A stretch of DNA of 64,000 nucleotides from Algoriphagus machipongonensis. Its GTDB lineage: Bacteria; Bacteroidota; Bacteroidia; Cytophagales; Cyclobacteriaceae. The position numbers and the translations under genes are program-made. The notes under the pieces are model-generated. The model saw only the letters and a list, made by a program, of their open reading frames with translations. It ran no database searches and was not told the origin of the DNA. The first letter of the stretch is position 1. Each line of letters starts with the position of its first letter. The stretch is from NCBI RefSeq assembly GCF_000166275.1, contig NZ_CM001023.1, forward strand, positions 4,219,001-4,283,000, written 5' to 3'. Positions 1 through 64,000 of the stretch are shown here, piece after piece.

Positions 1-149
1 GAGATGAGCTTCTTCAAAATATCTGGGGAGCTGATGTGTTTGTCTTGGCAAGAACAGTGGATGTACATATCAGAAAAGTCCGTGAAAAAATTGGAGATGA
101 CTATATCACTACTGTCAAAGGAGTAGGATACAAGTTTGATCTAGGCTAA
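1..149 (+). CDS. Response regulator, OmpR/PhoB family (C-terminal end only)
   Basis: This is the last 48 codons of a gene whose start lies outside the window. The translation ends in a winged-helix DNA-binding region of OmpR/PhoB type: it contains [13 protein letters not shown], the recognition-helix pattern of this family, followed by the beta-hairpin residues TVKGVGYKF and a stop. The receiver domain is not visible. It ends one base before the start of the histidine kinase gene, so the two form a two-component operon. The family assignment is firm; the regulon cannot be told from this fragment. Confidence 0.93.
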
Positions 150-150
150 A

Positions 151-1227
151 ATGCTTACAAATTCTCGAGGGATTGCAGTGATCATAGCATTGGCTATCAG
201 TATGCTGGTGGCTGCATTTTTATCATTGCTTGATACTACCACTGCTACCATTCTGATGGTGGCAGGTGGAATATCTTTTTCCGTTTCCTATTTATTAATC
301 AATATCACCTTGGAATTTCTGGTGTTTCGTGAGATCGGAAACATCTACACTTTATTGGAAAAAATCCAGAAGAAAGAACTTTCTGAGTTCAGTGATAAAT
401 CATCGAAGTCTTCCATATCACCTTTACGGAGAATTAATAAGGTGATTAATTCCTATGCACTGGCCAGGCAAAAGGAAATTGACACACTACAGAAAAACGC
501 CGAATTCAGAAGGGAGTTCATTGCAGATATTTCTCATGAACTAAAAACCCCCATTTTTGCAACGCAAGGCTATATCCACACGCTTCTTGATGGAGCAATA
601 GATGATAAGGAAGTTCGGATGAAGTTTCTTAAAAGAGCTGCCAAAAGCCTGGACTCCTTAGATGTTTTGGTTCAGGATTTATTGACGCTGAATCAAATGG
701 AGAGTGGGGTAATCAAGTTTACTTTCACCCAATTTGACCTGAAGGATTTATTGCTCGAGGTCATCGACCAGTTGGAACACAAAGCTTCCAAGAGAAAGGT
801 TGATCTGGTTTTCCAATACGATGAAAAGGAAGATTATATTACCTCAGCCGACAAACAAAAAATTTATCGCGTCTGCCAAAACCTGATTTTCAATGCCGTT
901 AAGTACAATAATAATCAGGGGAAGGTGAAGGTGAGTTTAAAAACCTCGAAGCATAACCTACATGTAGAAATCAAGGACAATGGGCAAGGCATCCCTCCCG
1001 AGGATTTGAAGCGGATTTTTGAGCGCTTTTATAGGGTGGAAAAAAGCCGTAACAAAAAAGAAGGCGGAACTGGATTGGGATTAGCGATCGTGAAGCATAT
1101 TCTGGAAGGACATAAAAGCAAGATTTCTGTGAGTTCTACGGTAGGAAAAGGATCGATTTTTAGTTTCTCGCTGCCTTTGGTTAAACAAGTATTGCCAGAG
1201 GGCAAAGAAAAACAGGATGTTAACTAA
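151..1227 (+). CDS. Sensor histidine kinase, PhoR-like
   Basis: This 358-residue membrane kinase phosphorylates the regulator encoded just upstream. Two hydrophobic segments (about residues 7-28 and 33-57) are separated by only a few residues, so there is almost no periplasmic sensor domain and the signal is probably sensed in the membrane or cytoplasm. The HisKA dimerisation domain carries the phospho-accepting His129 in DISHELKTP. The ATPase domain shows the N box (NLIFNAVKYNN), G1 (DNGQGIP), F box (FERFYR) and G2 (GGTGLGLAIVKH). The ATG follows the regulator stop after one base, indicating translational coupling. The stimulus is unknown. Confidence 0.95.
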   Translation: MLTNSRGIAVIIALAISMLVAAFLSLLDTTTATILMVAGGISFSVSYLLINITLEFLVFREIGNIYTLLEKIQKKELSEFSDKSSKSSISPLRRINKVINSYALARQKEIDTLQKNAEFRREFIADISHELKTPIFATQGYIHTLLDGAIDDKEVRMKFLKRAAKSLDSLDVLVQDLLTLNQMESGVIKFTFTQFDLKDLLLEVIDQLEHKASKRKVDLVFQYDEKEDYITSADKQKIYRVCQNLIFNAVKYNNNQGKVKVSLKTSKHNLHVEIKDNGQGIPPEDLKRIFERFYRVEKSRNKKEGGTGLGLAIVKHILEGHKSKISVSSTVGKGSIFSFSLPLVKQVLPEGKEKQDVN

Positions 1228-1267
1228 CATATTTAGGAGCTAAATTTTTTACCATAGCTTTTTTCCC

Positions 1268-1275
1268 TACTTTTG
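1268..1275 (+). promoter_or_regulatory. Candidate Bacteroidota -7 promoter element for the pseudouridine synthase gene
   Basis: The sequence TACTTTTG matches the Bacteroidota sigma-A -7 consensus TAnnTTTG and lies 27 bases before the ATG at 1303. A clear -33 TTTG at the usual 19-21 base spacing is not obvious, so the call rests on the -7 box and its position after the end of the kinase operon. Confidence 0.45.
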
Positions 1276-1302
1276 CAGCCTCGTTGAAGAGGCAGGAGAT
1301 CC

Positions 1303-2016
1303 ATGAAGAAAATTGATTTTCAAAAACTTATTCTGTTTGAAAATGCGGATTACCTGGTAATCAATAAACCACCGTACCTATCGAGCTTAGACGACAGGCA
1401 CGAAGCGCAGAACATACTTGACCTTGCCAAGGCATACACTCCCGATGCCCAACTATGCCATCGATTGGACAAGGAAACGTCAGGCTGCCTGGTGATTGCC
1501 AAGAATCCGGAGGCCTACAGGCATTTGGCTATTCAGTTTGAAAACAGAAAGGTGGACAAAATCTATCATGCCGTAGTAGAAGGGATTCAGGATTACCAAA
1601 ATGAATTGGTGGATCGGAATCTAATCGCTACGAATAAGGGGGTTGCCAAAGTCAGTAAAGGAGGAAAGTCAGCGCAGACGTATTTTCAAACATTGAAAAC
1701 CTATGCTGCGCACACCTTGGTAGAATGCAAGCCGGTCACGGGCAGGCTACATCAGATCAGGGTTCATTTGGCTTACCTAAAGTCACCCATCTGTGGGGAC
1801 ACTTTATATGGTGGCAACATATTATACCTTTCTTCACTCAAGCGTCGCTTCAATTTAAAAAAGGACACAGAAGAGTTGCCTATCATGCAGCGGGTTTCTC
1901 TTCATGCTTTTTCTATTGGATTTGAGGGCTTAGATGGTACCAAACTTCAATTGAATGCACCTTACCCGAAAGATTTTCAGGTTTTGGTCAAACAGTTGGA
2001 AAAAACGACCAGATAA
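1303..2016 (+). CDS. RluA-family 23S rRNA/tRNA pseudouridine synthase
   Basis: The 237-residue protein is predicted to isomerise uridine to pseudouridine in a structured RNA. The family's catalytic motif HRLDKETSG is present with the catalytic Asp56. The C-terminal half has the conserved RLHQIRVH segment and the GDTLYGG motif. There is no N-terminal S4 domain and the protein is short for the family, as in RluA- or RluC/TruC-like single-domain enzymes. It sits alone between the kinase operon and the ribosomal protein operon. Which RNA position is modified cannot be read from the sequence. Confidence 0.9.
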   Translation: MKKIDFQKLILFENADYLVINKPPYLSSLDDRHEAQNILDLAKAYTPDAQLCHRLDKETSGCLVIAKNPEAYRHLAIQFENRKVDKIYHAVVEGIQDYQNELVDRNLIATNKGVAKVSKGGKSAQTYFQTLKTYAAHTLVECKPVTGRLHQIRVHLAYLKSPICGDTLYGGNILYLSSLKRRFNLKKDTEELPIMQRVSLHAFSIGFEGLDGTKLQLNAPYPKDFQVLVKQLEKTTR

Positions 2017-2108
2017 ACTTTCAGTAAAATAAAAAGCATCAAAAAACCCTGTTTAAAGGGAGATTTGTAGCTAAGCCTATGAAAATTAGGACTTAGTAAT
2101 GGAAATAT

Positions 2109-2140
2109 TTTGCATGAAAAATAAAATACTTCTATCTTTG
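2109..2140 (+). promoter_or_regulatory. Promoter of the rplM ribosomal protein operon
   Basis: A -33 TTTG-like element (TTTG at 2109-2112) is followed after 20 bases by TATCTTTG at 2133-2140, an exact match to the Bacteroidota -7 consensus TAnnTTTG. The spacing is that expected for the primary sigma factor. The predicted transcription start lies near 2147, giving an untranslated leader of about 50 bases before the GTG start of rplM at 2197. Confidence 0.7.
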
Positions 2141-2196
2141 TGTCCCTTTTTGAGGGGGAAATAAATTTAACAAGCTAAAAATTAAACAGTTACACA

Positions 2197-2640
2197 GTGG
2201 ATACTTTGAGCTATAAGACCATATCAGCCAATGCCGCGACTGTAGACAAGCAATGGGTCGTAGTGGATGCCCAGTCAGCAGTTTTGGGTAGATTGGCTAG
2301 TGAGGTAGCGAAAATCTTAAGAGGTAAGACGAAGCCAAGCTTCACACCTCATGCAGATTGTGGTGACAACGTCATCGTAATCAATGCAGACAAAGTCAGG
2401 CTGACCGGCGACAAGTGGAACTCCAAAGTTTACGTGAGACACACCGGTTATCCAGGTGGACAGCGCATCTCTACTCCAAGATTATTGAAAGAGAAATCTT
2501 CTTCTATTTTGGTAGAAAAAGCTGTCAGAGGCATGCTGCCTAAGAACAGATTGGGAAGAAAATTGTACGGCAACTTGTACGTGTATAACGGATCCGAGCA
2601 TCCACACGAAGCACAGCAGCCTAAAACCATCACCCTTTAA
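2197..2640 (+). CDS. rplM: 50S ribosomal protein L13
   Basis: L13 is an early-assembling protein of the large ribosomal subunit. The 147-residue length and motifs such as VVDAQSAVLGRLAS and the C-terminal VRGMLPKNRLGRKLY are characteristic. The start is GTG; the N-terminal MDTLSYKTISAN is the usual beginning of Bacteroidota L13, which supports this start over any downstream ATG. The rpsI start follows 11 bases after the stop, so L13, S9 and probably S2 are one transcript, driven by the promoter at 2109-2140. Confidence 0.98.
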   Translation: MDTLSYKTISANAATVDKQWVVVDAQSAVLGRLASEVAKILRGKTKPSFTPHADCGDNVIVINADKVRLTGDKWNSKVYVRHTGYPGGQRISTPRLLKEKSSSILVEKAVRGMLPKNRLGRKLYGNLYVYNGSEHPHEAQQPKTITL

Positions 2641-2651
2641 TCGCCTAAATC

Positions 2652-3038
2652 ATGGAAATGATCAACACAATCGGTAGAAGAAAAACCTCTGTAGCCAGAA
2701 TTTACATGGCTCCAGGTAAAGGTGAGATCTCCGTAAACAATCAGTCTTTAGAAAAATACTTCCCATTTGATCTACACCAGATCGTTGTGAAGCAGCCTTT
2801 GACTCTTGTTGGCGTAGATGGCAATTATGACATTAAAATCAATGTAGACGGTGGCGGTATCAAAGGGCAAGCGGAAGCAGCTCGTATGGCTATCTCCAGA
2901 GCTTTATGTCAATTTGACGAAGAGCACAGACCAGCATTGAAAAAAGAAGGTTTCCTTACTCGTGATCCTAGAATGGTCGAGCGTAAGAAGCCAGGTAGAA
3001 GAAAAGCAAGAAGAAAGTTCCAGTTCTCTAAACGTTAA
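2652..3038 (+). CDS. rpsI: 30S ribosomal protein S9
   Basis: S9 is a 128-residue small-subunit protein whose basic C-terminal tail reaches the P-site tRNA. The N-terminal motif IGRRKTSVARIYM, the central GGGIKGQAEAARMAISRAL and the terminal KKPGRRKARRKFQFSKR tail are all present, so the protein is complete. It follows rplM by 11 bases and precedes rpsB by 33 bases, in the gene order that is common in Bacteroidota. Confidence 0.98.
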   Translation: MEMINTIGRRKTSVARIYMAPGKGEISVNNQSLEKYFPFDLHQIVVKQPLTLVGVDGNYDIKINVDGGGIKGQAEAARMAISRALCQFDEEHRPALKKEGFLTRDPRMVERKKPGRRKARRKFQFSKR

Positions 3039-3071
3039 TCTGGAGGTTCTTCACTTAATAAAATCATATTT

Positions 3072-3833
3072 ATGGCCAAATTAGAATATAAAGACTTACT
3101 AGATGCTGGTGTTCACTTCGGACACTTGACGAGAAAGTGGGATCCAAGAATGGCTCCATACATTTTCATGGAGAAAAATGGTATCCACATCATCGATTTA
3201 AATAAAACGCTTGCTTGCCTCGACGAAGCATCTAACGCAATCAAGCAGGTAGTACGCTCAGGCAAAAAAGTCATGTTCGTCGCTACTAAAAAGCAAGCTA
3301 AAGACCTTGTTGCTGAAGAAGCTAAGCGTCTTAACATGCCTTTCGTAACTGAAAGATGGTTAGGTGGTATGTTGACTAACTTCGCTACTATCCGCAAGTC
3401 CTTGAAAAAAATGTCCGGTTTGGACAAATTGATGAAGGAAGAGGCTTATACAAACCTTGCGAAAAAAGAGCGTTTGATGGTTTCTCGTCAAAAGGACAAA
3501 ATGGAGAATGTATTAGGCGGTATCGCTGACCTAAGCAGACTTCCTGCAGCCCTTTTCATCGTGGACATCAAAAGAGAACACATTGCTATTGCTGAAGCAA
3601 AAAAGCTTGGTATCCCTGTTTATGCATTGGTAGATACGAACTCTAACCCAAATGAGGTTGAATTCCCTATCCCAGCCAATGATGATGCATTCAAATCCGT
3701 ATCCTTGCTAGTGAAAGCGTTTGGTGCAGCTATCGAAGAAGGTCTTTCTGAGAGAAAGAAGGACAAAGAAGAAGCTAAACTTTCTGAAGAGGAAGAAGCT
3801 AAAAAAGCTGTGGACGCCGAAACTAAAGAATAA
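3072..3833 (+). CDS. rpsB: 30S ribosomal protein S2
   Basis: S2 is a 253-residue protein of the small ribosomal subunit. The N-terminal LLDAGVHFGHLTRKWDP, the TERWLGGMLTNF block and the VDTNSNP motif are the standard S2 signatures. The last 30 residues are a highly charged Lys/Glu-rich extension, common in this phylum. It is the third gene of the rplM operon, and a strong hairpin with a U tract separates it from tsf downstream. Confidence 0.98.
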   Translation: MAKLEYKDLLDAGVHFGHLTRKWDPRMAPYIFMEKNGIHIIDLNKTLACLDEASNAIKQVVRSGKKVMFVATKKQAKDLVAEEAKRLNMPFVTERWLGGMLTNFATIRKSLKKMSGLDKLMKEEAYTNLAKKERLMVSRQKDKMENVLGGIADLSRLPAALFIVDIKREHIAIAEAKKLGIPVYALVDTNSNPNEVEFPIPANDDAFKSVSLLVKAFGAAIEEGLSERKKDKEEAKLSEEEEAKKAVDAETKE

Positions 3834-3855
3834 TCCACAATTGAATTGAAATATT

Positions 3856-3896
3856 AAAAAATTGAACATCAGGTTTCGGCCTATGTTCAATTTTTT
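3856..3896 (+). terminator. Hairpin terminator or attenuator between rpsB and tsf
   Basis: A 14-base inverted repeat (arms 3856-3869 and 3883-3896) with a further short AGG/CCT pairing inside the loop is followed by a run of six T. It is a good intrinsic terminator by eye. It lies inside what is usually a single rpsB-tsf transcription unit, so it may give partial read-through rather than full termination. Confidence 0.7.
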
Positions 3897-4014
3897 GTTT
3901 AAAACCTGCGCCATAGTTGTCCAGGTTTCCTATCTAATTTTAAAAGCTTTCGTATTCTGGTACTGAAGCTCCCTTAATAAAACATATCCCGTTTAATTTT
4001 AAACTGATAACACA

Positions 4015-4845
4015 ATGGCAATTACTGCACAAGAAGTAAACAAATTGAGACAAATGACCGGTGCCGGTATGATGGATTGCAAAAAAGCTTTGACTGAAGC
4101 GGAAGGCGATTTCGAAAAAGCGGTGGATATCCTTAGAAAAAAAGGTCAAAAAGTATCTGCTTCCAGAGCAGACCGTGAAACAAAAGAAGGTGTAGTAGTA
4201 ACAAACGTTTCTGAAAATGGAGCTAAAGGAACTCTTCTTTCTTTGACTTGCGAAACTGACTTTGTTGCCAAAAATGACGAGTACGTAGCATTTGCCAATA
4301 CTCTTCTTGAGAAAGCAGTTGCAGCGGGTGCTTCTACTGTAGAAGATATCCAAGCATTGCCTTTCGACAACATCACTGTTGCTGAGAAAATCGTAGAAAT
4401 GACTGGTAAAATCGGTGAGAAAATCGAAATCTCTAACTACGAAGTAGTAAGTGCTGAAGCAGTTGTTCCTTACATCCACTCTAATGGTAAATTGGGTGTA
4501 TTGGTAGGATTGGTTAACACTTCAGGTGCTGATGTTGACGAGGCTGGAAAAGACGTTGCTATGCAAATTGCAGCAATGAACCCAGTTGCAGTGGACAAAG
4601 ACGGAGTTGACTCTTCTGTTGTTGAAAGAGAAATTGCAGTTGGAATGGAGCAAGCAAAAGCAGAAGGCAAGCCTGAAGCAATGCTTGAAAAAATTGCAAT
4701 GGGTAAATTGAACAAGTTCTACAAAGAAAACACTTTGTTGAGCCAGGCTTTCGTTAAAGACAGCAGCAAAACTATTGCTCAATATCTTGACAGCGTAAGC
4801 AAAGGAATGACAGTTTCTGCATTCAAAAGAGTATCTATCGGGTAA
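4015..4845 (+). CDS. tsf: Translation elongation factor Ts
   Basis: EF-Ts exchanges GDP for GTP on EF-Tu. The 276-residue protein begins with the UBA-like N-terminal domain containing LRQMTGAGMMDCKKAL, and has the core motif CETDFVAKNDEYVAFA, both diagnostic. Length is normal. It lies 181 bases downstream of rpsB, beyond a hairpin, and is followed by its own strong terminator, so it can be expressed with rpsB or separately. No good TAnnTTTG element was found in the gap. Confidence 0.98.
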   Translation: MAITAQEVNKLRQMTGAGMMDCKKALTEAEGDFEKAVDILRKKGQKVSASRADRETKEGVVVTNVSENGAKGTLLSLTCETDFVAKNDEYVAFANTLLEKAVAAGASTVEDIQALPFDNITVAEKIVEMTGKIGEKIEISNYEVVSAEAVVPYIHSNGKLGVLVGLVNTSGADVDEAGKDVAMQIAAMNPVAVDKDGVDSSVVEREIAVGMEQAKAEGKPEAMLEKIAMGKLNKFYKENTLLSQAFVKDSSKTIAQYLDSVSKGMTVSAFKRVSIG

Positions 4846-4864
4846 TTAATTCCGATTTGAACAT

Positions 4865-4902
4865 AAAAAAATCCCCTCCAATTGATTTTGGAGGGGATTT
4901 TT
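4865..4902. terminator. Bidirectional terminator between tsf and the aminopeptidase gene
   Basis: Arms at 4865-4881 and 4888-4902 pair with a CCCCTCCAA/TTGGAGGGG core and flanking A and T runs. The runs give a U tract on either strand, so it can end both tsf (plus) and the convergent aminopeptidase gene (minus). Confidence 0.88.
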
Positions 4903-4919
4903 GTTTTCAAAGGGTTTGA

Positions 4920-6209
4920 TTAAGCATTCATCAACTCTTCTATCTCTTCAGCCTCTACCGGAATATCTCCCATCAGATCCAGATAGCCGTTTTCCTGAAC
5001 CACAATATCGTTCTCCAATCGAATTCCAAATCCTTCATCTGGAACGTAAATTCCTGGCTCCACCGTGAATACCATACCCGGTTTGATCGGTCCATGCATG
5101 GTACCTACATCATGCACATCTAAGCCTATATGATGGGATGTCCCATGCATAAAGTACTTCTTATAGGCAGGCCAATTGGGGTCTTGGTTTTTGATATCCG
5201 TCTGATCGATCAAACCTAAACCGATCAGCTCACTCTGCATGATCAAGCCCACTTCCTTATGGTAATCTTGGATATTCTGACCCGGGATCAACATGCTGGA
5301 GGCTTGTTTTTTCACTCTTAATACGGCATCATATACTGCCCTTTGACGTTTGGTAAATCTTCCATTGACAGGAATTGTTCTTGTCATATCCGCATTGTAA
5401 TTTCCATACTCCGCTCCCACATCCATCAGGATCAATTCACCATCATTACAGGCTTTGTTGTTTTCTAAATAATGCAAAACACAAGCACTGCCTCCAGAGG
5501 CAATAATCGGTTCGTATGCAAAACCCTTGCTTCGGTTTTTTACAAACTCATGTAGATATTCTGCCTCAATTTCATATTCCGTAACTCCCGGCTTTACAAA
5601 AGAAAGAATTCTTCTAAATCCTTTATTGGTAATGTCACAGGCAATCTGCATTTGATCTATTTCCTCTTGCTCCTTCACTCCTCTCAGTTCGTGCATGATC
5701 GGAGCAGCACGCTCATACTCATGCAGCGGAAATTGCTCCTTACAGGTTTTGATAAATCGGGAATCCCTGGTCTCTACCACGACCCCAGCTCTCAAATGCT
5801 CGTTAGTATTTAAATAAACTCTCTCGGAAAGAGCCATTACCGTATTAAAAATCAAATCAAAATTAGATAGCCACTGAATGTTTTTGATTCCAGAGGCTTC
5901 TTCCGCTTCTTCTTTGGTGTATTTATGACCTTCCCAGATGGCAATGTGCTCATTTGTTTCACGAAGGAAGAGCACCTCCCTCATGGCAGGATTTGGACAA
6001 TCTGGTGCGATCAATAGAATTGTTTCTTCCTGATCGATGCCACATAGGTAAAAAAGATCGTTGTTTTGCCTGAACTTCATCGTCCCATCTGCATTGGTGG
6101 GCATGATGTCATTGGCATTAAAAATAGCCACGCTATTCTTTTTCAACTTGGCAGCAAGCTTTTCCCGGTTCTTGATGTATAAACTTTTTGGTAAGGGCTG
6201 ATATTTCAT
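4920..6209 (-). CDS. pepP: Xaa-Pro aminopeptidase (peptidase M24B, aminopeptidase P)
   Basis: This 429-residue cytoplasmic metallopeptidase removes the N-terminal residue from peptides with proline in second position. The N-terminal AMP_N domain (about residues 1-150) precedes a pita-bread M24 domain. The five metal ligands can be located: Asp in LILMDVGAEYG, Asp in NADMTRTIP, His in HGTSHHIGLDVHD, Glu in FTVEPGIYV and Glu in GIRLENDIVV. No signal peptide is present. The gene is monocistronic and convergent with tsf. Confidence 0.94.
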   Translation of the reverse strand: MKYQPLPKSLYIKNREKLAAKLKKNSVAIFNANDIMPTNADGTMKFRQNNDLFYLCGIDQEETILLIAPDCPNPAMREVLFLRETNEHIAIWEGHKYTKEEAEEASGIKNIQWLSNFDLIFNTVMALSERVYLNTNEHLRAGVVVETRDSRFIKTCKEQFPLHEYERAAPIMHELRGVKEQEEIDQMQIACDITNKGFRRILSFVKPGVTEYEIEAEYLHEFVKNRSKGFAYEPIIASGGSACVLHYLENNKACNDGELILMDVGAEYGNYNADMTRTIPVNGRFTKRQRAVYDAVLRVKKQASSMLIPGQNIQDYHKEVGLIMQSELIGLGLIDQTDIKNQDPNWPAYKKYFMHGTSHHIGLDVHDVGTMHGPIKPGMVFTVEPGIYVPDEGFGIRLENDIVVQENGYLDLMGDIPVEAEEIEELMNA

Positions 6210-6330
6210 AGACCTGATATTGATTATTTCCAGCTCCGAAGTTACTAAAATCTAAAGCAAAAGAAGTCTAAATGCTGCTTGGAAACTTATTGATGCTTTT
6301 CTTTGTATTTTACCGATTGGGTAAGCAAAT

Positions 6331-7560
6331 ATGAATTTAAACATCAAGGAACTAGGGAACGGAATCCGTATCGTTCATCAGGAAATACCACATACCAGAC
6401 TGGTGCATTGTGGTTTTATTTTGGACATAGGAAGCCGAGATGAAACCAAAGAGCAGGAAGGCTTGGCTCACTTTTGGGAACATATGGCCTTTAAGGGCAC
6501 CAAAAAAAGAAAGACCTTCCATATTCTCAACCGGTTGGAATCTTTGGGAGGTGAGCTCAATGCTTATACCACTAAGGAAAAAGTCTGCTTTTATGCCTCC
6601 ACTTTGAAAGAGCATTACCCTAAAGCAGCTGATTTATTATTTGATATCACCTTCAACAGCACTTTTCCTCAAAAGCAAATCGAAAAAGAAAGACAGGTGA
6701 TTTTAGAGGAAATGGCCATGTATCGGGATTCTCCAGATGATTCCATCCAGGATGAACTGGATGAGTTGGTTTTTAATAACCATGCTCTGGGAAGAAATAT
6801 TTTGGGCACAGAAGAAACGGTAGCCAGCTTTTCGCATCAGGATTTCATCAATTTTATTTCATCTCGACTGGATACAGAAAGAATCGTTTTTTCGGTCGTT
6901 GGAAATATCAGCTTTAAAAAAGCACTTCGCATCATCGAAGGCCCTCTGGAATCCATTCAGGCAAAAAGGAGCCTTTACATCAGAAGTGGATTTCAATCCT
7001 ATATTCCCCAGAAAAAAGAGGTAAAAAGGGATGTCACCCAATCCTTATGTGCGATAGGAAGGCCTGCTTATTCTCTGCATGATCCCAACCGATATAAACT
7101 TTATTTGCTGAATAATATTCTGGGAGGCCCGAGTATGAATAGCCGGTTGAATTTAAGCTTAAGGGAAAGGCATGGCTATGTCTATAGCATTGAATCTTCC
7201 TTTACTCCCTTTTCTGATACGGGTTTCTTTGGCGTTTACTTCGGAACGGAAGAAAAGACCCTAAACAAAGCCCAGTCACTGGTTTTGAAGGAAATGACAA
7301 AACTACAGCAGAAGAAATTAGGCACGATTCAATTACATATGGCCAAGGAGCAGGCCATTGGACAAATGGCAATGGCAGAGGAGAATTATGCCGGTTTGAT
7401 GCTGGTTTTCGGAAAAAGTCTTCTAGATCATGGAAAAGTAGATTCATTGGAAAGTATCTTTGAACAAATCAGAAAAACCAGCGCTGAAGAAATTCAGGAA
7501 ATCGCTCAGGAAATATTTAATCCGGAAAACTTGAGTTTTTTAACCTATAGGCCCCATTAA
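6331..7560 (+). CDS. M16 family zinc metalloprotease (pitrilysin/processing-peptidase type)
   Basis: The 409-residue protein is a zinc protease of the M16B type. The inverted zinc motif HxxEH is seen at His47-His51 (HFWEH), with Glu50 as catalytic base and Glu127 at the expected distance as third ligand. The C-terminal half carries the second M16 domain with the NNILGGPSMNSRLN and GYVYSIESSF segments typical of the family. There is no signal peptide, so it is probably cytoplasmic. Its stop is two bases before the methyltransferase gene, which implies an operon. Confidence 0.92.
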   Translation: MNLNIKELGNGIRIVHQEIPHTRLVHCGFILDIGSRDETKEQEGLAHFWEHMAFKGTKKRKTFHILNRLESLGGELNAYTTKEKVCFYASTLKEHYPKAADLLFDITFNSTFPQKQIEKERQVILEEMAMYRDSPDDSIQDELDELVFNNHALGRNILGTEETVASFSHQDFINFISSRLDTERIVFSVVGNISFKKALRIIEGPLESIQAKRSLYIRSGFQSYIPQKKEVKRDVTQSLCAIGRPAYSLHDPNRYKLYLLNNILGGPSMNSRLNLSLRERHGYVYSIESSFTPFSDTGFFGVYFGTEEKTLNKAQSLVLKEMTKLQQKKLGTIQLHMAKEQAIGQMAMAEENYAGLMLVFGKSLLDHGKVDSLESIFEQIRKTSAEEIQEIAQEIFNPENLSFLTYRPH

Positions 7561-7562
7561 TC

Positions 7563-8207
7563 ATGGATTTCATTTCACAAGATTTATTAAACTACTGCGA
7601 ACAGCATACTTCTACGGAAGACCCTTTACTTCAAAAAATCACTCGGGAAACTCAACTCAAAGTCCTAAAACCAAGAATGCTTTCCGGTCATTTGCAGGGG
7701 AAAATGCTGGAGATTTTCACCAAAATGATCAATCCCAAGATTGCATTGGAAATTGGCACCTACACAGGATATTCGGCGATATGTATGGCTAGAGGATTGA
7801 GCAAAGGAGCAAAACTGATTACCCTCGACATCAATGATGAATTGGAAACCATGGTGAGAGGTTTTTTTAAAGAAAGTGGACTGGAAGATCAAATCGATTA
7901 TAGGTTAGGAAATGCCCTGGATCTTCTTCCCGATGTAGAGGGTCCGATCGACCTTGTTTTTATTGATGCCGACAAAATCAATAACGAAAAATACTATGAT
8001 CTAATCATTGATAAAATCAGTTCAGGAGGGATTATCATGGCAGATAATGTACTTTGGTCAGGTAAGGTGTTGGTGGAAGAAGGGCAAAAAATAGACAAAG
8101 ACACCAAGGCAATTTTAGCCTTTAACCAAAAAATTCAGGAGGATCCCAGAGTGGAAAATATCTTGCTTCCGGTACGGGATGGGATCCTGATGGCAAGAAA
8201 ATTATAA
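7563..8207 (+). CDS. SAM-dependent O-methyltransferase, COMT family
   Basis: The 214-residue protein belongs to the class I methyltransferases of the catechol-O-methyltransferase/caffeoyl-CoA type (Methyltransf_3). The SAM-binding motif I is ALEIGTYTGYSA; the metal-binding acidic motif is VFIDADKINNEKYYD and the following MADNVLWSGKV block is conserved. The natural acceptor is unknown. It starts two bases after the M16 protease stop. Confidence 0.92.
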   Translation: MDFISQDLLNYCEQHTSTEDPLLQKITRETQLKVLKPRMLSGHLQGKMLEIFTKMINPKIALEIGTYTGYSAICMARGLSKGAKLITLDINDELETMVRGFFKESGLEDQIDYRLGNALDLLPDVEGPIDLVFIDADKINNEKYYDLIIDKISSGGIIMADNVLWSGKVLVEEGQKIDKDTKAILAFNQKIQEDPRVENILLPVRDGILMARKL

Positions 8208-8273
8208 GTAATCTTAAAAGGGGAATCATTTTTGCTAAAACTAGGCTGAGCAACAGAATTAAGCCTTTTTGGA

Positions 8274-9848
8274 ATGAGTAAACATATAATTTCTCCCTTT
8301 CTCTTTATTGTCACGCTCTTAGTAAATTTTCCACTGCTGGCCCAAATTCCACAGGTTCCTGCCGAACTAGAATTTGCAGATATGATCGTTAGGATCAATC
8401 CCCAAGCCAGAAGAGAAATTCAACTGGATGTCGATGCGCAGTATAGAAATCCCAATTACTTTAAGATCAAACAAGAGCGTGTCAACCTGTACATGCCCAT
8501 CATCGAAGAAATTTTGAGGGAAAGTAATGTCCCTCTAGATCTAAAGTACCTGGTGATCCAGGAAAGTAGCTTGATTCCTGATGCAGTTTCCACCTCTAAT
8601 GCCGTAGGTTTTTGGCAGTTTAAACAAGGTACTGCTGAAGAGGTATTTTTACGAGTAGACAAGCAGATAGACGAGCGAAAGAACATCGTATCCTCTACCC
8701 GTGGAGCGGCGCTCTACCTCAAAAAGCATAACAATACATTCGACAACTGGATGTGTGCATTGGTTTCCTATCAAATGGGGCTTGGTGGAGCAAAAGCGTA
8801 TTTCGGAAATAGGTATAATGGCAAGCGAGTAGTGGATGTAGATAGAAATACCCATTGGTATTTTAAAAAATACTTAGCTCATAAAATTGCTTTTGAAAGC
8901 CAAATTGGTGTATTAACCTCCAATTCAAGAATGGTAGAGGTTCCCGTAAAGGGTCCGACCACGCTAGCAGCTTTAGCTAAAAAGTATGGGGTTGAGGAAG
9001 ATCATTTAAAGGAGTATAATAAGTGGACTTCAAATGGTAAGATTCCAGGGGACAGAACTTACGGGTTGGTTTATGTGCAGGATGGTTCACTTCCTGTTCA
9101 GCAAGCCATCGTTAGAGAAACAAAACCTCAAAAATCTCAGAGTGGAAGCTCATCCATCAAGAACTCCCCAGCATACAAGCAAGCTAATTCATTCCCTAGA
9201 ATCGCAGGAAACACCACGAAGGCCAATCAGCCTGATCAGATTACGGTAAACAATATTGAAGGGGTTCAAGCGGCCCAGACAACGACCTTAAGCAACTTTT
9301 CTGATAAGGTGGGAATCCGTGAGAATAAGCTTAGAAGGTTGAATGATCTAGACCGTGGTGAAAGAATCGAAGCAGGAAAATATTATTATACCAAAAAGAA
9401 AAAGACCAAAGCCGATGTGGAAACACATGTGGTTTTGCCAGGAGAAACGCTATGGAGCATTTCCCAAAAATATGGCATCAAGCTTTCTTCTCTGAAATCT
9501 AAAAACAGAATCCGTAAAGACCGGGATCTGAAAGTGGGCATGGTGTTGAACCTTCAGGAACACAGGAAGCGAGGAGAAGAAATTCCGATTGTGAATTTAA
9601 ATCAACCTGCTCCGACAAAAACGGTTTTGGCAAGTAGTAGCTCCAGCAATCCACCAAGACAGGAAGTTAGAAATACAACTTCAAGCCGTACCAACAGCAA
9701 TCTGACCCATACGGTCAGCAAAGGGGAGACACTTTTTGCCATCAGTAAAAAGTATGGGGTCACAGTCAACGACTTAAAATCCTGGAACAATATCGGAAGC
9801 CAAAACATCATTAGCATCGGTCAGAAATTGGTTATCTTGAAGCCCTGA
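8274..9848 (+). CDS. Lytic murein transglycosylase with LysM repeats (MltD-like)
   Basis: This secreted cell-wall enzyme cleaves peptidoglycan glycan strands. A signal peptide covers residues 1-23 (cleavage near LLAQ). The SLT domain (about residues 70-210) has the catalytic Glu97 in QESSLIPDAVS and the GFWQFK motif. Three LysM-like modules follow: a weak one around residue 225, one near 390 (VVLPGETLWSISQKYG) and one at the C terminus (HTVSKGETLFAISKKYG). Low-complexity Ser/Thr linkers join them. The DUF3078 gene starts 22 bases downstream, so the two are probably cotranscribed. Confidence 0.93.
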   Translation: MSKHIISPFLFIVTLLVNFPLLAQIPQVPAELEFADMIVRINPQARREIQLDVDAQYRNPNYFKIKQERVNLYMPIIEEILRESNVPLDLKYLVIQESSLIPDAVSTSNAVGFWQFKQGTAEEVFLRVDKQIDERKNIVSSTRGAALYLKKHNNTFDNWMCALVSYQMGLGGAKAYFGNRYNGKRVVDVDRNTHWYFKKYLAHKIAFESQIGVLTSNSRMVEVPVKGPTTLAALAKKYGVEEDHLKEYNKWTSNGKIPGDRTYGLVYVQDGSLPVQQAIVRETKPQKSQSGSSSIKNSPAYKQANSFPRIAGNTTKANQPDQITVNNIEGVQAAQTTTLSNFSDKVGIRENKLRRLNDLDRGERIEAGKYYYTKKKKTKADVETHVVLPGETLWSISQKYGIKLSSLKSKNRIRKDRDLKVGMVLNLQEHRKRGEEIPIVNLNQPAPTKTVLASSSSSNPPRQEVRNTTSSRTNSNLTHTVSKGETLFAISKKYGVTVNDLKSWNNIGSQNIISIGQKLVILKP

Positions 9849-9869
9849 TCCATTTATCTTCTTTTTTGA

Positions 9870-10862
9870 ATGCGTTACTTTCTCCTTGGTTTAGGAATCT
9901 TAGTTCTATTATGTAGCCAAACTGCTTTGGCACAGGACAGGCAGGTTATTCCTGATACGGTCCTAATCAATGGGGACACCCTTTTAATGCTGGGAGATTC
10001 ATTGCTTATCGAAGAACCAGAAAAGGAAATCTTCTGGGAAACCGGCGGGAATTACAATTTGAATATTCAACAGGTTACTTTGAGTAATTGGGCAGCAGGT
10101 GGATCCAGTACCTTCGCCCTCAACTCAGGCATCTCCTTGTTTGCAAATTATAAGAAGGAAAAGAAAGTCTGGGACACACAGCTTACCATCAACTTAGGGA
10201 TGAACAGGCAAGGCGACCGGGATTTCAAGACCCGGAAGAGTAATGATAACTTCATCTTTGTGAGTAATTATGGCCGGGAGCTATCCGAGAAATTCTATCT
10301 CTCTACCCAAATCGATGCCCGAACCCAGCTTCTGGCAGGTTACAAATATTCGAGGCCTTCAGGAAGTGAAAGTGAGGTACGAACAAAAATTTCCGACTTG
10401 CTTTCTCCAGGCTATTTACAGTCTTCCACGGGTCTTAACTATAGAAAGACCTACGAAAACAAGAGTAAGATTTCCGTGATTCTATCACCCTTTACCGGGA
10501 GATTTACCATCGTTTTAGATGATTCCTTAAGTCGGGCCGGAGCGTTTGGTGTGACTCCGGGAGAAAATGTAAGAGCGGAAGCAGGGATGTCATTTGCTAC
10601 CTCGGTAACTGATATCAAATTAATGGAAAACATCACCTGGAAAGCAGACCTCAACCTCTTCTCCAATTATGAGACCTTTGGAAATATGGTGGTCAACTTT
10701 AACTCCATCATCCGAATGAAAGTAAATAAATACATTTCCACGAGGATGGAGACTCGATTGATTTACGATGAAAAGGTTTTGATTAAACAAGATGATGGAA
10801 GCTCCAAACAGGCTGTCCAGCTCCAAAACCTCATTAACTTTGGGATCAGTCTGGACTTTTAA
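9870..10862 (+). CDS. DUF3078 outer-membrane-type protein
   Basis: The 330-residue protein has a signal peptide (residues 1-21, ending ALAQ). The mature part contains the family hallmark NWAAGGSSTFALNSG and alternating beta strands ending in an aromatic residue (FGISLDF), which suggests an outer-membrane beta-barrel. DUF3078 is found almost only in Bacteroidota and has no assigned reaction. The location behind a LysM transglycosylase suggests an envelope role. Its stop codon overlaps the convergent end of dnaX: the bases 10859-10862 (TTAA) serve both stops. Confidence 0.88.
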   Translation: MRYFLLGLGILVLLCSQTALAQDRQVIPDTVLINGDTLLMLGDSLLIEEPEKEIFWETGGNYNLNIQQVTLSNWAAGGSSTFALNSGISLFANYKKEKKVWDTQLTINLGMNRQGDRDFKTRKSNDNFIFVSNYGRELSEKFYLSTQIDARTQLLAGYKYSRPSGSESEVRTKISDLLSPGYLQSSTGLNYRKTYENKSKISVILSPFTGRFTIVLDDSLSRAGAFGVTPGENVRAEAGMSFATSVTDIKLMENITWKADLNLFSNYETFGNMVVNFNSIIRMKVNKYISTRMETRLIYDEKVLIKQDDGSSKQAVQLQNLINFGISLDF

Positions 10863-11461
10863 AAATCAGTTTCTAAGCCAAATTTCTTCTGAAACTCAGC
10901 CAAAGCCGGGTGCTTTTCTTTGAGAAATCGGAGCTTATCCGTGCTGGTGTATAGTTTGTTGGAATGGGGTTCTACCTCTTCTTTAGTGACCAGTTTTATG
11001 GCCAATTTTCCCGCACCGGTAAGATCCCGAATCAAGGACAGGAGTTCCGGCTTCATCTTTTGAGCAATCTCCTCCTGTACATGCCCCATGACTTCCAGAC
11101 ATATTTCATGGCCTTCCATTCTGGAGGGTTGATTAAGGATTGCCAATTCCAGCACTTTCCCTTTACCTTTGAAATGAGCGATTACTTCAGGCATCACCTC
11201 TTCCAGCTTTTCCTGGGTTAGAACAATTCCATTTTGCGGAACAACTACAGAAGCTTCTGCTTTCTTTTTCTCTTGAAGAGAAGCCTCCTCTTTAGCCTTT
11301 TGGGCCATCAACTTTTTAGTATGCCCAAGACTGGTAGGAATGGACATGGTTCGCTGAACAGGCGTAGAATGACTATTTGGGGAACTAGGAAGGGGTTTGG
11401 AATCAGCTTCGGAAGTACTAGTTACCGCTGGCTTATTCAGGCTTTTTTTTTTGCTTCCTCA
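10859..11461 (-). CDS. dnaX: dnaX tau-specific C-terminal region, read in the -1 frame
   Basis: This frame is open from the A10 run at 11443-11452 to the stop at 10859 (about 200 codons). It has an ATG only at 11347, but reading backwards the frame is continuous with no stop into the slippery run, giving a Ser/Pro/Thr-rich linker and then a folded domain of about 130 residues. The domain ends in a segment (KEKHPALAEFQKKFGL) that resembles the C terminus of Bacteroidota DnaX. Fused by a -1 shift to the upstream ATPase, it would yield a tau subunit of about 574 residues. Independent translation from 11347 is the less likely alternative. Confidence 0.75.
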
Positions 11462-12582
11462 GCAGCCAAATTCGCCAACTTGAATGCTTGAGGTAGTTTT
11501 GACATTTTCATCAAAGCCAGCTCCACATGTAAACGTTGGTTTTTAGCTGTTTTATAATGAATATCACATTGGTTGGCAATATTCAAGGCAGATAATAAGA
11601 AGGAAGTACTTGCTGCTTCAGTTTGCTGCAAATATCTCTGTTTGGCATTTTCAGATACCTGAATCAACTCTACTGTTGCAGGATCTTTCGCAACCAATAA
11701 ATCTCTGAAATGCTCCGATAAGCCTACTATGAAATTATGCCCATCAAATCCTTTTTTAAGAATTTCATCAAAGATGAGCAGCACTTTTGATAGGTCTTCT
11801 TCAATCAATGCATCTACCACCTTGAAATAATAATCATAATCCAAGATGTGCAGGTTGTCTATAGTCTCATGATAAGTCACCTTTTTCCCTGCGGAATAGG
11901 TAACAATCAAATCGAAGATTGACAAGGCATCCCGAAGGGCGCCATCTGCTTTGGTAGCAATTAATCGTAGTGCTTCCTCTTCAAAATCAACAGATTCCTT
12001 CTCAGCGATATATTTCAGATGATTGGAAATATGATCAATTTGAATTCGGTTGAAATCAAAAATCTGACAACGGGAAAGGATCGTGGGTATGATCTTATGC
12101 TTCTCTGTAGTCGCTAGAATAAAGATCGCATATTTTGGAGGTTCCTCTAATGTTTTCAAAAAAGCATTGAATGCCTGATTGGAAAGCATGTGCACCTCAT
12201 CAATGATATATACTTTGTATTGTCCTTTTTGAGGAGCATACCTGACCTGATCTACCAGGTTCCTGATATCATCTACCGAGTTATTGGAAGCCGCATCCAG
12301 TTCGTAGATGTTAAACGAACTGTTATTTTTAAAAGAAACGCAGGATTCACATTCACCGCAGGCCTCCTGATCATCTTGACGATTTTCACAGTTGATGGTC
12401 TTGGCAAGGATTCGGGCACAGGTAGTTTTACCCACCCCACGTGGGCCACAAAAAAGAAAAGCCTGTGCTAAGTGATTATTTTTGATCGCATTTTTGAGAG
12501 TGGTTGTGATATGCTCTTGGCCTACAACACTCTTAAAATCTGCGGGTCTGTATTTTCTTGCCGAAACGACGAAGTTTTCCAT
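11437..12582 (-). CDS. dnaX: DNA polymerase III gamma/tau clamp-loader ATPase (0-frame, gamma-like product)
   Basis: The protein loads the sliding clamp onto DNA as part of the replicase. Residues 46-54 form the Walker A motif GPRGVGKTT; Cys65, Cys75, Cys78 and Cys81 form the zinc module; VYIIDEVHML is Walker B; and the sensor segment ATTEKHKIIPTILSRCQ follows. The 0-frame ends right after the A10 run with Ala and TGA, giving 381 residues, that is, the three conserved clamp-loader domains without the tau C terminus. A GTG one codon upstream (12585) is also possible, but the ATG at 12582 is preferred. The tmRNA gene is divergent upstream. Confidence 0.93.
   Translation of the reverse strand: MENFVVSARKYRPADFKSVVGQEHITTTLKNAIKNNHLAQAFLFCGPRGVGKTTCARILAKTINCENRQDDQEACGECESCVSFKNNSSFNIYELDAASNNSVDDIRNLVDQVRYAPQKGQYKVYIIDEVHMLSNQAFNAFLKTLEEPPKYAIFILATTEKHKIIPTILSRCQIFDFNRIQIDHISNHLKYIAEKESVDFEEEALRLIATKADGALRDALSIFDLIVTYSAGKKVTYHETIDNLHILDYDYYFKVVDALIEEDLSKVLLIFDEILKKGFDGHNFIVGLSEHFRDLLVAKDPATVELIQVSENAKQRYLQQTEAASTSFLLSALNIANQCDIHYKTAKNQRLHVELALMKMSKLPQAFKLANLAAEEAKKKA
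11443..11452 (-). promoter_or_regulatory. dnaX: Ten-A slippery run in dnaX (programmed frameshift or transcriptional slippage site)
   Basis: On the coding strand the sequence reads GAA GCA AAA AAA AAA GCC TGA, so the 0-frame stops at once. A -1 ribosomal shift, or insertion of one extra A by RNA polymerase, opens the tau frame. Slippery A runs at this point in dnaX are established in Escherichia coli (ribosomal -1 shift) and Thermus thermophilus (transcriptional slippage on A9). A sequencing miscount of the homopolymer would look the same. Confidence 0.7.
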
Positions 12583-12741
12583 CACCGCAAGATATAAAAA
12601 ACTCCATATTCAGGAAGCCCAAATCGCTTCAATCTCTGATAAAAACTGATAAAATATTGATAACCAATCCAAGAAATTTAAATTTTTATTCAGGTGATGT
12701 GAATATCAAAAAACAAATACCGCTTGGAACCAAAAATCCAT

Positions 12742-12749
12742 TACTTTTG
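12742..12749 (+). promoter_or_regulatory. Promoter -7 element of ssrA
   Basis: TACTTTTG matches TAnnTTTG and lies 17 bases before the mature 5' end of tmRNA, leaving a short 5' leader for RNase P to remove. A -33 TTG at 12724-12726 is closer (15 bases) than the usual 19-21, so the upstream element is uncertain. Confidence 0.6.
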
Positions 12750-12765
12750 TCATCCTAATACAAAT

Positions 12766-13164
12766 GGGGCTGACCGGTATTGACAGTAAGTGTAAAGATC
12801 GGGCTCGCATGCAGGCTGGAGTATGTACGGCCTTGAAAGATTCATACGAACTATAATTGGCGAAAATACTTACGCCATGGCTGCCTAATCTAACCTTTTA
12901 GGATAGATTGCTTAAAGGGTTGAGTTTCGAAGCGGAATTCCCCGGCCACATCTCACCACCCGTTGCCTGATCCGGGTGGATTTGAGGTGTCGACTTGATC
13001 GGGTTGCGGTTTGTGATGCTATTAAGCAGACCTAAGATCAATAGCTAAGCCGTGACAAGGTGTGTCATCCAGCATATCTCGGTCGAAAATCTAACAGGTG
13101 ACTAAGCATGTAGACGGTACGTTGTTTCCTTATCTGGACGCGAGTTCGAATCTCGCCAGCTCCA
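12766..13164 (+). ncRNA. ssrA: Transfer-messenger RNA (tmRNA)
   Basis: tmRNA rescues stalled ribosomes and tags the nascent chain for proteolysis. The 5' end GGGGCTGA and 3' end TTCGAATCTCGCCAGCTCCA form the tRNA-like domain: GGGGCTG pairs with CAGCTCC, leaving discriminator A. CCA is not encoded. The tag reading frame is at 12859-12888: GGC GAA AAT ACT TAC GCC ATG GCT GCC TAA, giving GENTYAMAA after the alanine carried by tmRNA. The length (399 nt) is normal for a one-piece bacterial tmRNA. An intrinsic terminator follows directly. Confidence 0.96.
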
Positions 13165-13167
13165 CAA

Positions 13168-13208
13168 AAAACCCTCTGGATTTTCTCTCCAGAGGGTTTA
13201 TTTTTTTT
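13168..13208. terminator. Terminator of ssrA, shared with the convergent esterase gene
   Basis: The arms AAACCCTCTGGA (13168-13179) and TCCAGAGGGTTT (13188-13199) form a 12-bp stem followed by a long T run on the plus strand. A run of A at the left foot gives a U tract on the minus strand too, so it can also end the esterase gene that stops at 13256. Confidence 0.9.
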
Positions 13209-13255
13209 AAGGGCCTAGATTGGCTTGTTTATCTAGTCCCTATTCCATGTTTATG

Positions 13256-14518
13256 TCAATTGGATTGCCCTGCCAACCACTGCATGATCGTCACGGAAAC
13301 TCCATTTACTTTCACCGGTTTTCCATCAAAATCGGTTTGGCTCAAATTTGCATGGGAATAGATCCAGGACCAATGTCCAGGATAGTGGTAATCTTCACCC
13401 CCCAGCAAACCTGTAATATCCACTACATGGTCATAAAATGTCAAGTGAACATCTTTTGCTCCTGCTTTGATTAGTTTGTCATATACCGGTAACACCGTCT
13501 GATCTGCTACGGTCGTAGAATCATCCTTGGAATGAACAAACCAAATCGGAACGTCTTTAATACTTTTTGCCTGCTCATCAGATAAATAAGCCCCTCGATA
13601 GGCAAGGGCACTTATATAGCCTCCTGCAAAATAATCAGGATATTCCAGGATGAGCTTTAAGCCCATATACCCTCCATTACTACATCCACCCACATAAATC
13701 CTATCCTGATCTACATTGGGATGCTTGGCTATAAAATCATCAAACATGGCCTTTAATGCTTCAAAATAGATATCATCTTTTTCACCACTAGTAGAACCTT
13801 CTCCACTATCCATCCAGCGCGTTGGAGTTTGTGGAACCATGACATAAGCTCCTCCAAAGTAATCTTGAATTTCATCAGAGGCATAATTGGCGGCCCTGTT
13901 TCCTAAAAGTGGAATGGTAGTATCCGTTCCTCCTTCTCCTCCACCATGCAACCAAATAATCAATGGAACATCTTCTTGATCTGTTTCAGGAGTAAATGAA
14001 GCATAAGTAAGATCCACTTGATTGGCAGTGAATTTTCCATTTAGATCAAATTCATCAATCAATGGCATCACTCGATCCGCTTCCTTATTCCAAACTTCAA
14101 GCGTTGCAGTATTTGTAACAGACAATTTGTAATCTACCCAGACATTGCCATAGGAACGCATGTATTGAAAAGGTGAACCTAAAGGAAGATTTGGAGCTAC
14201 AGAAAGATTAAGTGTTACATGGCTTCCATCTACAGCACGATTCCCTTTTGCATCTGATTTGTAGGCTGAGAGTACAGTTCTCTCCCCTTTTGCAGGATTA
14301 ATGGGAGTTTCTGATAAGTCTGAACTTCTTGTAGCAAATACTTGATAATCGGATGGATCAGTACTCAGATCTGAATTGCTATTGGAGAGTACTACTTTAT
14401 TTACGGCAGGTCCCCAATCAAAGCCTTCCACAACAAGCGTGTAGGAATTTTGTGCATACACCCCAGAAGATGCAAGGATCATAAAGAGGCTAAGGAGGAG
14501 TAAGGGTCTATTGTTCAT
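13256..14518 (-). CDS. Secreted alpha/beta-hydrolase esterase (PHB-depolymerase/CE1-like peptidase type)
   Basis: The 420-residue protein has a signal peptide (residues 1-22, ending GVYAQ). An N-terminal beta-rich Ig-like domain (to about residue 170) precedes an alpha/beta-hydrolase with the oxyanion sequence IIWLHGGGEGG, the nucleophile Ser in GGCSNGG, an acidic residue in HSKDDSTTV and a His near GEDYHYPGH. This arrangement is typical of extracellular esterases acting on plant polysaccharide esters or polyesters. The true substrate is unknown. It stands alone, convergent with ssrA. Confidence 0.85.
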   Translation of the reverse strand: MNNRPLLLLSLFMILASSGVYAQNSYTLVVEGFDWGPAVNKVVLSNSNSDLSTDPSDYQVFATRSSDLSETPINPAKGERTVLSAYKSDAKGNRAVDGSHVTLNLSVAPNLPLGSPFQYMRSYGNVWVDYKLSVTNTATLEVWNKEADRVMPLIDEFDLNGKFTANQVDLTYASFTPETDQEDVPLIIWLHGGGEGGTDTTIPLLGNRAANYASDEIQDYFGGAYVMVPQTPTRWMDSGEGSTSGEKDDIYFEALKAMFDDFIAKHPNVDQDRIYVGGCSNGGYMGLKLILEYPDYFAGGYISALAYRGAYLSDEQAKSIKDVPIWFVHSKDDSTTVADQTVLPVYDKLIKAGAKDVHLTFYDHVVDITGLLGGEDYHYPGHWSWIYSHANLSQTDFDGKPVKVNGVSVTIMQWLAGQSN

Positions 14519-14737
14519 AATTCATTTTTTTAAATGAATCATTAATATAATAATCCCTTTGGTTCATTTAATGATTATTCCAAAATCTAATTTAGATTCC
14601 TTTTTGCAGTTGAAACATCTCTCGTTTCTAGGTGAATTAGCTGATCAAAAACTATAAAGTGGATTTTTTTAACTGAAATTTTTAATTCAAAAGCTGCCAA
14701 CCAAGCCTAATTGTAGCAATTCAATAATCACCGTATC
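14519..14737. other. AT-rich intergenic region
   Basis: This 219-base gap separates the esterase start from the end of the metallophosphoesterase, both on the minus strand. Just upstream of the esterase there is a short inverted repeat (TTCATTT/AAATGAA near 14521-14538) that could be an operator. No gene or clear TAnnTTTG element on the minus strand was seen. Confidence 0.4.
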
Positions 14738-16027
14738 CTAAGCCTTTTTTCTTTTCAACTTCAATACAGTGATTTCCGGCCAGATACCTACTCGCCCAGG
14801 AAAGGCTAAAAATCCAAATCCACGGTTGACATGCAGGTAACGACCTAGCTCCTCATACAAACCCGCCCATTTTGGGTAGCGAAGTGAGGCCGGACTCCAT
14901 TTGATAAATCCGGGAATCTCTATACCAAACTGCATGCCATGGGTATGACCACTCAGGGTGAGGTGAATGAATTGAGAAAACTTTTTTACTTCTTCATCAA
15001 AGTGTGAGGGATCATGACTCATTAAGATTTTAAAACTTTGATCGCTGAGATTTGCTACTGCTTTTGGCAAATCGCCATATTGTGCAAATCCTTTTCCCCA
15101 ATTCTCCACTCCAATCAAATCAATGCTTGCTTTGGCCCCTTCGACTCCGCTCAGGGCAGGTTTTTGAAGCTTTACGTTTTCATTGCGAAGTAGCTTAAAA
15201 CCTAGTTCCTCCTGGATTTCGTAAAGGCGTTGCATATTTGACTCTTTTGCTTCCTTATTTGGCCAGGACATATAATCCCCATAATCATGATTTCCCAAGA
15301 TGGAATACTTTCCCATAGGTGCCTTTAACTTTTTAAAGGTGTCGATCCAAGGTTCCATTTCTTTTGAGTGATTATTGACCAGGTCTCCTGTGAAAAGAAT
15401 CACATCCGATTCCTGTTGGTTAATAAGATCAACTCCGTATTCCAGCTTTTTCTTATTATCAAAACTTCCAGAATGAATATCTGAAATCTGGGTAATGGTA
15501 AATCCATCAAACTCCTCAGGTAGGTCATCAAACTCTAGCGTATGATTGACGACTCGATACCGATATTTACCAACAATAACTCCATGCAAAACTCCTAAAA
15601 ATGGAATTGCCGAAAGAACTAATGCTGTTTGACTAATAAATTTTCTTCGATCCGGAAGGAAATCACCTTCGCTATTTCCACTTACAGATTGAAAAACGCC
15701 GGTAACAATTCGCACAAGGTCTTCCCCAAACATAAGTCCTAGAATGATCAGTTTTGGAATTAAAGATAAAACCAAGAGTGAGATCATTCTCCCAAAGTTC
15801 AGACTGAGACTAGCCCGGTTAAAAGTGAGGAAACCATAAGCAACAAAAAGGTAAACCGAAATAGAAAAGGTCCAATAGACAATCTTCACCCAGTTTTGGT
15901 CCCGAAATAGCGTTTTAAATGCTTGGTAGGAATACCAATCAATTAGAAAAACGAAAAACAAGAAAATCAGAATGCGAATCAGGACAGGAACCAAAATAGA
16001 ATATTGATTTAGAGGGGATAAAAGCAA
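14738..16027 (-). CDS. Membrane-anchored metallophosphoesterase (YkuE/YaeI-like)
   Basis: The 429-residue protein has about four N-terminal transmembrane segments (to about residue 165), then a calcineurin-like phosphoesterase domain with the metal-binding motifs DIHSG, FTGDLVNNH, LGNHDYGDY, MSHDPSHF and LSGHTHGMQFG. Related proteins act on phospholipids or lipid phosphates; the substrate here is not known. The only possible start is TTG at 16027, since an in-frame stop lies just upstream. Residues 290-297 (PALSGVEG) are encoded by a dispersed palindromic-type repeat and look like an insertion in a loop. Confidence 0.88.
   Translation of the reverse strand: MLLSPLNQYSILVPVLIRILIFLFFVFLIDWYSYQAFKTLFRDQNWVKIVYWTFSISVYLFVAYGFLTFNRASLSLNFGRMISLLVLSLIPKLIILGLMFGEDLVRIVTGVFQSVSGNSEGDFLPDRRKFISQTALVLSAIPFLGVLHGVIVGKYRYRVVNHTLEFDDLPEEFDGFTITQISDIHSGSFDNKKKLEYGVDLINQQESDVILFTGDLVNNHSKEMEPWIDTFKKLKAPMGKYSILGNHDYGDYMSWPNKEAKESNMQRLYEIQEELGFKLLRNENVKLQKPALSGVEGAKASIDLIGVENWGKGFAQYGDLPKAVANLSDQSFKILMSHDPSHFDEEVKKFSQFIHLTLSGHTHGMQFGIEIPGFIKWSPASLRYPKWAGLYEELGRYLHVNRGFGFLAFPGRVGIWPEITVLKLKRKKA
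15134..15160. repeat. Dispersed intragenic repeat (TTCGACTCCGCTCAGG type) inside the metallophosphoesterase gene
   Basis: The plus-strand bases CTTCGACTCCGCTCAGGG are the core of a short repeat that occurs many times in various bacterial genomes. Read on the minus strand it encodes PALSGVEG in frame, between two predicted strands of the phosphoesterase domain. A related stretch (CTCAGGGTGACA) occurs in the intergenic repeat near 35990. Confidence 0.65.
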
Positions 16028-16161
16028 GCCTCATGTTGGGTATTCGGACTTACGGATTTGTAATATTATTCAAATAACGAATCAGGATATGAATGGGTTT
16101 ACTATTTATTCAATGGTTTTTCATGGAGTAGATTAATGATCTCTTTCTAGCTTGCCTTAAT

Positions 16162-16587
16162 TCATTCCTCTTCATTTTTTAGGATAGTAATCGGCGTCCC
16201 CTCCTCCCCCGCGTAAAAAACAATAATTTCAGCGGGAACCGAGCCCAAGTTTTCTCCAAAATGCCAGGTATCGTAAAGCTCCACAATCGGATCTCCCTCT
16301 TTCAAAAATAAGGTGTCTGCATATTCACTGATTACCATCAACTCCCCTTTTACTAAAACTCCCGCATTAATCGCCAGATGTTTATGCATCTGCATTTTAG
16401 TATTGGGAGGAATAGTGAATTTTAGAATAGAGAGTTTCGGTTCTTTTTCTGGGTAGGAAGGAAGTTTGTCTCCATTCCAACTCGTAGATGATTCTACCAA
16501 TTTAATTACCTCTATTTCCCCACTGGCATCCACCTTTTCACAAGAGAACAACCCAATAAAAAGACCTAGTAAAAAAATATTTTTCAT
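16162..16587 (-). CDS. Cupin-domain lipoprotein
   Basis: The start is placed at the ATG at 16587, where the protein begins with a clean lipoprotein signal (MKNIFLLGLFIGLFSC, lipobox LFSC); an upstream in-frame ATG at 16626 would only add a leader that hides it. The 141-residue product has a single cupin fold: the first motif contains MQMHKHLAINAGVLVKGE with the metal-binding histidines, and the second contains LYDTWHFGENLG. It is probably tethered in the periplasm. Cupins of this sort may be enzymes or small-molecule binders; the ligand cannot be predicted. Confidence 0.8.
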   Translation of the reverse strand: MKNIFLLGLFIGLFSCEKVDASGEIEVIKLVESSTSWNGDKLPSYPEKEPKLSILKFTIPPNTKMQMHKHLAINAGVLVKGELMVISEYADTLFLKEGDPIVELYDTWHFGENLGSVPAEIIVFYAGEEGTPITILKNEEE

Positions 16588-16994
16588 TTTTTTTAAAATT
16601 AATTTAAATAGAATAATCTGTCCCAAGACGTGGTATTTTTAAATCTACCACCTTAAATTTTAATAAGTTAGAATTTTCTTTACTACCAAATTTACTTTGG
16701 TTCCGCCCCAACAGTAAATCAGGTCTCATCTTCAAAAAACTCAATAAATGGATGTATAGGCCAAATTTTCCATTCTATCAACATTAACAAGAAAAGCAAT
16801 AAAATGACTAGTTCTCTAAAATATTGTTAAAGGACGGAACCAATTGATACAAAATATTGATTTTTAAACTGGAATCCCAAAGTGGGGCTAATGAGAATCT
16901 TTTATAAATAGCTCTTTCAAATTAGTTTTCATTTATGAGGATTTAACTCCATTTATTTGGAAGATTACCAAAGAATATTTTAATTCGCAGCTTG
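16588..16994. other. Intergenic region between divergent genes
   Basis: This stretch of about 400 bases is AT-rich and carries no convincing gene. It should hold the promoters of the cupin gene (minus) and of the small secreted protein gene (plus). An inverted pair GGTTCCG (near 16699) and CGGAACC (near 16836) is separated by about 130 bases and could be coincidence. No RNA gene or riboswitch was recognised. Confidence 0.4.
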
Positions 16995-17411
16995 ATGATG
17001 AAGTTGATAACAAGATTTATTCTTTCTCTTTGTATCCTGCTTTCCAGTGGGTACAATCAACTATACGCTCATGCATTCGCAGAAGGGTCGGATTATGTCC
17101 CTTCCAGTTCAGTACTAAAAGCGCAAGACATTCAAACTGGCGCAAATTTTTCTGAGCATATTCATATTCTTGCTCCAAAGTCTGGAAATTCACTTAAAAT
17201 TGATGCGACAGACATCGAGGAGGAGGAAGAAGATTTTCTCATTTCTTTTAAAAAGTATGTAGAGAACAGTCTCTACTTCTCGGCAATTTTTTGCACCCAG
17301 ATTTTAGGGATATTGACCGAGTACATTAAACCAAGTTTATTTCTTACAAAACATTTTTCAAAAATAAGCCCCTATCGTATACACCTAGAAAACCAGGTGT
17401 TTACTATATAA
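16995..17411 (+). CDS. Small secreted protein of unknown function, upstream of the RND operon
   Basis: I do not recognise this 138-residue protein. It starts at one of two consecutive ATG codons (16995 or 16998; a TTG at 16992 is also in frame). It has a signal peptide (about 25 residues, ending LYAHA), a Glu-rich cluster (DIEEEEEDF) in the middle and a hydrophobic segment near residues 95-112 (FSAIFCTQILGILTEYI). It lies 157 bases before the efflux adaptor gene on the same strand. Context hints at a role with the pump or its regulation, but nothing in the sequence proves it. Confidence 0.6.
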   Translation: MMKLITRFILSLCILLSSGYNQLYAHAFAEGSDYVPSSSVLKAQDIQTGANFSEHIHILAPKSGNSLKIDATDIEEEEEDFLISFKKYVENSLYFSAIFCTQILGILTEYIKPSLFLTKHFSKISPYRIHLENQVFTI

Positions 17412-17471
17412 TACTTTTTGCAGGAAGTAAATTCTTCCAAACCTCATTACAGTTATCCTTTACTGAAAACC

Positions 17472-17524
17472 GCATTTAACAAGGTTTAAATGCACATTAT
17501 CCTGTGTTTTATTATTCACACAGG
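17472..17524 (+). promoter_or_regulatory. Two adjacent inverted repeats upstream of the RND efflux operon (candidate operator)
   Basis: GCATTTAA and TTAAATGC (17472-17479, 17486-17493) form one perfect 8-bp inverted repeat with a 6-base spacer. CCTGTGT and ACACAGG (17501-17507, 17518-17524) form a perfect 7-bp repeat with a 10-base spacer. They end 43 bases before the adaptor ATG, in the place expected for a repressor site. No TetR- or MarR-type regulator gene lies nearby. Confidence 0.4.
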
Positions 17525-17567
17525 CTAAAGGAACCTCACTTGGAATTACATTTAAAAGAAACCTATT

Positions 17568-18653
17568 ATGAAAAATTATCTCATGATTTTAGGTGCGTGT
17601 GCGCTGTTTTCTCAGACAGGTTGCTCTACGCATGGAGAAGAAAAACACGAAGAAAAAGAAACATTTTTGGTCACAAGTCCTCTTCAAATGGACACCACAC
17701 TGACCAAAGAATATGTCTCTCAAGTCCACTCGATCCAGCATATTGAGTTAAGAGCTCAGGAACGAGGATATTTAGAAAAAATTTATGTTGACGAGGGGCA
17801 ATTTGTAAAAAAAGGCCAATTGCTCTTTAAGATCATGCCTAAGCTTTATGAGGCAGAAAGAGAAAAGGCTCAAGCAGAAGCAGATTTTGCTGAAATAGAG
17901 TATCAAAACACCAAATCTCTTGCTGATAGAAATATCGTGGCACCCAATGAATTGGCTATGGCCAAAGCAAAAGTAGCAAAAGCGAAAGCAGAGTTAGCCT
18001 TAGCGGATGTCCACCTTCAATTCACAGAAATCAGAGCCCCATTTGATGGTATCATAGATCGATTTCATGTGAGAGAAGGAAGTCTTTTGGAAGAGGGTGA
18101 ATTACTATCCAACTTCTCTGATAACAGTAAAATGTGGGTGTATTATAACGTCCCTGAAGCTGAATACCTTGATTATAAATCAGAGGTAAAAGATGATTCA
18201 AAAGTGGATGTCAATCTTTTGATGGCAAACCATAAAATGTTTCCACATCAAGGGGTGGTAGAAACGATTGAAGCCGACTTTAATCATGAAACTGGGAATA
18301 TTGCCTTTAGAGCGACTTTCCCAAACCCAGATGGCCTATTACGGCATGGAGAAACCGGTAACATCCAAATGAGCATCCCAATGCCAAATGCGATGCTTAT
18401 TCCTCAGAAAGCCACTTTCGAAGTATTGGATAAAAAGTATGTATATGTCCTTGATGAAGAAAATAGAATTCAATCAAGAGAAATAGTAATTGGTGCTGAG
18501 CTACCCCATATTTTCGTGGTCCAATCTGGACTTGAAACAGGTGATAAAATATTACTTGAAGGATTACGACTCGTAGAAGAAAACGATGAGATCGAATATG
18601 ATTTTGTGCAACCAGAGGATGCATTGTCGCAACTGGATCTGTACGCGGAATAA
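17568..18653 (+). CDS. RND efflux periplasmic adaptor subunit (membrane fusion lipoprotein)
   Basis: This 361-residue HlyD/AcrA-type protein bridges the inner-membrane pump and outer-membrane channel. It has a lipoprotein signal (lipobox near TGCS, Cys19). A biotinyl-lipoyl half motif lies near residues 60-80 (GYLEKIYVDEGQFVKKGQLLFKI shows the pattern), followed by a coiled-coil hairpin rich in Ala/Lys/Glu (about residues 95-145), the second lipoyl half (IRAPFDGIIDRFHVREG) and beta-barrel and membrane-proximal domains. The pump gene follows 24 bases downstream. Confidence 0.94.
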   Translation: MKNYLMILGACALFSQTGCSTHGEEKHEEKETFLVTSPLQMDTTLTKEYVSQVHSIQHIELRAQERGYLEKIYVDEGQFVKKGQLLFKIMPKLYEAEREKAQAEADFAEIEYQNTKSLADRNIVAPNELAMAKAKVAKAKAELALADVHLQFTEIRAPFDGIIDRFHVREGSLLEEGELLSNFSDNSKMWVYYNVPEAEYLDYKSEVKDDSKVDVNLLMANHKMFPHQGVVETIEADFNHETGNIAFRATFPNPDGLLRHGETGNIQMSIPMPNAMLIPQKATFEVLDKKYVYVLDEENRIQSREIVIGAELPHIFVVQSGLETGDKILLEGLRLVEENDEIEYDFVQPEDALSQLDLYAE

Positions 18654-18677
18654 TAAGAAAATTAAAAACACAAAATC

Positions 18678-21600
18678 ATGTTTCAAAAATTCATACGTAG
18701 ACCTGTATTTGCGATAGTAATATCGGTCATGATCGTTTTTGTAGGGTCATTGGCTATTAAACAACTGCCAATCTCTCAGTTCCCTCAAATTGCACCTACT
18801 ACAGTAAATATATTTATTGCTTACCCTGGTTCCAGTGCGGATGTACTGGTGAAATCAACCTTAATTACGCTTGAAAACTCAATCAATGGGGTGCAAGGTA
18901 TGCGCTATATGGCCACAGATGCCACTAGTGCTGGAGAGGCCACGTTAAGAGTTATTTTCGAACCTGGAACGGATCCAAACCAAGCGGTTATTCGAGTCAA
19001 GACGAGGGTGGATCAAGTCATGCCCCTCTTACCTGAGTTAGTCCAAAGGGAAGGTGTGGTCATCACTCCTATCCAACCTAGTATGTTGATGTATGTCAAC
19101 CTCTATGCGAAGGATCAACGAATGGATGAAAAATTCCTCTATAACTACGCAAACGTTCAAATGATTCCGGAACTCAACCGGATCAAAGGGGTTGCAAGAT
19201 CTCAAATTTTAGGTAGTAGAAGATACGCTATGCGTGTTTGGTTAGATCCAGACAGAATGCGAGCTTATGACATCTCAGTTGACGAAGTCATGGAAGCTTT
19301 GCAAGAGCAGAGCATCGTAGGGAGACCAGGTAGAATTGGTCGAAGTTCTGGTATAGAAGCACAATCTCTCGAGTATGTATTAACCTATAAAGGTCGATAT
19401 AATGAACCAGAGCAATACGAAAATGTAATCGTCAGAGCCAATTCTGCAGGTGAAAAAATCAGGCTTAAAGACATAGGAAAAGTAGAGTTGGGTAGTGAAT
19501 TCTTCGATATTTACTCCAACCTAGACGGACATCCTTCCGCGGCAATTGTCCTCAAGCAAAACTATGGCAGTAATGCCAGTGATGTTATTGCAGAAGTAAA
19601 AGCCAAGTTGGAGGATATGAAAACCAAGTTCCCTCCTGGGCTAGATTACAAAATCAGCTATGATGTTTCCAAATTCCTTGATGCTTCTATTGAGCAAGTA
19701 ATCCATACGCTTCGAGATGCTTTTATTTTGGTTGCAATTGTAGTATTCATTTTCCTTGGAGACTGGCGATCAACCTTAATCCCGATTCTGGCAGTGCCTG
19801 TATCTCTGATTGGAGCCTTCTTTGTCATCCAGTTTTTCGGACTTTCGATCAACCTGGTCACCTTATTCGCACTAGTATTAGCGATTGGTATTGTGGTCGA
19901 TGATGCGATCGTAGTGGTAGAGGCAGTTCATGCCAAAATGGAAGATTTTCCCCATCTGACTCCTTATCAAGCTGTGAAAAGAGTTTTGGGAGAAATCAGT
20001 GGAGCAATTATCGCTATTACGGCTGTAATGGTATCTGTATTCCTGCCCATTTCCTTTATGTCAGGACCTGTAGGTACTTTCTATCGACAATTCTCGATTA
20101 CCATGGCGAGTTCCATTGTGATTTCAGCAATTATTGCTTTGACCTTGACGCCGGTATTATGTGCCATGCTATTGAAAAATCATCATGGACACGAGAAAAA
20201 AAGGAATTTCCTTACCAAAGCATTAGATAGCTTCAATAGTGGTTTTGATAAATTAACTGGCAAATATGTCAATGTCCTGAAATCCATTGTCAATAGAAGA
20301 TGGTTGACTTTTGGGATTTTATTAGCCTTCTGCGCAGGAATTTTCTATGAAAGCGAAATCCTTCCTTCTGGATTTATTCCAAGTGAGGATCAAGGAACTA
20401 TTTATGCCATTATTCAAACCCCTCCTGGAGCTACTTTGGAGAGAACAAACCAAGTATCTCAAAAACTTCAGAAAATCTGTGAAGAAATCGATGGGGTAGA
20501 ATCTGTTTCATCTTTGGCAGGTTATGAGATTATGACGGAAGGTCGTGGATCTAATGCCGGTACCTGCTTGATCAACTTAAAGCCTTGGTCAGAAAGAGAG
20601 CATACTGTAACAGAGATCATGGAAGAATTAGAAGAAAAATCCAAAGGTTTAGGTGCGGTAGTTGAATATTTCGAACCACCTGCAATTCCAGGATTTGGTT
20701 CTTCTGGTGGTTTCTCCATGAGGTTATTGGATCAAAATACGACTACTGATTATCAAGAATTTGACAAAGTCAACAAACAGTTCATGGAAGACTTAGGAAA
20801 GCGGAAAGAGTTGACTGGTTTGTTTACTTTCTTCGCGGCTAACTATCCACAATATGAGCTAGAGATCAATAATGATCTTGCAATGCAGAAAGGAGTTTCA
20901 ATTGGTAAAGCGATGGAAAACCTAAATATTCTGATTGGTAGTACATACGAACAAGGTTTTATCAAATTTGGTAGATTCTTTAAAGTTTATGTTCAGTCCG
21001 ATCCAAAATTCAGAAGGTTACCATCTGATGTACTGAAACTTTATGTGAAGAATGAAAGCGGTGAAATGGTACCTTATTCGGCCTTTATGACCTTAAAGAA
21101 AACTCAAGGACCCAATGAGGTCACTCGATATAACATGTACAACTCCGCAGCTATCCGTGGTTTACCGGCAAAAGGGTACACCACAGCAGATGCTATCGCT
21201 GCTATTCGGGAAGTAGCCGCTACCACATTGCCAAAAGGTTATGATATTGCTTGGGAAGGTTTATCCTACGATGAATCTAACCGTGGAAATGAGTCTCTTT
21301 ATATTTTCATCATTGTATTAGTCTTTGTGTATTTCGTGCTTGCAGCACAATACGAGAGCTTTATTATACCTCTGGCCGTGGTTTTCTCACTTCCTGTAGG
21401 TGTATTTGGTTCCTTCTTGTTGCTGAAAGGCATGGGGCTTCAAAATGATATTTACGCTCAGATTGGACTCATCATGCTGGTCGGTCTATTAGGTAAAAAC
21501 GCCGTATTGATTGTGGAATTTGCGGTGCAGAAACGTCAAGAAGGATTAAGCATACTCGAAGCTGCGATAGAAGGAGCAAAAGTACGTTTCCGACCTATTT

Positions 21601-21830
21601 TGATGACTTCCTTCGCCTTCATCGCTGGTTTGATTCCTTTGATTATGGCAACTGGAGCAGGTGCAATTGGTAACAGAACCATCGGTGCTTCAGCGATGGG
21701 AGGAATGCTTTTCGGAACCATTTTCGGAGTGATCATTGTCCCAGGCCTTTATTACATATTTGGCAAATTGGCTGATGGTCGTCACTTGATTAAAAATGAA
21801 GACGAAAGTCCATTATCAGAACAAAATTGA
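18678..21830 (+). CDS. RND multidrug efflux permease (AcrB/HAE1 family)
   Basis: The 1050-residue inner-membrane pump exports drugs or other amphiphiles using the proton gradient. The first transmembrane helix and FXXFIRRPVFAIVIS start, the large porter loops, and the TM4 motif VVDDAIVVVEAVHAKM with the two adjacent Asp residues needed for proton relay are present. The second half repeats the fold, including GLLGKNAVLIVEFA and the RFRPILMTSFAFIAGLIPL block. Length is typical of HAE1 pumps. It is the middle gene of the operon; the outer-membrane factor gene begins 8 bases after its stop. Confidence 0.96.
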   Translation: MFQKFIRRPVFAIVISVMIVFVGSLAIKQLPISQFPQIAPTTVNIFIAYPGSSADVLVKSTLITLENSINGVQGMRYMATDATSAGEATLRVIFEPGTDPNQAVIRVKTRVDQVMPLLPELVQREGVVITPIQPSMLMYVNLYAKDQRMDEKFLYNYANVQMIPELNRIKGVARSQILGSRRYAMRVWLDPDRMRAYDISVDEVMEALQEQSIVGRPGRIGRSSGIEAQSLEYVLTYKGRYNEPEQYENVIVRANSAGEKIRLKDIGKVELGSEFFDIYSNLDGHPSAAIVLKQNYGSNASDVIAEVKAKLEDMKTKFPPGLDYKISYDVSKFLDASIEQVIHTLRDAFILVAIVVFIFLGDWRSTLIPILAVPVSLIGAFFVIQFFGLSINLVTLFALVLAIGIVVDDAIVVVEAVHAKMEDFPHLTPYQAVKRVLGEISGAIIAITAVMVSVFLPISFMSGPVGTFYRQFSITMASSIVISAIIALTLTPVLCAMLLKNHHGHEKKRNFLTKALDSFNSGFDKLTGKYVNVLKSIVNRRWLTFGILLAFCAGIFYESEILPSGFIPSEDQGTIYAIIQTPPGATLERTNQVSQKLQKICEEIDGVESVSSLAGYEIMTEGRGSNAGTCLINLKPWSEREHTVTEIMEELEEKSKGLGAVVEYFEPPAIPGFGSSGGFSMRLLDQNTTTDYQEFDKVNKQFMEDLGKRKELTGLFTFFAANYPQYELEINNDLAMQKGVSIGKAMENLNILIGSTYEQGFIKFGRFFKVYVQSDPKFRRLPSDVLKLYVKNESGEMVPYSAFMTLKKTQGPNEVTRYNMYNSAAIRGLPAKGYTTADAIAAIREVAATTLPKGYDIAWEGLSYDESNRGNESLYIFIIVLVFVYFVLAAQYESFIIPLAVVFSLPVGVFGSFLLLKGMGLQNDIYAQIGLIMLVGLLGKNAVLIVEFAVQKRQEGLSILEAAIEGAKVRFRPILMTSFAFIAGLIPLIMATGAGAIGNRTIGASAMGGMLFGTIFGVIIVPGLYYIFGKLADGRHLIKNEDESPLSEQN

Positions 21831-21838
21831 CCTCAATC

Positions 21839-23272
21839 ATGCTTAAGAAAATAATAAATATAGGCCTTATGGCAGCAGGAATGGCTATGATAGTCAGCTC
21901 CTGTAAAACCCCAGAATTGGCACAAAAAGATGTGAATAATCAAGTACCTGAGAGCTTTAATGGCTCTCAGGATACTACCACAAGTGCAACTATTGCTTGG
22001 CAAGACTATTTTAAAGACCCTTATCTCAAAGCTTTAATAGACACAGCCTTAAATAATAATCAGGAATTGAATATCACATTGCAGGAAATTCAATTTGCCC
22101 AAACCGAAGTGAGAGCACGTAAAGGCGAAATCCTTCCTTCAGTGGATATAGGTGCTGGTGCAGGAGTGGACAAGGTAGGAAGGTATACTAGCCAGGGCGC
22201 CAATGATGCCAATACTGAAATCAAACCGGGAGAAGAAATGCCTGAACCACTTCAAGATTACATGTTAGGTGCTAATGCCACATGGGAAGTGGATATTTGG
22301 AAAAAACTGAGAAATGCAAAAAAAGCTGCATTAACCAGGTACTTGGCTAGCATTGAGGGCAAAAACTTCATGGTTACCAATTTGATCTCTGAAATTTCCC
22401 GATCCTATTATGAGCTTTTGGCATTAGACAATCAGTTGGAAATCATACAGCAAAATATCGAAATCCAAACCAATGCCCTGGACATTGTCAAATATCAAAA
22501 GGAAGCTGCTCGGGTCACTGAATTAGCTGTTAGGCGATTTGAGGCTCAGGTCTTAGACACCAAAAGCCTTCAATTTGACATCCAGCAAAAAATCGTCGAA
22601 ACGGAAAACCGAATTAACTTCCTCGTGGGAAGGTACCCCCAACACGTTGCTCGGGATCACCGAGAGTTTACAGATTTAATTCCTGATTTGGTTCAGTCTG
22701 GTATCCCTTCTCAATTGTTGGCTAACAGACCTGATATACGACAGGCAGAACTGGAACTTGAAGCTGCAAAAATTGATGTACAAGTTGCGAAAGCTGAATT
22801 TTACCCTTCGCTTAGAATCACTGCAGGAGTAGGATTCAATGCTTTTAAAGGTTCTTATCTATTTACCAGCCCTGAATCCTTGATTTATTCATTGGCAGGA
22901 GAATTAACAGCTCCATTGATCAATAGAAACGCAATCAAAGCAAATTATATCGGCGCGAATGCAAAACAGATTCAGGCTATTTATAACTATGAACAAACCA
23001 TTCTGAACGCCTATGTGGAAGTAGTAAACCAACTTTCTAATATTCAGAATCTGGAAAAAAGTTATCGATTAAGGACTCAACAAGTGAGTGCTTTGACCGA
23101 GTCAATAGATATTTCAAATGAACTATTCAAAAATGCGAGAGCTGATTATATGGAAGTTTTATTAACTCAAAGAGATGCCTTGGAAGCAAGATTTGACTTA
23201 GTAGAGACTAAAATGAAACAGATGAATGCCAAGGTGAATATTTATCAAGCCCTTGGCGGAGGCTGGAGATAA
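21839..23272 (+). CDS. TolC-like outer-membrane efflux lipoprotein (NodT/OprM family)
   Basis: The start is placed at ATG 21839, giving a lipoprotein signal with lipobox SSC (MAMIVSSCKTPE). A TTG 12 bases upstream overlaps the pump stop but is less likely. The roughly 477-residue protein shows the duplicated TolC repeat: helical coiled-coil regions, the TWEVDIWKKLRNAKKAA segment and the GIPSQLLANRPDIRQAELELEAAK motif typical of NodT-type factors. It forms the exit duct for the RND pump encoded upstream. A strong hairpin terminator ends the operon. Confidence 0.94.
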   Translation: MLKKIINIGLMAAGMAMIVSSCKTPELAQKDVNNQVPESFNGSQDTTTSATIAWQDYFKDPYLKALIDTALNNNQELNITLQEIQFAQTEVRARKGEILPSVDIGAGAGVDKVGRYTSQGANDANTEIKPGEEMPEPLQDYMLGANATWEVDIWKKLRNAKKAALTRYLASIEGKNFMVTNLISEISRSYYELLALDNQLEIIQQNIEIQTNALDIVKYQKEAARVTELAVRRFEAQVLDTKSLQFDIQQKIVETENRINFLVGRYPQHVARDHREFTDLIPDLVQSGIPSQLLANRPDIRQAELELEAAKIDVQVAKAEFYPSLRITAGVGFNAFKGSYLFTSPESLIYSLAGELTAPLINRNAIKANYIGANAKQIQAIYNYEQTILNAYVEVVNQLSNIQNLEKSYRLRTQQVSALTESIDISNELFKNARADYMEVLLTQRDALEARFDLVETKMKQMNAKVNIYQALGGGWR

Positions 23273-23308
23273 TTTGATGATTTATAATAGGCTCTTTTAA
23301 TTAGAAAA

Positions 23309-23340
23309 CCCTTCAGGCAATCCTGAAGGGCTTTTTTTTT
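23309..23340. terminator. Terminator after the RND efflux operon
   Basis: CCCTTCAGG (23309-23317) pairs with CCTGAAGGG (23322-23330) across a 4-base loop and is followed by ten T. The convergent ABC transporter ATPase gene ends immediately beyond, at 23340. Confidence 0.92.
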
Positions 23341-24035
23341 TAACCTTTAAAGTAACTATCCAATTCCTGCATCATCGCAGATTTGTCTCTCAAGTCATTG
23401 ATGATTTTACCTTTTTCTAACAAGACGATTCGATCACAAATCTCAGTTACATGATTCAAATCATGACTGGAAATCAAAAAGGTGACATTGGACTTTTCTT
23501 TTTCTTCCAAAATCAATTTTTTCAGTCGAATCTGAGAGCTTGGATCCAAGTTTTCAAAGGGTTCATCTAAAAACACCACTTCTGGATTTCCCATCAATGC
23601 TGCTGCAATTCCCACTTTTTTCAAATTACCTTTAGATAGGTCTCTGATGTATTTTTTCTTTCCTAAAATCTCCTCATTGAATAAGTCTGTAAACTTATCC
23701 AAGTGATTTTGAAGATCTGCCTCAGATAAGCCATAAACTTTCATCAAAGTCTTGAAATATTCATCGGGAGTTAGATAAGCCAAAAGCATATGCTCATCTA
23801 AAAAAGCTCCCGTGCTCTTCTTCCAATCCTCACTCTTACTTACATCTTGCTCATTGATAAATACGCTACCCTCTGTGGCTCTTACTAAATCGAGCATCAC
23901 TCTAAATAATGTCGTCTTTCCCGCACCGTTATTTCCTACCAAACCAAAACACTCTGAGTTGGGTATTTCTAATTGAGGTACATCAAGGACAACAGCTTCT
24001 TTATATTGTTTTTTAAGGTTACTTACTTGAATCAT
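23340..24035 (-). CDS. ABC transporter ATP-binding protein
   Basis: The 231-residue ATPase has Walker A GNNGAGKT (residues 34-41), a signature loop LSKGN in place of LSGGQ, Walker B VVFLDEP and the H-loop in LISSHDLNH. It lacks membrane segments and pairs with the permease encoded just upstream: the ATG overlaps the permease stop by four bases (ATGA, 24032-24035). The transported substrate is unknown; family members of this pair are often listed as drug or lipid exporters without evidence. Confidence 0.93.
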   Translation of the reverse strand: MIQVSNLKKQYKEAVVLDVPQLEIPNSECFGLVGNNGAGKTTLFRVMLDLVRATEGSVFINEQDVSKSEDWKKSTGAFLDEHMLLAYLTPDEYFKTLMKVYGLSEADLQNHLDKFTDLFNEEILGKKKYIRDLSKGNLKKVGIAAALMGNPEVVFLDEPFENLDPSSQIRLKKLILEEKEKSNVTFLISSHDLNHVTEICDRIVLLEKGKIINDLRDKSAMMQELDSYFKG

Positions 24036-25522
24036 AATTCTTGACGGAATGAAGATGAAATTTCGTATTTATTAGTTAAAATTCGGCGAATGTTGATTGC
24101 TGCTAGCTTTTTAAATGCCAACAGGCCAGCTACCCCTAAGACTCCCAGAGTTGCTAATCCAACATACTCATTAAAGTATATCGCCAGAGGACTGTATATT
24201 AAATAAGGAAGTCCAACGATAGGAATGATCATTAAAAATTGCGCAGCTCCTACTCCCTCATAATTAAACATGGCTCCTTTATTCAAATCCATAGGTTTTG
24301 GTTTCCAAAGGGCCAAATAAATGATTACATGAATAGAAATACCAATGTTAAAGAGCCATGTGGCCAAATGAATCAAAAGGAACTTCCAGCCAAAGTATAC
24401 ATAAGGGACTGAAAGCATAAAGCATAGGAAAGACACGCAAATTAAAAGTAGGTACTTCCCTTTTACCAAGGCTTCTATACCTTCCTTGTGATTTAAAAAG
24501 AAGTCAAAATTTCCAGAATTCCAGCTCAGAAAAAGCTGTCCATACTGAATCATAAATATTCCGGTAATAAATACACCTACAAATATGAAGATGAAGCTAA
24601 ATCCTCCTCCTTCAGTCTGATATTGAGGGTTAGTATAAAAAATCAGTCCATAAAGTAAAAAGAAAGCACTTAACATTAAAAAGGTCCTACTTTTCTTATG
24701 TCTGATAATTAGCATCCATTCTAAGTTTGCCATTTCCCCAGCTAGGCCAAACCTTGAAAAGAAACCGAAACTCTTATTTACAAATCGGGCTTCCTCTTCC
24801 TTGGCCAAATCTTCCAAATAGGCATTTTTCAAATAATAGCTATAAGCCAAGTAATAAGAAACCACCATCAATACTCCCATGATCAACAAAGGAATTGGGC
24901 TGGAAAGTGACAAAGAATAAAACGGACCTGTAATCTCACCTACGTTAAACCAACCTAAATAGGTAGATCCTCCTCCCAATAAAAGAACCGCAAACACGAT
25001 CAGAACTCCTGTCAAACTATCTTCAAAGCGTTGCTTGAACCATAGCATTAACCAGTGCAAAAACCAGCTTGTCGTCAAAATCGTCCCGATCCAAAACACC
25101 AGTGAGGCAGCTCCCATTTCAGGTAAAATCACTTGTATTCCGAAAGGCAGAAACAGTAATATAGCGATAATGCTAATCGGGGAGATAAACGACCTAACCA
25201 ATAGCATATGGATAATTTTTCTTTTCCCTATCGGTAAATGAAGGAGACTTTCTAAATCAATTACCGGTAAGGTTTGAAGAAAATACCGGTACATAAACTC
25301 CATGAGGAAAAAGAAGATCAAGCCTTGATTCAAAAGAGTTAAGGCATCACCTTCCCCAGTCATAGCGAGAATAATCTTCTCAAGAAAAATTCCTGCAATA
25401 AGCACATAGCTTAATAAAAGCAAAGCAAGGAACCCCAGAAATAGGGTAATCAAAATAGATTTGGCAAAGGAAGTGGACCTTAGGCTTTTAAGGAATTGTA
25501 ATCGGATCAGTTCAAAAATCAT
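24032..25522 (-). CDS. ABC transporter permease, DUF5687-like
   Basis: The 496-residue protein is strongly hydrophobic, with around twelve predicted membrane helices and a short cytoplasmic linker (residues about 230-260, KNAYLEDLAKEEEARFVNKS). Its length and N-terminal pattern resemble the Bacteroidota-specific DUF5687 family, which lies next to ABC ATPase genes. It overlaps the ATPase gene and is the first gene of the pair. No substrate-binding protein is encoded nearby, which favours an exporter or a membrane-organisation role. Confidence 0.82.
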   Translation of the reverse strand: MIFELIRLQFLKSLRSTSFAKSILITLFLGFLALLLLSYVLIAGIFLEKIILAMTGEGDALTLLNQGLIFFFLMEFMYRYFLQTLPVIDLESLLHLPIGKRKIIHMLLVRSFISPISIIAILLFLPFGIQVILPEMGAASLVFWIGTILTTSWFLHWLMLWFKQRFEDSLTGVLIVFAVLLLGGGSTYLGWFNVGEITGPFYSLSLSSPIPLLIMGVLMVVSYYLAYSYYLKNAYLEDLAKEEEARFVNKSFGFFSRFGLAGEMANLEWMLIIRHKKSRTFLMLSAFFLLYGLIFYTNPQYQTEGGGFSFIFIFVGVFITGIFMIQYGQLFLSWNSGNFDFFLNHKEGIEALVKGKYLLLICVSFLCFMLSVPYVYFGWKFLLIHLATWLFNIGISIHVIIYLALWKPKPMDLNKGAMFNYEGVGAAQFLMIIPIVGLPYLIYSPLAIYFNEYVGLATLGVLGVAGLLAFKKLAAINIRRILTNKYEISSSFRQEL

Positions 25523-25622
25523 AAAACTGGATTTGTATAAAACTTTCTAAATTCGCCACAAAAGATAACTAAACAAGACCTATTTATCATGGTTATGAAC
25601 CAGAAATGGGCAAAGTCAACTA

Positions 25623-26345
25623 ATGAAGGAGGAATTAAGCTTTTTCGAAGCGGTAAATTCAAGAAGATCGGTTAGAATTTTCGATCAGGAAGGATCATTT
25701 GATCATGAGATAGTTAAAACATGTTTGGAGGCTGCAATTCTATCTCCAAACAGCTCCAATCTTCAGCTATATCAATTTATCCGAGTACCTGAATCTTCTC
25801 CATTAAAAGATCAACTTGCCCAACTCTGCATGCGTCAAAAGGCAGCTGTCACTGCACGTGAATTGGTAGTAGTAGTCACAAGAAGAGACCTCTGGAAATC
25901 CCGAGCAGAGGCAAACTACCAATACATCAAGAACACTGTTCAAAATCAATCTGAAAAGAAACAAAAACAAGCTTTAAGCTATTACGGAAATCTGATACCT
26001 AAATTATATTCCAAATTTCCGGGTTGGACGATTATCAAAAAATTGATTGCTTGGTGGGTGGGAATGAAACGCCCCATGGTACGGGAAGTCAGTGAAACGG
26101 ATGTTCGGATTTCCGTCCATAAGTCCGCAGCACTTGCTTCAATGACATTTATGCTGGGAATGAAAGCCGCTGCCTACGACACCTGCCCCATGGAAGGGTA
26201 CGATTCCAAACGCATTTCCAAACTCCTAAACTTACCTAAAGCAGCAGAAATCTGTATGATCATCGGTTGCGGAAAGGGAATTCCTGAAGGGGTTTATGGG
26301 AAGAGGTTTCGCCTCCCGGTTTCATCGTTTATTTATGATTTATGA
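25623..26345 (+). CDS. Nitroreductase-family FMN oxidoreductase
   Basis: The 240-residue protein starts with the family pattern FFEAVNSRRSVRIFD, where the Arg-Arg-Ser segment contacts FMN phosphate, and has CLEAAILSPNSSNLQLYQFI, the second FMN-binding block. The C-terminal part has GMKAAAYDTCPMEGYD and an IIGCGKG segment, matching nitroreductases that use NAD(P)H. Natural substrates in this family include quinones and nitroaromatics; which applies is not evident. It is transcribed divergently from the ABC transporter genes. Confidence 0.9.
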   Translation: MKEELSFFEAVNSRRSVRIFDQEGSFDHEIVKTCLEAAILSPNSSNLQLYQFIRVPESSPLKDQLAQLCMRQKAAVTARELVVVVTRRDLWKSRAEANYQYIKNTVQNQSEKKQKQALSYYGNLIPKLYSKFPGWTIIKKLIAWWVGMKRPMVREVSETDVRISVHKSAALASMTFMLGMKAAAYDTCPMEGYDSKRISKLLNLPKAAEICMIIGCGKGIPEGVYGKRFRLPVSSFIYDL

Positions 26346-26370
26346 TATAGGATATATGATTTAAAAAGCT
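26335..26370. repeat. Short AT-rich dispersed sequence next to the four-helix-bundle gene
   Basis: The stretch containing ATGATATAGGATATATGATTT followed by AAAAAGC resembles the sequence at 34458-34496 downstream of fabG (ATATAGGAT, ATGATATACGATTTAAAAGC). Both lie directly behind a stop codon. This looks like a small family of AT-rich intergenic repeats, but only two copies are visible here. Confidence 0.35.
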
Positions 26371-26379
26371 TGTGGAGAT

Positions 26380-26637
26380 TTAACTATTTGATTTTGCAAT
26401 TATTTCTAGCCAGTAAAGGGTTTCATCCGATTCTTCAACCACAACACCAAGTTTTGCTATGAATTCTGCTTTAGATCTGCCTCTTAATGGGGCTCTGTAG
26501 TTAGCTCCAATAGAAGTGGAAGACCGAATAATTTGATTTGTAATAGGGAATGTCGAATTCTTTCTTGGTAAAGTTTCCGTCATTTCTATAATAGAAACGG
26601 CAAAAGCCTTCGTCCTCTTTTTTAATTCTTCTTTCAT
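26380..26637 (-). CDS. Four-helix-bundle protein (S23/IVP family), C-terminally short
   Basis: The 85-residue protein matches the N-terminal three-quarters of the family found in 23S rRNA intervening sequences and often free-standing in Bacteroidota: helix one ends in AFAVSIIEMTETLP, followed by TNQIIRSSTSIGANY and the ESDETLYWLEII helix. Usual members have about 115-125 residues, so roughly the last 30 residues (fourth helix) are missing. The stop follows a Ser-Asn-Ser tail, and the sequence beyond is AT-rich repeat. It may be a truncated remnant. Function in the family is unknown. Confidence 0.7.
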   Translation of the reverse strand: MKEELKKRTKAFAVSIIEMTETLPRKNSTFPITNQIIRSSTSIGANYRAPLRGRSKAEFIAKLGVVVEESDETLYWLEIIAKSNS

Positions 26638-26705
26638 TTACAAATCTGATTACTACACTTTAAGTTAGTTAGATAATCATATATCTAACATCTTAAATCA
26701 AAAAT

Positions 26706-27968
26706 TTAGTAACCATATTTCCCCTTCCATTTACTACCCAAATACCTTCTCAATTCATTTTCACGGGCATTTTCTCCGGGATCATATAATTTCATCCCTT
26801 TGATTTCATCTGGTAAAAATTCCTGAGCCACAAAATTCCCAGGGAAGTCATGGGAGTACTTGTATGCTTTGCCATAATTCAAATCTTTCATCAATTTCGT
26901 TGGTGCATTTCGCAAATGAAGCGGAACTGATAAATCTCCTTTTTCACGGACTAATGCCTGGGCTTGATTAATGGCCATGTAAGACGCATTACTTTTGGGT
27001 GAACTCGCCAAATAAGTCACACATTGCGAAAGAATTATTCTGGACTCCGGATAGCCGATCAGCTTCACCGCATCAAAACAATTGGTCGCTAAAAGCAGCG
27101 CGTTCGGGTTAGCATTGCCAATGTCCTCTGAAGCCAAAATCACCAATCTTCTGGCGATAAACTTCACGTCCTCTCCCCCTTCAATCATTCTTGCCAGCCA
27201 ATACACTGCCGCATTGGGATCTGAACCACGAATGGACTTGATAAATGCCGAAATAATATCGTAATGCTGTTCTCCTGACTTATCGTAAAGCGCCACCTTT
27301 TGTTGAGCAATCTGCATTACCTTTTCATCTGTAATAATGCAGGGATCCTCGTTGATTCCATCGATGACGATTTCCAATAAGTTCAAGAGCTTTCTCCCAT
27401 CACCTCCGGAAATTCTTAGCAAAGCATCGGTTTCCTTTAGCTCAACATTCAGCTTTTTCAAATCCACATCCTTTTCCAAAGCTTGGTGGACCATTGCTTC
27501 CAATTCCGGCTTACCTAATGAATTCAGCGTAAAAACCTGACACCTGGACAACAAAGCGGCATTCACCTCAAAAGACGGGTTTTCAGTAGTGGCACCAATC
27601 AAACGGATAATTCCTTTTTCTACGGCACCAAGCAAGGCATCCTGCTGGGATTTATTAAACCGGTGAATCTCATCAATAAAAAGAACGACGCCCATTTGAA
27701 ATTTGGCTTTCTCTATTACTTCCCGGATGTCTTTCACTCCTGAACTTATTGCCGATAGCGTATAAAAAGGAGCTTTAATTTCATTGGCAATAATATTGGC
27801 GATCGTAGTTTTACCTACTCCAGGAGGCCCCCAAAGTATCAAAGAAGGGACATTTCCTGACTTGATGGCTTTAAATAAAAATGAGTTTGGAGAGGATAAA
27901 TGTTCTTGGCCGATTAGGTCTTCCAATCGTACAGGACGCATTCTTTCCGCCAGAGGTGTCGTATTCAT
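26706..27968 (-). CDS. rarA: Replication-associated recombination protein A (RarA/MgsA)
   Basis: RarA is a AAA+ ATPase acting at stalled replication forks. The 420-residue protein begins with PLAERMRPVRLEDLIGQEHL; Walker A is WGPPGVGKTT, Walker B VVLFIDEIHRFNKSQQDA, and sensor/arginine motifs appear in IGATTENPSFEVNAALLSRCQVF. The C-terminal tetramerisation domain carries the family block EDIGNANPNALLLA and YPESRIILSQ. Length is normal. It lies downstream of a terminator that closes the threonine aldolase operon, so it is likely transcribed separately. Confidence 0.95.
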   Translation of the reverse strand: MNTTPLAERMRPVRLEDLIGQEHLSSPNSFLFKAIKSGNVPSLILWGPPGVGKTTIANIIANEIKAPFYTLSAISSGVKDIREVIEKAKFQMGVVLFIDEIHRFNKSQQDALLGAVEKGIIRLIGATTENPSFEVNAALLSRCQVFTLNSLGKPELEAMVHQALEKDVDLKKLNVELKETDALLRISGGDGRKLLNLLEIVIDGINEDPCIITDEKVMQIAQQKVALYDKSGEQHYDIISAFIKSIRGSDPNAAVYWLARMIEGGEDVKFIARRLVILASEDIGNANPNALLLATNCFDAVKLIGYPESRIILSQCVTYLASSPKSNASYMAINQAQALVREKGDLSVPLHLRNAPTKLMKDLNYGKAYKYSHDFPGNFVAQEFLPDEIKGMKLYDPGENARENELRRYLGSKWKGKYGY

Positions 27969-28007
27969 TCTTTAGAATCTAGATTCAGCAAGCAAGATAC
28001 AGAGAAA

Positions 28008-28032
28008 AGAAAAAAGGCCTCAAGGGCCTTTC
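28008..28032 (-). terminator. Terminator of the DUF2721-GDPD-threonine aldolase operon
   Basis: On the minus strand AAAGGCC and GGCCTTT form a hairpin with a short loop and end in a run of T. It lies 26 bases after the threonine aldolase stop and before the rarA start. Confidence 0.82.
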
Positions 28033-28057
28033 GAAATTGTCAACAATTGTCAGATGA

Positions 28058-29071
28058 TTAAAGGTTGGATATCCTTTTCCCAAACTCCTCCAGTTGGTCA
28101 TCTCCAAAATCATGGTGAGTCACAAACCGAACCAGGTCTGGGCCAAATTTCACAGCTTTGACCCCATTTTCATTCAGTTTTTCCAAAAAGAATTCTGGAG
28201 TAATCCCATCTAATCTCGCTATCGCAATATTCGTCGCCACAGGTAAAACTTCGGACACGAAAGATTTCTTCAATAACATCTCCCCCAGTAACCTAGCACG
28301 TGCATGATCTTCCTTCAGTCTGTCCACCTGATGGTCTAGTGCATAAATCCCAGCTGCTGCCAAGAACCCTGCTTGTCTCATTCCTCCACCCATCACTTTT
28401 CGGACTTTTCTAGCTCTTTTGATATCCGCTTTAGAACCTAATAGCACAGAGCCAACCGGACAACCCAAGCCTTTGCTTAAACAAATAGAAATCGTATCGA
28501 ACTGCGCCCCCCAGTCTTTAGGGTTTTCTCCGCTTTCTACCAAAGCATTGAAAAATCTTGCTCCATCTAAATGAAGTTTTAAACCATATTCCTCACATAC
28601 ATTTTTGATCGGAATCACTTCCTCTAGCGTATAAATGCTCCCTCCCCCTTTATTCATCGTATTCTCCAAAGAAACCATGGTCGTTTCAGGAGCATGGACA
28701 TCATCAGGATTGATTGATGCAGCAATTTGAGAAGCGTTGATTTTCCCTAAATCCCCATCCAGTAATTTTACTGAAGCCAAGGAGTTTGCCATAATACCTC
28801 CACCTTCGTAAAGGTAGATATGGGAGTATTTATGACAAATCACTTCCGTTTGAATCCTTGTATGTAATCGGATAGCAATCTGATTGGTCATGGTTCCGGA
28901 AGGACAAAAAACAGCGGATTCCATTCCAAACAACCCAGCAATTTTTTCTTCCAATTTCAAAACTGTTGGATCCTCGCCAAAGACGTCATCTCCAACAGGT
29001 GCTGAAAACATTGCATCTTTCATTCCCGGTGTAGGTCGGGTTACAGTATCGCTTCTTAAGTCAATAATCAT
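28058..29071 (-). CDS. ltaE: Low-specificity threonine aldolase (PLP enzyme)
   Basis: The 337-residue enzyme cleaves threonine or allo-threonine to glycine and acetaldehyde. It begins with the family start DLRSDTVTRPTPGM, has the cofactor-stacking region FCPSGTMTNQIAI, HLDGARFFNA, and the PLP Schiff-base lysine Lys200 in SICLSKGLGCPVGSVL. The RKVMGGGMRQAG block follows. It is the last gene of a three-gene operon whose members overlap: its start lies 11 bases inside the end of the phosphodiesterase gene. Confidence 0.94.
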   Translation of the reverse strand: MIIDLRSDTVTRPTPGMKDAMFSAPVGDDVFGEDPTVLKLEEKIAGLFGMESAVFCPSGTMTNQIAIRLHTRIQTEVICHKYSHIYLYEGGGIMANSLASVKLLDGDLGKINASQIAASINPDDVHAPETTMVSLENTMNKGGGSIYTLEEVIPIKNVCEEYGLKLHLDGARFFNALVESGENPKDWGAQFDTISICLSKGLGCPVGSVLLGSKADIKRARKVRKVMGGGMRQAGFLAAAGIYALDHQVDRLKEDHARARLLGEMLLKKSFVSEVLPVATNIAIARLDGITPEFFLEKLNENGVKAVKFGPDLVRFVTHHDFGDDQLEEFGKRISNL

Positions 29072-30026
29072 TTTTAAAATACTTGGATTTAGAACTTTGT
29101 GATGGGACTAAAGTTTTGATGGCTGCAGCGGCTTCAATCGGTCGGTCTGTTGCCAAAATGTCCGCTCCGTGCTGTACAAAACTTGTGTAAATCTGATCCC
29201 CTCGAGCTTCGGCACGTTGATCAAGGTTTCCTAATACACCGAGGATAGTAAATACTCCTTTCTGATGGAGTTGATTATTAAATGACTGAGTACGCTCAGC
29301 CACTCCGGTAAAGGCAATGACTCTTGTCCAGGGGATTCCAGTTTCTTCCAATCTCTTTATTTCCTCCTCATTCCGAATTGTCACGGAGAGCATTAGTTCT
29401 GGAGCCAGGGAATTCAACTTTTTAGCCGCGGGAAATGAATAGGTTATTAAGGCTGCGTGAGCCTCAGAATCGGTTTCACGAACCAAATCAATGATTTTCT
29501 CATAAGGTACAGAACGTTTGATATCTACTGTCAAGAGTGCTTTCCCTTTGGACCAAAGTAAAGCCTCCTCCAAAGTTGGGGCCTTAAAGGCTGTTTCATT
29601 GCCCTCATTATCTTTCAAAAACAGCGTCTGAATGTATTCATAGGTCACATCCTCCACTTTTCCGGTTCCAGTAGTAGTCCTATCCAGGTCATCATCATGC
29701 ATCAGTACCAAAACCCCGTCTTTGGTCATCGCAACATCCAGTTCAATTATCGCTGGAGTAAACTCCAAAACATGGGCAAATGTCTCGATGGCATTTTCTG
29801 GAAAACCGGGATAAGGTCCTCCCCGATGAGCAGATACCAAAGGCAATCGATCTGCGGTCCAAGTATAGAAACTTCTCGCTTCTTCTAAACTGGCTACTTG
29901 AATAAAATGACTACCAGAGTCTGCTGAGACTTCAGTTTGACTCTCTTCACTTTCTTGGACTTCACTTGGATTACAGGCACCAAGAAATAAAAGGAAAATG
30001 GGTAGCCACCAAAATCTACTCTTCAT
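29061..30026 (-). CDS. Glycerophosphodiester phosphodiesterase family lipoprotein
   Basis: The start is placed at ATG 30026, which gives a lipoprotein signal (MKSRFWWLPIFLLFLGAC, Cys18); ATG 30059 would add an unlikely leader. The mature protein is a TIM-barrel GDPD: SAHRGGPYPGFPENAIETF carries the first catalytic His and the EN pair, ELDVAMTKDGVLVLMHDDDLDRTT the metal ligands and second His. It probably hydrolyses glycerophosphodiesters in the periplasm. It overlaps both neighbours by 11 bases each, which suggests translational coupling. Confidence 0.9.
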   Translation of the reverse strand: MKSRFWWLPIFLLFLGACNPSEVQESEESQTEVSADSGSHFIQVASLEEARSFYTWTADRLPLVSAHRGGPYPGFPENAIETFAHVLEFTPAIIELDVAMTKDGVLVLMHDDDLDRTTTGTGKVEDVTYEYIQTLFLKDNEGNETAFKAPTLEEALLWSKGKALLTVDIKRSVPYEKIIDLVRETDSEAHAALITYSFPAAKKLNSLAPELMLSVTIRNEEEIKRLEETGIPWTRVIAFTGVAERTQSFNNQLHQKGVFTILGVLGNLDQRAEARGDQIYTSFVQHGADILATDRPIEAAAAIKTLVPSQSSKSKYFKNDY

Positions 30027-30474
30027 CTTTCTTTGCATCTTTTTTGAAAATAAAATCAAGTCCAGAACTCCCTTTTTTGAAAATTTCTTCCATATCTGCT
30101 AACTCCAGGTTAAGTGCTTTGGTAGAAATTTGTATTTCAATTAATGACAAAGTTAAGGCTACCAATAATGAGCCCATACTACCTACAAATACCCAGTTTG
30201 CCGCTTGGGTAAAACCATGGAATAAAAGGTACATACAAATCACACAAAGCAAGAAGCTAAACACTCCAAAAAGCTGCATGTTCTTGATTAGCCTTAGTCG
30301 AATTCGAAGGTTATGAATTTGTTTGACAATGGTTCCTTTGTCTTGAGCATCCAAATACGATTTATGAAGACCTCGAATCAAACTGGCAATCGCCAAAAAC
30401 CGATTGGTAAAGGCAAGCATTAATAATGTAATAGCCGAGAAAAGTAAGGCCGGTGTTGAGAGTTGAAGTTCCAT
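30016..30474 (-). CDS. DUF2721 membrane protein
   Basis: The 152-residue protein has three predicted membrane helices (about residues 10-30, 70-93 and 97-120) joined by a basic cytoplasmic loop with RIRLRLIKNMQLFG. This layout, including the N-terminal PALLFSAITLLMLAFTNRFLAIASLIR, fits DUF2721, a family of unknown function. The charged C terminus is cytoplasmic. It is the first gene of the operon with the phosphodiesterase and threonine aldolase. Confidence 0.85.
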   Translation of the reverse strand: MELQLSTPALLFSAITLLMLAFTNRFLAIASLIRGLHKSYLDAQDKGTIVKQIHNLRIRLRLIKNMQLFGVFSFLLCVICMYLLFHGFTQAANWVFVGSMGSLLVALTLSLIEIQISTKALNLELADMEEIFKKGSSGLDFIFKKDAKKDEE

Positions 30475-30518
30475 AGGCTAAAGTTCAGGAGATAAAGATG
30501 CTTCAAATTCCTCTAAAT

Positions 30519-30548
30519 GAAAAAAGCCTGCTCTTTTCAGAGCAGGCT
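30519..30548 (-). terminator. Terminator of the sigma/anti-sigma operon
   Basis: AGCCTGCTCT (30525-30534) pairs perfectly with AGAGCAGGCT (30539-30548). Read on the minus strand the stem is followed by a T run, directly behind the anti-sigma gene stop at 30582. Confidence 0.9.
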
Positions 30549-30581
30549 AAACAAATATTAAATCAATTTCACTTCTAAATT

Positions 30582-31391
30582 TTAAGCCACTTCACCTAGG
30601 ACTACCAATTTTTCAAGAGTTGGCGCCTCAGAACCACCTTTTGGCTCGATCGTGATGGCAAAAGCTCCGGCTTGAGCCACTGCTTGCATTTGCTGCAAAG
30701 TAAACTTCTCACCTGGATTCACTAATCCAATACCTATAGGACCATCATCCCCTATCGCCCATAATTGATAATCATATTCATCACTAAGGGAATTAAGGTT
30801 ATTTACTGCTACAAAGACTTCTTCGGCATTTTGATCCCAGAAGACATCCACTTTGGCGTCTTTCTGCATCTCAAAACCTTCCCCTTTCATCTCCACGCGC
30901 TTAAAGTCTCCAGCTATCATTTTATCCAACTGGGTATCTTTTTGTTCAAAATCTTGCTTCACCTGATTGAGGTTATCGGCCATGACACTTTGTTCTTGCA
31001 TCAAGGCAGTAAATTGTTCTTCTTTTTCATAAAACTTACTTGCGAAGAACATGGCGGCAGCTGAAGCGACGATCGCTATGAAAGATGCGGCAATGGCAAA
31101 TGGTTTCCAAGGAGTCAATTTTACCTCCTTAGGTTGTGCTGAAGTCTTTACTTCTGGTTTTTGGAAATCTGACTCAAGGGTAGCAAAGATTTTATCTTTT
31201 ACCTGAGCAGGGGGATTTGTACCCGTAAGCTCGTCAAAGGAAAACATGGCCTCATCCAATTCATCCAGCTCTTTCTGAACCTCAGGATATTTTTTTGCCA
31301 TGGCCAGAACCTCCTCACGCTCCCGCTCATTCAACTCTCCCAAAAGGAAGAGCTCCAGTTTGCCTGATGCTATGTACGATTGAATATCCAC
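30582..31391 (-). CDS. Anti-sigma factor, RskA-like (membrane)
   Basis: The 269-residue protein has a cytoplasmic helical N terminus (LELFLLGELNEREREEVLAM, the anti-sigma domain pattern without a zinc-binding HxxxCxxC), one membrane segment near residues 95-115 (FAIAASFIAIVASAAAMFF), a coiled-coil stretch (about 117-160) and a periplasmic RskA-type C-terminal domain (from about residue 170: VDVFWDQNAEEVFVAVNNL, DYQLWAIGDDGP). It is predicted to hold the sigma factor encoded one base upstream (the ATG and the sigma stop share one base). The signal is unknown. Confidence 0.88.
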   Translation of the reverse strand: MDIQSYIASGKLELFLLGELNEREREEVLAMAKKYPEVQKELDELDEAMFSFDELTGTNPPAQVKDKIFATLESDFQKPEVKTSAQPKEVKLTPWKPFAIAASFIAIVASAAAMFFASKFYEKEEQFTALMQEQSVMADNLNQVKQDFEQKDTQLDKMIAGDFKRVEMKGEGFEMQKDAKVDVFWDQNAEEVFVAVNNLNSLSDEYDYQLWAIGDDGPIGIGLVNPGEKFTLQQMQAVAQAGAFAITIEPKGGSEAPTLEKLVVLGEVA

Positions 31392-31924
31392 TATATCCTG
31401 TCTAAATTCTTTTTCAAAACTTGTATTGAAGCTCTTACCCGAGACTTGACGGTGCCAAGAGGAATATCAAATTCCTCTGATACTTCTGAATGTGTATAAC
31501 CTTTAAAGTAAATATACTCAAGAATGAAGCGTTGATCTTCATTGAGTTGTAACATCAACTCCCGAACACCAATGGCATCTGTCTTTTCTACTGTCCCTGA
31601 TTTGCTCTCCATTCCATATACGAAGTCGTCAATCGTGTTGGTCTTACTAGATTGAGAAATTTCTTTGGAACGTAATTTATCTATGGCTGAATTTCTACAA
31701 ATATTAGCCATCCACGTATATAAACGCCCTTTTGATTCATCATAACGATCAATCTTACGCGTAATTTTCACAAATGCATCGTGAAAAACTTCCTCTGCTA
31801 TGTCCTGATCACGTACTATCCGGCTGATGACAGCAAAAAGCGCCCTCGAATACTTTTCGTAAAGATATTCGGTGGTTTTTCTGTCTTTGGCCCTAAGGCC
31901 TGCGATTAGTTGAGTTTCCTCCAA
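31391..31924 (-). CDS. RNA polymerase ECF-type sigma factor
   Basis: The 177-residue protein has sigma-70 region 2 (LYEKYSRALFAVISRIVRDQDIAEEVFHDAFVKI, here cited by its pattern, about residues 20-60; -10 recognition) and region 4 (about 120-170) with the helix-turn-helix YFKGYTHSEVSEEFDIPLGT, which binds the -35 element. No extra domains are seen. It is cotranscribed with the RskA-like anti-sigma factor that follows. The target genes are unknown; no autoregulatory promoter was recognised by eye. Confidence 0.93.
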   Translation of the reverse strand: MEETQLIAGLRAKDRKTTEYLYEKYSRALFAVISRIVRDQDIAEEVFHDAFVKITRKIDRYDESKGRLYTWMANICRNSAIDKLRSKEISQSSKTNTIDDFVYGMESKSGTVEKTDAIGVRELMLQLNEDQRFILEYIYFKGYTHSEVSEEFDIPLGTVKSRVRASIQVLKKNLDRI

Positions 31925-31962
31925 AAGTCGGTTGATTTCAATGGGTTTGTCTTAAAAGTAAA

Positions 31963-31992
31963 ACACAAGACTGAATCTTTTCAGTCTTGTGC
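31963..31992 (-). terminator. Terminator of the lipoamide dehydrogenase gene
   Basis: CACAAGACTGA and TCAGTCTTGTG form an 11-bp stem with a short loop (31964-31991) in the gap between lpdA (stop at 32018) and the sigma factor start at 31924. The minus-strand T run is weak (TTTTA), so it may be imperfect as an intrinsic terminator. Confidence 0.7.
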
Positions 31993-32017
31993 CATTTATT
32001 TTTAAAAAAAGGTTGAA

Positions 32018-33415
32018 TTATAAGTGAATCACCTCATCATAAGCTGCAGCGGCCGCTTCCATCACCGCCTCTGACATAGTCGGGTGAGGATGAACCGTTT
32101 TAATCAATTCATGACCTGTAGTTTCCAACTTACGGATAGCGACAATCTCAGCAATCATCTCGGTAACATTGAAACCAATCATATGTGCACCAAGTAATTC
32201 GCCGTATTTCTTATCAAATACCAATTTGACAAATCCATCTTTCGCTCCAGCCGCAGAAGCTTTTCCGGATGCGGAGAATGGAAACTTACCAACTCTTAAT
32301 TCATATCCAGCTTCTTTTGCTTTCGCTTCTGTCATTCCTACTGAAGCTATCTCTGGAGAACAATAAGTACATCCAGGGATATTTCCGTAATCTAGAGGTT
32401 CAGGATTCTGACCTGCTATTTTCTCCACGCAGATAATACCTTCAGCAGAGGCTACGTGAGCCAAAGCTGGTCCCGGAATCACATCTCCGATCGCATAATA
32501 GCCCGGCATATTTGTCTTATAATACTCGTCTACCTTAATCTTGCCTTTATCCACCAAAATACCCACATCTTCTAAACCACAGTTTTCCAAGTTTGAAACA
32601 ACTCCAGCTGCGGAAAGCACGATATCACATTCTAATGTCTCTTCTCCTTTGGCGGTTTTAACAGTTACTTTACAACCTGATCCTTTCGTATCCACTGCTG
32701 TTACCTCAGAAGAAGTCATGATAGTCATACCAGCTTTTTTATAGATTTTTTCTAAAGTCTTAGAAACCTCTGCATCTTCTACTGGTACAATTCTGTCTAA
32801 ATACTCAACGATAGTCACTTCTGCTCCCATCGTCGCATAGAAATAAGCGAACTCAATCCCAATAGCTCCAGATCCTACTACGACCATTTTCTTTGGCATT
32901 TTGTCCAAAGTCATTGCCTCACGATATCCGATAATTTTTTTCTTATCGATTTTCATAGATGGAAGCTCTCTGGATCTTGCGCCAGTAGCGATAATGATAT
33001 TATCGGCAGAATAAACCGTCTTCTTCTCCTCGCTATCTGTAACTTCAACCTTCTTACCTGGTTGGATTTTACCCCAACCTTTGATTACCTCGATCTTATT
33101 CTTCTTCATCAAAAAAGTTACGCCTTTGCTCATTCCATCGGCTACTCCCCTGCTTCGCTTAACGATTCCATCAAAATCAGCTTTGGCATCACCTACAGTA
33201 ATACCATAATCTGCTGCGTGATTGATGTATTCAAAAACCTGCGCACTTTTAAGCAAAGCTTTGGTAGGAATACAGCCCCAGTTAAGGCAAATACCACCTA
33301 GCTCGGCTGCCTCTACTACAGCTGTTTTCAAACCGAGTTGGGAAGCACGAATAGCGGCAACATAGCCTCCTGGTCCACTGCCCACCACGATCAAGTCAAA
33401 TTTGGTCGAAGACAT
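32018..33415 (-). CDS. lpdA: Dihydrolipoyl dehydrogenase (E3)
   Basis: E3 reoxidises dihydrolipoamide in 2-oxo-acid dehydrogenase complexes. The ATG at 33415 is chosen because the protein then begins MSSTKFDLIVVGSGPGGYV, with the FAD-binding GxGxxG at the N terminus; a frame extending to 33499 adds 28 residues with no counterpart and crosses a promoter-like box. The redox disulfide is in GGICLNWGCIPTKALL, the NAD-binding GxGxxG in VVVGSGAIGIEF, and the C-terminal catalytic His-Glu in HPHPTMSEA. It stands alone rather than beside E1 and E2 genes. Confidence 0.95.
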   Translation of the reverse strand: MSSTKFDLIVVGSGPGGYVAAIRASQLGLKTAVVEAAELGGICLNWGCIPTKALLKSAQVFEYINHAADYGITVGDAKADFDGIVKRSRGVADGMSKGVTFLMKKNKIEVIKGWGKIQPGKKVEVTDSEEKKTVYSADNIIIATGARSRELPSMKIDKKKIIGYREAMTLDKMPKKMVVVGSGAIGIEFAYFYATMGAEVTIVEYLDRIVPVEDAEVSKTLEKIYKKAGMTIMTSSEVTAVDTKGSGCKVTVKTAKGEETLECDIVLSAAGVVSNLENCGLEDVGILVDKGKIKVDEYYKTNMPGYYAIGDVIPGPALAHVASAEGIICVEKIAGQNPEPLDYGNIPGCTYCSPEIASVGMTEAKAKEAGYELRVGKFPFSASGKASAAGAKDGFVKLVFDKKYGELLGAHMIGFNVTEMIAEIVAIRKLETTGHELIKTVHPHPTMSEAVMEAAAAAYDEVIHL

Positions 33416-33451
33416 ATCTAAATATTGTTTTTTAAACGAATTGAAACTATG

Positions 33452-33459
33452 CAAAAATA
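33452..33459 (-). promoter_or_regulatory. Candidate -7 promoter element of lpdA
   Basis: On the minus strand the bases read TATTTTTG, matching TAnnTTTG, 36 bases before the ATG at 33415. Its position inside the longer possible reading frame supports the shorter start. A -33 element was not clear. Confidence 0.5.
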
Positions 33460-33677
33460 GACCTTTTGGCTTCAGAAAAAAATTTGTATCCTTTGTCAAA
33501 ACCGCAAAGGATTTCGGGAAACCTATTCAAATGAACTCTTAAAAAGAGAGAATTCTTCATCAAAGCTATTTTGACTAATTTTATTTCTTAAATCTTATTT
33601 TTTATAATAAATACGACGGAAGAAGAAGCAAATCAAAAAGGCTTTGCCTTTCTAAGAGGAAACTTTCGGTTTTTTTC

Positions 33678-33685
33678 TAATTTTG
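33678..33685 (+). promoter_or_regulatory. Candidate -7 promoter element of fabG
   Basis: TAATTTTG matches the Bacteroidota -7 consensus TAnnTTTG and lies 23 bases upstream of the fabG ATG at 33709. The -33 region is T-rich but has no exact TTTG at the right spacing. Confidence 0.45.
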
Positions 33686-33708
33686 GCAAAACAAAAATTT
33701 TAGAATCA

Positions 33709-34455
33709 ATGGGATTACTTTCCGGAAAAACAGCTTTGATCACCGGTGCCTCTAAGGGAATCGGAAGAGCCATCGCGATCAAATATGCTCAAGAAGGTGC
33801 CAATGTAGCCTTCACTTTTTTATCCAGCGTAGAAAAAGGCCAAGCTCTGGTCAGCGAGCTGGAAGCATTTGGTGTTAAAGCCAAAGGATATCGCTCCGAT
33901 GCATCTGACTTTAAAGCTGCAGAGGAATTGATTGCTGAGGTAGTCAAAGAATTTGGTGCTTTGGATATATTGATCAATAATGCAGGGATCACCCGTGACA
34001 ATCTTTTGATGAGAATGACTGAGGAGTCTTGGGATGAGATCATGAACGTTAACTTAAAATCTTGCTTCAATACTGTCAAGGCTGCCACCCGAACAATGAT
34101 GAAAGCAAAAGCAGGCTCTATCATCAATATGACTTCAGTGGTAGGTTCTAAAGGTAATGCAGGCCAATCCAACTATGCTGCCTCGAAAGCGGGAATTATA
34201 GGTTTTTCTAAGTCTGTAGCCTTGGAACTAGGATCAAGAAATATCCGATGCAATGCTATTGCCCCAGGTTTTATCGAAACGGAGATGACGGAAGTTTTGG
34301 ATGAGAAAACGGTGCAGGGCTGGAGAGATGCTATCCCAATGAAGCGTGGTGGAAAACCAGAAGAAATTGCTGATGCCTGCGTATTCTTAGGTTCTGATAT
34401 GAGTACTTATATCTCAGGTCAGGTGCTTCACGTGAATGGCGCGATGTACACCTGA
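33709..34455 (+). CDS. fabG: 3-oxoacyl-[acyl-carrier-protein] reductase
   Basis: FabG reduces 3-oxoacyl-ACP with NADPH in fatty acid elongation. The 248-residue protein is a classical short-chain dehydrogenase: TGASKGIGRAIA binds the cofactor, NNAGITRDNLLMRM is the conserved FabG segment, and the Ser-Tyr-Lys triad is in NMTSVVGSKGN and SNYAASKAG. The C-terminal VLHVNGAMY is typical of FabG. It is a single gene here and a terminator hairpin lies shortly downstream. An SDR of another pathway is possible but the motifs favour FabG. Confidence 0.93.
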   Translation: MGLLSGKTALITGASKGIGRAIAIKYAQEGANVAFTFLSSVEKGQALVSELEAFGVKAKGYRSDASDFKAAEELIAEVVKEFGALDILINNAGITRDNLLMRMTEESWDEIMNVNLKSCFNTVKAATRTMMKAKAGSIINMTSVVGSKGNAGQSNYAASKAGIIGFSKSVALELGSRNIRCNAIAPGFIETEMTEVLDEKTVQGWRDAIPMKRGGKPEEIADACVFLGSDMSTYISGQVLHVNGAMYT

Positions 34456-34495
34456 TGGATATAGGATTTTAGATGTATGATATACGATTTAAAAG

Positions 34496-34523
34496 CGGCT
34501 GGGGAAACTCAGCCGTTTTTTTT
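34496..34523 (+). terminator. Terminator of fabG
   Basis: CGGCTG (34496-34501) and CAGCCG (34510-34515) form a GC-rich 6-bp stem followed by eight T. It follows the AT-rich sequence that resembles the one at 26335-26370. Confidence 0.85.
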
Positions 34524-34716
34524 ATCCCCGAAAATGCTAAACAATTTTTCAGAGTTAGGTTTTTATCTTTTTCTAGACGAAGTCAATTGATTTTTTAAAT
34601 AAAAGGCTAGCCTCTCATAAAAACATAGTTGTAATTAATTGATTATCAAATCAATCCGATTACCCATTAGGTTACGTAGATACTTTTATCAATTAATTAA
34701 CCGAAATAATATTCTT

Positions 34717-35676
34717 ATGAAAACATCTTTTCAATATCTCGTTATGCTATGTGCAATAGCATTTTTTGCTGTTTCCTGTCAGAACATGCAGGAAGAAACC
34801 CCATACATGAATCAACTTGCCGATGAAAATTCAGCAACAGATTCAGATTTTAATGCTCGAAAAGGCCAGATGGCTGAATTTGGAGCATTTCTAATTGGTA
34901 CAGAGGAAGTTCCCTCAGTTAATTCTCCTGGTTCGGGTGCCGCTAAAATCACCCAAATGGATGCAAACACTTTAAAATTTGAATTGAGGGTAGCTAATAC
35001 AACAGGAATTGTATTTGCACATCTACACAATGCTCCAATAGGCACAAATGGAGGAGTCGTAGTTACACTAATCCCTAACCAAAGTCCCTCCCCTCTTTCC
35101 AATGGAGTAATTGCCGAAGGAATGATTGAGGCTGGAAATTTATCAGGAGCTTTAGAAGGAATGTCAATTCAGGATTTAATTATGGAAATGGAGTCTGGAA
35201 ACATTTATGTAAATGTTCATACTACTGACAATCCAGGTGGAGAACTTCGAGGTCAAGTAAGTATGGTTGAAGCCAGTGACAATAAAAATTACATTACCAA
35301 ATTAAGCGGTGAAAATGAAGTTCCTTCAATCATGTCAGATGCGACTGGAATAGCAAAATTCAACTTTTCAAATGATGGAATGTCTGCTTCTTTTCAGGTA
35401 AATGTGGACGATATTGAAGATGTGCGATTTGCACATATTCACCTTGCGAAAGCCGGAGCTAATGGAGGAGTAGTTTATACCTTGAAAATGGATAAAATAG
35501 AAGGTCCTGTATCTGGAGTTTACACTAAGGGCGAAATCATGGCTGATAACTTTTCCGGTCAACTCATGGGCGGAGATTTGATGATATTAAAAGAAGCCTT
35601 TAGAACTGGAAATGCTTATGTCAATGTTCATTCAGACGATTTCCCAAGTGGAGAGTTAAGAGGTCAAGTACATTAA
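34717..35676 (+). CDS. CHRD-domain lipoprotein (two CHRD domains)
   Basis: The start is set at ATG 34717, which gives a lipoprotein signal (lipobox VSC, MKTSFQYLVMLCAIAFFAVSC); the frame is open further upstream but without this logic. The 319-residue protein contains two tandem CHRD domains (about residues 55-175 and 185-315), each with FAHLHNAPIGTNGGVV-like and NVHTTDNPGGELRGQV-like segments. CHRD domains are named from chordin and have no proven bacterial function; they may bind metal or matrix partners. It is an envelope-anchored, probably surface-exposed protein. Confidence 0.88.
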   Translation: MKTSFQYLVMLCAIAFFAVSCQNMQEETPYMNQLADENSATDSDFNARKGQMAEFGAFLIGTEEVPSVNSPGSGAAKITQMDANTLKFELRVANTTGIVFAHLHNAPIGTNGGVVVTLIPNQSPSPLSNGVIAEGMIEAGNLSGALEGMSIQDLIMEMESGNIYVNVHTTDNPGGELRGQVSMVEASDNKNYITKLSGENEVPSIMSDATGIAKFNFSNDGMSASFQVNVDDIEDVRFAHIHLAKAGANGGVVYTLKMDKIEGPVSGVYTKGEIMADNFSGQLMGGDLMILKEAFRTGNAYVNVHSDDFPSGELRGQVH

Positions 35677-35700
35677 GTTGTTTAATTTCACCTCTATCAT

Positions 35701-35728
35701 AAAAGGCCCGCAATTGCGGGCCTTTTTC
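35701..35728 (+). terminator. Terminator of the CHRD lipoprotein gene
   Basis: AAAAGGCCCGCAATT pairs with its complement ending GCGGGCCTTTTT. The GC-rich stem with flanking A and T runs is a strong intrinsic terminator. Confidence 0.93.
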
Positions 35729-35894
35729 TTGTATAAACACATTGGAAAGTATTATTGGAACCGGCTTAAATCTATCTTATAAAACTCGTATTCATCCTCT
35801 GACTTTTGCTCGGGTTTATTGATAAAAAGAAGAGTGAATGATTTCATTTACGAAAGTTTAACATAACAACTAATTCTAACAAAATATCTGAAAC

Positions 35895-35922
35895 TAAAAA
35901 AGTCTCAGAAATAAATCTGAGG
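35895..35922 (-). terminator. Probable terminator of pruA
   Basis: CTCAGA (35904-35909) and TCTGAG (35916-35921) form a hairpin that, read on the minus strand, ends in CTTTTTT. It lies about 140 bases after the pruA stop, so the repeat block at 35950-36052 would be part of the pruA 3' untranslated region. Confidence 0.6.
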
Positions 35923-35949
35923 CTTAATCTTTAGTATTTAATATCTCAA

Positions 35950-36052
35950 AAGATACCCTTCAATTTCGAGACTCTCGTCTCTCAAGTGCTCAGGGTGACA
36001 TCTTTAAAGTATGGGATCTAGACCTTCGAGGTTTTTGGAAACCTCAAAGGTC
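35950..36052. repeat. Composite intergenic repeat block behind pruA
   Basis: Two parts are visible. The first contains GAGACTCTCGTCTC (a perfect inverted repeat) and then CTCAGGGTGACA, matching a widespread dispersed repeat. The second (36021-36052) is a 14-base inverted repeat with one mismatch: GACCTTCGAGGTTT and AAACCTCAAAGGTC. No coding frame is associated. Together with the coding copy at 15134-15160 it points to mobile short repeats in this genome. Confidence 0.65.
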
Positions 36053-36059
36053 AAAAGAA

Positions 36060-37694
36060 TCAATCTTCTCCTAAGAAAGGATATCTATAATCTTCTGGAG
36101 AAACAAAGGTTTCTTTGATCGTACGAGGAGAAACCCAACGTAGCAAGTTAATCATAGAACCCGCCTTATCATTGGTTCCTGAAGCTCGGCTACCACCAAA
36201 TGGCTGTTGACCTACCACTGCTCCAGTTGGTTTATCATTGATGTAGAAGTTACCCGCAGCATTTTTCAATTTGGTTGTTGCCAACTCAATCGCATAACGA
36301 TCTTGAGAGAACACCGCACCAGTTAATGCATAAGGACCTGTCTGATCTACCAATTCCAAAGTCTCTTCAAAATTTTCTGCATCGTAAACATAAATCGTTA
36401 ACACAGGGCCGAAGATCTCTTCACACATGGTCGTATACATCGGGTCTTTAGTTACGATGACAGTTGGTTCGATAAAATACCCTTTAGATTTGTCATAGTT
36501 ACCTCCAGCGATGATTTCTACACCTTCTGCCTCTTTTGCTTTAGCTATATACCCTGAGATTTTATCAAAAGCTTTCTCATCAATTACAGCGTTTACAAAA
36601 TTGGTGAAGTCTTCCGTTCCACCCATTTTGATGGTCGCCAAATCTTCCAACATATATCCTTTTACCTCATCCCAAATATTGGATGGAATATAAGCTCTAG
36701 ATGCAGCTGAACATTTTTGCCCTTGGAATTCAAATGCTCCTCTTACCAATCCTACTGCTACTGCTTTAGGAATCGCAGATTTATGTGCCACCACAAAGTC
36801 TTTTCCACCAGTCTCTCCCACAATTCTTGGGTAAGACTTAAACTTATTGATATTGGAACCAATCTCTTTCCAGATGTGCTGGAAAACGCCAGTCGAACCT
36901 GTAAAGTGAATTCCTGCGAAATCTGGGTGTTTGAAAATAATATCCCCAGCGACTGGGCCATCTACATAGATCAAGTTGATCACTCCGTCAGGAACACCCG
37001 CTTCTTTGAATACGTCCATCAATACTTTCGCAGAATAAATCTGAGTATAAGCTGGCTTCCAAACAATGGTATTTCCCATCATTGCAGCAGATGCTGGAAG
37101 GTTTCCAGCAATAGCTGTAAAGTTGAAAGGAGTCAAAGCGAAAATAAATCCTTCTAAAGGTCTTTGCTCTAATCTATTCCAAACACCATTTCCAGAAACT
37201 GGAGGCTGCTGAGCATAGATTTCTGTCATGTATTTGACATTGAATCTCAAGAAGTCTATAAACTCACAGGCTGCATCAATTTCAGCTTGCATGGCATTTT
37301 TAGATTGTCCAAGCATGGTAGCAGCATTGATTTTTGCTCGGTATGGACCTGCAATTAAATCAGCAGCTTTTAAGAAAATAGCAGCTCTTTGCTCCCAAGC
37401 CATATTCTCCCAAGCGTGTTTTGCTCCTAGTGCAGCATTAATTGCTTGCTCTACATGAGAAGCATCTCCTTCATGGAAATGACCTAATATATGTTGATGA
37501 TCATGAGGAGGAGACATGGATTTTGTATTCCCGGTTCTAACTTCCTCTGAACCAATATACATTGGCACATCTACTTGTACAGACCTTGCTTGTTCCAGCG
37601 CAGCTTGCAATTCAATTCTCTCGGGGCTTCCGGGAGCATAAGCTTTTACCGGTTCGTTTACCGGAGTAGGTACATTAAAAAAACCTTTGAGCAT
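36060..37694 (-). CDS. pruA: L-glutamate gamma-semialdehyde dehydrogenase (delta-1-pyrroline-5-carboxylate dehydrogenase)
   Basis: The enzyme oxidises glutamate semialdehyde to glutamate, the second step of proline breakdown. The 544-residue aldehyde dehydrogenase carries the family start LKGFFNVPTPVNEPVKAY, the FTGSTGVF nucleotide loop, the Glu in RIVGETGGKDFVVAH and the catalytic Cys in FQGQKCSAASRAY. Length fits the single-function PruA. No proline dehydrogenase gene lies in the window. The ATG follows a TATCTTTG promoter element by 32 bases. Confidence 0.95.
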   Translation of the reverse strand: MLKGFFNVPTPVNEPVKAYAPGSPERIELQAALEQARSVQVDVPMYIGSEEVRTGNTKSMSPPHDHQHILGHFHEGDASHVEQAINAALGAKHAWENMAWEQRAAIFLKAADLIAGPYRAKINAATMLGQSKNAMQAEIDAACEFIDFLRFNVKYMTEIYAQQPPVSGNGVWNRLEQRPLEGFIFALTPFNFTAIAGNLPASAAMMGNTIVWKPAYTQIYSAKVLMDVFKEAGVPDGVINLIYVDGPVAGDIIFKHPDFAGIHFTGSTGVFQHIWKEIGSNINKFKSYPRIVGETGGKDFVVAHKSAIPKAVAVGLVRGAFEFQGQKCSAASRAYIPSNIWDEVKGYMLEDLATIKMGGTEDFTNFVNAVIDEKAFDKISGYIAKAKEAEGVEIIAGGNYDKSKGYFIEPTVIVTKDPMYTTMCEEIFGPVLTIYVYDAENFEETLELVDQTGPYALTGAVFSQDRYAIELATTKLKNAAGNFYINDKPTGAVVGQQPFGGSRASGTNDKAGSMINLLRWVSPRTIKETFVSPEDYRYPFLGED

Positions 37695-37725
37695 GATATC
37701 TGGGGTTATAATTTTCTGATGATGG

Positions 37726-37733
37726 CAAAGATA
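37726..37733 (-). promoter_or_regulatory. Promoter -7 element of pruA
   Basis: The minus-strand sequence TATCTTTG is an exact match to TAnnTTTG and lies 32 bases before the pruA ATG. The upstream -33 box was not identified with certainty. Confidence 0.55.
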
Positions 37734-37777
37734 ACCATCTGTAATTTATTGACTAGTGATTTTGGTAACAAAAGCCA

Positions 37778-38473
37778 CTACAAGATGGTTTCTAGTTCTT
37801 TTAAATGAGTGATGGTAAAGGTTGGATTTAGCGCAATTTCTTTTCCCTGGGGATTAAAAAACACTTGATCAATGGAAGCATTTTGAGCTCCAAGAATATC
37901 AGAATTTGGGTTATCTCCAATCATAATACAATGCTCAGGAGTTGTATCCAGCAATTTCATTGTATGAAAGAAAATTCGGGGATCAGGTTTTTTATGACCA
38001 GTAGTTTCAGAGGTCACTACCACATCAAAATAAGTATCCAGTCCAGAGGCTTTCATTTTCTTTGCCTGCGATTCATTGAATCCATTGGTAATGACATGAA
38101 GCGGATATTTATCCTTTAGATAGCTTAATATCTCAATAGAATAAGGAAATAAGTGAGGCTTAGAGGAAGTTCTATGCATAAAGTCCTCTTCGAAAGGCAA
38201 AGGGACTTCTACCCCAGGGACTCCGGCATGCGCAAAAATCCTTTGAAAGCGCTCCTTTCTCAAGTTTACTTTATCGATTTTCCCCACATTGTATAAATCC
38301 CAAAGTTTGAAATTTACATGATGAAAGGAATCAAAAAATTTCTGGAAGGTGGGAATCCCTATTTCTTGCAGTTGATAGATTTCGTATAGTTCAGAAAGTG
38401 ATTCGGTGACATTTCGATCATAGTCCCATAAAGTATGGTCCAAATCGAAAAATATATGTTGGTATGTTTTCAC
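37778..38473 (-). CDS. HAD-family hydrolase, YjjG-like nucleotidase
   Basis: The 231-residue enzyme is a haloacid-dehalogenase phosphatase: motif I FDLDHTLWDYDRN provides the nucleophilic Asp, motif II lies in LHVITNGFNE, the lysine motif in GHKKPDPRIFF and motif IV in CIMIGDNPNSDILGAQN. The cap and overall length match YjjG, a noncanonical pyrimidine nucleotidase, but the phosphate ester cannot be assigned from sequence alone. It follows the ArsR-type regulator gene by six bases, so the two are an operon. Confidence 0.88.
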   Translation of the reverse strand: MKTYQHIFFDLDHTLWDYDRNVTESLSELYEIYQLQEIGIPTFQKFFDSFHHVNFKLWDLYNVGKIDKVNLRKERFQRIFAHAGVPGVEVPLPFEEDFMHRTSSKPHLFPYSIEILSYLKDKYPLHVITNGFNESQAKKMKASGLDTYFDVVVTSETTGHKKPDPRIFFHTMKLLDTTPEHCIMIGDNPNSDILGAQNASIDQVFFNPQGKEIALNPTFTITHLKELETIL

Positions 38474-38479
38474 AAGCGG

Positions 38480-38863
38480 TTAGCGTCTGTACTGATTATT
38501 CTGTATTTTATTGATGGCAAGTTCTCTGTTAGACTTTAAAATCTCAAAAGTTTCCTGGTCTTTAATCAAACTTGGATCCTTTTGGATAAACTTAAAAATA
38601 GCTTGAAATATCTCCATGTACTCTTCCAAAATGTAGTAAAACATCCATTGGTCAACCCTTCTACTTCCCAAGAGCCCAGCGTTTTTTAGCAGAATCAAAT
38701 GTCTACTGGTTTTGGTTTGAGTAAAGTCCAGAATATGTTCCAAATCAGAGATCGTGAGTTCCTTGTTTAGCATCAACAAATGAATGATGCGAACCCTTGG
38801 CTCCTCAGAAAGTGCTTTAAATATTCGGAGACCGTAATTTAAACTGATATTTTTGAGTCTCAT
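38480..38863 (-). CDS. ArsR-family winged-helix transcriptional regulator
   Basis: The 127-residue protein contains an ArsR-type winged helix (about residues 10-85): FKALSEEPRVRIIHLLMLN, then ELTISDLEHILDFTQTKTSRHLILLKNAGLL with the recognition helix, and YYILEEYM as the wing. No clustered cysteines for metal binding are present, so a metal sensor role is not supported. It heads an operon with the HAD phosphatase gene and is divergent from the following secreted protein gene. Confidence 0.88.
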   Translation of the reverse strand: MRLKNISLNYGLRIFKALSEEPRVRIIHLLMLNKELTISDLEHILDFTQTKTSRHLILLKNAGLLGSRRVDQWMFYYILEEYMEIFQAIFKFIQKDPSLIKDQETFEILKSNRELAINKIQNNQYRR

Positions 38864-38973
38864 TTAGTAAGTTTTAACTCAGTTATTGCTTGTAAAATAA
38901 AATTTCAAACGAAATTAGGGTATAATCGCATTCGATTTGCCAACCTTTCGTTTTTCAATTAGTTAATATAAAT

Positions 38974-39624
38974 GTGAATAATTCAATCATACTTCGTTCC
39001 GCTTTTATTTTCCTACTGGGAATATTTTTTTCAATCCAGCATGTTGCTGCTCAGGATGAGCAAGATAAGAAAGTCATCCAGCTTTCTGGAATTATCCTTA
39101 ATGCAGATAGTACCGATGCAGTAGCTGGGGTAAACGTATACGTGCCCAAGAAAGGTCGAGGTACCAGTAGTGGTCGCTTTGGTTATTTCTCTATGCCGGT
39201 TCTTGAAGGAGATAGCGTAGTATTCAGCTTTATTGGATTAAAACGCCAAACTTTTAAAATTCCTGATGCAGTAGAAAATGATCGAATCAGTTTGATTTTG
39301 ACGATGGAGGTAGATGAGATTGCCTTGGCAGAAGTGGAAGTTTTACCTTATCCTACTGAAGAAGAATTTAAGAAAGCAGTTATTGCCATGAATGTGGTAG
39401 ACCCTATGTCCATCAGTAGAGCAAATATGAGTCCTGAAATGCTCCTACGATGGGCCGAAAGTATGCCGGCATCGGGGACAGAAAATTTCAGGTATTTCCA
39501 GCAAGGGCAGATGTTACAGAACCAAGATCTCTACGGTCCAAGGCCACTTAGATTATTGGATCCATTTGCTTGGGGACAATTTATCCGATCTATCAAACGA
39601 GGGGATTTAAAGAAAAGAGATTAA
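38974..39624 (+). CDS. Carboxypeptidase-regulatory-like domain protein, secreted
   Basis: The 216-residue protein starts with GTG (no in-frame ATG nearby) and has a signal peptide of about 26 residues (ending HVAAQ). The mature N terminus is a CarboxypepD_reg-like beta-sandwich: VIQLSGIILNADSTDAVAGVNVYVPKKGRGTSSGRFGYFSM (about residues 35-80), the fold that precedes TonB-dependent receptors. No plug or barrel follows; the C-terminal 90 residues are unassigned. It is probably periplasmic. A partner cannot be named. Confidence 0.8.
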   Translation: MNNSIILRSAFIFLLGIFFSIQHVAAQDEQDKKVIQLSGIILNADSTDAVAGVNVYVPKKGRGTSSGRFGYFSMPVLEGDSVVFSFIGLKRQTFKIPDAVENDRISLILTMEVDEIALAEVEVLPYPTEEEFKKAVIAMNVVDPMSISRANMSPEMLLRWAESMPASGTENFRYFQQGQMLQNQDLYGPRPLRLLDPFAWGQFIRSIKRGDLKKRD

Positions 39625-39670
39625 TATCCACACCATTCTAAACACACCCTTGTTACTTCAGGAAATATAT

Positions 39671-39708
39671 AAAAGAGATGCTATTCTATTGAGTAGCATC
39701 TCTTTTTG
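39671..39708. terminator. Terminator after the CarboxypepD_reg-like gene
   Basis: AGAGATGCT (39674-39682) pairs with AGCATCTCT (39695-39703), followed by five T. It lies about 50 bases after the gene stop. Confidence 0.85.
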
Positions 39709-39818
39709 GTTTTGATTCTTCAAACCATTCTTAAAAAAATAATTTAAGGATTCCTTACCGCGCTGAAAATGGATTGTCCATTTAACAAACTCTTAATCCA
39801 AAGAAAGCATCATATCAT

Positions 39819-39826
39819 TATCTTTG
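39819..39826 (+). promoter_or_regulatory. Candidate -7 promoter element of the PafA-like phosphatase gene
   Basis: TATCTTTG matches TAnnTTTG exactly and lies 19 bases before the ATG at 39846, giving a very short leader. No clear -33 box is present. Confidence 0.5.
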
Positions 39827-39845
39827 GGTTCAAAATTTTAATACC

Positions 39846-41480
39846 ATGAAAAAATCCGGAATTCTACTTTTCATACTTTTGATGTCCATCGGACCTATCA
39901 TCGCCCAAGAAAAGCCAGATAAACCAAAGCTTGTTGTAGGAATTATCGTCGATCAAATGCGACAGGAATACCTTTATAGATTTGCAGACAGGTACAAGGA
40001 TGGAGGCTTTAAGCGACTGATGAAGGATGGTTTTATGATGAAAAATGGCCATTACAATTATGTCCCAACTTATACTGGCCCAGGACATACCTCAGTTTAC
40101 ACTGGCACGACTCCTGCAACTCATGGGATAATCAGCAACAGCTGGTACGTGCGTAGTTTAGGGGGATCTCTGTATTGCGCAGAAGACTCTACTGTTTCTG
40201 CGGTGGGAGGCTCAGCAAGTAGCGGGAAAATCAGTCCGAGAAACATGTTGACGACCACCATCACAGATGAATTGAGGTATTCAACCAACAAAAGATCTAA
40301 AGTAGTAGGAGTAGCCATCAAAGATCGAGGCGCAAGTTTGCCTGCGGGTCATACAGGAGATGCCTATTGGTTTGACAGTGCCACTGGAGAATTTATGACC
40401 TCTACTTATTATTATGAGACGCTACCTGCCTGGGTAAAGGAGTTCAATGAAAAAAAGGTTGTTGAAGAGTATTTGAGCCAAACTTGGAATACACTTTATC
40501 CAATCGAAACTTATGTGCAGAGTATTGAGGACAACAATGAATTTGAGGGGATTTTTGCAGGAAAAGAAACTCCTACATTTCCATATGAACTACCTGCATT
40601 GAGAGAAGGAAATGGCGATTTAGGGTTAATTGCTTCTACTCCATTTGGTAATTCCATGACTTTGGATTTTGCGATAGCAGCTATCGAAGGTGAAAATCTT
40701 GGCAACCGCGGAGAAACTGACTTTTTAGCCTTAAGCTTTTCCTCTCCAGATTATATCGGACATAGATTTGGCCCAGCTTCCAAAGAAGTTGAAGACAATT
40801 ACCTTCGTCTAGACCTAGAATTCGAAAGATTGTTGAATTACCTGGATGAGCAAATCGGAGAGGGTGAATATTTGGTATTCCTTACTGCTGATCATGCAGT
40901 GGCTGAGGTGGCTACGCACATGATTAGTGAAAATATTCCAGCAGGGAACCTAAACAATAGCTATATCAATGCTCAACTCAAAGGTTATACTCAAGTAACT
41001 TACGGTGAAGGTGATTGGATAGAAAACATGTCCAATGAGCAGGTGTTTTTAAACCATAAGTTAATCCGGGAAAAAGGCTTAAACCTTAGAGATATGCAAG
41101 AGGATTTGGCTAATTTCTTATTAAGGTTTAACGGCATCAAAGAAGTTTACACAGCCTATGCCATGAAAAACACTGAGTTCACCCAAGGTCGTGCGGCTAA
41201 GCTTCAAATGGGCTTCAACCATAAAGCCTCTGGAGATATTTTATTGGTTCTGGAACCAGGCTGGCTCACCGGAGGAGCAAGAGGAACTTCTCATGGTACT
41301 TCTTACAGCTATGACACTAATGTACCGATGGTATTTTATGGGTGGAATGTACCTGCAGGAGAAAGCTCTAGGTATGCTACGATCACCGATATCGCCCCTA
41401 CCCTTTCTATGATGCTCAATATCAAGCTTCCAAATGGAGCAACTGGGCAACCAATCATAGAAATCACTGATCATAAATAA
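39846..41480 (+). CDS. PafA-like alkaline phosphatase / phosphodiesterase, secreted
   Basis: The 544-residue protein has a signal peptide (residues 1-20, ending IIAQ) and the alkaline-phosphatase-superfamily fold. By comparison with the characterised PafA enzymes of Bacteroidota, Asp36 (IIVDQM), Thr77 in YTGPGH as nucleophile, Asn98 in ISNSWY, the KDRG pair, the SPDYIGHRFGP Asp/His, TADHAV Asp/His and GTSHGTSYSYD His can be placed. It should release phosphate from extracellular phosphomonoesters. The leader is very short behind a TATCTTTG box. Confidence 0.9.
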   Translation: MKKSGILLFILLMSIGPIIAQEKPDKPKLVVGIIVDQMRQEYLYRFADRYKDGGFKRLMKDGFMMKNGHYNYVPTYTGPGHTSVYTGTTPATHGIISNSWYVRSLGGSLYCAEDSTVSAVGGSASSGKISPRNMLTTTITDELRYSTNKRSKVVGVAIKDRGASLPAGHTGDAYWFDSATGEFMTSTYYYETLPAWVKEFNEKKVVEEYLSQTWNTLYPIETYVQSIEDNNEFEGIFAGKETPTFPYELPALREGNGDLGLIASTPFGNSMTLDFAIAAIEGENLGNRGETDFLALSFSSPDYIGHRFGPASKEVEDNYLRLDLEFERLLNYLDEQIGEGEYLVFLTADHAVAEVATHMISENIPAGNLNNSYINAQLKGYTQVTYGEGDWIENMSNEQVFLNHKLIREKGLNLRDMQEDLANFLLRFNGIKEVYTAYAMKNTEFTQGRAAKLQMGFNHKASGDILLVLEPGWLTGGARGTSHGTSYSYDTNVPMVFYGWNVPAGESSRYATITDIAPTLSMMLNIKLPNGATGQPIIEITDHK

Positions 41481-41493
41481 GCAGATTTCATCA

Positions 41494-41532
41494 AAAAAAG
41501 TCCTGAAGACATTGTTTTCAGGACTTTTTTTT
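41494..41532. terminator. Bidirectional terminator between the phosphatase and homogentisate dioxygenase genes
   Basis: AAAAAAAGTCCTGAA pairs with TTCAGGACTTTTTTT around a loop of about 9 bases. The symmetrical A and T runs serve both convergent genes. Confidence 0.93.
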
Positions 41533-41549
41533 GTGACTTAATTTTCAAT

Positions 41550-42713
41550 TCATTCAGTCCAGCTCATCGGATAATTATCATCAACGAACTCTAAGGCATC
41601 TGTCGTAATTTCCAAAGACTTGAAGGTGTCCAGCATCACCGCGTATTCTTCTGTTGATTTTGCTCCAATCGATTTCTCCACGGTCCCAGGATGCGGGCCA
41701 TGAGGCAATCCTCCCATATGTATAGTAAAGGAGCCTCGATCAATTCCTTTTCTACTCATAAACTCTCCCTCCGCATAGTAAAGCACCTCATCCGAATCAA
41801 TATTAGAGTGATTGTATGGAGCAGGAATTGCCAAGGGATGATAATCGAAAAGTCTCGGCACAAAGGAGCAAATCACAAAACCCCAAGCCTGAAATGTCTG
41901 ATGCACTGGTGGGGGTTGATGAATCCTTCCAGTAATGGGTTCAAAGTCAAAAATAGACAAGGCATATGGATATAAATAACCATCCCATCCTACAATATCT
42001 AAGGGGCTATGCTCATATGAGTAAGGATAAAGCATCCCCTTTTTCTTGATATAAACTAGGTAATCTCCTTTCTCACTTTCCACTTCTAGCTCCTCAGGAG
42101 GTCGAATATCACGCTCGCAATAGGGAGAATGCTCAAGCAATTGTCCTACTTCATTTCTATATCTCTTGACCGTCTCGATGGGTCCATGAGATTCTATCAC
42201 CAAAAGCCTTAACGGCCCTTCCTCTTTGAATTCGAATCGATAAATCGTGGTACGAGGAATCATAATATAATCCCCCTTCTTCACGGAAAGCTTGCCAAAC
42301 TGGGAATACAAAACACCTTCTCCGTCATGAACATAAATCAACTCATCTCCATCGGCATTCTTAAAGAAAAAATCCATTTTCCTTTTCTTAGGAGTACATA
42401 TCCCCATCATCACGTCAGAGTTCATCATCAGAATTCTACGGGCACTCAGGTAATCCTCTCCAGTCACCTCCACCCCAGAAGTTTTGAGATGAGTCTGTTG
42501 TAGCCCATGCTCTTTGGCAGGCTTCCAAGAATAAGGAATGGCTTTGCCAATGGACTTTACCTCATTGGGATTATACTGATGATATAGATTGGAGTAAATT
42601 CCTGAAAAGCCTTTTGAACTCACAAGCTCTTCTTTATAAAGGCTGCCATCAGGTTGTCTAAATTGTGTATGTCTTTTGGGAGAGATTTTTCCCAAACGAT
42701 AATAGTAAGCCAT
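41550..42713 (-). CDS. hmgA: Homogentisate 1,2-dioxygenase
   Basis: The enzyme opens the ring of homogentisate to maleylacetoacetate in tyrosine and phenylalanine breakdown. The 387-residue cupin-type dioxygenase contains the conserved start YYYRLGKISPKRHTQFR, the central RYRNEVGQLLEHSPYCERD, and the iron-binding region near the C terminus with PHGPHPGTVEKSIG. Length is shorter than the 430-445 residues of human and Pseudomonas enzymes but matches Bacteroidota members. No other genes of the pathway lie beside it. Confidence 0.92.
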   Translation of the reverse strand: MAYYYRLGKISPKRHTQFRQPDGSLYKEELVSSKGFSGIYSNLYHQYNPNEVKSIGKAIPYSWKPAKEHGLQQTHLKTSGVEVTGEDYLSARRILMMNSDVMMGICTPKKRKMDFFFKNADGDELIYVHDGEGVLYSQFGKLSVKKGDYIMIPRTTIYRFEFKEEGPLRLLVIESHGPIETVKRYRNEVGQLLEHSPYCERDIRPPEELEVESEKGDYLVYIKKKGMLYPYSYEHSPLDIVGWDGYLYPYALSIFDFEPITGRIHQPPPVHQTFQAWGFVICSFVPRLFDYHPLAIPAPYNHSNIDSDEVLYYAEGEFMSRKGIDRGSFTIHMGGLPHGPHPGTVEKSIGAKSTEEYAVMLDTFKSLEITTDALEFVDDNYPMSWTE

Positions 42714-42849
42714 ATTTTTCTGGGTTTATATGGGACTAAAATACAAATAAACTGGGGACAAAAAGACAATCTTCAGTCTTGAATAGGACTCTTGCAAAAT
42801 TCCATGTTTAATTATTTTAGTTTTTGTATTTTCCCACTATCAATCAATT

Positions 42850-43638
42850 ATGAGAAAACTATCCATTTTATTTTTACTTCTAGGAAGCTTTACGTCTTTC
42901 GCCCAAGAGGCAAAACTGCTTTGGTCAGATGAATTTGACCAGAATGGCCTCCCTAATCCACAATATTGGGGTTACGATGTAGGTGACCATGGTTGGGGAA
43001 ATCAGGAACTGGAATATTATACGGAGGCTAACCTTCAAAATGCAAGAATTGAAGAGGGAGTCTTAAAAATTACTGCCATCGCTGATAGTAGCTATTCTAA
43101 GGGATATACATCAGCCCGGATTCATACCCGAGGAAAAAAATCCTGGAAATATGGCTACATAGAAGTAAAAGCGAAACTTCCATCCGGTAGAGGCACCTGG
43201 CCGGCGATTTGGATGCTGCCAGAAGAAAACCTGCATGGAGGCTGGCCGGCAAACGGCGAGATTGACATCATGGAGCATGTTGGTTTTGACCCAGGAGTAG
43301 TCCATGGAACTGTCCATACCAAAGCTTTCAATCATAAAATTGGCACGCAAAAAGGAAATTCTATCACAGTTCCGAAATTCGACTCTGAATTTCATGTCTA
43401 TGCAATCGACTGGACTACTGAAAAAATTGATTTCTTTATTGATGATGAGCTATATTTTACCTTTGAAAACAATGGCGGAAATTATGAGGAGTGGCCTTTT
43501 GATCAAGAATTTCACTTAATTCTAAATATTGCTGTTGGAGGAGGATGGGGAGGTCAAAAAGGTGTTGATCCAACGATTTGGCCCCAACAAATAGAAGTAG
43601 ACTACGTCAGAGTATATGACAGGAAGCCAAGCCTTTAA
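42850..43638 (+). CDS. Glycoside hydrolase family 16 (laminarinase/beta-glucanase), secreted
   Basis: The 262-residue protein has a signal peptide (residues 1-19, ending SFAQ) and a single GH16 jelly-roll. The catalytic motif EIDIMEH gives the nucleophile Glu137, assisting Asp139 and acid/base Glu142. The GRGTWPAIWMLPEEN block and WPFDQEFHLILNIAVGG are also typical. The motif form ExDxxE with the extra residue is that of laminarinase-type GH16 enzymes acting on beta-1,3-glucan, but agarase or carrageenase activity cannot be excluded. No SusC/SusD pair is adjacent. Confidence 0.92.
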   Translation: MRKLSILFLLLGSFTSFAQEAKLLWSDEFDQNGLPNPQYWGYDVGDHGWGNQELEYYTEANLQNARIEEGVLKITAIADSSYSKGYTSARIHTRGKKSWKYGYIEVKAKLPSGRGTWPAIWMLPEENLHGGWPANGEIDIMEHVGFDPGVVHGTVHTKAFNHKIGTQKGNSITVPKFDSEFHVYAIDWTTEKIDFFIDDELYFTFENNGGNYEEWPFDQEFHLILNIAVGGGWGGQKGVDPTIWPQQIEVDYVRVYDRKPSL

Positions 43639-43666
43639 TTGAATAACAATTTAAAACTACCCTATT

Positions 43667-44305
43667 TTGAAAAATAAAAGATTTAAGGCCATCACCATAA
43701 TATCAATTCTATTATTACTGATTTATGGCAAAAATTTAACTGAAAGACAGGCGTTTAAAAGTATTAGTAAAACTTTTACAGAAGTCTATAAAGATAGATT
43801 AGTGGTGGAAGGTTACATTTTCCAGATCTCTGATAGACTTTTTTCCATCCAAAAACTTATCGACCATTGTAATTTGGACTATGATTACTCAAGAGTCATT
43901 AGTGAAATTCAGGGTCATGAGGAGGGAATCATGGAATTGATTGTAGATTTTGAGCAAACCAATCTTACAATTGAGGAATCGGACTATCTTTCTGACTTTA
44001 AAAAAATCATTTCCAATGACCTGAAAATCAACAGCTACAACCTCTTGTTTTCGGATTCTTCTGGTGTGAATTCCCAGCAGGTAAAACTTTACGATCAAAA
44101 GATAGCTTTAGCTAAAAAAGACCTTGAGAATTTGAGTAAAATACAAATGGATGAGGGGCAAAAATTAATTAGCAAAGCCAAAGTTCAAATTAACCGTTCC
44201 CAGATCTGGGCGCAGTTTGAAGTGGCCTTGCTAATTATATTAATTATTGTGATTTACTTTTATTTATTTAAAGGTAAACCTAAAAATCAGGATATGTTTA
44301 CCTGA
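43667..44305 (+). CDS. Membrane protein with four-helix-bundle sensor-like periplasmic domain, unknown function
   Basis: I do not recognise this 212-residue protein beyond its architecture: an N-terminal membrane segment (residues 8-22), about 160 residues of amphipathic helix with alternating acidic and basic residues, and a second membrane segment (residues 185-203) followed by a short basic tail. This is the layout of 4HB_MCP chemoreceptor sensor modules but without HAMP or output domain. The start is TTG at 43667, since no ATG is available. It follows the GH16 gene by 28 bases. Confidence 0.65.
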   Translation: MKNKRFKAITIISILLLLIYGKNLTERQAFKSISKTFTEVYKDRLVVEGYIFQISDRLFSIQKLIDHCNLDYDYSRVISEIQGHEEGIMELIVDFEQTNLTIEESDYLSDFKKIISNDLKINSYNLLFSDSSGVNSQQVKLYDQKIALAKKDLENLSKIQMDEGQKLISKAKVQINRSQIWAQFEVALLIILIIVIYFYLFKGKPKNQDMFT

Positions 44306-45214
44306 TTAATATTCGAAGGTGTTTTTCAAGTAGGCAGCATTTTTCTCGGCAGCCTCCATTGGGTTAGTTCCCACGAAGCGTTCTTGCTCCACAATAAAGT
44401 ACTCCATTCCTAATTGGGTAGACTCTTTGACTAAATTAGAAAATGGGATTTCTCCTGCACCTAATAAAACGCCTCTTTCTTCACCATCTCCTTTATCCGG
44501 CTCAGCATCTTTTAAATGACATAATTTAAATCGATTAGGATATTTTGCCAGGTAAGCTGAAGGGTCTACTCCCGCGACATATACCCAATACATATCCATC
44601 TCAAAATCTACCAACTCAGGGTCGGTGTTTTCCATCAATACATCTTGTGGCATTACTCCTTCCAATGTTTCAAAGGTGTAGTCATGATTATGGTAAGCAA
44701 ACTTCAGTCCATGTGATTTCAATGTTGCTCCAGCTTCATTGAATTTATCTGCAAATTTCTTGTAGGCATCGATCGTTTCTTGTCCACCAATCCATGGGCA
44801 GATCAGATATTCCAAACCAGCTTCTTTAGCTGCTTCCGCTTGGGCATCTAGGTTTTCAAATACGTTGGCATGAGAAGCCACCATACTTACTCCCAGGTCT
44901 GAAGTTAGAGTTTTAAACTCTTTTGGATCCATGCCCCATAAGACACCTTTCCCTCCATCAAACCCTTCAAATTGCTTATATCCAAAACCAGCAAGCGCAG
45001 CCATTGTAGCTTTGGCATCATTAGCCATTTCATCTTTGACAGAGTATAATTGGATCCCAAACGAATTCAACTTGGACTTCGCAGCCTTAGCTTCCTCTAT
45101 TGTGGCCGACTCCTCTTTTTTGGCAGGCGAGCAAAATTGTAATGGCATGATTGCAGAGCTTACACCAAGCAATGCACCCATTTTGATAAATTTTCTTCTA
45201 GGATTGTTCATCAT
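44306..45214 (-). CDS. Sugar phosphate isomerase/epimerase-like TIM-barrel protein, Tat-exported
   Basis: The 302-residue protein starts with a twin-arginine signal (NPRRKFIKMGALLG) and a possible lipobox (QFC). The rest is a xylose-isomerase-like TIM barrel (AP_endonuc_2): FGIQLYSVKDEM, the metal-binding DFEMDMYWVYVAG and FKLCHLKDAEPDKG strands, and EYFIVEQERF. Its stop abuts the preceding plus-strand gene. It is the last gene of the minus-strand arm of the sugar-oxidation island, with the dehydrogenase small subunit upstream. Enediol isomerases of this fold act on keto-sugars; the substrate is inferred only from context. Confidence 0.88.
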   Translation of the reverse strand: MMNNPRRKFIKMGALLGVSSAIMPLQFCSPAKKEESATIEEAKAAKSKLNSFGIQLYSVKDEMANDAKATMAALAGFGYKQFEGFDGGKGVLWGMDPKEFKTLTSDLGVSMVASHANVFENLDAQAEAAKEAGLEYLICPWIGGQETIDAYKKFADKFNEAGATLKSHGLKFAYHNHDYTFETLEGVMPQDVLMENTDPELVDFEMDMYWVYVAGVDPSAYLAKYPNRFKLCHLKDAEPDKGDGEERGVLLGAGEIPFSNLVKESTQLGMEYFIVEQERFVGTNPMEAAEKNAAYLKNTFEY

Positions 45215-45268
45215 GTAAAAAGCCCACCCCGAATAGGGGCAGGCATCAATTATAAGTAAATTTAAATA

Positions 45269-45829
45269 TTAAATCGCGTATGCTTTATCTCCTGGCTCAA
45301 GTGGAATACATGGATCAAATCTTCCCGGAGTTTCTACAAAATTTAAAGCTTGAGTAGCTCCTACCTCTGAAGTGAAATAACCTAAAACAGTCAAATCCCT
45401 CAACATATTAATCACTTGTGGCTCTCTGGATTGTCCGCTTGCTTTGTATTGCTCAAACATTCCATTGAGATAAGCCAATCTTTCTTCTGCTGGAGCACCA
45501 ACAAAATCTTTCCCATTTTGGGCTTCGAAATCTTTGCTGATTGTATTTAGGCCATCAACAAATGTTTTCTGCTGATCTGCTGTATAGCAATCTTTGACCA
45601 TCATCACCATAAAGGATCCAATACCCGCAGCTTTCGCACCTGGGGTATCAGTTTCTGGAATAATGGTATCTCCAATTTCATCTAGGAAAGCGATATCCTC
45701 AGGCATGAAATTCAAACCTTCGATTTGATGCTCTGGAGTACAACCTGTCAGGATTGCCGAGGCACCCACCATGGTTCCTCCCATCATCAGAACCACGCTT
45801 TTCAATGCGTCTCTTCTATTCATCGTCAT
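45269..45829 (-). CDS. Gluconate 2-dehydrogenase subunit 3 family protein (GMC dehydrogenase small subunit)
   Basis: The 186-residue protein has a twin-arginine signal (MNRRDALKSVVLMMGG) ending in a lipobox-like LTGC (Cys30). The mature part matches Gluconate_2-dh3: EDIAFLDEIGDTIIPETDTPGAKAAGIGSF (about residues 42-75) and a GYFTSEVGATQAL motif. In known glucoside 3-dehydrogenases and gluconate dehydrogenases this small subunit escorts the large FAD subunit through the Tat system. The GMC subunit gene is 17 bases upstream, so the pair is cotranscribed. Confidence 0.9.
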   Translation of the reverse strand: MTMNRRDALKSVVLMMGGTMVGASAILTGCTPEHQIEGLNFMPEDIAFLDEIGDTIIPETDTPGAKAAGIGSFMVMMVKDCYTADQQKTFVDGLNTISKDFEAQNGKDFVGAPAEERLAYLNGMFEQYKASGQSREPQVINMLRDLTVLGYFTSEVGATQALNFVETPGRFDPCIPLEPGDKAYAI

Positions 45830-45846
45830 TTTTCCTTCGTTTAATA

Positions 45847-47526
45847 TTAGAGATTTCTTTTCTTCAATTCATCTACTGCAAAGGCAGCTGCTCTAGCTGT
45901 CAAAGCCATATAAGTCAAGGATGGGTTTACTGCAGCTGCAGATGTCATACAAGCCCCATCCGTCACAAACACATTTTTAGCTTCCCAAACCTGGTTGTTA
46001 CCATTCAATACCGAAGTCTTAGGATCTCTACCCATTCTGGCGGTACCCATTTCGTGAATCCCTTGACCAAAAGTATACCCAGCATCAAACTCGTTTACAT
46101 TTTTAAATCCTGCAACCTCAAGCATTTCTGCGGCATCGGCCATCATGTCTTTACGCATTTTGAGTTCATTATCTTTGATCTCTGCGTTCATAACCAATGA
46201 CTCAATTCCCCATTTATCTTTTACAGTATCACTTAATTTGATCGTGTTTTCATGATAAGGAAGGATTTCACCAAATGCGGTAATCCCCATAGACCAAGGC
46301 CCTGGTTTAGTTAAGGCTTCTTTCATTGGTGCCCCGAAATTTAGCTCGGCCACATCTCTGCTCCATCCGCTACGGCTTGCGCCCCCTTGATAACCAAAGC
46401 CTCTTAAATAGTCACGTTTATCTCCGTTGACATTTCGGAATCGAGGAATGTAAAGTCCAGTAGGCCTTCTTCCAAAGTAATATTTATCTTCATAGCCTTC
46501 CATCGTACCGCTGGCACCTAGACGGAAATGGTGATCCATTACGTTGTGCCCAAGTTCCCCTGAACTACTTCCCAAACCTCCCGGCCAAACGTCCGTTGCT
46601 GTTCGCATTAAAATAGCTGTGGAGTTAAATGCAGAAGCACATAAGAATACAATTTTCGCATCATATTCGATGGTCTTATTGGTTTCCCCGTCTACAACTT
46701 CGACTCCTGTTGCTTTTTTAGTGTCTTTATCATAGATCAATCTTCTTACGATTGACCAGGGTCTTAAAGTCAAATTACCTGTAGCTTTTGCTGCTGGAAG
46801 AGTAGAAGCCTGCGTACTGAAATACCCCCCAAACGGACAACCTAAGGAACATTTGCTTCGGTATTGGCAACCTGGTCTCCCTGGAAGGGGCTCTGTAATA
46901 TTAGCAGGTCTACCAATAGTCCAAGTTCTTGCTCCTTTGTAGTGTTCTTTAATCTTTTTAGAAGCATCTTCTTCCACACAGTTCATCGGCATTGGAGGCA
47001 TGAATTCACCATCAGGCAATACATCAAGTCCTTCCTTTTTACCCGAAACACCAATAAATTTCTCCACATAAGAATACCAAGGTGCTATATCCTTGTATCG
47101 TATGGGCCAATCTACAGCAACTCCTTCTTTGACATTGCCTTCAAAATCAAGATCGGACCATCTATACGATTGCCTTCCCCAAAGTAAGGAACGACCTCCT
47201 ACTTGATATCCTCTAAACCAAGTAAATGGCTTTTCTTCTACATAAGGTGAATCATCTTCATGTGCCCACCAATCCAAATTCAATTCGTTGAGAACATAAT
47301 CTCTTCTTAAATTTGGGTGGTTTTCTAACTGTTCCTGAGTTCTCCTGCCTCTATGAGGCACTTCCCAGGGTGGAAGAGTTGCCGTTTTATAATCTGTCAC
47401 GTGCTCGACATTCGGCCCTCGCTCTAATAAAAGCACTTTAAGTCCTTTTTCTGTCAGCTCTTTCGCAGCCCATCCTCCACTAATCCCCGACCCGACTACG
47501 ATTGCATCATACGCTTCATTTGCCAT
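45847..47526 (-). CDS. GMC-family FAD sugar dehydrogenase, large subunit
   Basis: The 559-residue flavoenzyme has the FAD-binding GSGISGGWAAKEL (Gly12-Gly17), the YQVGGRSLLWGRQSYRW GMC signature, a cysteine cluster GCQYRSKCSLGCPFGG (about residues 217-232) and the active-site His491 (HEMGTARMG) and Asn534. It has no signal of its own, consistent with hitch-hiking export by the small subunit. Related enzymes oxidise C3 of glucosides, or gluconate. The cysteine cluster may hold an iron-sulfur centre or be structural. Electrons probably pass to a c-type cytochrome such as that at 52242. Confidence 0.93.
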   Translation of the reverse strand: MANEAYDAIVVGSGISGGWAAKELTEKGLKVLLLERGPNVEHVTDYKTATLPPWEVPHRGRRTQEQLENHPNLRRDYVLNELNLDWWAHEDDSPYVEEKPFTWFRGYQVGGRSLLWGRQSYRWSDLDFEGNVKEGVAVDWPIRYKDIAPWYSYVEKFIGVSGKKEGLDVLPDGEFMPPMPMNCVEEDASKKIKEHYKGARTWTIGRPANITEPLPGRPGCQYRSKCSLGCPFGGYFSTQASTLPAAKATGNLTLRPWSIVRRLIYDKDTKKATGVEVVDGETNKTIEYDAKIVFLCASAFNSTAILMRTATDVWPGGLGSSSGELGHNVMDHHFRLGASGTMEGYEDKYYFGRRPTGLYIPRFRNVNGDKRDYLRGFGYQGGASRSGWSRDVAELNFGAPMKEALTKPGPWSMGITAFGEILPYHENTIKLSDTVKDKWGIESLVMNAEIKDNELKMRKDMMADAAEMLEVAGFKNVNEFDAGYTFGQGIHEMGTARMGRDPKTSVLNGNNQVWEAKNVFVTDGACMTSAAAVNPSLTYMALTARAAAFAVDELKKRNL

Positions 47527-47552
47527 ATATGGATTTTTTAAGTTATTAAAGT

Positions 47553-48425
47553 TTAAACATCGCAGATCTGAACACCCTCTGCTAAAGAAGCCATCTTATC
47601 CTCTTTTTTCGGGATAAATTCATGGGACACATACCCATCAAATCCAGTCTCAACAATGGCTCTCATCACAGCTGGATAATTGATTTCTTGATCATCACCC
47701 AACTCGTTTCTTCCAGGGTTTCCTGCAGTATGGTAATGCCCGAAATATTCATGGTAATCTTTGATATTTCTAATTAAGTCTCCTTCATCTATCTGCATAT
47801 GATAGATATCAAATAGCAATTTGAAGTTTGGACTACCCAATCTCTTACAAAGCTCAACCCCAAAAGCTGATTTATCACATAGGTAATCTTTGTGATTTAC
47901 TTTGCTATTAAGTAGTTCCATTTGAATCATCACCCCATGCTTTTCAGCAATAGGCATAATTTTCTCCAAACCGATTTGACAATTTTTTAGACCTGTTTCA
48001 TCATCCATTCCTCTTCTATTGCCAGAAAAACAGATTAGATTTTTATAACCTGCCTCAGCTACTTTCGGAATCATCTCAGTATAGTTCTTAACTAACTGAT
48101 CATGGTATTTTGTTTCACCAAAGCCTTCAGTTAAGCTTATTTCAGCCCCATTGCACATGGAAGAATCAAGTCCGTGACTTTTAAGGGTTTCCCAGCCACT
48201 TGGTCCGATCAAGTCCACACCTTTGATTCCTATTTTTTTAACTTCTTTGCAAAAATCCTCGAGGCTATATTGGCGAAAGCACCAATGGCAAACCCCATGA
48301 TTTACATTTCCTTTTAAGGCTTTGGGCATATTATCTTTTGAATCAAAGCTGGAAAGTGTACCTAAGGTAGCACCACCAACAATCATTTTTTTAAAGGAAG
48401 AACGCCTTCCAGAGTCAAATGACAT
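47553..48425 (-). CDS. Hydroxypyruvate isomerase-like TIM-barrel protein, Tat-exported
   Basis: The 290-residue protein has a twin-arginine-like start (SGRRSSFKKMIVGGATLG) and a xylose-isomerase-like barrel: HWCFRQYSLEDFCKEVKKIGIKGVDLIG, a metal-binding Glu in MIQMELLNSKVNH, Asp-His in LLFDIYHMQIDEGD, GHYHTAG and Glu in YVSHEFIPK. These are the metal and catalytic positions of the hydroxypyruvate isomerase group. With the GMC dehydrogenase next door it may isomerise an oxidised sugar. It lies 12 bases after the transporter stop in the same transcript. Confidence 0.88.
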   Translation of the reverse strand: MSFDSGRRSSFKKMIVGGATLGTLSSFDSKDNMPKALKGNVNHGVCHWCFRQYSLEDFCKEVKKIGIKGVDLIGPSGWETLKSHGLDSSMCNGAEISLTEGFGETKYHDQLVKNYTEMIPKVAEAGYKNLICFSGNRRGMDDETGLKNCQIGLEKIMPIAEKHGVMIQMELLNSKVNHKDYLCDKSAFGVELCKRLGSPNFKLLFDIYHMQIDEGDLIRNIKDYHEYFGHYHTAGNPGRNELGDDQEINYPAVMRAIVETGFDGYVSHEFIPKKEDKMASLAEGVQICDV

Positions 48426-48437
48426 AAATTTTTCAGG

Positions 48438-49664
48438 TTAATTGGGAGAGATTTTTTTTTCCTCTTTAAAAAGAGATATGAAAAATAGCAAAACCAAAAC
48501 GGAAATACCAGAAGGAATCAACCAAATTGACTTCCAAATGTGATGACCAGTCAAATCCGTATAGTAATTGGAAATGATTCCTGCTGCCCAAAAGCCTATT
48601 AACATCCCAATACCGTAGGTTGCCAAAGTGATCATTCCTTGAGCTGAGGACTTATATTTTTCACCAGCATGTGAATCGGTATAAATCTGACCACTGACGA
48701 AAAAGAAATCATAACATATCCCATGTAAACCTATTCCTACCAAAAGCATCCAAGCGCCTTCATTGACATCTCCAAAGGCAAATAAGGCATACCGTATGGC
48801 CCACGCAGCCATTGCCACGATCAAAGTTTTCTTTACTCCAAAGCGGGAAAAGAAGATGGGAAGTGCCAGCATAAAGAGGACTTCAGACACTTGACCTAAG
48901 GCCATTTTTCCAGTTGAATTTTCTAATCCTATCTCCGTCAGAAAAGGGCTAGTATTCTGATAATAGAATGCTAATGGAATACAGATAAGAATGGAGGAAA
49001 GAAAAAATATTGCGAAATTCTTGTCTTTTAGCAAGGATAAAGCCTCCACTCCTGTAGACTCCCGAATATTGAATTCACCGCTGGATTTTGCTTTTGGCGG
49101 AGTTTTAGGAAGAAAAAAACTAAACAATCCCAAGGCAAATGACAAGGTTCCTGCCATCACCCAAGTAAATTTCAATAGACCTTCCTGTAATCCACTTTGA
49201 CTGTCCCAGCCTAAAAAGCTAATCAAAAACCCTGCTGTGATCCATCCTATCGTACCCCAAACTCTCACGACCGAAAACTCCTTTTCAGGATTTTTCATTT
49301 GATTAAAGGAGATCGAATTGACAAGGGCTAGAGTGGGCATGAATAAAATCATATAAGCCAACAGGAAAGGAAAAAAAGAAGAGAAACCCTCTGCTTGGTA
49401 CAAACCATACATTAAAGCTGCTCCTATTAAATGGATGACCCCTAGAATTTTTTCAGCATTGAAGAATCTATCGGCAATCAGCCCCACTATAAAAGGTGCT
49501 ATGATCGCCCCAAATGATTGGGTGGAAAATGCCAGAGAAATTTCCTGATCCTTTGCCTGCAGGTTATTTCCGAGGAATGTTCCTAAGGTTACAAACCAAG
49601 CCCCCCAGATAAAAAACTCCATAAACATCATCAAGGACAACTGTGCTTTGGTAGCAAATTTCAT
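48438..49664 (-). CDS. MFS transporter, nucleoside:proton symporter (NupG) type
   Basis: The 408-residue protein has about twelve transmembrane helices and matches the NupG/XapB-like MFS group: it begins LSLMMFMEFFIWGAWFVTLGTFL, with the FAPFIVGLIADRFF loop motif and NQMKNPEKEFSVVRVWGTIGWI, which is the family signature. In sugar islands of Bacteroidota such transporters are usually annotated as nucleoside permeases but likely carry a sugar or sugar derivative. It is the first gene of the minus-strand arm; direct repeats lie just upstream. Confidence 0.9.
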   Translation of the reverse strand: MKFATKAQLSLMMFMEFFIWGAWFVTLGTFLGNNLQAKDQEISLAFSTQSFGAIIAPFIVGLIADRFFNAEKILGVIHLIGAALMYGLYQAEGFSSFFPFLLAYMILFMPTLALVNSISFNQMKNPEKEFSVVRVWGTIGWITAGFLISFLGWDSQSGLQEGLLKFTWVMAGTLSFALGLFSFFLPKTPPKAKSSGEFNIRESTGVEALSLLKDKNFAIFFLSSILICIPLAFYYQNTSPFLTEIGLENSTGKMALGQVSEVLFMLALPIFFSRFGVKKTLIVAMAAWAIRYALFAFGDVNEGAWMLLVGIGLHGICYDFFFVSGQIYTDSHAGEKYKSSAQGMITLATYGIGMLIGFWAAGIISNYYTDLTGHHIWKSIWLIPSGISVLVLLFFISLFKEEKKISPN

Positions 49665-49917
49665 AAGGATTGCGGTTGATTAGGTCAGATTTCTTCTAAT
49701 TAAGTCAGAAAGTTTAATTTTTGGGCAATTTGCCGTATTTTAAGCACCTGTTTTGGAATTCAAAGAAGCGATTTTTGATGATTAATAAAATCCATTCATA
49801 ACGTGAGGAAGCTATTAATCAATTATTCACCCTTCTCGATTAAAGAGCCAAGGATTTTCCAGACAGAATCAATTATTTCAAGCTATTAATACCTGAATAA
49901 TCTATTCTCATTTATCT
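49665..49917. promoter_or_regulatory. Divergent control region of the sugar-oxidation island
   Basis: This 253-base gap drives the transporter arm leftward and the Gfo/Idh/MocA arm rightward. Two direct copies, ATTAGGTCAGAT (49679-49690) and ATTAAGTCAGAA (49699-49710), match at 10 of 12 positions and lie 20 bases apart, close to two helical turns, and 15 to 46 bases before the transporter ATG. They could bind a regulator on one face of the helix. No TAnnTTTG box was found in either direction. Confidence 0.45.
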
Positions 49918-51087
49918 ATGTCTAAAACAAAAAAATTAAAACTGGGACTAGTCGGCGGAGGTCCAGGATCATTTATAGGAGCCATTCACCTTAATGGAGC
50001 ATTAATGGATGGTATGTTTGAGTTAGCGGCCGGTGCTTTTAGCTCTAATCCAGAAAAATCAAGAATCAGGGGTGAGGAACTTATGCTCCCTTCCGAACGA
50101 GTTTATGACAGTTATGACGAAATGTTTGAAAAGGAACTACAACTTCCTGAGTCAGAAAGAATAGATGTAGTCTGTATTGTCACTCCAAATAATGTACACC
50201 TTGACCCAACTCTGAAAGCATTGAAAGCTGGCTTTCATGTAGCATTAGATAAGCCTCTTACCCTCAATTACACAGAAGCTAAAGAGCTTTACCATGCTGT
50301 TCAGAAATCAGACAAGCTATTTCTCTTAACTCATACCTATTCTGGGTACCCGATGATCAAGCAAGCCAAGCAAATGATTGCCAATGGTGAAATCGGAAAA
50401 GTTAGAAAAGTTTATGTTGAATACCCGCAAGGCTGGCTTTGGAAGCTACTAGAAACCGAAAATAACAAGCAGGCTGCCTGGAGAACTGATCCAACAAAAA
50501 ATGGATTGGCAGGTTGTATGGGTGATATTGGAACCCACGCTTTCCATATGGCTGAATACATCACTGGAGAGAAAGTAAGCCAAATTTGTGCAGATCTTTA
50601 TATAAAAGTAGAAGGAAGGCCTATCGATGATGACGGGGTGGTCTTGATGCGATTTGAAAACGGAGCATCAGGAGTTTTAATGGCATCACAAACAGACACA
50701 GGCGCAGAAAACAACCTGAAAGTTCGTGTGTATGGAGAAAAAGGAGGGCTGGAATGGGAACAAGAACTAAATAACAGTTTAACTGTCAGATGGCCTGAAG
50801 GTCCCGACCAAATTTATCGTGCTGGAACAGGATATTTAGGTTCTCTTGCTAATGAAAACACCAGAACTCCAGCAGGACACCCTGAAGGTTATGTGGAAGC
50901 ATTTGCTAACCTGTATAGAAACTTTGCTAGATGCATCTACGCCGAAAGAAATGGGGAAAAGCCAAAAGAAGAATGGTTAGACTTTCCTGGTGTGGAAGAC
51001 GGCATTCGAGGAATGGCATTTATTGACCATGTCTTGAAAAGTAATAAATCAGAACAAAAATGGACTCCATTTATTGTTGAAAAATAA
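49918..51087 (+). CDS. Gfo/Idh/MocA-family NAD(P)-dependent oxidoreductase
   Basis: The 389-residue protein begins with the Rossmann motif KLGLVGGGPGSFIGAIH; VVCIVTPNNVHLDP and the EKP-like segment VALDKPLTLNYTEA follow, and the catalytic region is in GLAGCMGDIGTHAFHMAEYITG (Asp and His). The second domain has the usual beta-sheet. There is no signal peptide, so it works in the cytoplasm. Such enzymes interconvert keto and hydroxy sugars; in 3-keto-sugar clusters they reduce the 3-keto group or oxidise C3. It heads the plus-strand arm of the island. Confidence 0.91.
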   Translation: MSKTKKLKLGLVGGGPGSFIGAIHLNGALMDGMFELAAGAFSSNPEKSRIRGEELMLPSERVYDSYDEMFEKELQLPESERIDVVCIVTPNNVHLDPTLKALKAGFHVALDKPLTLNYTEAKELYHAVQKSDKLFLLTHTYSGYPMIKQAKQMIANGEIGKVRKVYVEYPQGWLWKLLETENNKQAAWRTDPTKNGLAGCMGDIGTHAFHMAEYITGEKVSQICADLYIKVEGRPIDDDGVVLMRFENGASGVLMASQTDTGAENNLKVRVYGEKGGLEWEQELNNSLTVRWPEGPDQIYRAGTGYLGSLANENTRTPAGHPEGYVEAFANLYRNFARCIYAERNGEKPKEEWLDFPGVEDGIRGMAFIDHVLKSNKSEQKWTPFIVEK

Positions 51088-51165
51088 ATTCTTTATTCAA
51101 ACCCAAACCCAGAAACAAAAGAGGAATCTTGTGTTACTTTACCTGGGATTAAACCAATTTAGATA

Positions 51166-52218
51166 ATGAAAACTATTAAAGGCCCTGCTATATTTCTAGC
51201 TCAATTTGCTGATGATCAAGCTCCATTTAACAATCTTGAAAATATTTGTAAATGGGTAGCTGGTCTTGGATACAAAGGGGTACAAATCCCAACCTGGGAC
51301 AGTAGGTTAATTGATTTACAAAAAGCAGCAGAAAGTAAAACCTATGCTGAGGAAATAAAAGGAATCGTTGCAGAGGCAGGTATGGAGATTACTGAACTAT
51401 CCACTCACCTTCAAGGTCAGTTAGTGGCGGTACATCCAGCTTACAACGAATTATTTGATGGTTTTGCACCTGCAGAACTCAAAGGAAACCTTCAGGGCAA
51501 AACTGATTGGGCAAGACAGCAATTAATGTATGCTGCAAAAGCTTCACAAAACATGGGGCTTACCGCGCATGCGACCTTTAGTGGTGCTTTGATGTGGCAC
51601 ACAGTTTATCCTTGGCCTCAAAGGCCTGCCGGATTGGTAGAGACTGGATTTACCGAACTTGCTAAGAGATGGACTCCAATATTGGACGAGTTTGATAAAA
51701 ATGGCGTGGATGTTTGCTATGAACTTCACCCTGGAGAGGATTTGCATGACGGAATCACTTTCGAAATGTTCCTTGACAAGGTGAATGGTCATAAAAGAGC
51801 AAATATTCTTTATGATCCAAGTCACTTTGTATTGCAATGTCTTGACTACCTTGAATTCATTGATTTCTATCATGAAAGAATCAGAATGTTCCATGTCAAA
51901 GATGCTGAATTCAACCCAACAGGAAAGCAAGGCGTTTATGGCGGATTCCAAGGCTGGGTAGAAAGAGCTGGTCGTTTCCGTTCTTTAGGAGATGGACAGG
52001 TTGATTTCGCAGGAATATTCAGCAAACTTTCTCAGTACGATTTTGATGGATGGGCCGTTTTAGAATGGGAGTGCGCATTGAAGCACCCAGAGCAAGGAGC
52101 TGCAGAAGGCGCTCCATTTATCGATTCGCACATCATTAGAGTTACAGAGAAAGCATTTGATGATTTTGCCGGTGTGGGAGCTGACGAAGCTTTCAACAAA
52201 AAAGTATTAGGAATTTAA
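51166..52218 (+). CDS. Sugar phosphate isomerase/epimerase-like TIM-barrel protein (cytoplasmic)
   Basis: The 350-residue protein is a xylose-isomerase-like TIM barrel with the segment GLGYKGVQIPTWDSRLIDL, metal ligands in DVCYELHPGEDLHDG (Glu), LYDPSHFVLQCLDY (Asp-His), MFHVKDAEFNP (His) and WAVLEWECALKHPEQG (Glu). It has no signal, unlike the two Tat-exported barrels in the left arm. It lies 78 bases after the oxidoreductase gene and 23 before the cytochrome gene. A 3-keto-sugar epimerase or isomerase role is inferred from context. Confidence 0.89.
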   Translation: MKTIKGPAIFLAQFADDQAPFNNLENICKWVAGLGYKGVQIPTWDSRLIDLQKAAESKTYAEEIKGIVAEAGMEITELSTHLQGQLVAVHPAYNELFDGFAPAELKGNLQGKTDWARQQLMYAAKASQNMGLTAHATFSGALMWHTVYPWPQRPAGLVETGFTELAKRWTPILDEFDKNGVDVCYELHPGEDLHDGITFEMFLDKVNGHKRANILYDPSHFVLQCLDYLEFIDFYHERIRMFHVKDAEFNPTGKQGVYGGFQGWVERAGRFRSLGDGQVDFAGIFSKLSQYDFDGWAVLEWECALKHPEQGAAEGAPFIDSHIIRVTEKAFDDFAGVGADEAFNKKVLGI

Positions 52219-52241
52219 ATACCCATATTAATTACATAAAA

Positions 52242-52670
52242 ATGAAAATCACAAAACCGTTAAACCTAGGTCTTGCTGCTTTGGCAGGACTTGCGTTCGC
52301 TTGTGGAGGAGGAGAAAAATCCACTGAAACTACTACTACCCCAGCAGTGGAGTCTACTCCAGCTGAACCAGCACAGGAAATGAGCCTTGAAGAAAAATAC
52401 AAGGATGATCCTATCTACATCAAAGGTCTAGCAAAATTAAAGACCTCTGATTGTACTACCTGCCATATGGTGGAAAGAAAGATCGTGGGACCTTCTTATG
52501 CTGACGTTGCAGCCAAATATGAAAGTACCGAGGAGAACATTGAGAAATTGGCTCAGAAAGTAATCGAAGGTGGAGTTGGTGTATGGGGTGAAGTTCCAAT
52601 GCCTCCACATCCTACTTTGAGCATGGAAGACGCGAAGGACATGGTTGCCTATGTTCTATTGTTGAAATAA
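52242..52670 (+). CDS. Class I c-type cytochrome lipoprotein
   Basis: The 142-residue protein has a lipoprotein signal (lipobox FAC, Cys21), a Thr/Pro/Glu-rich linker, and a single haem c domain: the attachment motif CTTCH is at residues 71-75, with Met120 (VPMPPH) as the likely second axial ligand, and KDMVAYVLLL closes the fold. It would accept electrons from the periplasmic GMC dehydrogenase and pass them on to the respiratory chain. It is seven bases upstream of the DUF1080 gene. Confidence 0.93.
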   Translation: MKITKPLNLGLAALAGLAFACGGGEKSTETTTTPAVESTPAEPAQEMSLEEKYKDDPIYIKGLAKLKTSDCTTCHMVERKIVGPSYADVAAKYESTEENIEKLAQKVIEGGVGVWGEVPMPPHPTLSMEDAKDMVAYVLLLK

Positions 52671-52677
52671 TTACGAA

Positions 52678-53418
52678 ATGAAGAAAAAGTATTTAGCCTT
52701 AGCCGCTTTTGCCAGTTTACTTGCAGCATGTTCTGCTGAGAAAACCGCTGAGCAGGCAACAGAAGAGCCCACAGAAGTTACCCAGAAACAAGAAGAATTT
52801 ACTCCTTTATTCGAAGGAAATACATTTGCCGGATGGCATAAGTATGGAGGCGGAGAAGTAGGTAAAGCTTGGAAAATCGAAGATGGCACAGTTTACTTGG
52901 ATGCCAAAAACAAAGATGGATGGCAAACAGGTGACGGTGGTGATATTGTCACTGATGAAGAATTTGAAAACTTCCACCTGAAGTATGACTGGAAAATTGC
53001 AGAAAATGGAAACAGCGGTGTGATTTTCTTTGTTCAGGAAGCTCCAGAATACCCGTATTCTTGGCATACAGGCATGGAAATGCAGGTTCTTGACAATGAA
53101 GGTCATCCTGACGCTAAAATCATTAGCCACAGAGCTGGGGATTTGTATGACTTGATCGTGAGCAGCGAAGAAACCGTAAAACCTTGGGGCGAATGGAATC
53201 ATGCTGAAATCATTGCTGATCAAGGCAACCTAAAATTAAGACTAAATGGTGTCACTGTGGTTGAAACTGAATTATGGACCCCTGAATGGGAAGCATTAAT
53301 AGCAGACAGCAAATTCAAAGACATGCCAGGCTTTGGTACATTTAAGAAAGGGAAGATCGCCCTGCAAGACCATGGCGATTTAGTTTACTTTAAAAATGTA
53401 GAGATCAAAAAGCTCTAA
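52678..53418 (+). CDS. DUF1080 lipoprotein (3-keto-disaccharide hydrolase/lyase family)
   Basis: The 246-residue protein has a lipoprotein signal (lipobox AAC, Cys18) and a concanavalin-like jelly-roll of the DUF1080 family: FTPLFEGNTFAGWHKYGGG, AWKIEDGTVYLD, DWKIAENGNSGVIFFVQE, WHTGMEMQVLDNEGHPD and a C-terminal GKIALQDHGDLVYFKNVEI. Members of this family have been shown to cleave 3-keto-glycosides. The cytochrome, GMC dehydrogenase and barrels beside it support that role, in the periplasm or at the surface. A strong terminator follows directly. Confidence 0.9.
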   Translation: MKKKYLALAAFASLLAACSAEKTAEQATEEPTEVTQKQEEFTPLFEGNTFAGWHKYGGGEVGKAWKIEDGTVYLDAKNKDGWQTGDGGDIVTDEEFENFHLKYDWKIAENGNSGVIFFVQEAPEYPYSWHTGMEMQVLDNEGHPDAKIISHRAGDLYDLIVSSEETVKPWGEWNHAEIIADQGNLKLRLNGVTVVETELWTPEWEALIADSKFKDMPGFGTFKKGKIALQDHGDLVYFKNVEIKKL

Positions 53419-53419
53419 C

Positions 53420-53456
53420 AAAAAAAGACCTCAAATATTTGAGGTCTTTTTTTTAT
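53420..53456. terminator. Terminator after the DUF1080 gene
   Basis: A near-perfect hairpin with GACCTCAAAT and ATTTGAGGTC arms, flanked by A7 and T8, follows the stop by a few bases. It is symmetrical, so it can also end the convergent SH3-domain gene at 53468. Confidence 0.94.
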
Positions 53457-53467
53457 TCAATTTTTTT

Positions 53468-54193
53468 TTAGAACCTGGTCACGTTATCCTTTTTAATGTA
53501 GGCTACTTGATCCTTCCACTCTACCTCATACCAGATATCTTTACTGGATTTAATTTTAACTCGATGTCCTGGCTCCACTCGATCAATAAGCTCTCCTCCT
53601 GCCGAAGGTTTTGATACGATCATGGTGGGGCTTTGAGTAATCAATGCTGCATTAGGTGCTTTGAGAAAATTATTAGCTGCAAATATCAAAATGATTAAAA
53701 ATATCGTCGGCCAATAAAACGTTGACTCCGGATTTTTCTTACCTCTTACCCAAATCATGATAATCGATATCACTAAAAATAATGCTAAGGAACCGACGAT
53801 TATTTCCTGATATTCTATCAGAAACAACATAAATCTCGCTGCATCACTCACTTCATACCCTACCAAATCACTCTGCCCAGTCAAGCTTTTTATCTTGGTA
53901 ATTGTCTGAGAATTAGGATTCAAATCGTAATATTTACTCAGGTATAAGGTAGCATTTTCCTTATCTCCAATACCCTCTGCAATGAAGGACATTTTGAGTA
54001 ACATGGCGGGAGAATAAATCCCTTCTTGGTAGTTTTGACGGTAAATTTCCATTGCTTCCTTGTAACTTCGCTGCTGAAACAAAGAATCTGCGTTTTGAAG
54101 GTCTTTCACATCTGCCTGACAATTAATGCTTTGCAAAGCAAAGACAAAAAATATCAAAAGTTTTGCAAGAAAGATTGAATTAGGGTTTGGCAT
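53468..54193 (-). CDS. TPR and bacterial-SH3-domain membrane protein (BatE-like)
   Basis: The 241-residue protein has a signal peptide or first helix (residues 8-24), about two TPR-like helical repeats (residues 30-100: NADSLFQQRSYKEAMEIYRQNY pattern), two membrane segments (around residues 130-148 and 155-172) and a C-terminal SH3-type domain (from about residue 185: SPTMIVSKPSAGGELIDRVEPGHRVKI). This order resembles BatE proteins of the aerotolerance operon, but no BatA-D genes are adjacent. The role is probably in envelope or peptidoglycan contact. Confidence 0.75.
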   Translation of the reverse strand: MPNPNSIFLAKLLIFFVFALQSINCQADVKDLQNADSLFQQRSYKEAMEIYRQNYQEGIYSPAMLLKMSFIAEGIGDKENATLYLSKYYDLNPNSQTITKIKSLTGQSDLVGYEVSDAARFMLFLIEYQEIIVGSLALFLVISIIMIWVRGKKNPESTFYWPTIFLIILIFAANNFLKAPNAALITQSPTMIVSKPSAGGELIDRVEPGHRVKIKSSKDIWYEVEWKDQVAYIKKDNVTRF

Positions 54194-54326
54194 TTATAAA
54201 TCGGTAGCTTAAATTTGCAGTCCAATTACGACAATGATCTGGCAAAAAGCAAGGCCAAAGAGTCAATTTGAAAGGTAAAATTCCACAAAAAAGTGGTTAA
54301 AATTTCTGAAAATTTTCAGACCATAT

Positions 54327-54399
54327 GATTCCGTAGCTCAGCTGGTAGAGCAATACACTTTTAATGTATGGGTCCTGGGTTCGAGCCCCAGCGGGATCA
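54327..54399 (+). tRNA. tRNA-Lys (TTT), copy 1
   Basis: A 73-base cloverleaf: acceptor GATTCCG pairs with CGGGATC, the D arm has GCTCAGCTGGTAGAGC, the anticodon stem ATACA/TGTAT encloses the loop CTTTTAA with anticodon TTT, and the T arm is CTGGGTTCGAGCCCCAG. The discriminator base is A and CCA is not encoded. A second gene with the same mature sequence lies at 54861. Confidence 0.96.
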
Positions 54400-54438
54400 C
54401 ATTCGGTGAGATCAAAAGGGAATATGGCGAGAAGCCTG

Positions 54439-54492
54439 TCCCGATGAGACGATGCAAAGCAAGTCAATATCGGGAAGCCCCAGCGGGATCAC
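54439..54492 (+). repeat. tRNA-Lys 3'-end remnant behind a palindrome-bounded insert
   Basis: The last 17 bases of tRNA-Lys plus C (AGCCCCAGCGGGATCAC, 54476-54492) recur without the rest of the gene. Directly before them lies a segment bounded by TCCCGAT (54439-54445) and ATCGGGA (54469-54475). The same pairing motif precedes the two remnants at 55271 and 55626. One frame across it encodes a peptide ending GSPSGIT and a stop. Confidence 0.6.
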
Positions 54493-54611
54493 TTAGAAAT
54501 GGAGAAAGGCATTTAGCTATTCCCGATCATTTGGTTCGGAATTTCTCCCTAGTGAATAATTTAACTTGCAAGGAGTTAATAAGTATTTGAGTTTAGTTTA
54601 GGAAAAAGTTT

Positions 54612-54685
54612 CGGGGTGTAGCGTAGCCCGGTATCGCGCCTCGTTTGGGACGAGGAGGTCGTAGGTTCGAATCCTGCCACCCCGA
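54612..54685 (+). tRNA. tRNA-Pro (TGG)
   Basis: A 74-base cloverleaf: acceptor CGGGGTG pairs with CACCCCG, the anticodon stem CCTCG/CGAGG holds the loop TTTGGGA with anticodon TGG, and the T arm GTAGGTTCGAATCCTGC is standard. Discriminator A; CCA not encoded. Confidence 0.95.
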
Positions 54686-54737
54686 CTTTATTTTCCACCT
54701 TTGGTCTTCTTCTTTTAGAAGATTAAAATTTTATCCA

Positions 54738-54811
54738 GGTCCTGTAGCTCAACTGGATAGAGCAACTGCCTTCTAAGCAGTAGGTTTCAGGTTCGAGTCC
54801 TGACAGGATCA
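54738..54811 (+). tRNA. tRNA-Arg (TCT)
   Basis: A 74-base cloverleaf: acceptor GGTCCTG pairs with CAGGATC, the anticodon stem ACTGC/GCAGT holds the loop CTTCTAA with anticodon TCT, and the T arm is TCAGGTTCGAGTCCTGA. Discriminator A; CCA not encoded. A hairpin terminator follows. Confidence 0.95.
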
Positions 54812-54817
54812 CTTTCT

Positions 54818-54845
54818 AAAGCGGAATTACGTTCCGCTTTTTATT
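54818..54845 (+). terminator. Terminator behind tRNA-Arg
   Basis: AAAGCGGAA and TTCCGCTTT form a 9-bp stem with a short loop, followed by a T-rich tail. It ends the tRNA-Pro/tRNA-Arg transcript and separates it from the second tRNA-Lys gene. Confidence 0.85.
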
Positions 54846-54860
54846 TTATTAATGAGTACC

Positions 54861-54933
54861 GATTCCGTAGCTCAGCTGGTAGAGCAATACACTTTTAATG
54901 TATGGGTCCTGGGTTCGAGCCCCAGCGGGATCA
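54861..54933 (+). tRNA. tRNA-Lys (TTT), copy 2
   Basis: The sequence is identical over its 73 bases to the tRNA at 54327-54399, with anticodon TTT. Its 3' half is the left end of the first copy of a 355-bp tandem repeat. A terminator hairpin (54936-54966) follows within three bases of the gene end. Confidence 0.96.
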
Positions 54934-55681
54934 CAAAAGCAGACTAGAGATGGTCTGCTTTTTTTGTTTTCAAGCTAAGAGTTTTGAACACCTTCAATTA
55001 TTCCAGAATTTTAACAAGCACTAAAAATGATATATGGGATGATTTCATTGGATGTTTAAATACACATACCTTTTACCAAAAGTCATTTGAGTTTCTTGGG
55101 GTTGAATTAAAAACTCATCCTATTAAGATTTATATCTCTAAAAGAAGAAAAGAGAATCTGTAATCCTAAGATTGAAATCAAGAAGACACATTAAAGCGAT
55201 AAGTTATACCTAATGGAGAAAAACACCTCGACTTTAATGAATGGGTCCTGGTCCTCGATAGCAATCGGGACGAGCCCCAGCGGGATCACAAAAGCAGACT
55301 AGAGATGGTCTGCTTTTTTTGTTTTCAAGCTAAGAGTTTTGAACACCTTCAATTATTCCAGAATTTTAACAAGCACTAAAAATGATATATGGGATGATTT
55401 CATTGGATGTTTAAATGCACATACCTTTTACCAAAAGTCATTTGAGTTTCTTTGGGTTGAATTAAAAACCCATCCTATTAAGATTTATATCTCTAAAAGA
55501 AGAAAAGAGAATCTGTAATCCTAAGATTGAAATCAAGAAGACACATTAAAGCGATAAGTTATACCTAATGGAGAAAAACACCTCGACTTTAATGAATGGG
55601 TCCTGGTCCTCGATAGCAATCGGGACGAGCCCCAGCGGGATCATAAAAGCAGACTAGAGATGGTCTGCTTTTTTTGTTTTC
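54916..55681 (+). repeat. 355-bp tandem duplication seeded by the tRNA-Lys 3' end
   Basis: Two full units (54916-55270 and 55271-55625) and a partial third (55626-55681) repeat with an exact period of 355 bases. Each begins with the tRNA-Lys 3' end (CGAGCCCCAGCGGGATCA), then the terminator hairpin, then about 260 bases of AT-rich sequence and a degenerate tRNA-Lys anticodon-arm piece (ACTTTAATGAATGGGTCCTGG). The full units differ at only three positions (55062/55417, 55098/55453, 55115/55470). No transposase or integrase is present. An open frame without ATG runs through the AT-rich part and ends before the degenerate piece. Confidence 0.85.
54936..54966 (+). terminator. Terminator behind tRNA-Lys copy 2 (repeated at +355 and +710)
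   Basis: AGCAGAC (54938-54944) and GTCTGCT (54953-54959) form a stem followed by seven or more T. Identical hairpins recur at 55291-55321 and 55646-55676 as part of the tandem repeat, so three terminators stand in series before the M1 aminopeptidase gene. Confidence 0.88.
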
Positions 55682-55726
55682 TAGAGATAGGCAGCTTCAT
55701 CTTTTAAAGAGAGAAGCTTGCCCGGG

Positions 55727-55743
55727 TGAGACCTTGCGTCTCA
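55727..55743 (+). promoter_or_regulatory. Short palindrome upstream of the M1 aminopeptidase gene
   Basis: TGAGAC and GTCTCA form a perfect 6-bp inverted repeat with a 5-base spacer, 50 bases before the ATG. It lies in the only sequence available for a promoter between the last repeat-borne terminator and the gene. A regulator site is possible but not proven. Confidence 0.3.
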
Positions 55744-55793
55744 TTTATAAAATTCCATTTGCGAATCCTGCCTTTTATACCCAATGTTGGGGT

Positions 55794-58358
55794 ATGAAAA
55801 ACCTGTTCCTTCTCTTTTGCACTTGGCTTCTGATAAGCTCTTGCGAAAATCCCGTTTCGGACCAACACTTTTACGATGAAGGTATTTCTGCTGAATTAGC
55901 GAAATTTCGAAAACAGCAAGTCTCGGAGATCCATTATCAATTACAATTTGATATTCCAGAAAAGAAAACGGATCCCATCCCAGCGAAATTAATTTTAGAG
56001 ACAAGCATTTCAGACCTCTCCCACCCTTTGATCCTGGATTTTCATGAAGAGGCTTCGCACCTTATCTCACTAAAGGTGAATGGCAACGAAACTGAGATCA
56101 ACCACCGAAACCAACATTTAATTATCGCCGAAGACAGACTGGAGAAAGGGTCCAATTCAATTGAAATTAATTTCCTGGCTGGAGAACTCTCGCTCAATAG
56201 AAATGATGATTTTCTTTATACCCTATTGGTTCCAGATCGCGCCTCTACTCTTTTCCCTTGTTTTGACCAACCAAATCTGAAAGCAAACTACTCACTAACC
56301 ATATCTGCTCCCAATGAATGGAAAGTCCTCGCTGGAGCACCTGAAATAGCTTCAGAAGAGAGCGATGGATCCACCATCCACCGCTTTGCAAAATCAGATC
56401 TAATGAGCACCTATCTTTTTTCATTTGTGGCCGGGAATTTTGAGGAGGCAAAAGCTGAAGGCGATTTTCCACAAAGAATGCTTTATAGAGAGACCAATTC
56501 TGAAAAAATCGCAGCAAGTATACCTGAAGTTTTCTCCCTTCATGAAAAAGCAAAAGACTTTTTAGAAGCATACACAGATTACCCCTTCCCTTTCCAGAAA
56601 CTTGATTTCACCACAATACCCATATTTCAATATGGAGGCATGGAGCACGTTGGGGCTATTCAATACCGTGAGTCCTCTTTGTTTCTAGATGAAAATGCTA
56701 CCAATTCGCAATTGCTCTCCCGCGCTAAGCTCATTGGTCATGAAACGGCTCACATGTGGTTTGGTGATTTAGTGACCATGGATTGGTTTGAAGATGTTTG
56801 GATGAAGGAAGTTTTCGCAAATTTCATGGCTGGAAAGCTTGTCAACCCAGCATACCCAGATATCAATCATGAACTCTCATTCTTGACCAACCACTACCCT
56901 TCTGCTTACGGTGAAGACCGAACGAAAGGAACCAACCCAATCCGTCAAGATTTAGCCAACTTAAAGGATGCTGGCTCACTTTATGGAAGTATTATCTATA
57001 ATAAAGCGCCAATCATGATGAGGCAGCTGGAAACCGTAATGGGTGAAGATGCATTTCAGAAGGGTATTCAGACTTACATCAAGACTTTTGCAAACAGCAA
57101 TGCGAGATGGAGTGACTTAGTAGAAATCCTCAACCGAGAAACCGCACTCGACTTAAAGGAATGGAGCGAGGTCTGGGTCAATCAATCGGGAAGACCTATT
57201 ATATCCGATGAAATTGAGTTTTCTGAAAATGGGAATATCACATCATTTAAAATCCATCAAAAAGCTGAAGATGGCTCTGAAAAGGTATGGCCTCAACTAT
57301 TCAACCTTACCTTCTTTTATCCTCAAGAATCAAAAACAATTGAGATATCCTTAAATGACAAAACAATCAATTTGGAGGAGGCTATTGGTTTAGAAAAACC
57401 TACCGCTATTCTTTACAACAGCAATGGCCTTGGCTACGGGGTTTTCCCATTGGACATTAACTCATTGGAAAAGATAACAGACCTCCAAGATGAGGTGATG
57501 CGGGGACAATCTTACATCAACCTATACGAGAACACCTTAGCTGGCAACATTTCTCCAAAACAAACTTTCGAAGTTCTTCATAAAGGCATTTTAGAAGAAA
57601 AAAATGAGATTCTCGCAAGCTTGATTTCTTCAGAAATGAACTCATTGTTTTGGACTTTTTTAACCAAGGATCAGAGAGAAAGCAAAATTTCTAAACTTGA
57701 AGAGGATTTATGGACATTGCTTCAGCAGGATATTTCCACCAATCTTAAAAAGACTCTTTTCTCATTATATAGCGGACTGGCCTATTCCGAATCAGGTCAG
57801 AATAGGCTTTACCAAGTTTGGGACAAGTCTATAGAAATTGAAAATCTCAAATTAAACCCTGATGATTTCACAAGCCTAGCCATGAAATTGGCACTATATG
57901 GACACCCTAAATCCGAAGAAATATTAGTAGAGGAGAGATCTAGAATAAGCAATCCAGATAAGCTGGCTCGATTTGACTTCCTACAACCGGCTTTATCCCA
58001 AAATGAAAGTGAAAGAGATGCTCTTTTTGAATCATTTAGAAATATGGACAATCGGGAAAAAGAATCATGGGTACTTGCAGCCTGTGGTTATATACACCAT
58101 CCACTTCATCAGGCAACAAGTGTTAAGCATGTCCCTTTGGCTCTGGAGCTTTTGGACGAAATTCAGAAGACTGGAGACATCTTCTTTCCTAAAAGATGGG
58201 TGAGTGCCACTGTAGGACAATACAGCTCTCAAAAGGCAGCAAATGACGTCAATGTCTTTCTAGAAGCAAACCCTGACTACAACCCCATTTTAAAAAATAA
58301 GATTTTACAAGCCACCGATGATTTGATGCGGGTGCAAAAGATAAAAGGTCAAGAATAA
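55794..58358 (+). CDS. M1 family zinc aminopeptidase, lipoprotein
   Basis: The start is set at ATG 55794, giving a lipoprotein signal with lipobox SSC (Cys17); an in-frame ATG at 55674 would begin inside the tandem repeat and add 40 unrelated residues. The 854-residue protein has the M1 exopeptidase motif GGMEH (281-285, in place of the more usual GAMEN) and the zinc site HETAH (316-320) with Glu339. A long helical C-terminal domain follows. It should remove N-terminal residues from peptides in the periplasm or at the surface. Confidence 0.92.
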   Translation: MKNLFLLFCTWLLISSCENPVSDQHFYDEGISAELAKFRKQQVSEIHYQLQFDIPEKKTDPIPAKLILETSISDLSHPLILDFHEEASHLISLKVNGNETEINHRNQHLIIAEDRLEKGSNSIEINFLAGELSLNRNDDFLYTLLVPDRASTLFPCFDQPNLKANYSLTISAPNEWKVLAGAPEIASEESDGSTIHRFAKSDLMSTYLFSFVAGNFEEAKAEGDFPQRMLYRETNSEKIAASIPEVFSLHEKAKDFLEAYTDYPFPFQKLDFTTIPIFQYGGMEHVGAIQYRESSLFLDENATNSQLLSRAKLIGHETAHMWFGDLVTMDWFEDVWMKEVFANFMAGKLVNPAYPDINHELSFLTNHYPSAYGEDRTKGTNPIRQDLANLKDAGSLYGSIIYNKAPIMMRQLETVMGEDAFQKGIQTYIKTFANSNARWSDLVEILNRETALDLKEWSEVWVNQSGRPIISDEIEFSENGNITSFKIHQKAEDGSEKVWPQLFNLTFFYPQESKTIEISLNDKTINLEEAIGLEKPTAILYNSNGLGYGVFPLDINSLEKITDLQDEVMRGQSYINLYENTLAGNISPKQTFEVLHKGILEEKNEILASLISSEMNSLFWTFLTKDQRESKISKLEEDLWTLLQQDISTNLKKTLFSLYSGLAYSESGQNRLYQVWDKSIEIENLKLNPDDFTSLAMKLALYGHPKSEEILVEERSRISNPDKLARFDFLQPALSQNESERDALFESFRNMDNREKESWVLAACGYIHHPLHQATSVKHVPLALELLDEIQKTGDIFFPKRWVSATVGQYSSQKAANDVNVFLEANPDYNPILKNKILQATDDLMRVQKIKGQE

Positions 58359-58413
58359 GGTGGAGACGTTTGAAACCAAAAAAAAGACCTCATTTCATTT
58401 ATTCCCTAAAAAC

Positions 58414-58443
58414 AAAAAAGTCGTCCAATTGGACGACTTTTTA
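58414..58443. terminator. Bidirectional terminator between the M1 peptidase and gapA genes
   Basis: AAAAAAGTCGTCCAA pairs fully with TTGGACGACTTTTT. The symmetrical A and T runs fit both convergent genes. Confidence 0.94.
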
Positions 58444-58460
58444 TTTGATTTAATCTGATC

Positions 58461-59691
<1,231 letters not shown>

Positions 59692-60558
59692 ATGTTTGCA
59701 TCAGCAATTCAAGAAGTAGCCAATTTTACCCGAGCGATCCATAGTATTTCCAGAAGCTTTGAAGCCAACCAAGTACAGCGAGGCTCAGCAACCTTATTCT
59801 TTGTAAACCAAGAGGGTTATGCCCTTACCTGTAAGCATGTTGCTCAATGGCTATCTCAAGCAGACAAAATCAATAAAGTCTATCTCCAATATTTAAAAGG
59901 GAATCACGAGGGCAAGCAAACCAAACAACTTGCCTATCAATTGGGCTTAAGCAAAGAAAAAACCGCAGAAATGCGGGTAACCTTTGTGGATTGTGTGGAT
60001 CAAATAAAAAACTTGAAAATTCATGCCCATCCTGAATACGACTTAGCCCTTATCAAATTTGAAGGTTTCACAAAAAAAATGTTTACAAGCACCCCGCGCT
60101 TTCTAGGAGATAATAATTCTATCCAGCCTGGAGAAATGCTTTGTCGACTGGGTTTTCCTTTTCCAGAATTCTCCAATTTCCAGTTAAACCTTGAAAAAAA
60201 CATTCTCGAATGGACTTCCAAGGGAAATGCTCGCTCACCTAGATTCCCTATAGAAGGAATGGTCACTCGTTTTTTGGGAGATAAAAAAGGAAAAGTGTAT
60301 GGGATAGAAATGAGTACTCCCGGTCTAAGAGGTCAAAGCGGAGGGCCACTTTTTGACACTCAGGGGAGAATTATTGGCATGCAAAGCAGGACTAAACACC
60401 TACACCTTGGGTTTGATATTGAAGAGAAATCAATTATTGCCCATGGCAAAGAGAAGAAAGTGAATGACTACTCCTTTATTCATCTGGGAGAATGCATCCA
60501 TGTTTCTGTCATCAAAGAATTCCTAAACCAGCATCAAGTTTCATTTGATGAGGCATAA
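59692..60558 (+). CDS. Trypsin-like serine protease without a signal peptide
   Basis: The 288-residue protein has the chymotrypsin-type triad in order: His49 (LTCKHVAQW), Asp117 (EYDLALIKF) and Ser216 (RGQSGGPLFD). The pattern is that of the S1C/HtrA-like trypsin_2 group, but no PDZ domain follows and there is no signal peptide or membrane segment at the N terminus, which is amphipathic. A cytoplasmic protease, or one exported by another route, is possible. Similar stand-alone proteases occur in defence and stress contexts, but no such neighbour is present here. Confidence 0.85.
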   Translation: MFASAIQEVANFTRAIHSISRSFEANQVQRGSATLFFVNQEGYALTCKHVAQWLSQADKINKVYLQYLKGNHEGKQTKQLAYQLGLSKEKTAEMRVTFVDCVDQIKNLKIHAHPEYDLALIKFEGFTKKMFTSTPRFLGDNNSIQPGEMLCRLGFPFPEFSNFQLNLEKNILEWTSKGNARSPRFPIEGMVTRFLGDKKGKVYGIEMSTPGLRGQSGGPLFDTQGRIIGMQSRTKHLHLGFDIEEKSIIAHGKEKKVNDYSFIHLGECIHVSVIKEFLNQHQVSFDEA

Positions 60559-60584
60559 AAAAAGCCCTGATTTCTCAGGGCTTT
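60555..60584 (-). terminator. Terminator of the isocitrate dehydrogenase gene
   Basis: AAAGCCCTGA (60561-60570) and TCAGGGCTTT (60575-60584) form a 10-bp stem. The long T run lies on the minus strand, so it mainly ends the isocitrate dehydrogenase transcript, and can partly serve the convergent protease gene. Confidence 0.88.
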
Positions 60585-60602
60585 CACTTAATCAAATGTT
60601 AA

Positions 60603-63030
<2,428 letters not shown>

Positions 63031-63843
63031 CTACCGAATCATGAAGTCATCACTATCCATCCAGGCAGGAAATTTCTCTCTAAAAGCATCCAATTCAGCC
63101 GCTTTCAAAGTAAAAACCTCTATTTTTTCCTGTTCGAAATCATCTGTGGTTTGAGAATTCCCCAAAGCTTTTCCCTTAAAATCATAGATTTCTGAATGGC
63201 CGGTATAGTCAATACCATTCCCATCTTTACCGACTCTATTTACTCCCGCAACAAAACAAAGATTTTCTATAGCCCTAGCCGGTAATAAAGCATCCCAAGC
63301 GGAGGAGCGAGCTGCTGGCCAAGAGGCGACAAAAAACATCAAGTCATACAAAGGGCTTTCATTGATCCTTCGGTTTCTGGACCAAACAGGAAACCGAAGA
63401 TCGTAACAGACCTGTGGGCATACTTTCCAGCCTTTCACCTCGAAAATTGATTGGCTTTCTCCTTGGGAAAAAGTTTGATCTTCCTGGGCCATTCTAAAGA
63501 GATGCCTTTTGTCATAATGAGAAATTTCGCCTGTAGGAGTAACCCAAAGAAGCCGGTTAAAAAACTTTCCCTTTTCAGAAATTATCGCACTTCCGGTAAT
63601 CACAGCACCCGTTTGGGATGCCATTTGTTTCATCCATTTACAAACGCCTAAATTCATGGGCTCGGCTAATTCAGCTGCCTCCATACTAAAACCGGTCGGA
63701 AACATTTCTGGTAAAATTATTAGATCAATGCCAGACTTTAATCCCCAGATTTTCTCTTCCAGCATAGCCAAATTTGCCACTTTATCTTTCCAATAAAGCT
63801 CCGTCTGAACAAGTGCGATATTTAACTCAGCTGATTTACTCAT
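63031..63843 (-). CDS. Nitrilase-superfamily carbon-nitrogen hydrolase (omega-amidase/YafV type)
   Basis: The 270-residue protein shows the Glu-Lys-Cys triad: Glu46 (ILPEMFPTGF), Lys112 (YDKRHLF) and Cys146 (QVCYDLRFPVWSR). The MFPTGF and FPVWSRN segments resemble YafV/Nit2, which hydrolyses omega-amides such as 2-oxoglutaramate. It is cytoplasmic. The ATG overlaps the peptide deformylase stop by four bases (ATGA), so the two genes are translationally coupled. Confidence 0.9.
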   Translation of the reverse strand: MSKSAELNIALVQTELYWKDKVANLAMLEEKIWGLKSGIDLIILPEMFPTGFSMEAAELAEPMNLGVCKWMKQMASQTGAVITGSAIISEKGKFFNRLLWVTPTGEISHYDKRHLFRMAQEDQTFSQGESQSIFEVKGWKVCPQVCYDLRFPVWSRNRRINESPLYDLMFFVASWPAARSSAWDALLPARAIENLCFVAGVNRVGKDGNGIDYTGHSEIYDFKGKALGNSQTTDDFEQEKIEVFTLKAAELDAFREKFPAWMDSDDFMIR

Positions 63844-64000
63844 CTAAGAGGATAAACCATTCTGTAATCAGTAGAGACCTTTCCTTTACTGACGTCTACC
63901 AGTTTCGATTTAAGCAATCTTTTCTTTAAACCTTTTAGGTAGTCAACAAATAGAATTCCTTCCAAGTGATCGTATTCATGTTGGATGACACGTGCAGTCA
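63840..64000 (-). CDS. def: Peptide deformylase (C-terminal end only)
   Basis: This is the last 53 codons of a gene running out of the window. It contains the third motif of peptide deformylase, HEYDHLEG, with the two zinc/iron-binding His residues and the catalytic Glu, then LFVDYLKGLKKRLLKSKLV and a stop. The enzyme removes the formyl group from nascent proteins. The active site cysteine (motif II) lies outside the window. It overlaps the amidase gene by four bases. Confidence 0.95.
   Translation of the reverse strand, partial: TARVIQHEYDHLEGILFVDYLKGLKKRLLKSKLVDVSKGKVSTDYRMVYPLR

Follow-up and report, generated by a model that had tools for sequence, protein, structure and literature searches.

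Results

The window, a 64-kb stretch of the 4.79-Mb single-contig genome of Algoriphagus machipongonensis, carries dnaX on its minus strand (Table 1). The gamma reading frame opens at an ATG; a GTG at 12585 is also a possible start. Its product holds the three clamp-loader domains that an earlier sequence-only reading had recognised, with Pfam assigning DNA_pol3_delta2 to residues 21-180, DNAX_ATPase_lid to 185-231 and DNA_pol3_gamma3 to 248-363, and a score of 441.9 bits against TIGR02397 dnaX_nterm (cut-off 250) identifying it as a DnaX N terminus. It also matches the E. coli gamma/tau chains in the PDB (E 3.6e-71). Across the junction the 0 frame reads, on the minus strand, GAG GAA GCA AAA AAA AAA GCC TGA, or EEAKKKA and a stop, which agrees with the earlier description of KKKA followed by a stop right after the ten A.

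Table 1 Features of dnaX in the window.
Feature	Position	Strand	Remark
Gamma reading frame of dnaX	11437..12582	minus	ATG start; 381 aa + stop
Putative slippery run, exactly ten A (T10 on the plus strand)	11443..11452	minus	genus survey, 68/68 loci
TGA ending gamma in the 0 frame, second codon behind A10	11437..11439	minus	
TAA in the third (+1) frame	11433..11435	minus	
TGA, last -1-frame stop upstream of the run	11459..11461	minus	
Tau C-terminal part, -1 frame, 194 codons + stop	10859..11443	minus	stop codon 10859-10861

The -1 frame is open from 11458, through the run and down to 10862, close to the 190 or so codons first estimated. Because the last -1 stop and the gamma stop flank the junction, the frame can change only within 19 nt (11440-11458), and the run takes up ten of these. 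The resemblance of this -1-frame piece to the DnaX tau C terminus is confirmed by its match to the C-terminal end of PRK14971, an NCBIfam gamma/tau model (445-613 of 614, E 5e-12) that is also the best-fitting model for gamma; the tau pieces of relatives match it in 53 of 53 cases. Since it is only part of the protein, the window's piece alone falls below the PRK14971 whole-protein cut-off, as expected. None of the solved tau C-terminal domain structures matched it by sequence. The predicted core of the domain (10862-11443) resembles DnaA domain I and the N-terminal domains of DciA, and there is a weak sequence link to the N-terminal region of PolC.

The whole genome contains nine A/T runs of at least 10 (seven of exactly 10 and two of 11 or more), and, judged by the reading frames around each, the run in dnaX is the only one inside a protein-coding gene, the other eight being intergenic or terminators. 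Among 72 genomes searched for the genus survey, 68 loci cover the junction; the count leaves out G046, where the match spans residues 1-226 only, and G047, G061 and G066, with no dnaX-level match. All 68 loci have A10 (64) or A11 (4) and tau in -1, and in each the second codon after the run is a stop. As the sole coding run among the nine, found in the same place in every genus locus, the dnaX run is not a product of chance. Aligning the orthologous position in related genomes, as the earlier reading had suggested, thus recovered the run and the split frame throughout. The only other T10 of the window (23332-23341) follows an intergenic inverted repeat in terminator-like fashion, with an outer-membrane efflux-like gene on one side and, on the other, the end of an opposite-strand ABC-type ATPase gene (names from a reading of the translations).

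Conservation at the junction is seen at the nucleotide level. All 68 genus loci use only AAA for the lysines of the run, while upstream lysines of the same genes are divided between 1059 AAA and 736 AAG (1795 in total). The codon before the run encodes any of six amino acids (A, S, T, P, V or I), with its third base always A in the 66 loci of the same phase; the other two, L033 and L037, place their ten A in another codon phase. Because the surroundings vary while the run lysines stay AAA, the run itself, rather than the encoded peptide, seems from these alignments to be under selection.

We extended the comparison to 271 distinct loci of the phylum, drawn from genus, family, named and phylum sets. 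The family set (90 loci, covering 75 of 76 genera together with the window's own) was hand-picked among the matches listed, and the named set contributed 80 loci, 53 of them new to the survey. The phylum set comprises 60 of 136 matching genomes, 30 of which are all those of the class outside the family; the 30 from other classes were chosen partly for a short open frame or for membership of family f15, which biases the share of split genes in other classes upward. An iterated profile located the tau domain in 265 of 271 loci, and the remaining six (L068, L069, L098, L243, L288, L305) were placed by open length. In single-frame genes the longest A run in the 450 nt that begin at about codon 335 was taken, so an occasional chance run is possible (e.g. 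A7 in L261).

Of the 271 loci, 266 carry at least seven A at the boundary of domain III and 254 carry 9-12; the five left out of run counts are L228 and L243, where the site has no A run, and L289-L291, with none. The 266 runs comprise A10 in 218, A9 in 17, A11 in 17, A12 in 2 and A7 in 12, and no A8. Homopolymers are a usual site of errors, and a single genome could not exclude gene decay or a homopolymer assembly error leaving one product only. This explanation is contradicted by the genus survey, in which conservation of both split and run rules out an assembly error, by the recurrence of 9-12 A across the phylum and by a tau domain that is still recognisable in nearly every locus; we give it next to no weight.

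The frame in which tau is templated relative to gamma (its resting frame) is far less constant than the run, being -1 in 179 of the 266 loci, 0 in 84 and +1 in three (L084, L240 and L273). Both principal classes are dominated by A10 (Table 2). Algoriphagus, Belliella, Echinicola and Cyclobacterium have a split dnaX with A10, whereas Dyadobacter, Mucilaginibacter and Spirosoma retain 9 or 10 A in a single-frame gene. All five loci of genus g82, one of which has homologues named Flavobacterium, are likewise split with A10. The frame also varies within genera: g112 (18 loci, 21 genomes) includes nine loci with A10 and tau in 0, eight with A10 and tau in -1 and one with A9 and tau in -1, and the 30 loci of g83 have tau in 0 in 27, in -1 in two and in +1 in one. 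On a FastTree phylogeny (269 rows, supports not used), the minimum is 26 changes of resting frame, a figure that single-tip assembly errors would inflate, against five changes in whether a run of 9 or more A is there. In g27, two genomes share the same context but differ by one A, L336 with A10 and tau in -1 and L084 with A9 and tau in +1, which reverses the shift needed and is either a real change or an assembly error; given the A10 of its genus mate, L084, from a single-contig genome, is possibly an error.

Table 2 Run lengths by resting frame of tau.
Resting frame	Loci	A7	A9	A10	A11	A12
-1	179	1	7	163	6	2
0	84	11	9	54	10	

The sequence-only reading had named relatives that lack the homopolymer and read dnaX in a single unbroken frame as the pattern contrary to recoding. 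Single-frame relatives do exist, yet 73 of the 84 keep 9-11 A and the other 11 have A7. Relatives without the run are few: L289-L291, which lie outside the class, and, in further families, 10 of the 18 loci that were informative; the other eight have 9 or 10 A at codons 367-397, and all 18 are single-frame. The 19 new loci added from little-sampled families are single-frame wherever complete. Outside the class, the run is not universal.

Databases carry the window's tau piece (10859-11347) as a separate protein, with Algoriphagus entries of 127 to 178 aa named 'hypothetical protein' or 'gamma/tau', and the Flavobacterium piece likewise has an entry of its own. Such entries begin at an ATG (11345-11347 in the window), as they would if the tau C-terminal part were a protein separate from gamma, initiated behind the run at a start codon of its own. 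Counting ATG starts only, however, the distance from the run to the first tau-frame ATG varies from 17 to 200 codons among the 68 genus loci, with no fixed place. In all 182 split loci, moreover, no stop interrupts the -1 frame across the run, the shortest overlap being 16 nt, and 84 relatives encode both parts in one continuous frame. We regard two separate proteins as very improbable.

Both non-tau frames stop close behind the window's run (Table 1), and this arrangement is general. Split genes have a third-frame stop within 9 codons in a fraction of 0.96, compared with 0.55 at control positions of the same genes (Wilcoxon p 1.5e-13 over 86 genus groups, in which coded and named genera were kept apart, so that some genera are counted twice). 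In single-frame genes (42 groups), a stop within 5 codons occurs in the -1 frame in 0.95 (control 0.33) and in the +1 frame in 0.61 (control 0.29).

Folding of the 60 nt behind the run is not consistent, with a mean z of -0.34 in the 89 of 266 loci folded against -0.15 at a control place; by class, single-frame loci average -0.73 (28) and -1 loci -0.04 (60). Simple folding found no hairpin above chance behind the window's run, z lying between -0.4 and 0.4 over four spans. The heptamer A_AAA_AAG stands in frame in 36 of 266 loci and is not present in frame in the window, where the run reads GCA AAA AAA AAA GCC. A loose Shine-Dalgarno-like word occurs at -20 to -3 in 62 of 266 loci, compared with 0 to 4 in four windows further upstream, and a stricter set at -22 to -5 in 15 of 254, compared with 0 to 3. 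The window itself has GAGGA 3 nt before the run, closer than the E. coli Shine-Dalgarno word, which lies about 10 nt upstream of its slip site.

A few lineages have a different layout at the site. In ten Pontibacter loci (L219-L223, L226, L227, L229, L238, L250) dnaX is a single frame with A7, and the -1 frame closes one codon further on. By a reading of the sequences, the 22 nt upstream hold a strict Shine-Dalgarno-like word in six of these loci and in seven of the 12 A7 loci overall, and predicted folding behind A7 ranges from -17.6 to -26.8 kcal/mol, with z of only -1.0 to -2.1 against shuffles in the three tested. In sequence, this layout looks much like the ribosomal shift of E. coli, in a phylum whose ribosomes reportedly skip Shine-Dalgarno pairing. 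The two Cytophagales loci without an A run, L228 and L243, have G_GGA_AAG directly before TAG at about codon 379-382, which we take to be a -1 heptamer pattern, and in L228 the tau domain lies in the -1 frame; here a ribosomal heptamer may have taken the place of the run. L169 has a split dnaX with only A7, reading A_AAA_AAG and then TAG at once at codon 363. The mechanism seems to have been swapped in other lineages, and the layouts of Pontibacter and of L228 and L243 suggest that what is kept is the having of two products.

Discussion

Were RNA polymerase to slip, one would expect a run of about nine or more followed by stops in each of the other frames, with no hairpin required and little constraint on the resting frame. 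A ribosome slipping by -1 would call for a heptamer and a single relevant stop, often together with stimulators. The earlier reading had offered both mechanisms, and recoding of either kind is supported, with slippage the better fit to the sequences: at least nine A are kept, both other frames are stopped, no hairpin rises above chance and the resting frame rotates. We consider it probable that dnaX is a two-product gene in which RNA polymerase slips on A10, giving gamma and tau. Slippage on the run would produce mixed transcripts, of which those with 10 A, or a number differing by a multiple of three, would encode gamma, while those shifted by the equivalent of one extra A would continue into the tau C-terminal domain to give a tau of about 574 aa (380 + 194). 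Transcripts in the third frame would also end at the run, because a stop follows there. The proposal that gamma is the resting product and tau needs the shift is likewise favoured, as the architecture holds across the genus. Directly observed are the architecture, the nucleotide-level conservation of the run, a stop in each of the two remaining frames and relatives whose resting frames interchange; that the polymerase rather than the ribosome is the slipping agent, that both products are made, and their ratio, are inferred.

The principal competitor is a ribosome that shifts by -1 on the run lysine codons in a good part of its passages and so enters tau, with the roles of gamma and tau reversed relative to E. 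coli. All 179 split loci of the main type need a -1 shift, the run always offers A_AAA_AAA, and the E. coli-like layout of Pontibacter and the loci with A_AAA_AAG in frame add to its case; a review describes the reversed dnaX type in ribosomal frameshifting terms, and interchange between 0 and -1 would be expected at an efficiency of about 50% (PMC5009743). Tau rests in +1 in so few loci that most of the interchange is between 0 and -1, a pattern that efficient ribosomal -1 shifting also permits; for slippage to account for it, additions of A would have to be commoner than losses. Transcripts with extra bases are mentioned for Thermus in the same review. Also counting against slippage are the -1 stop of single-frame genes, which is nearer than the +1 stop, the enrichment of Shine-Dalgarno-like words near the run and the slight folding lean of single-frame loci.

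A ribosomal shift, however, leaves unexplained why 9-12 A are kept in 254 of 266 loci when seven would suffice, and why third-frame stops are enriched when a -1 shift never enters that frame. The three loci with tau in +1 and the ordinary folding behind the window's run also speak against it. Ribosomes of Bacteroidia are reported not to recognise Shine-Dalgarno sequences (PMC9976891), so that one of the stimulators of the dnaX shift in E. coli would be lacking, and low prfB frameshifting with rare Shine-Dalgarno use is reported for F. johnsoniae (PMC12421855). We therefore hold a ribosomal mechanism to be unlikely at the window, though deserving of serious thought.

If RNA polymerase slips on the run, the tau frame is supplied in any case, and the resting frame would be near neutral. 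Whether dnaX is frame-agnostic in this sense in much of class Bacteroidia and Chlorobium-like relatives, with about ten A and two stops selected and the resting frame of tau flipping repeatedly, seems to us an evenly balanced question. Were it so, part of an essential gene would have lost its reading frame as a conserved property. Across a large part of the phylum, a central gene of replication appears to rely on routine RNA polymerase error. In practice, tau comes to be annotated as a separate or 'hypothetical' protein, and a working dnaX may pass for broken. The relatives also provide natural paired genes, with the same run and tau in 0 or -1 even within a genus, on which slippage and ribosomal shift can be distinguished and the needed gamma:tau ratio measured.

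A dnaX of two open reading frames with recoded tau was described as a new structural type by Antonov et al. in 2013 (PMC3711429), in 17 genes from 12 genera, all -1 as reported, with 10 A in nine, and transcriptional realignment was proposed. The window corresponds to this type: its gamma frame ends at the poly-A, the adjacent tau frame lies in -1, the run has 10 A and tau requires recoding. That much is already known; the new part is the conserved run with a rotating resting frame of tau. No publication on the phylum-wide pattern was found in a search of open-access papers, a collection that misses most subscription journals. Unlike the 2013 set, the present survey includes single-frame relatives that keep the run, which, we infer, would escape a method seeking frame transitions.

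The dnaX of Thermus thermophilus, which slips on nine A (PMC1088944, PMC3711429), shares with the window a run of at least nine A, close stops in the other frames and two products, predicted ones in the window. The templated frame is reversed, since the window templates gamma whereas Thermus templates tau and needs the slip for gamma, so the window's dnaX may function as in Thermus although its layout differs; the single-frame relatives in our survey do have the Thermus layout. In E. coli, dnaX makes a -1 ribosomal frameshift at A_AAA_AAG with a Shine-Dalgarno word and a hairpin (PMC3711429, PMC5009743). The window resembles it in making one gene serve gamma and, by prediction, tau through a -1 change of frame, and differs in its A10 without a terminal AAG codon, in folding no stronger than chance and in the reversal of the two products. 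According to the review, this reversed type of dnaX is much less widespread among bacteria than that of E. coli (PMC5009743).
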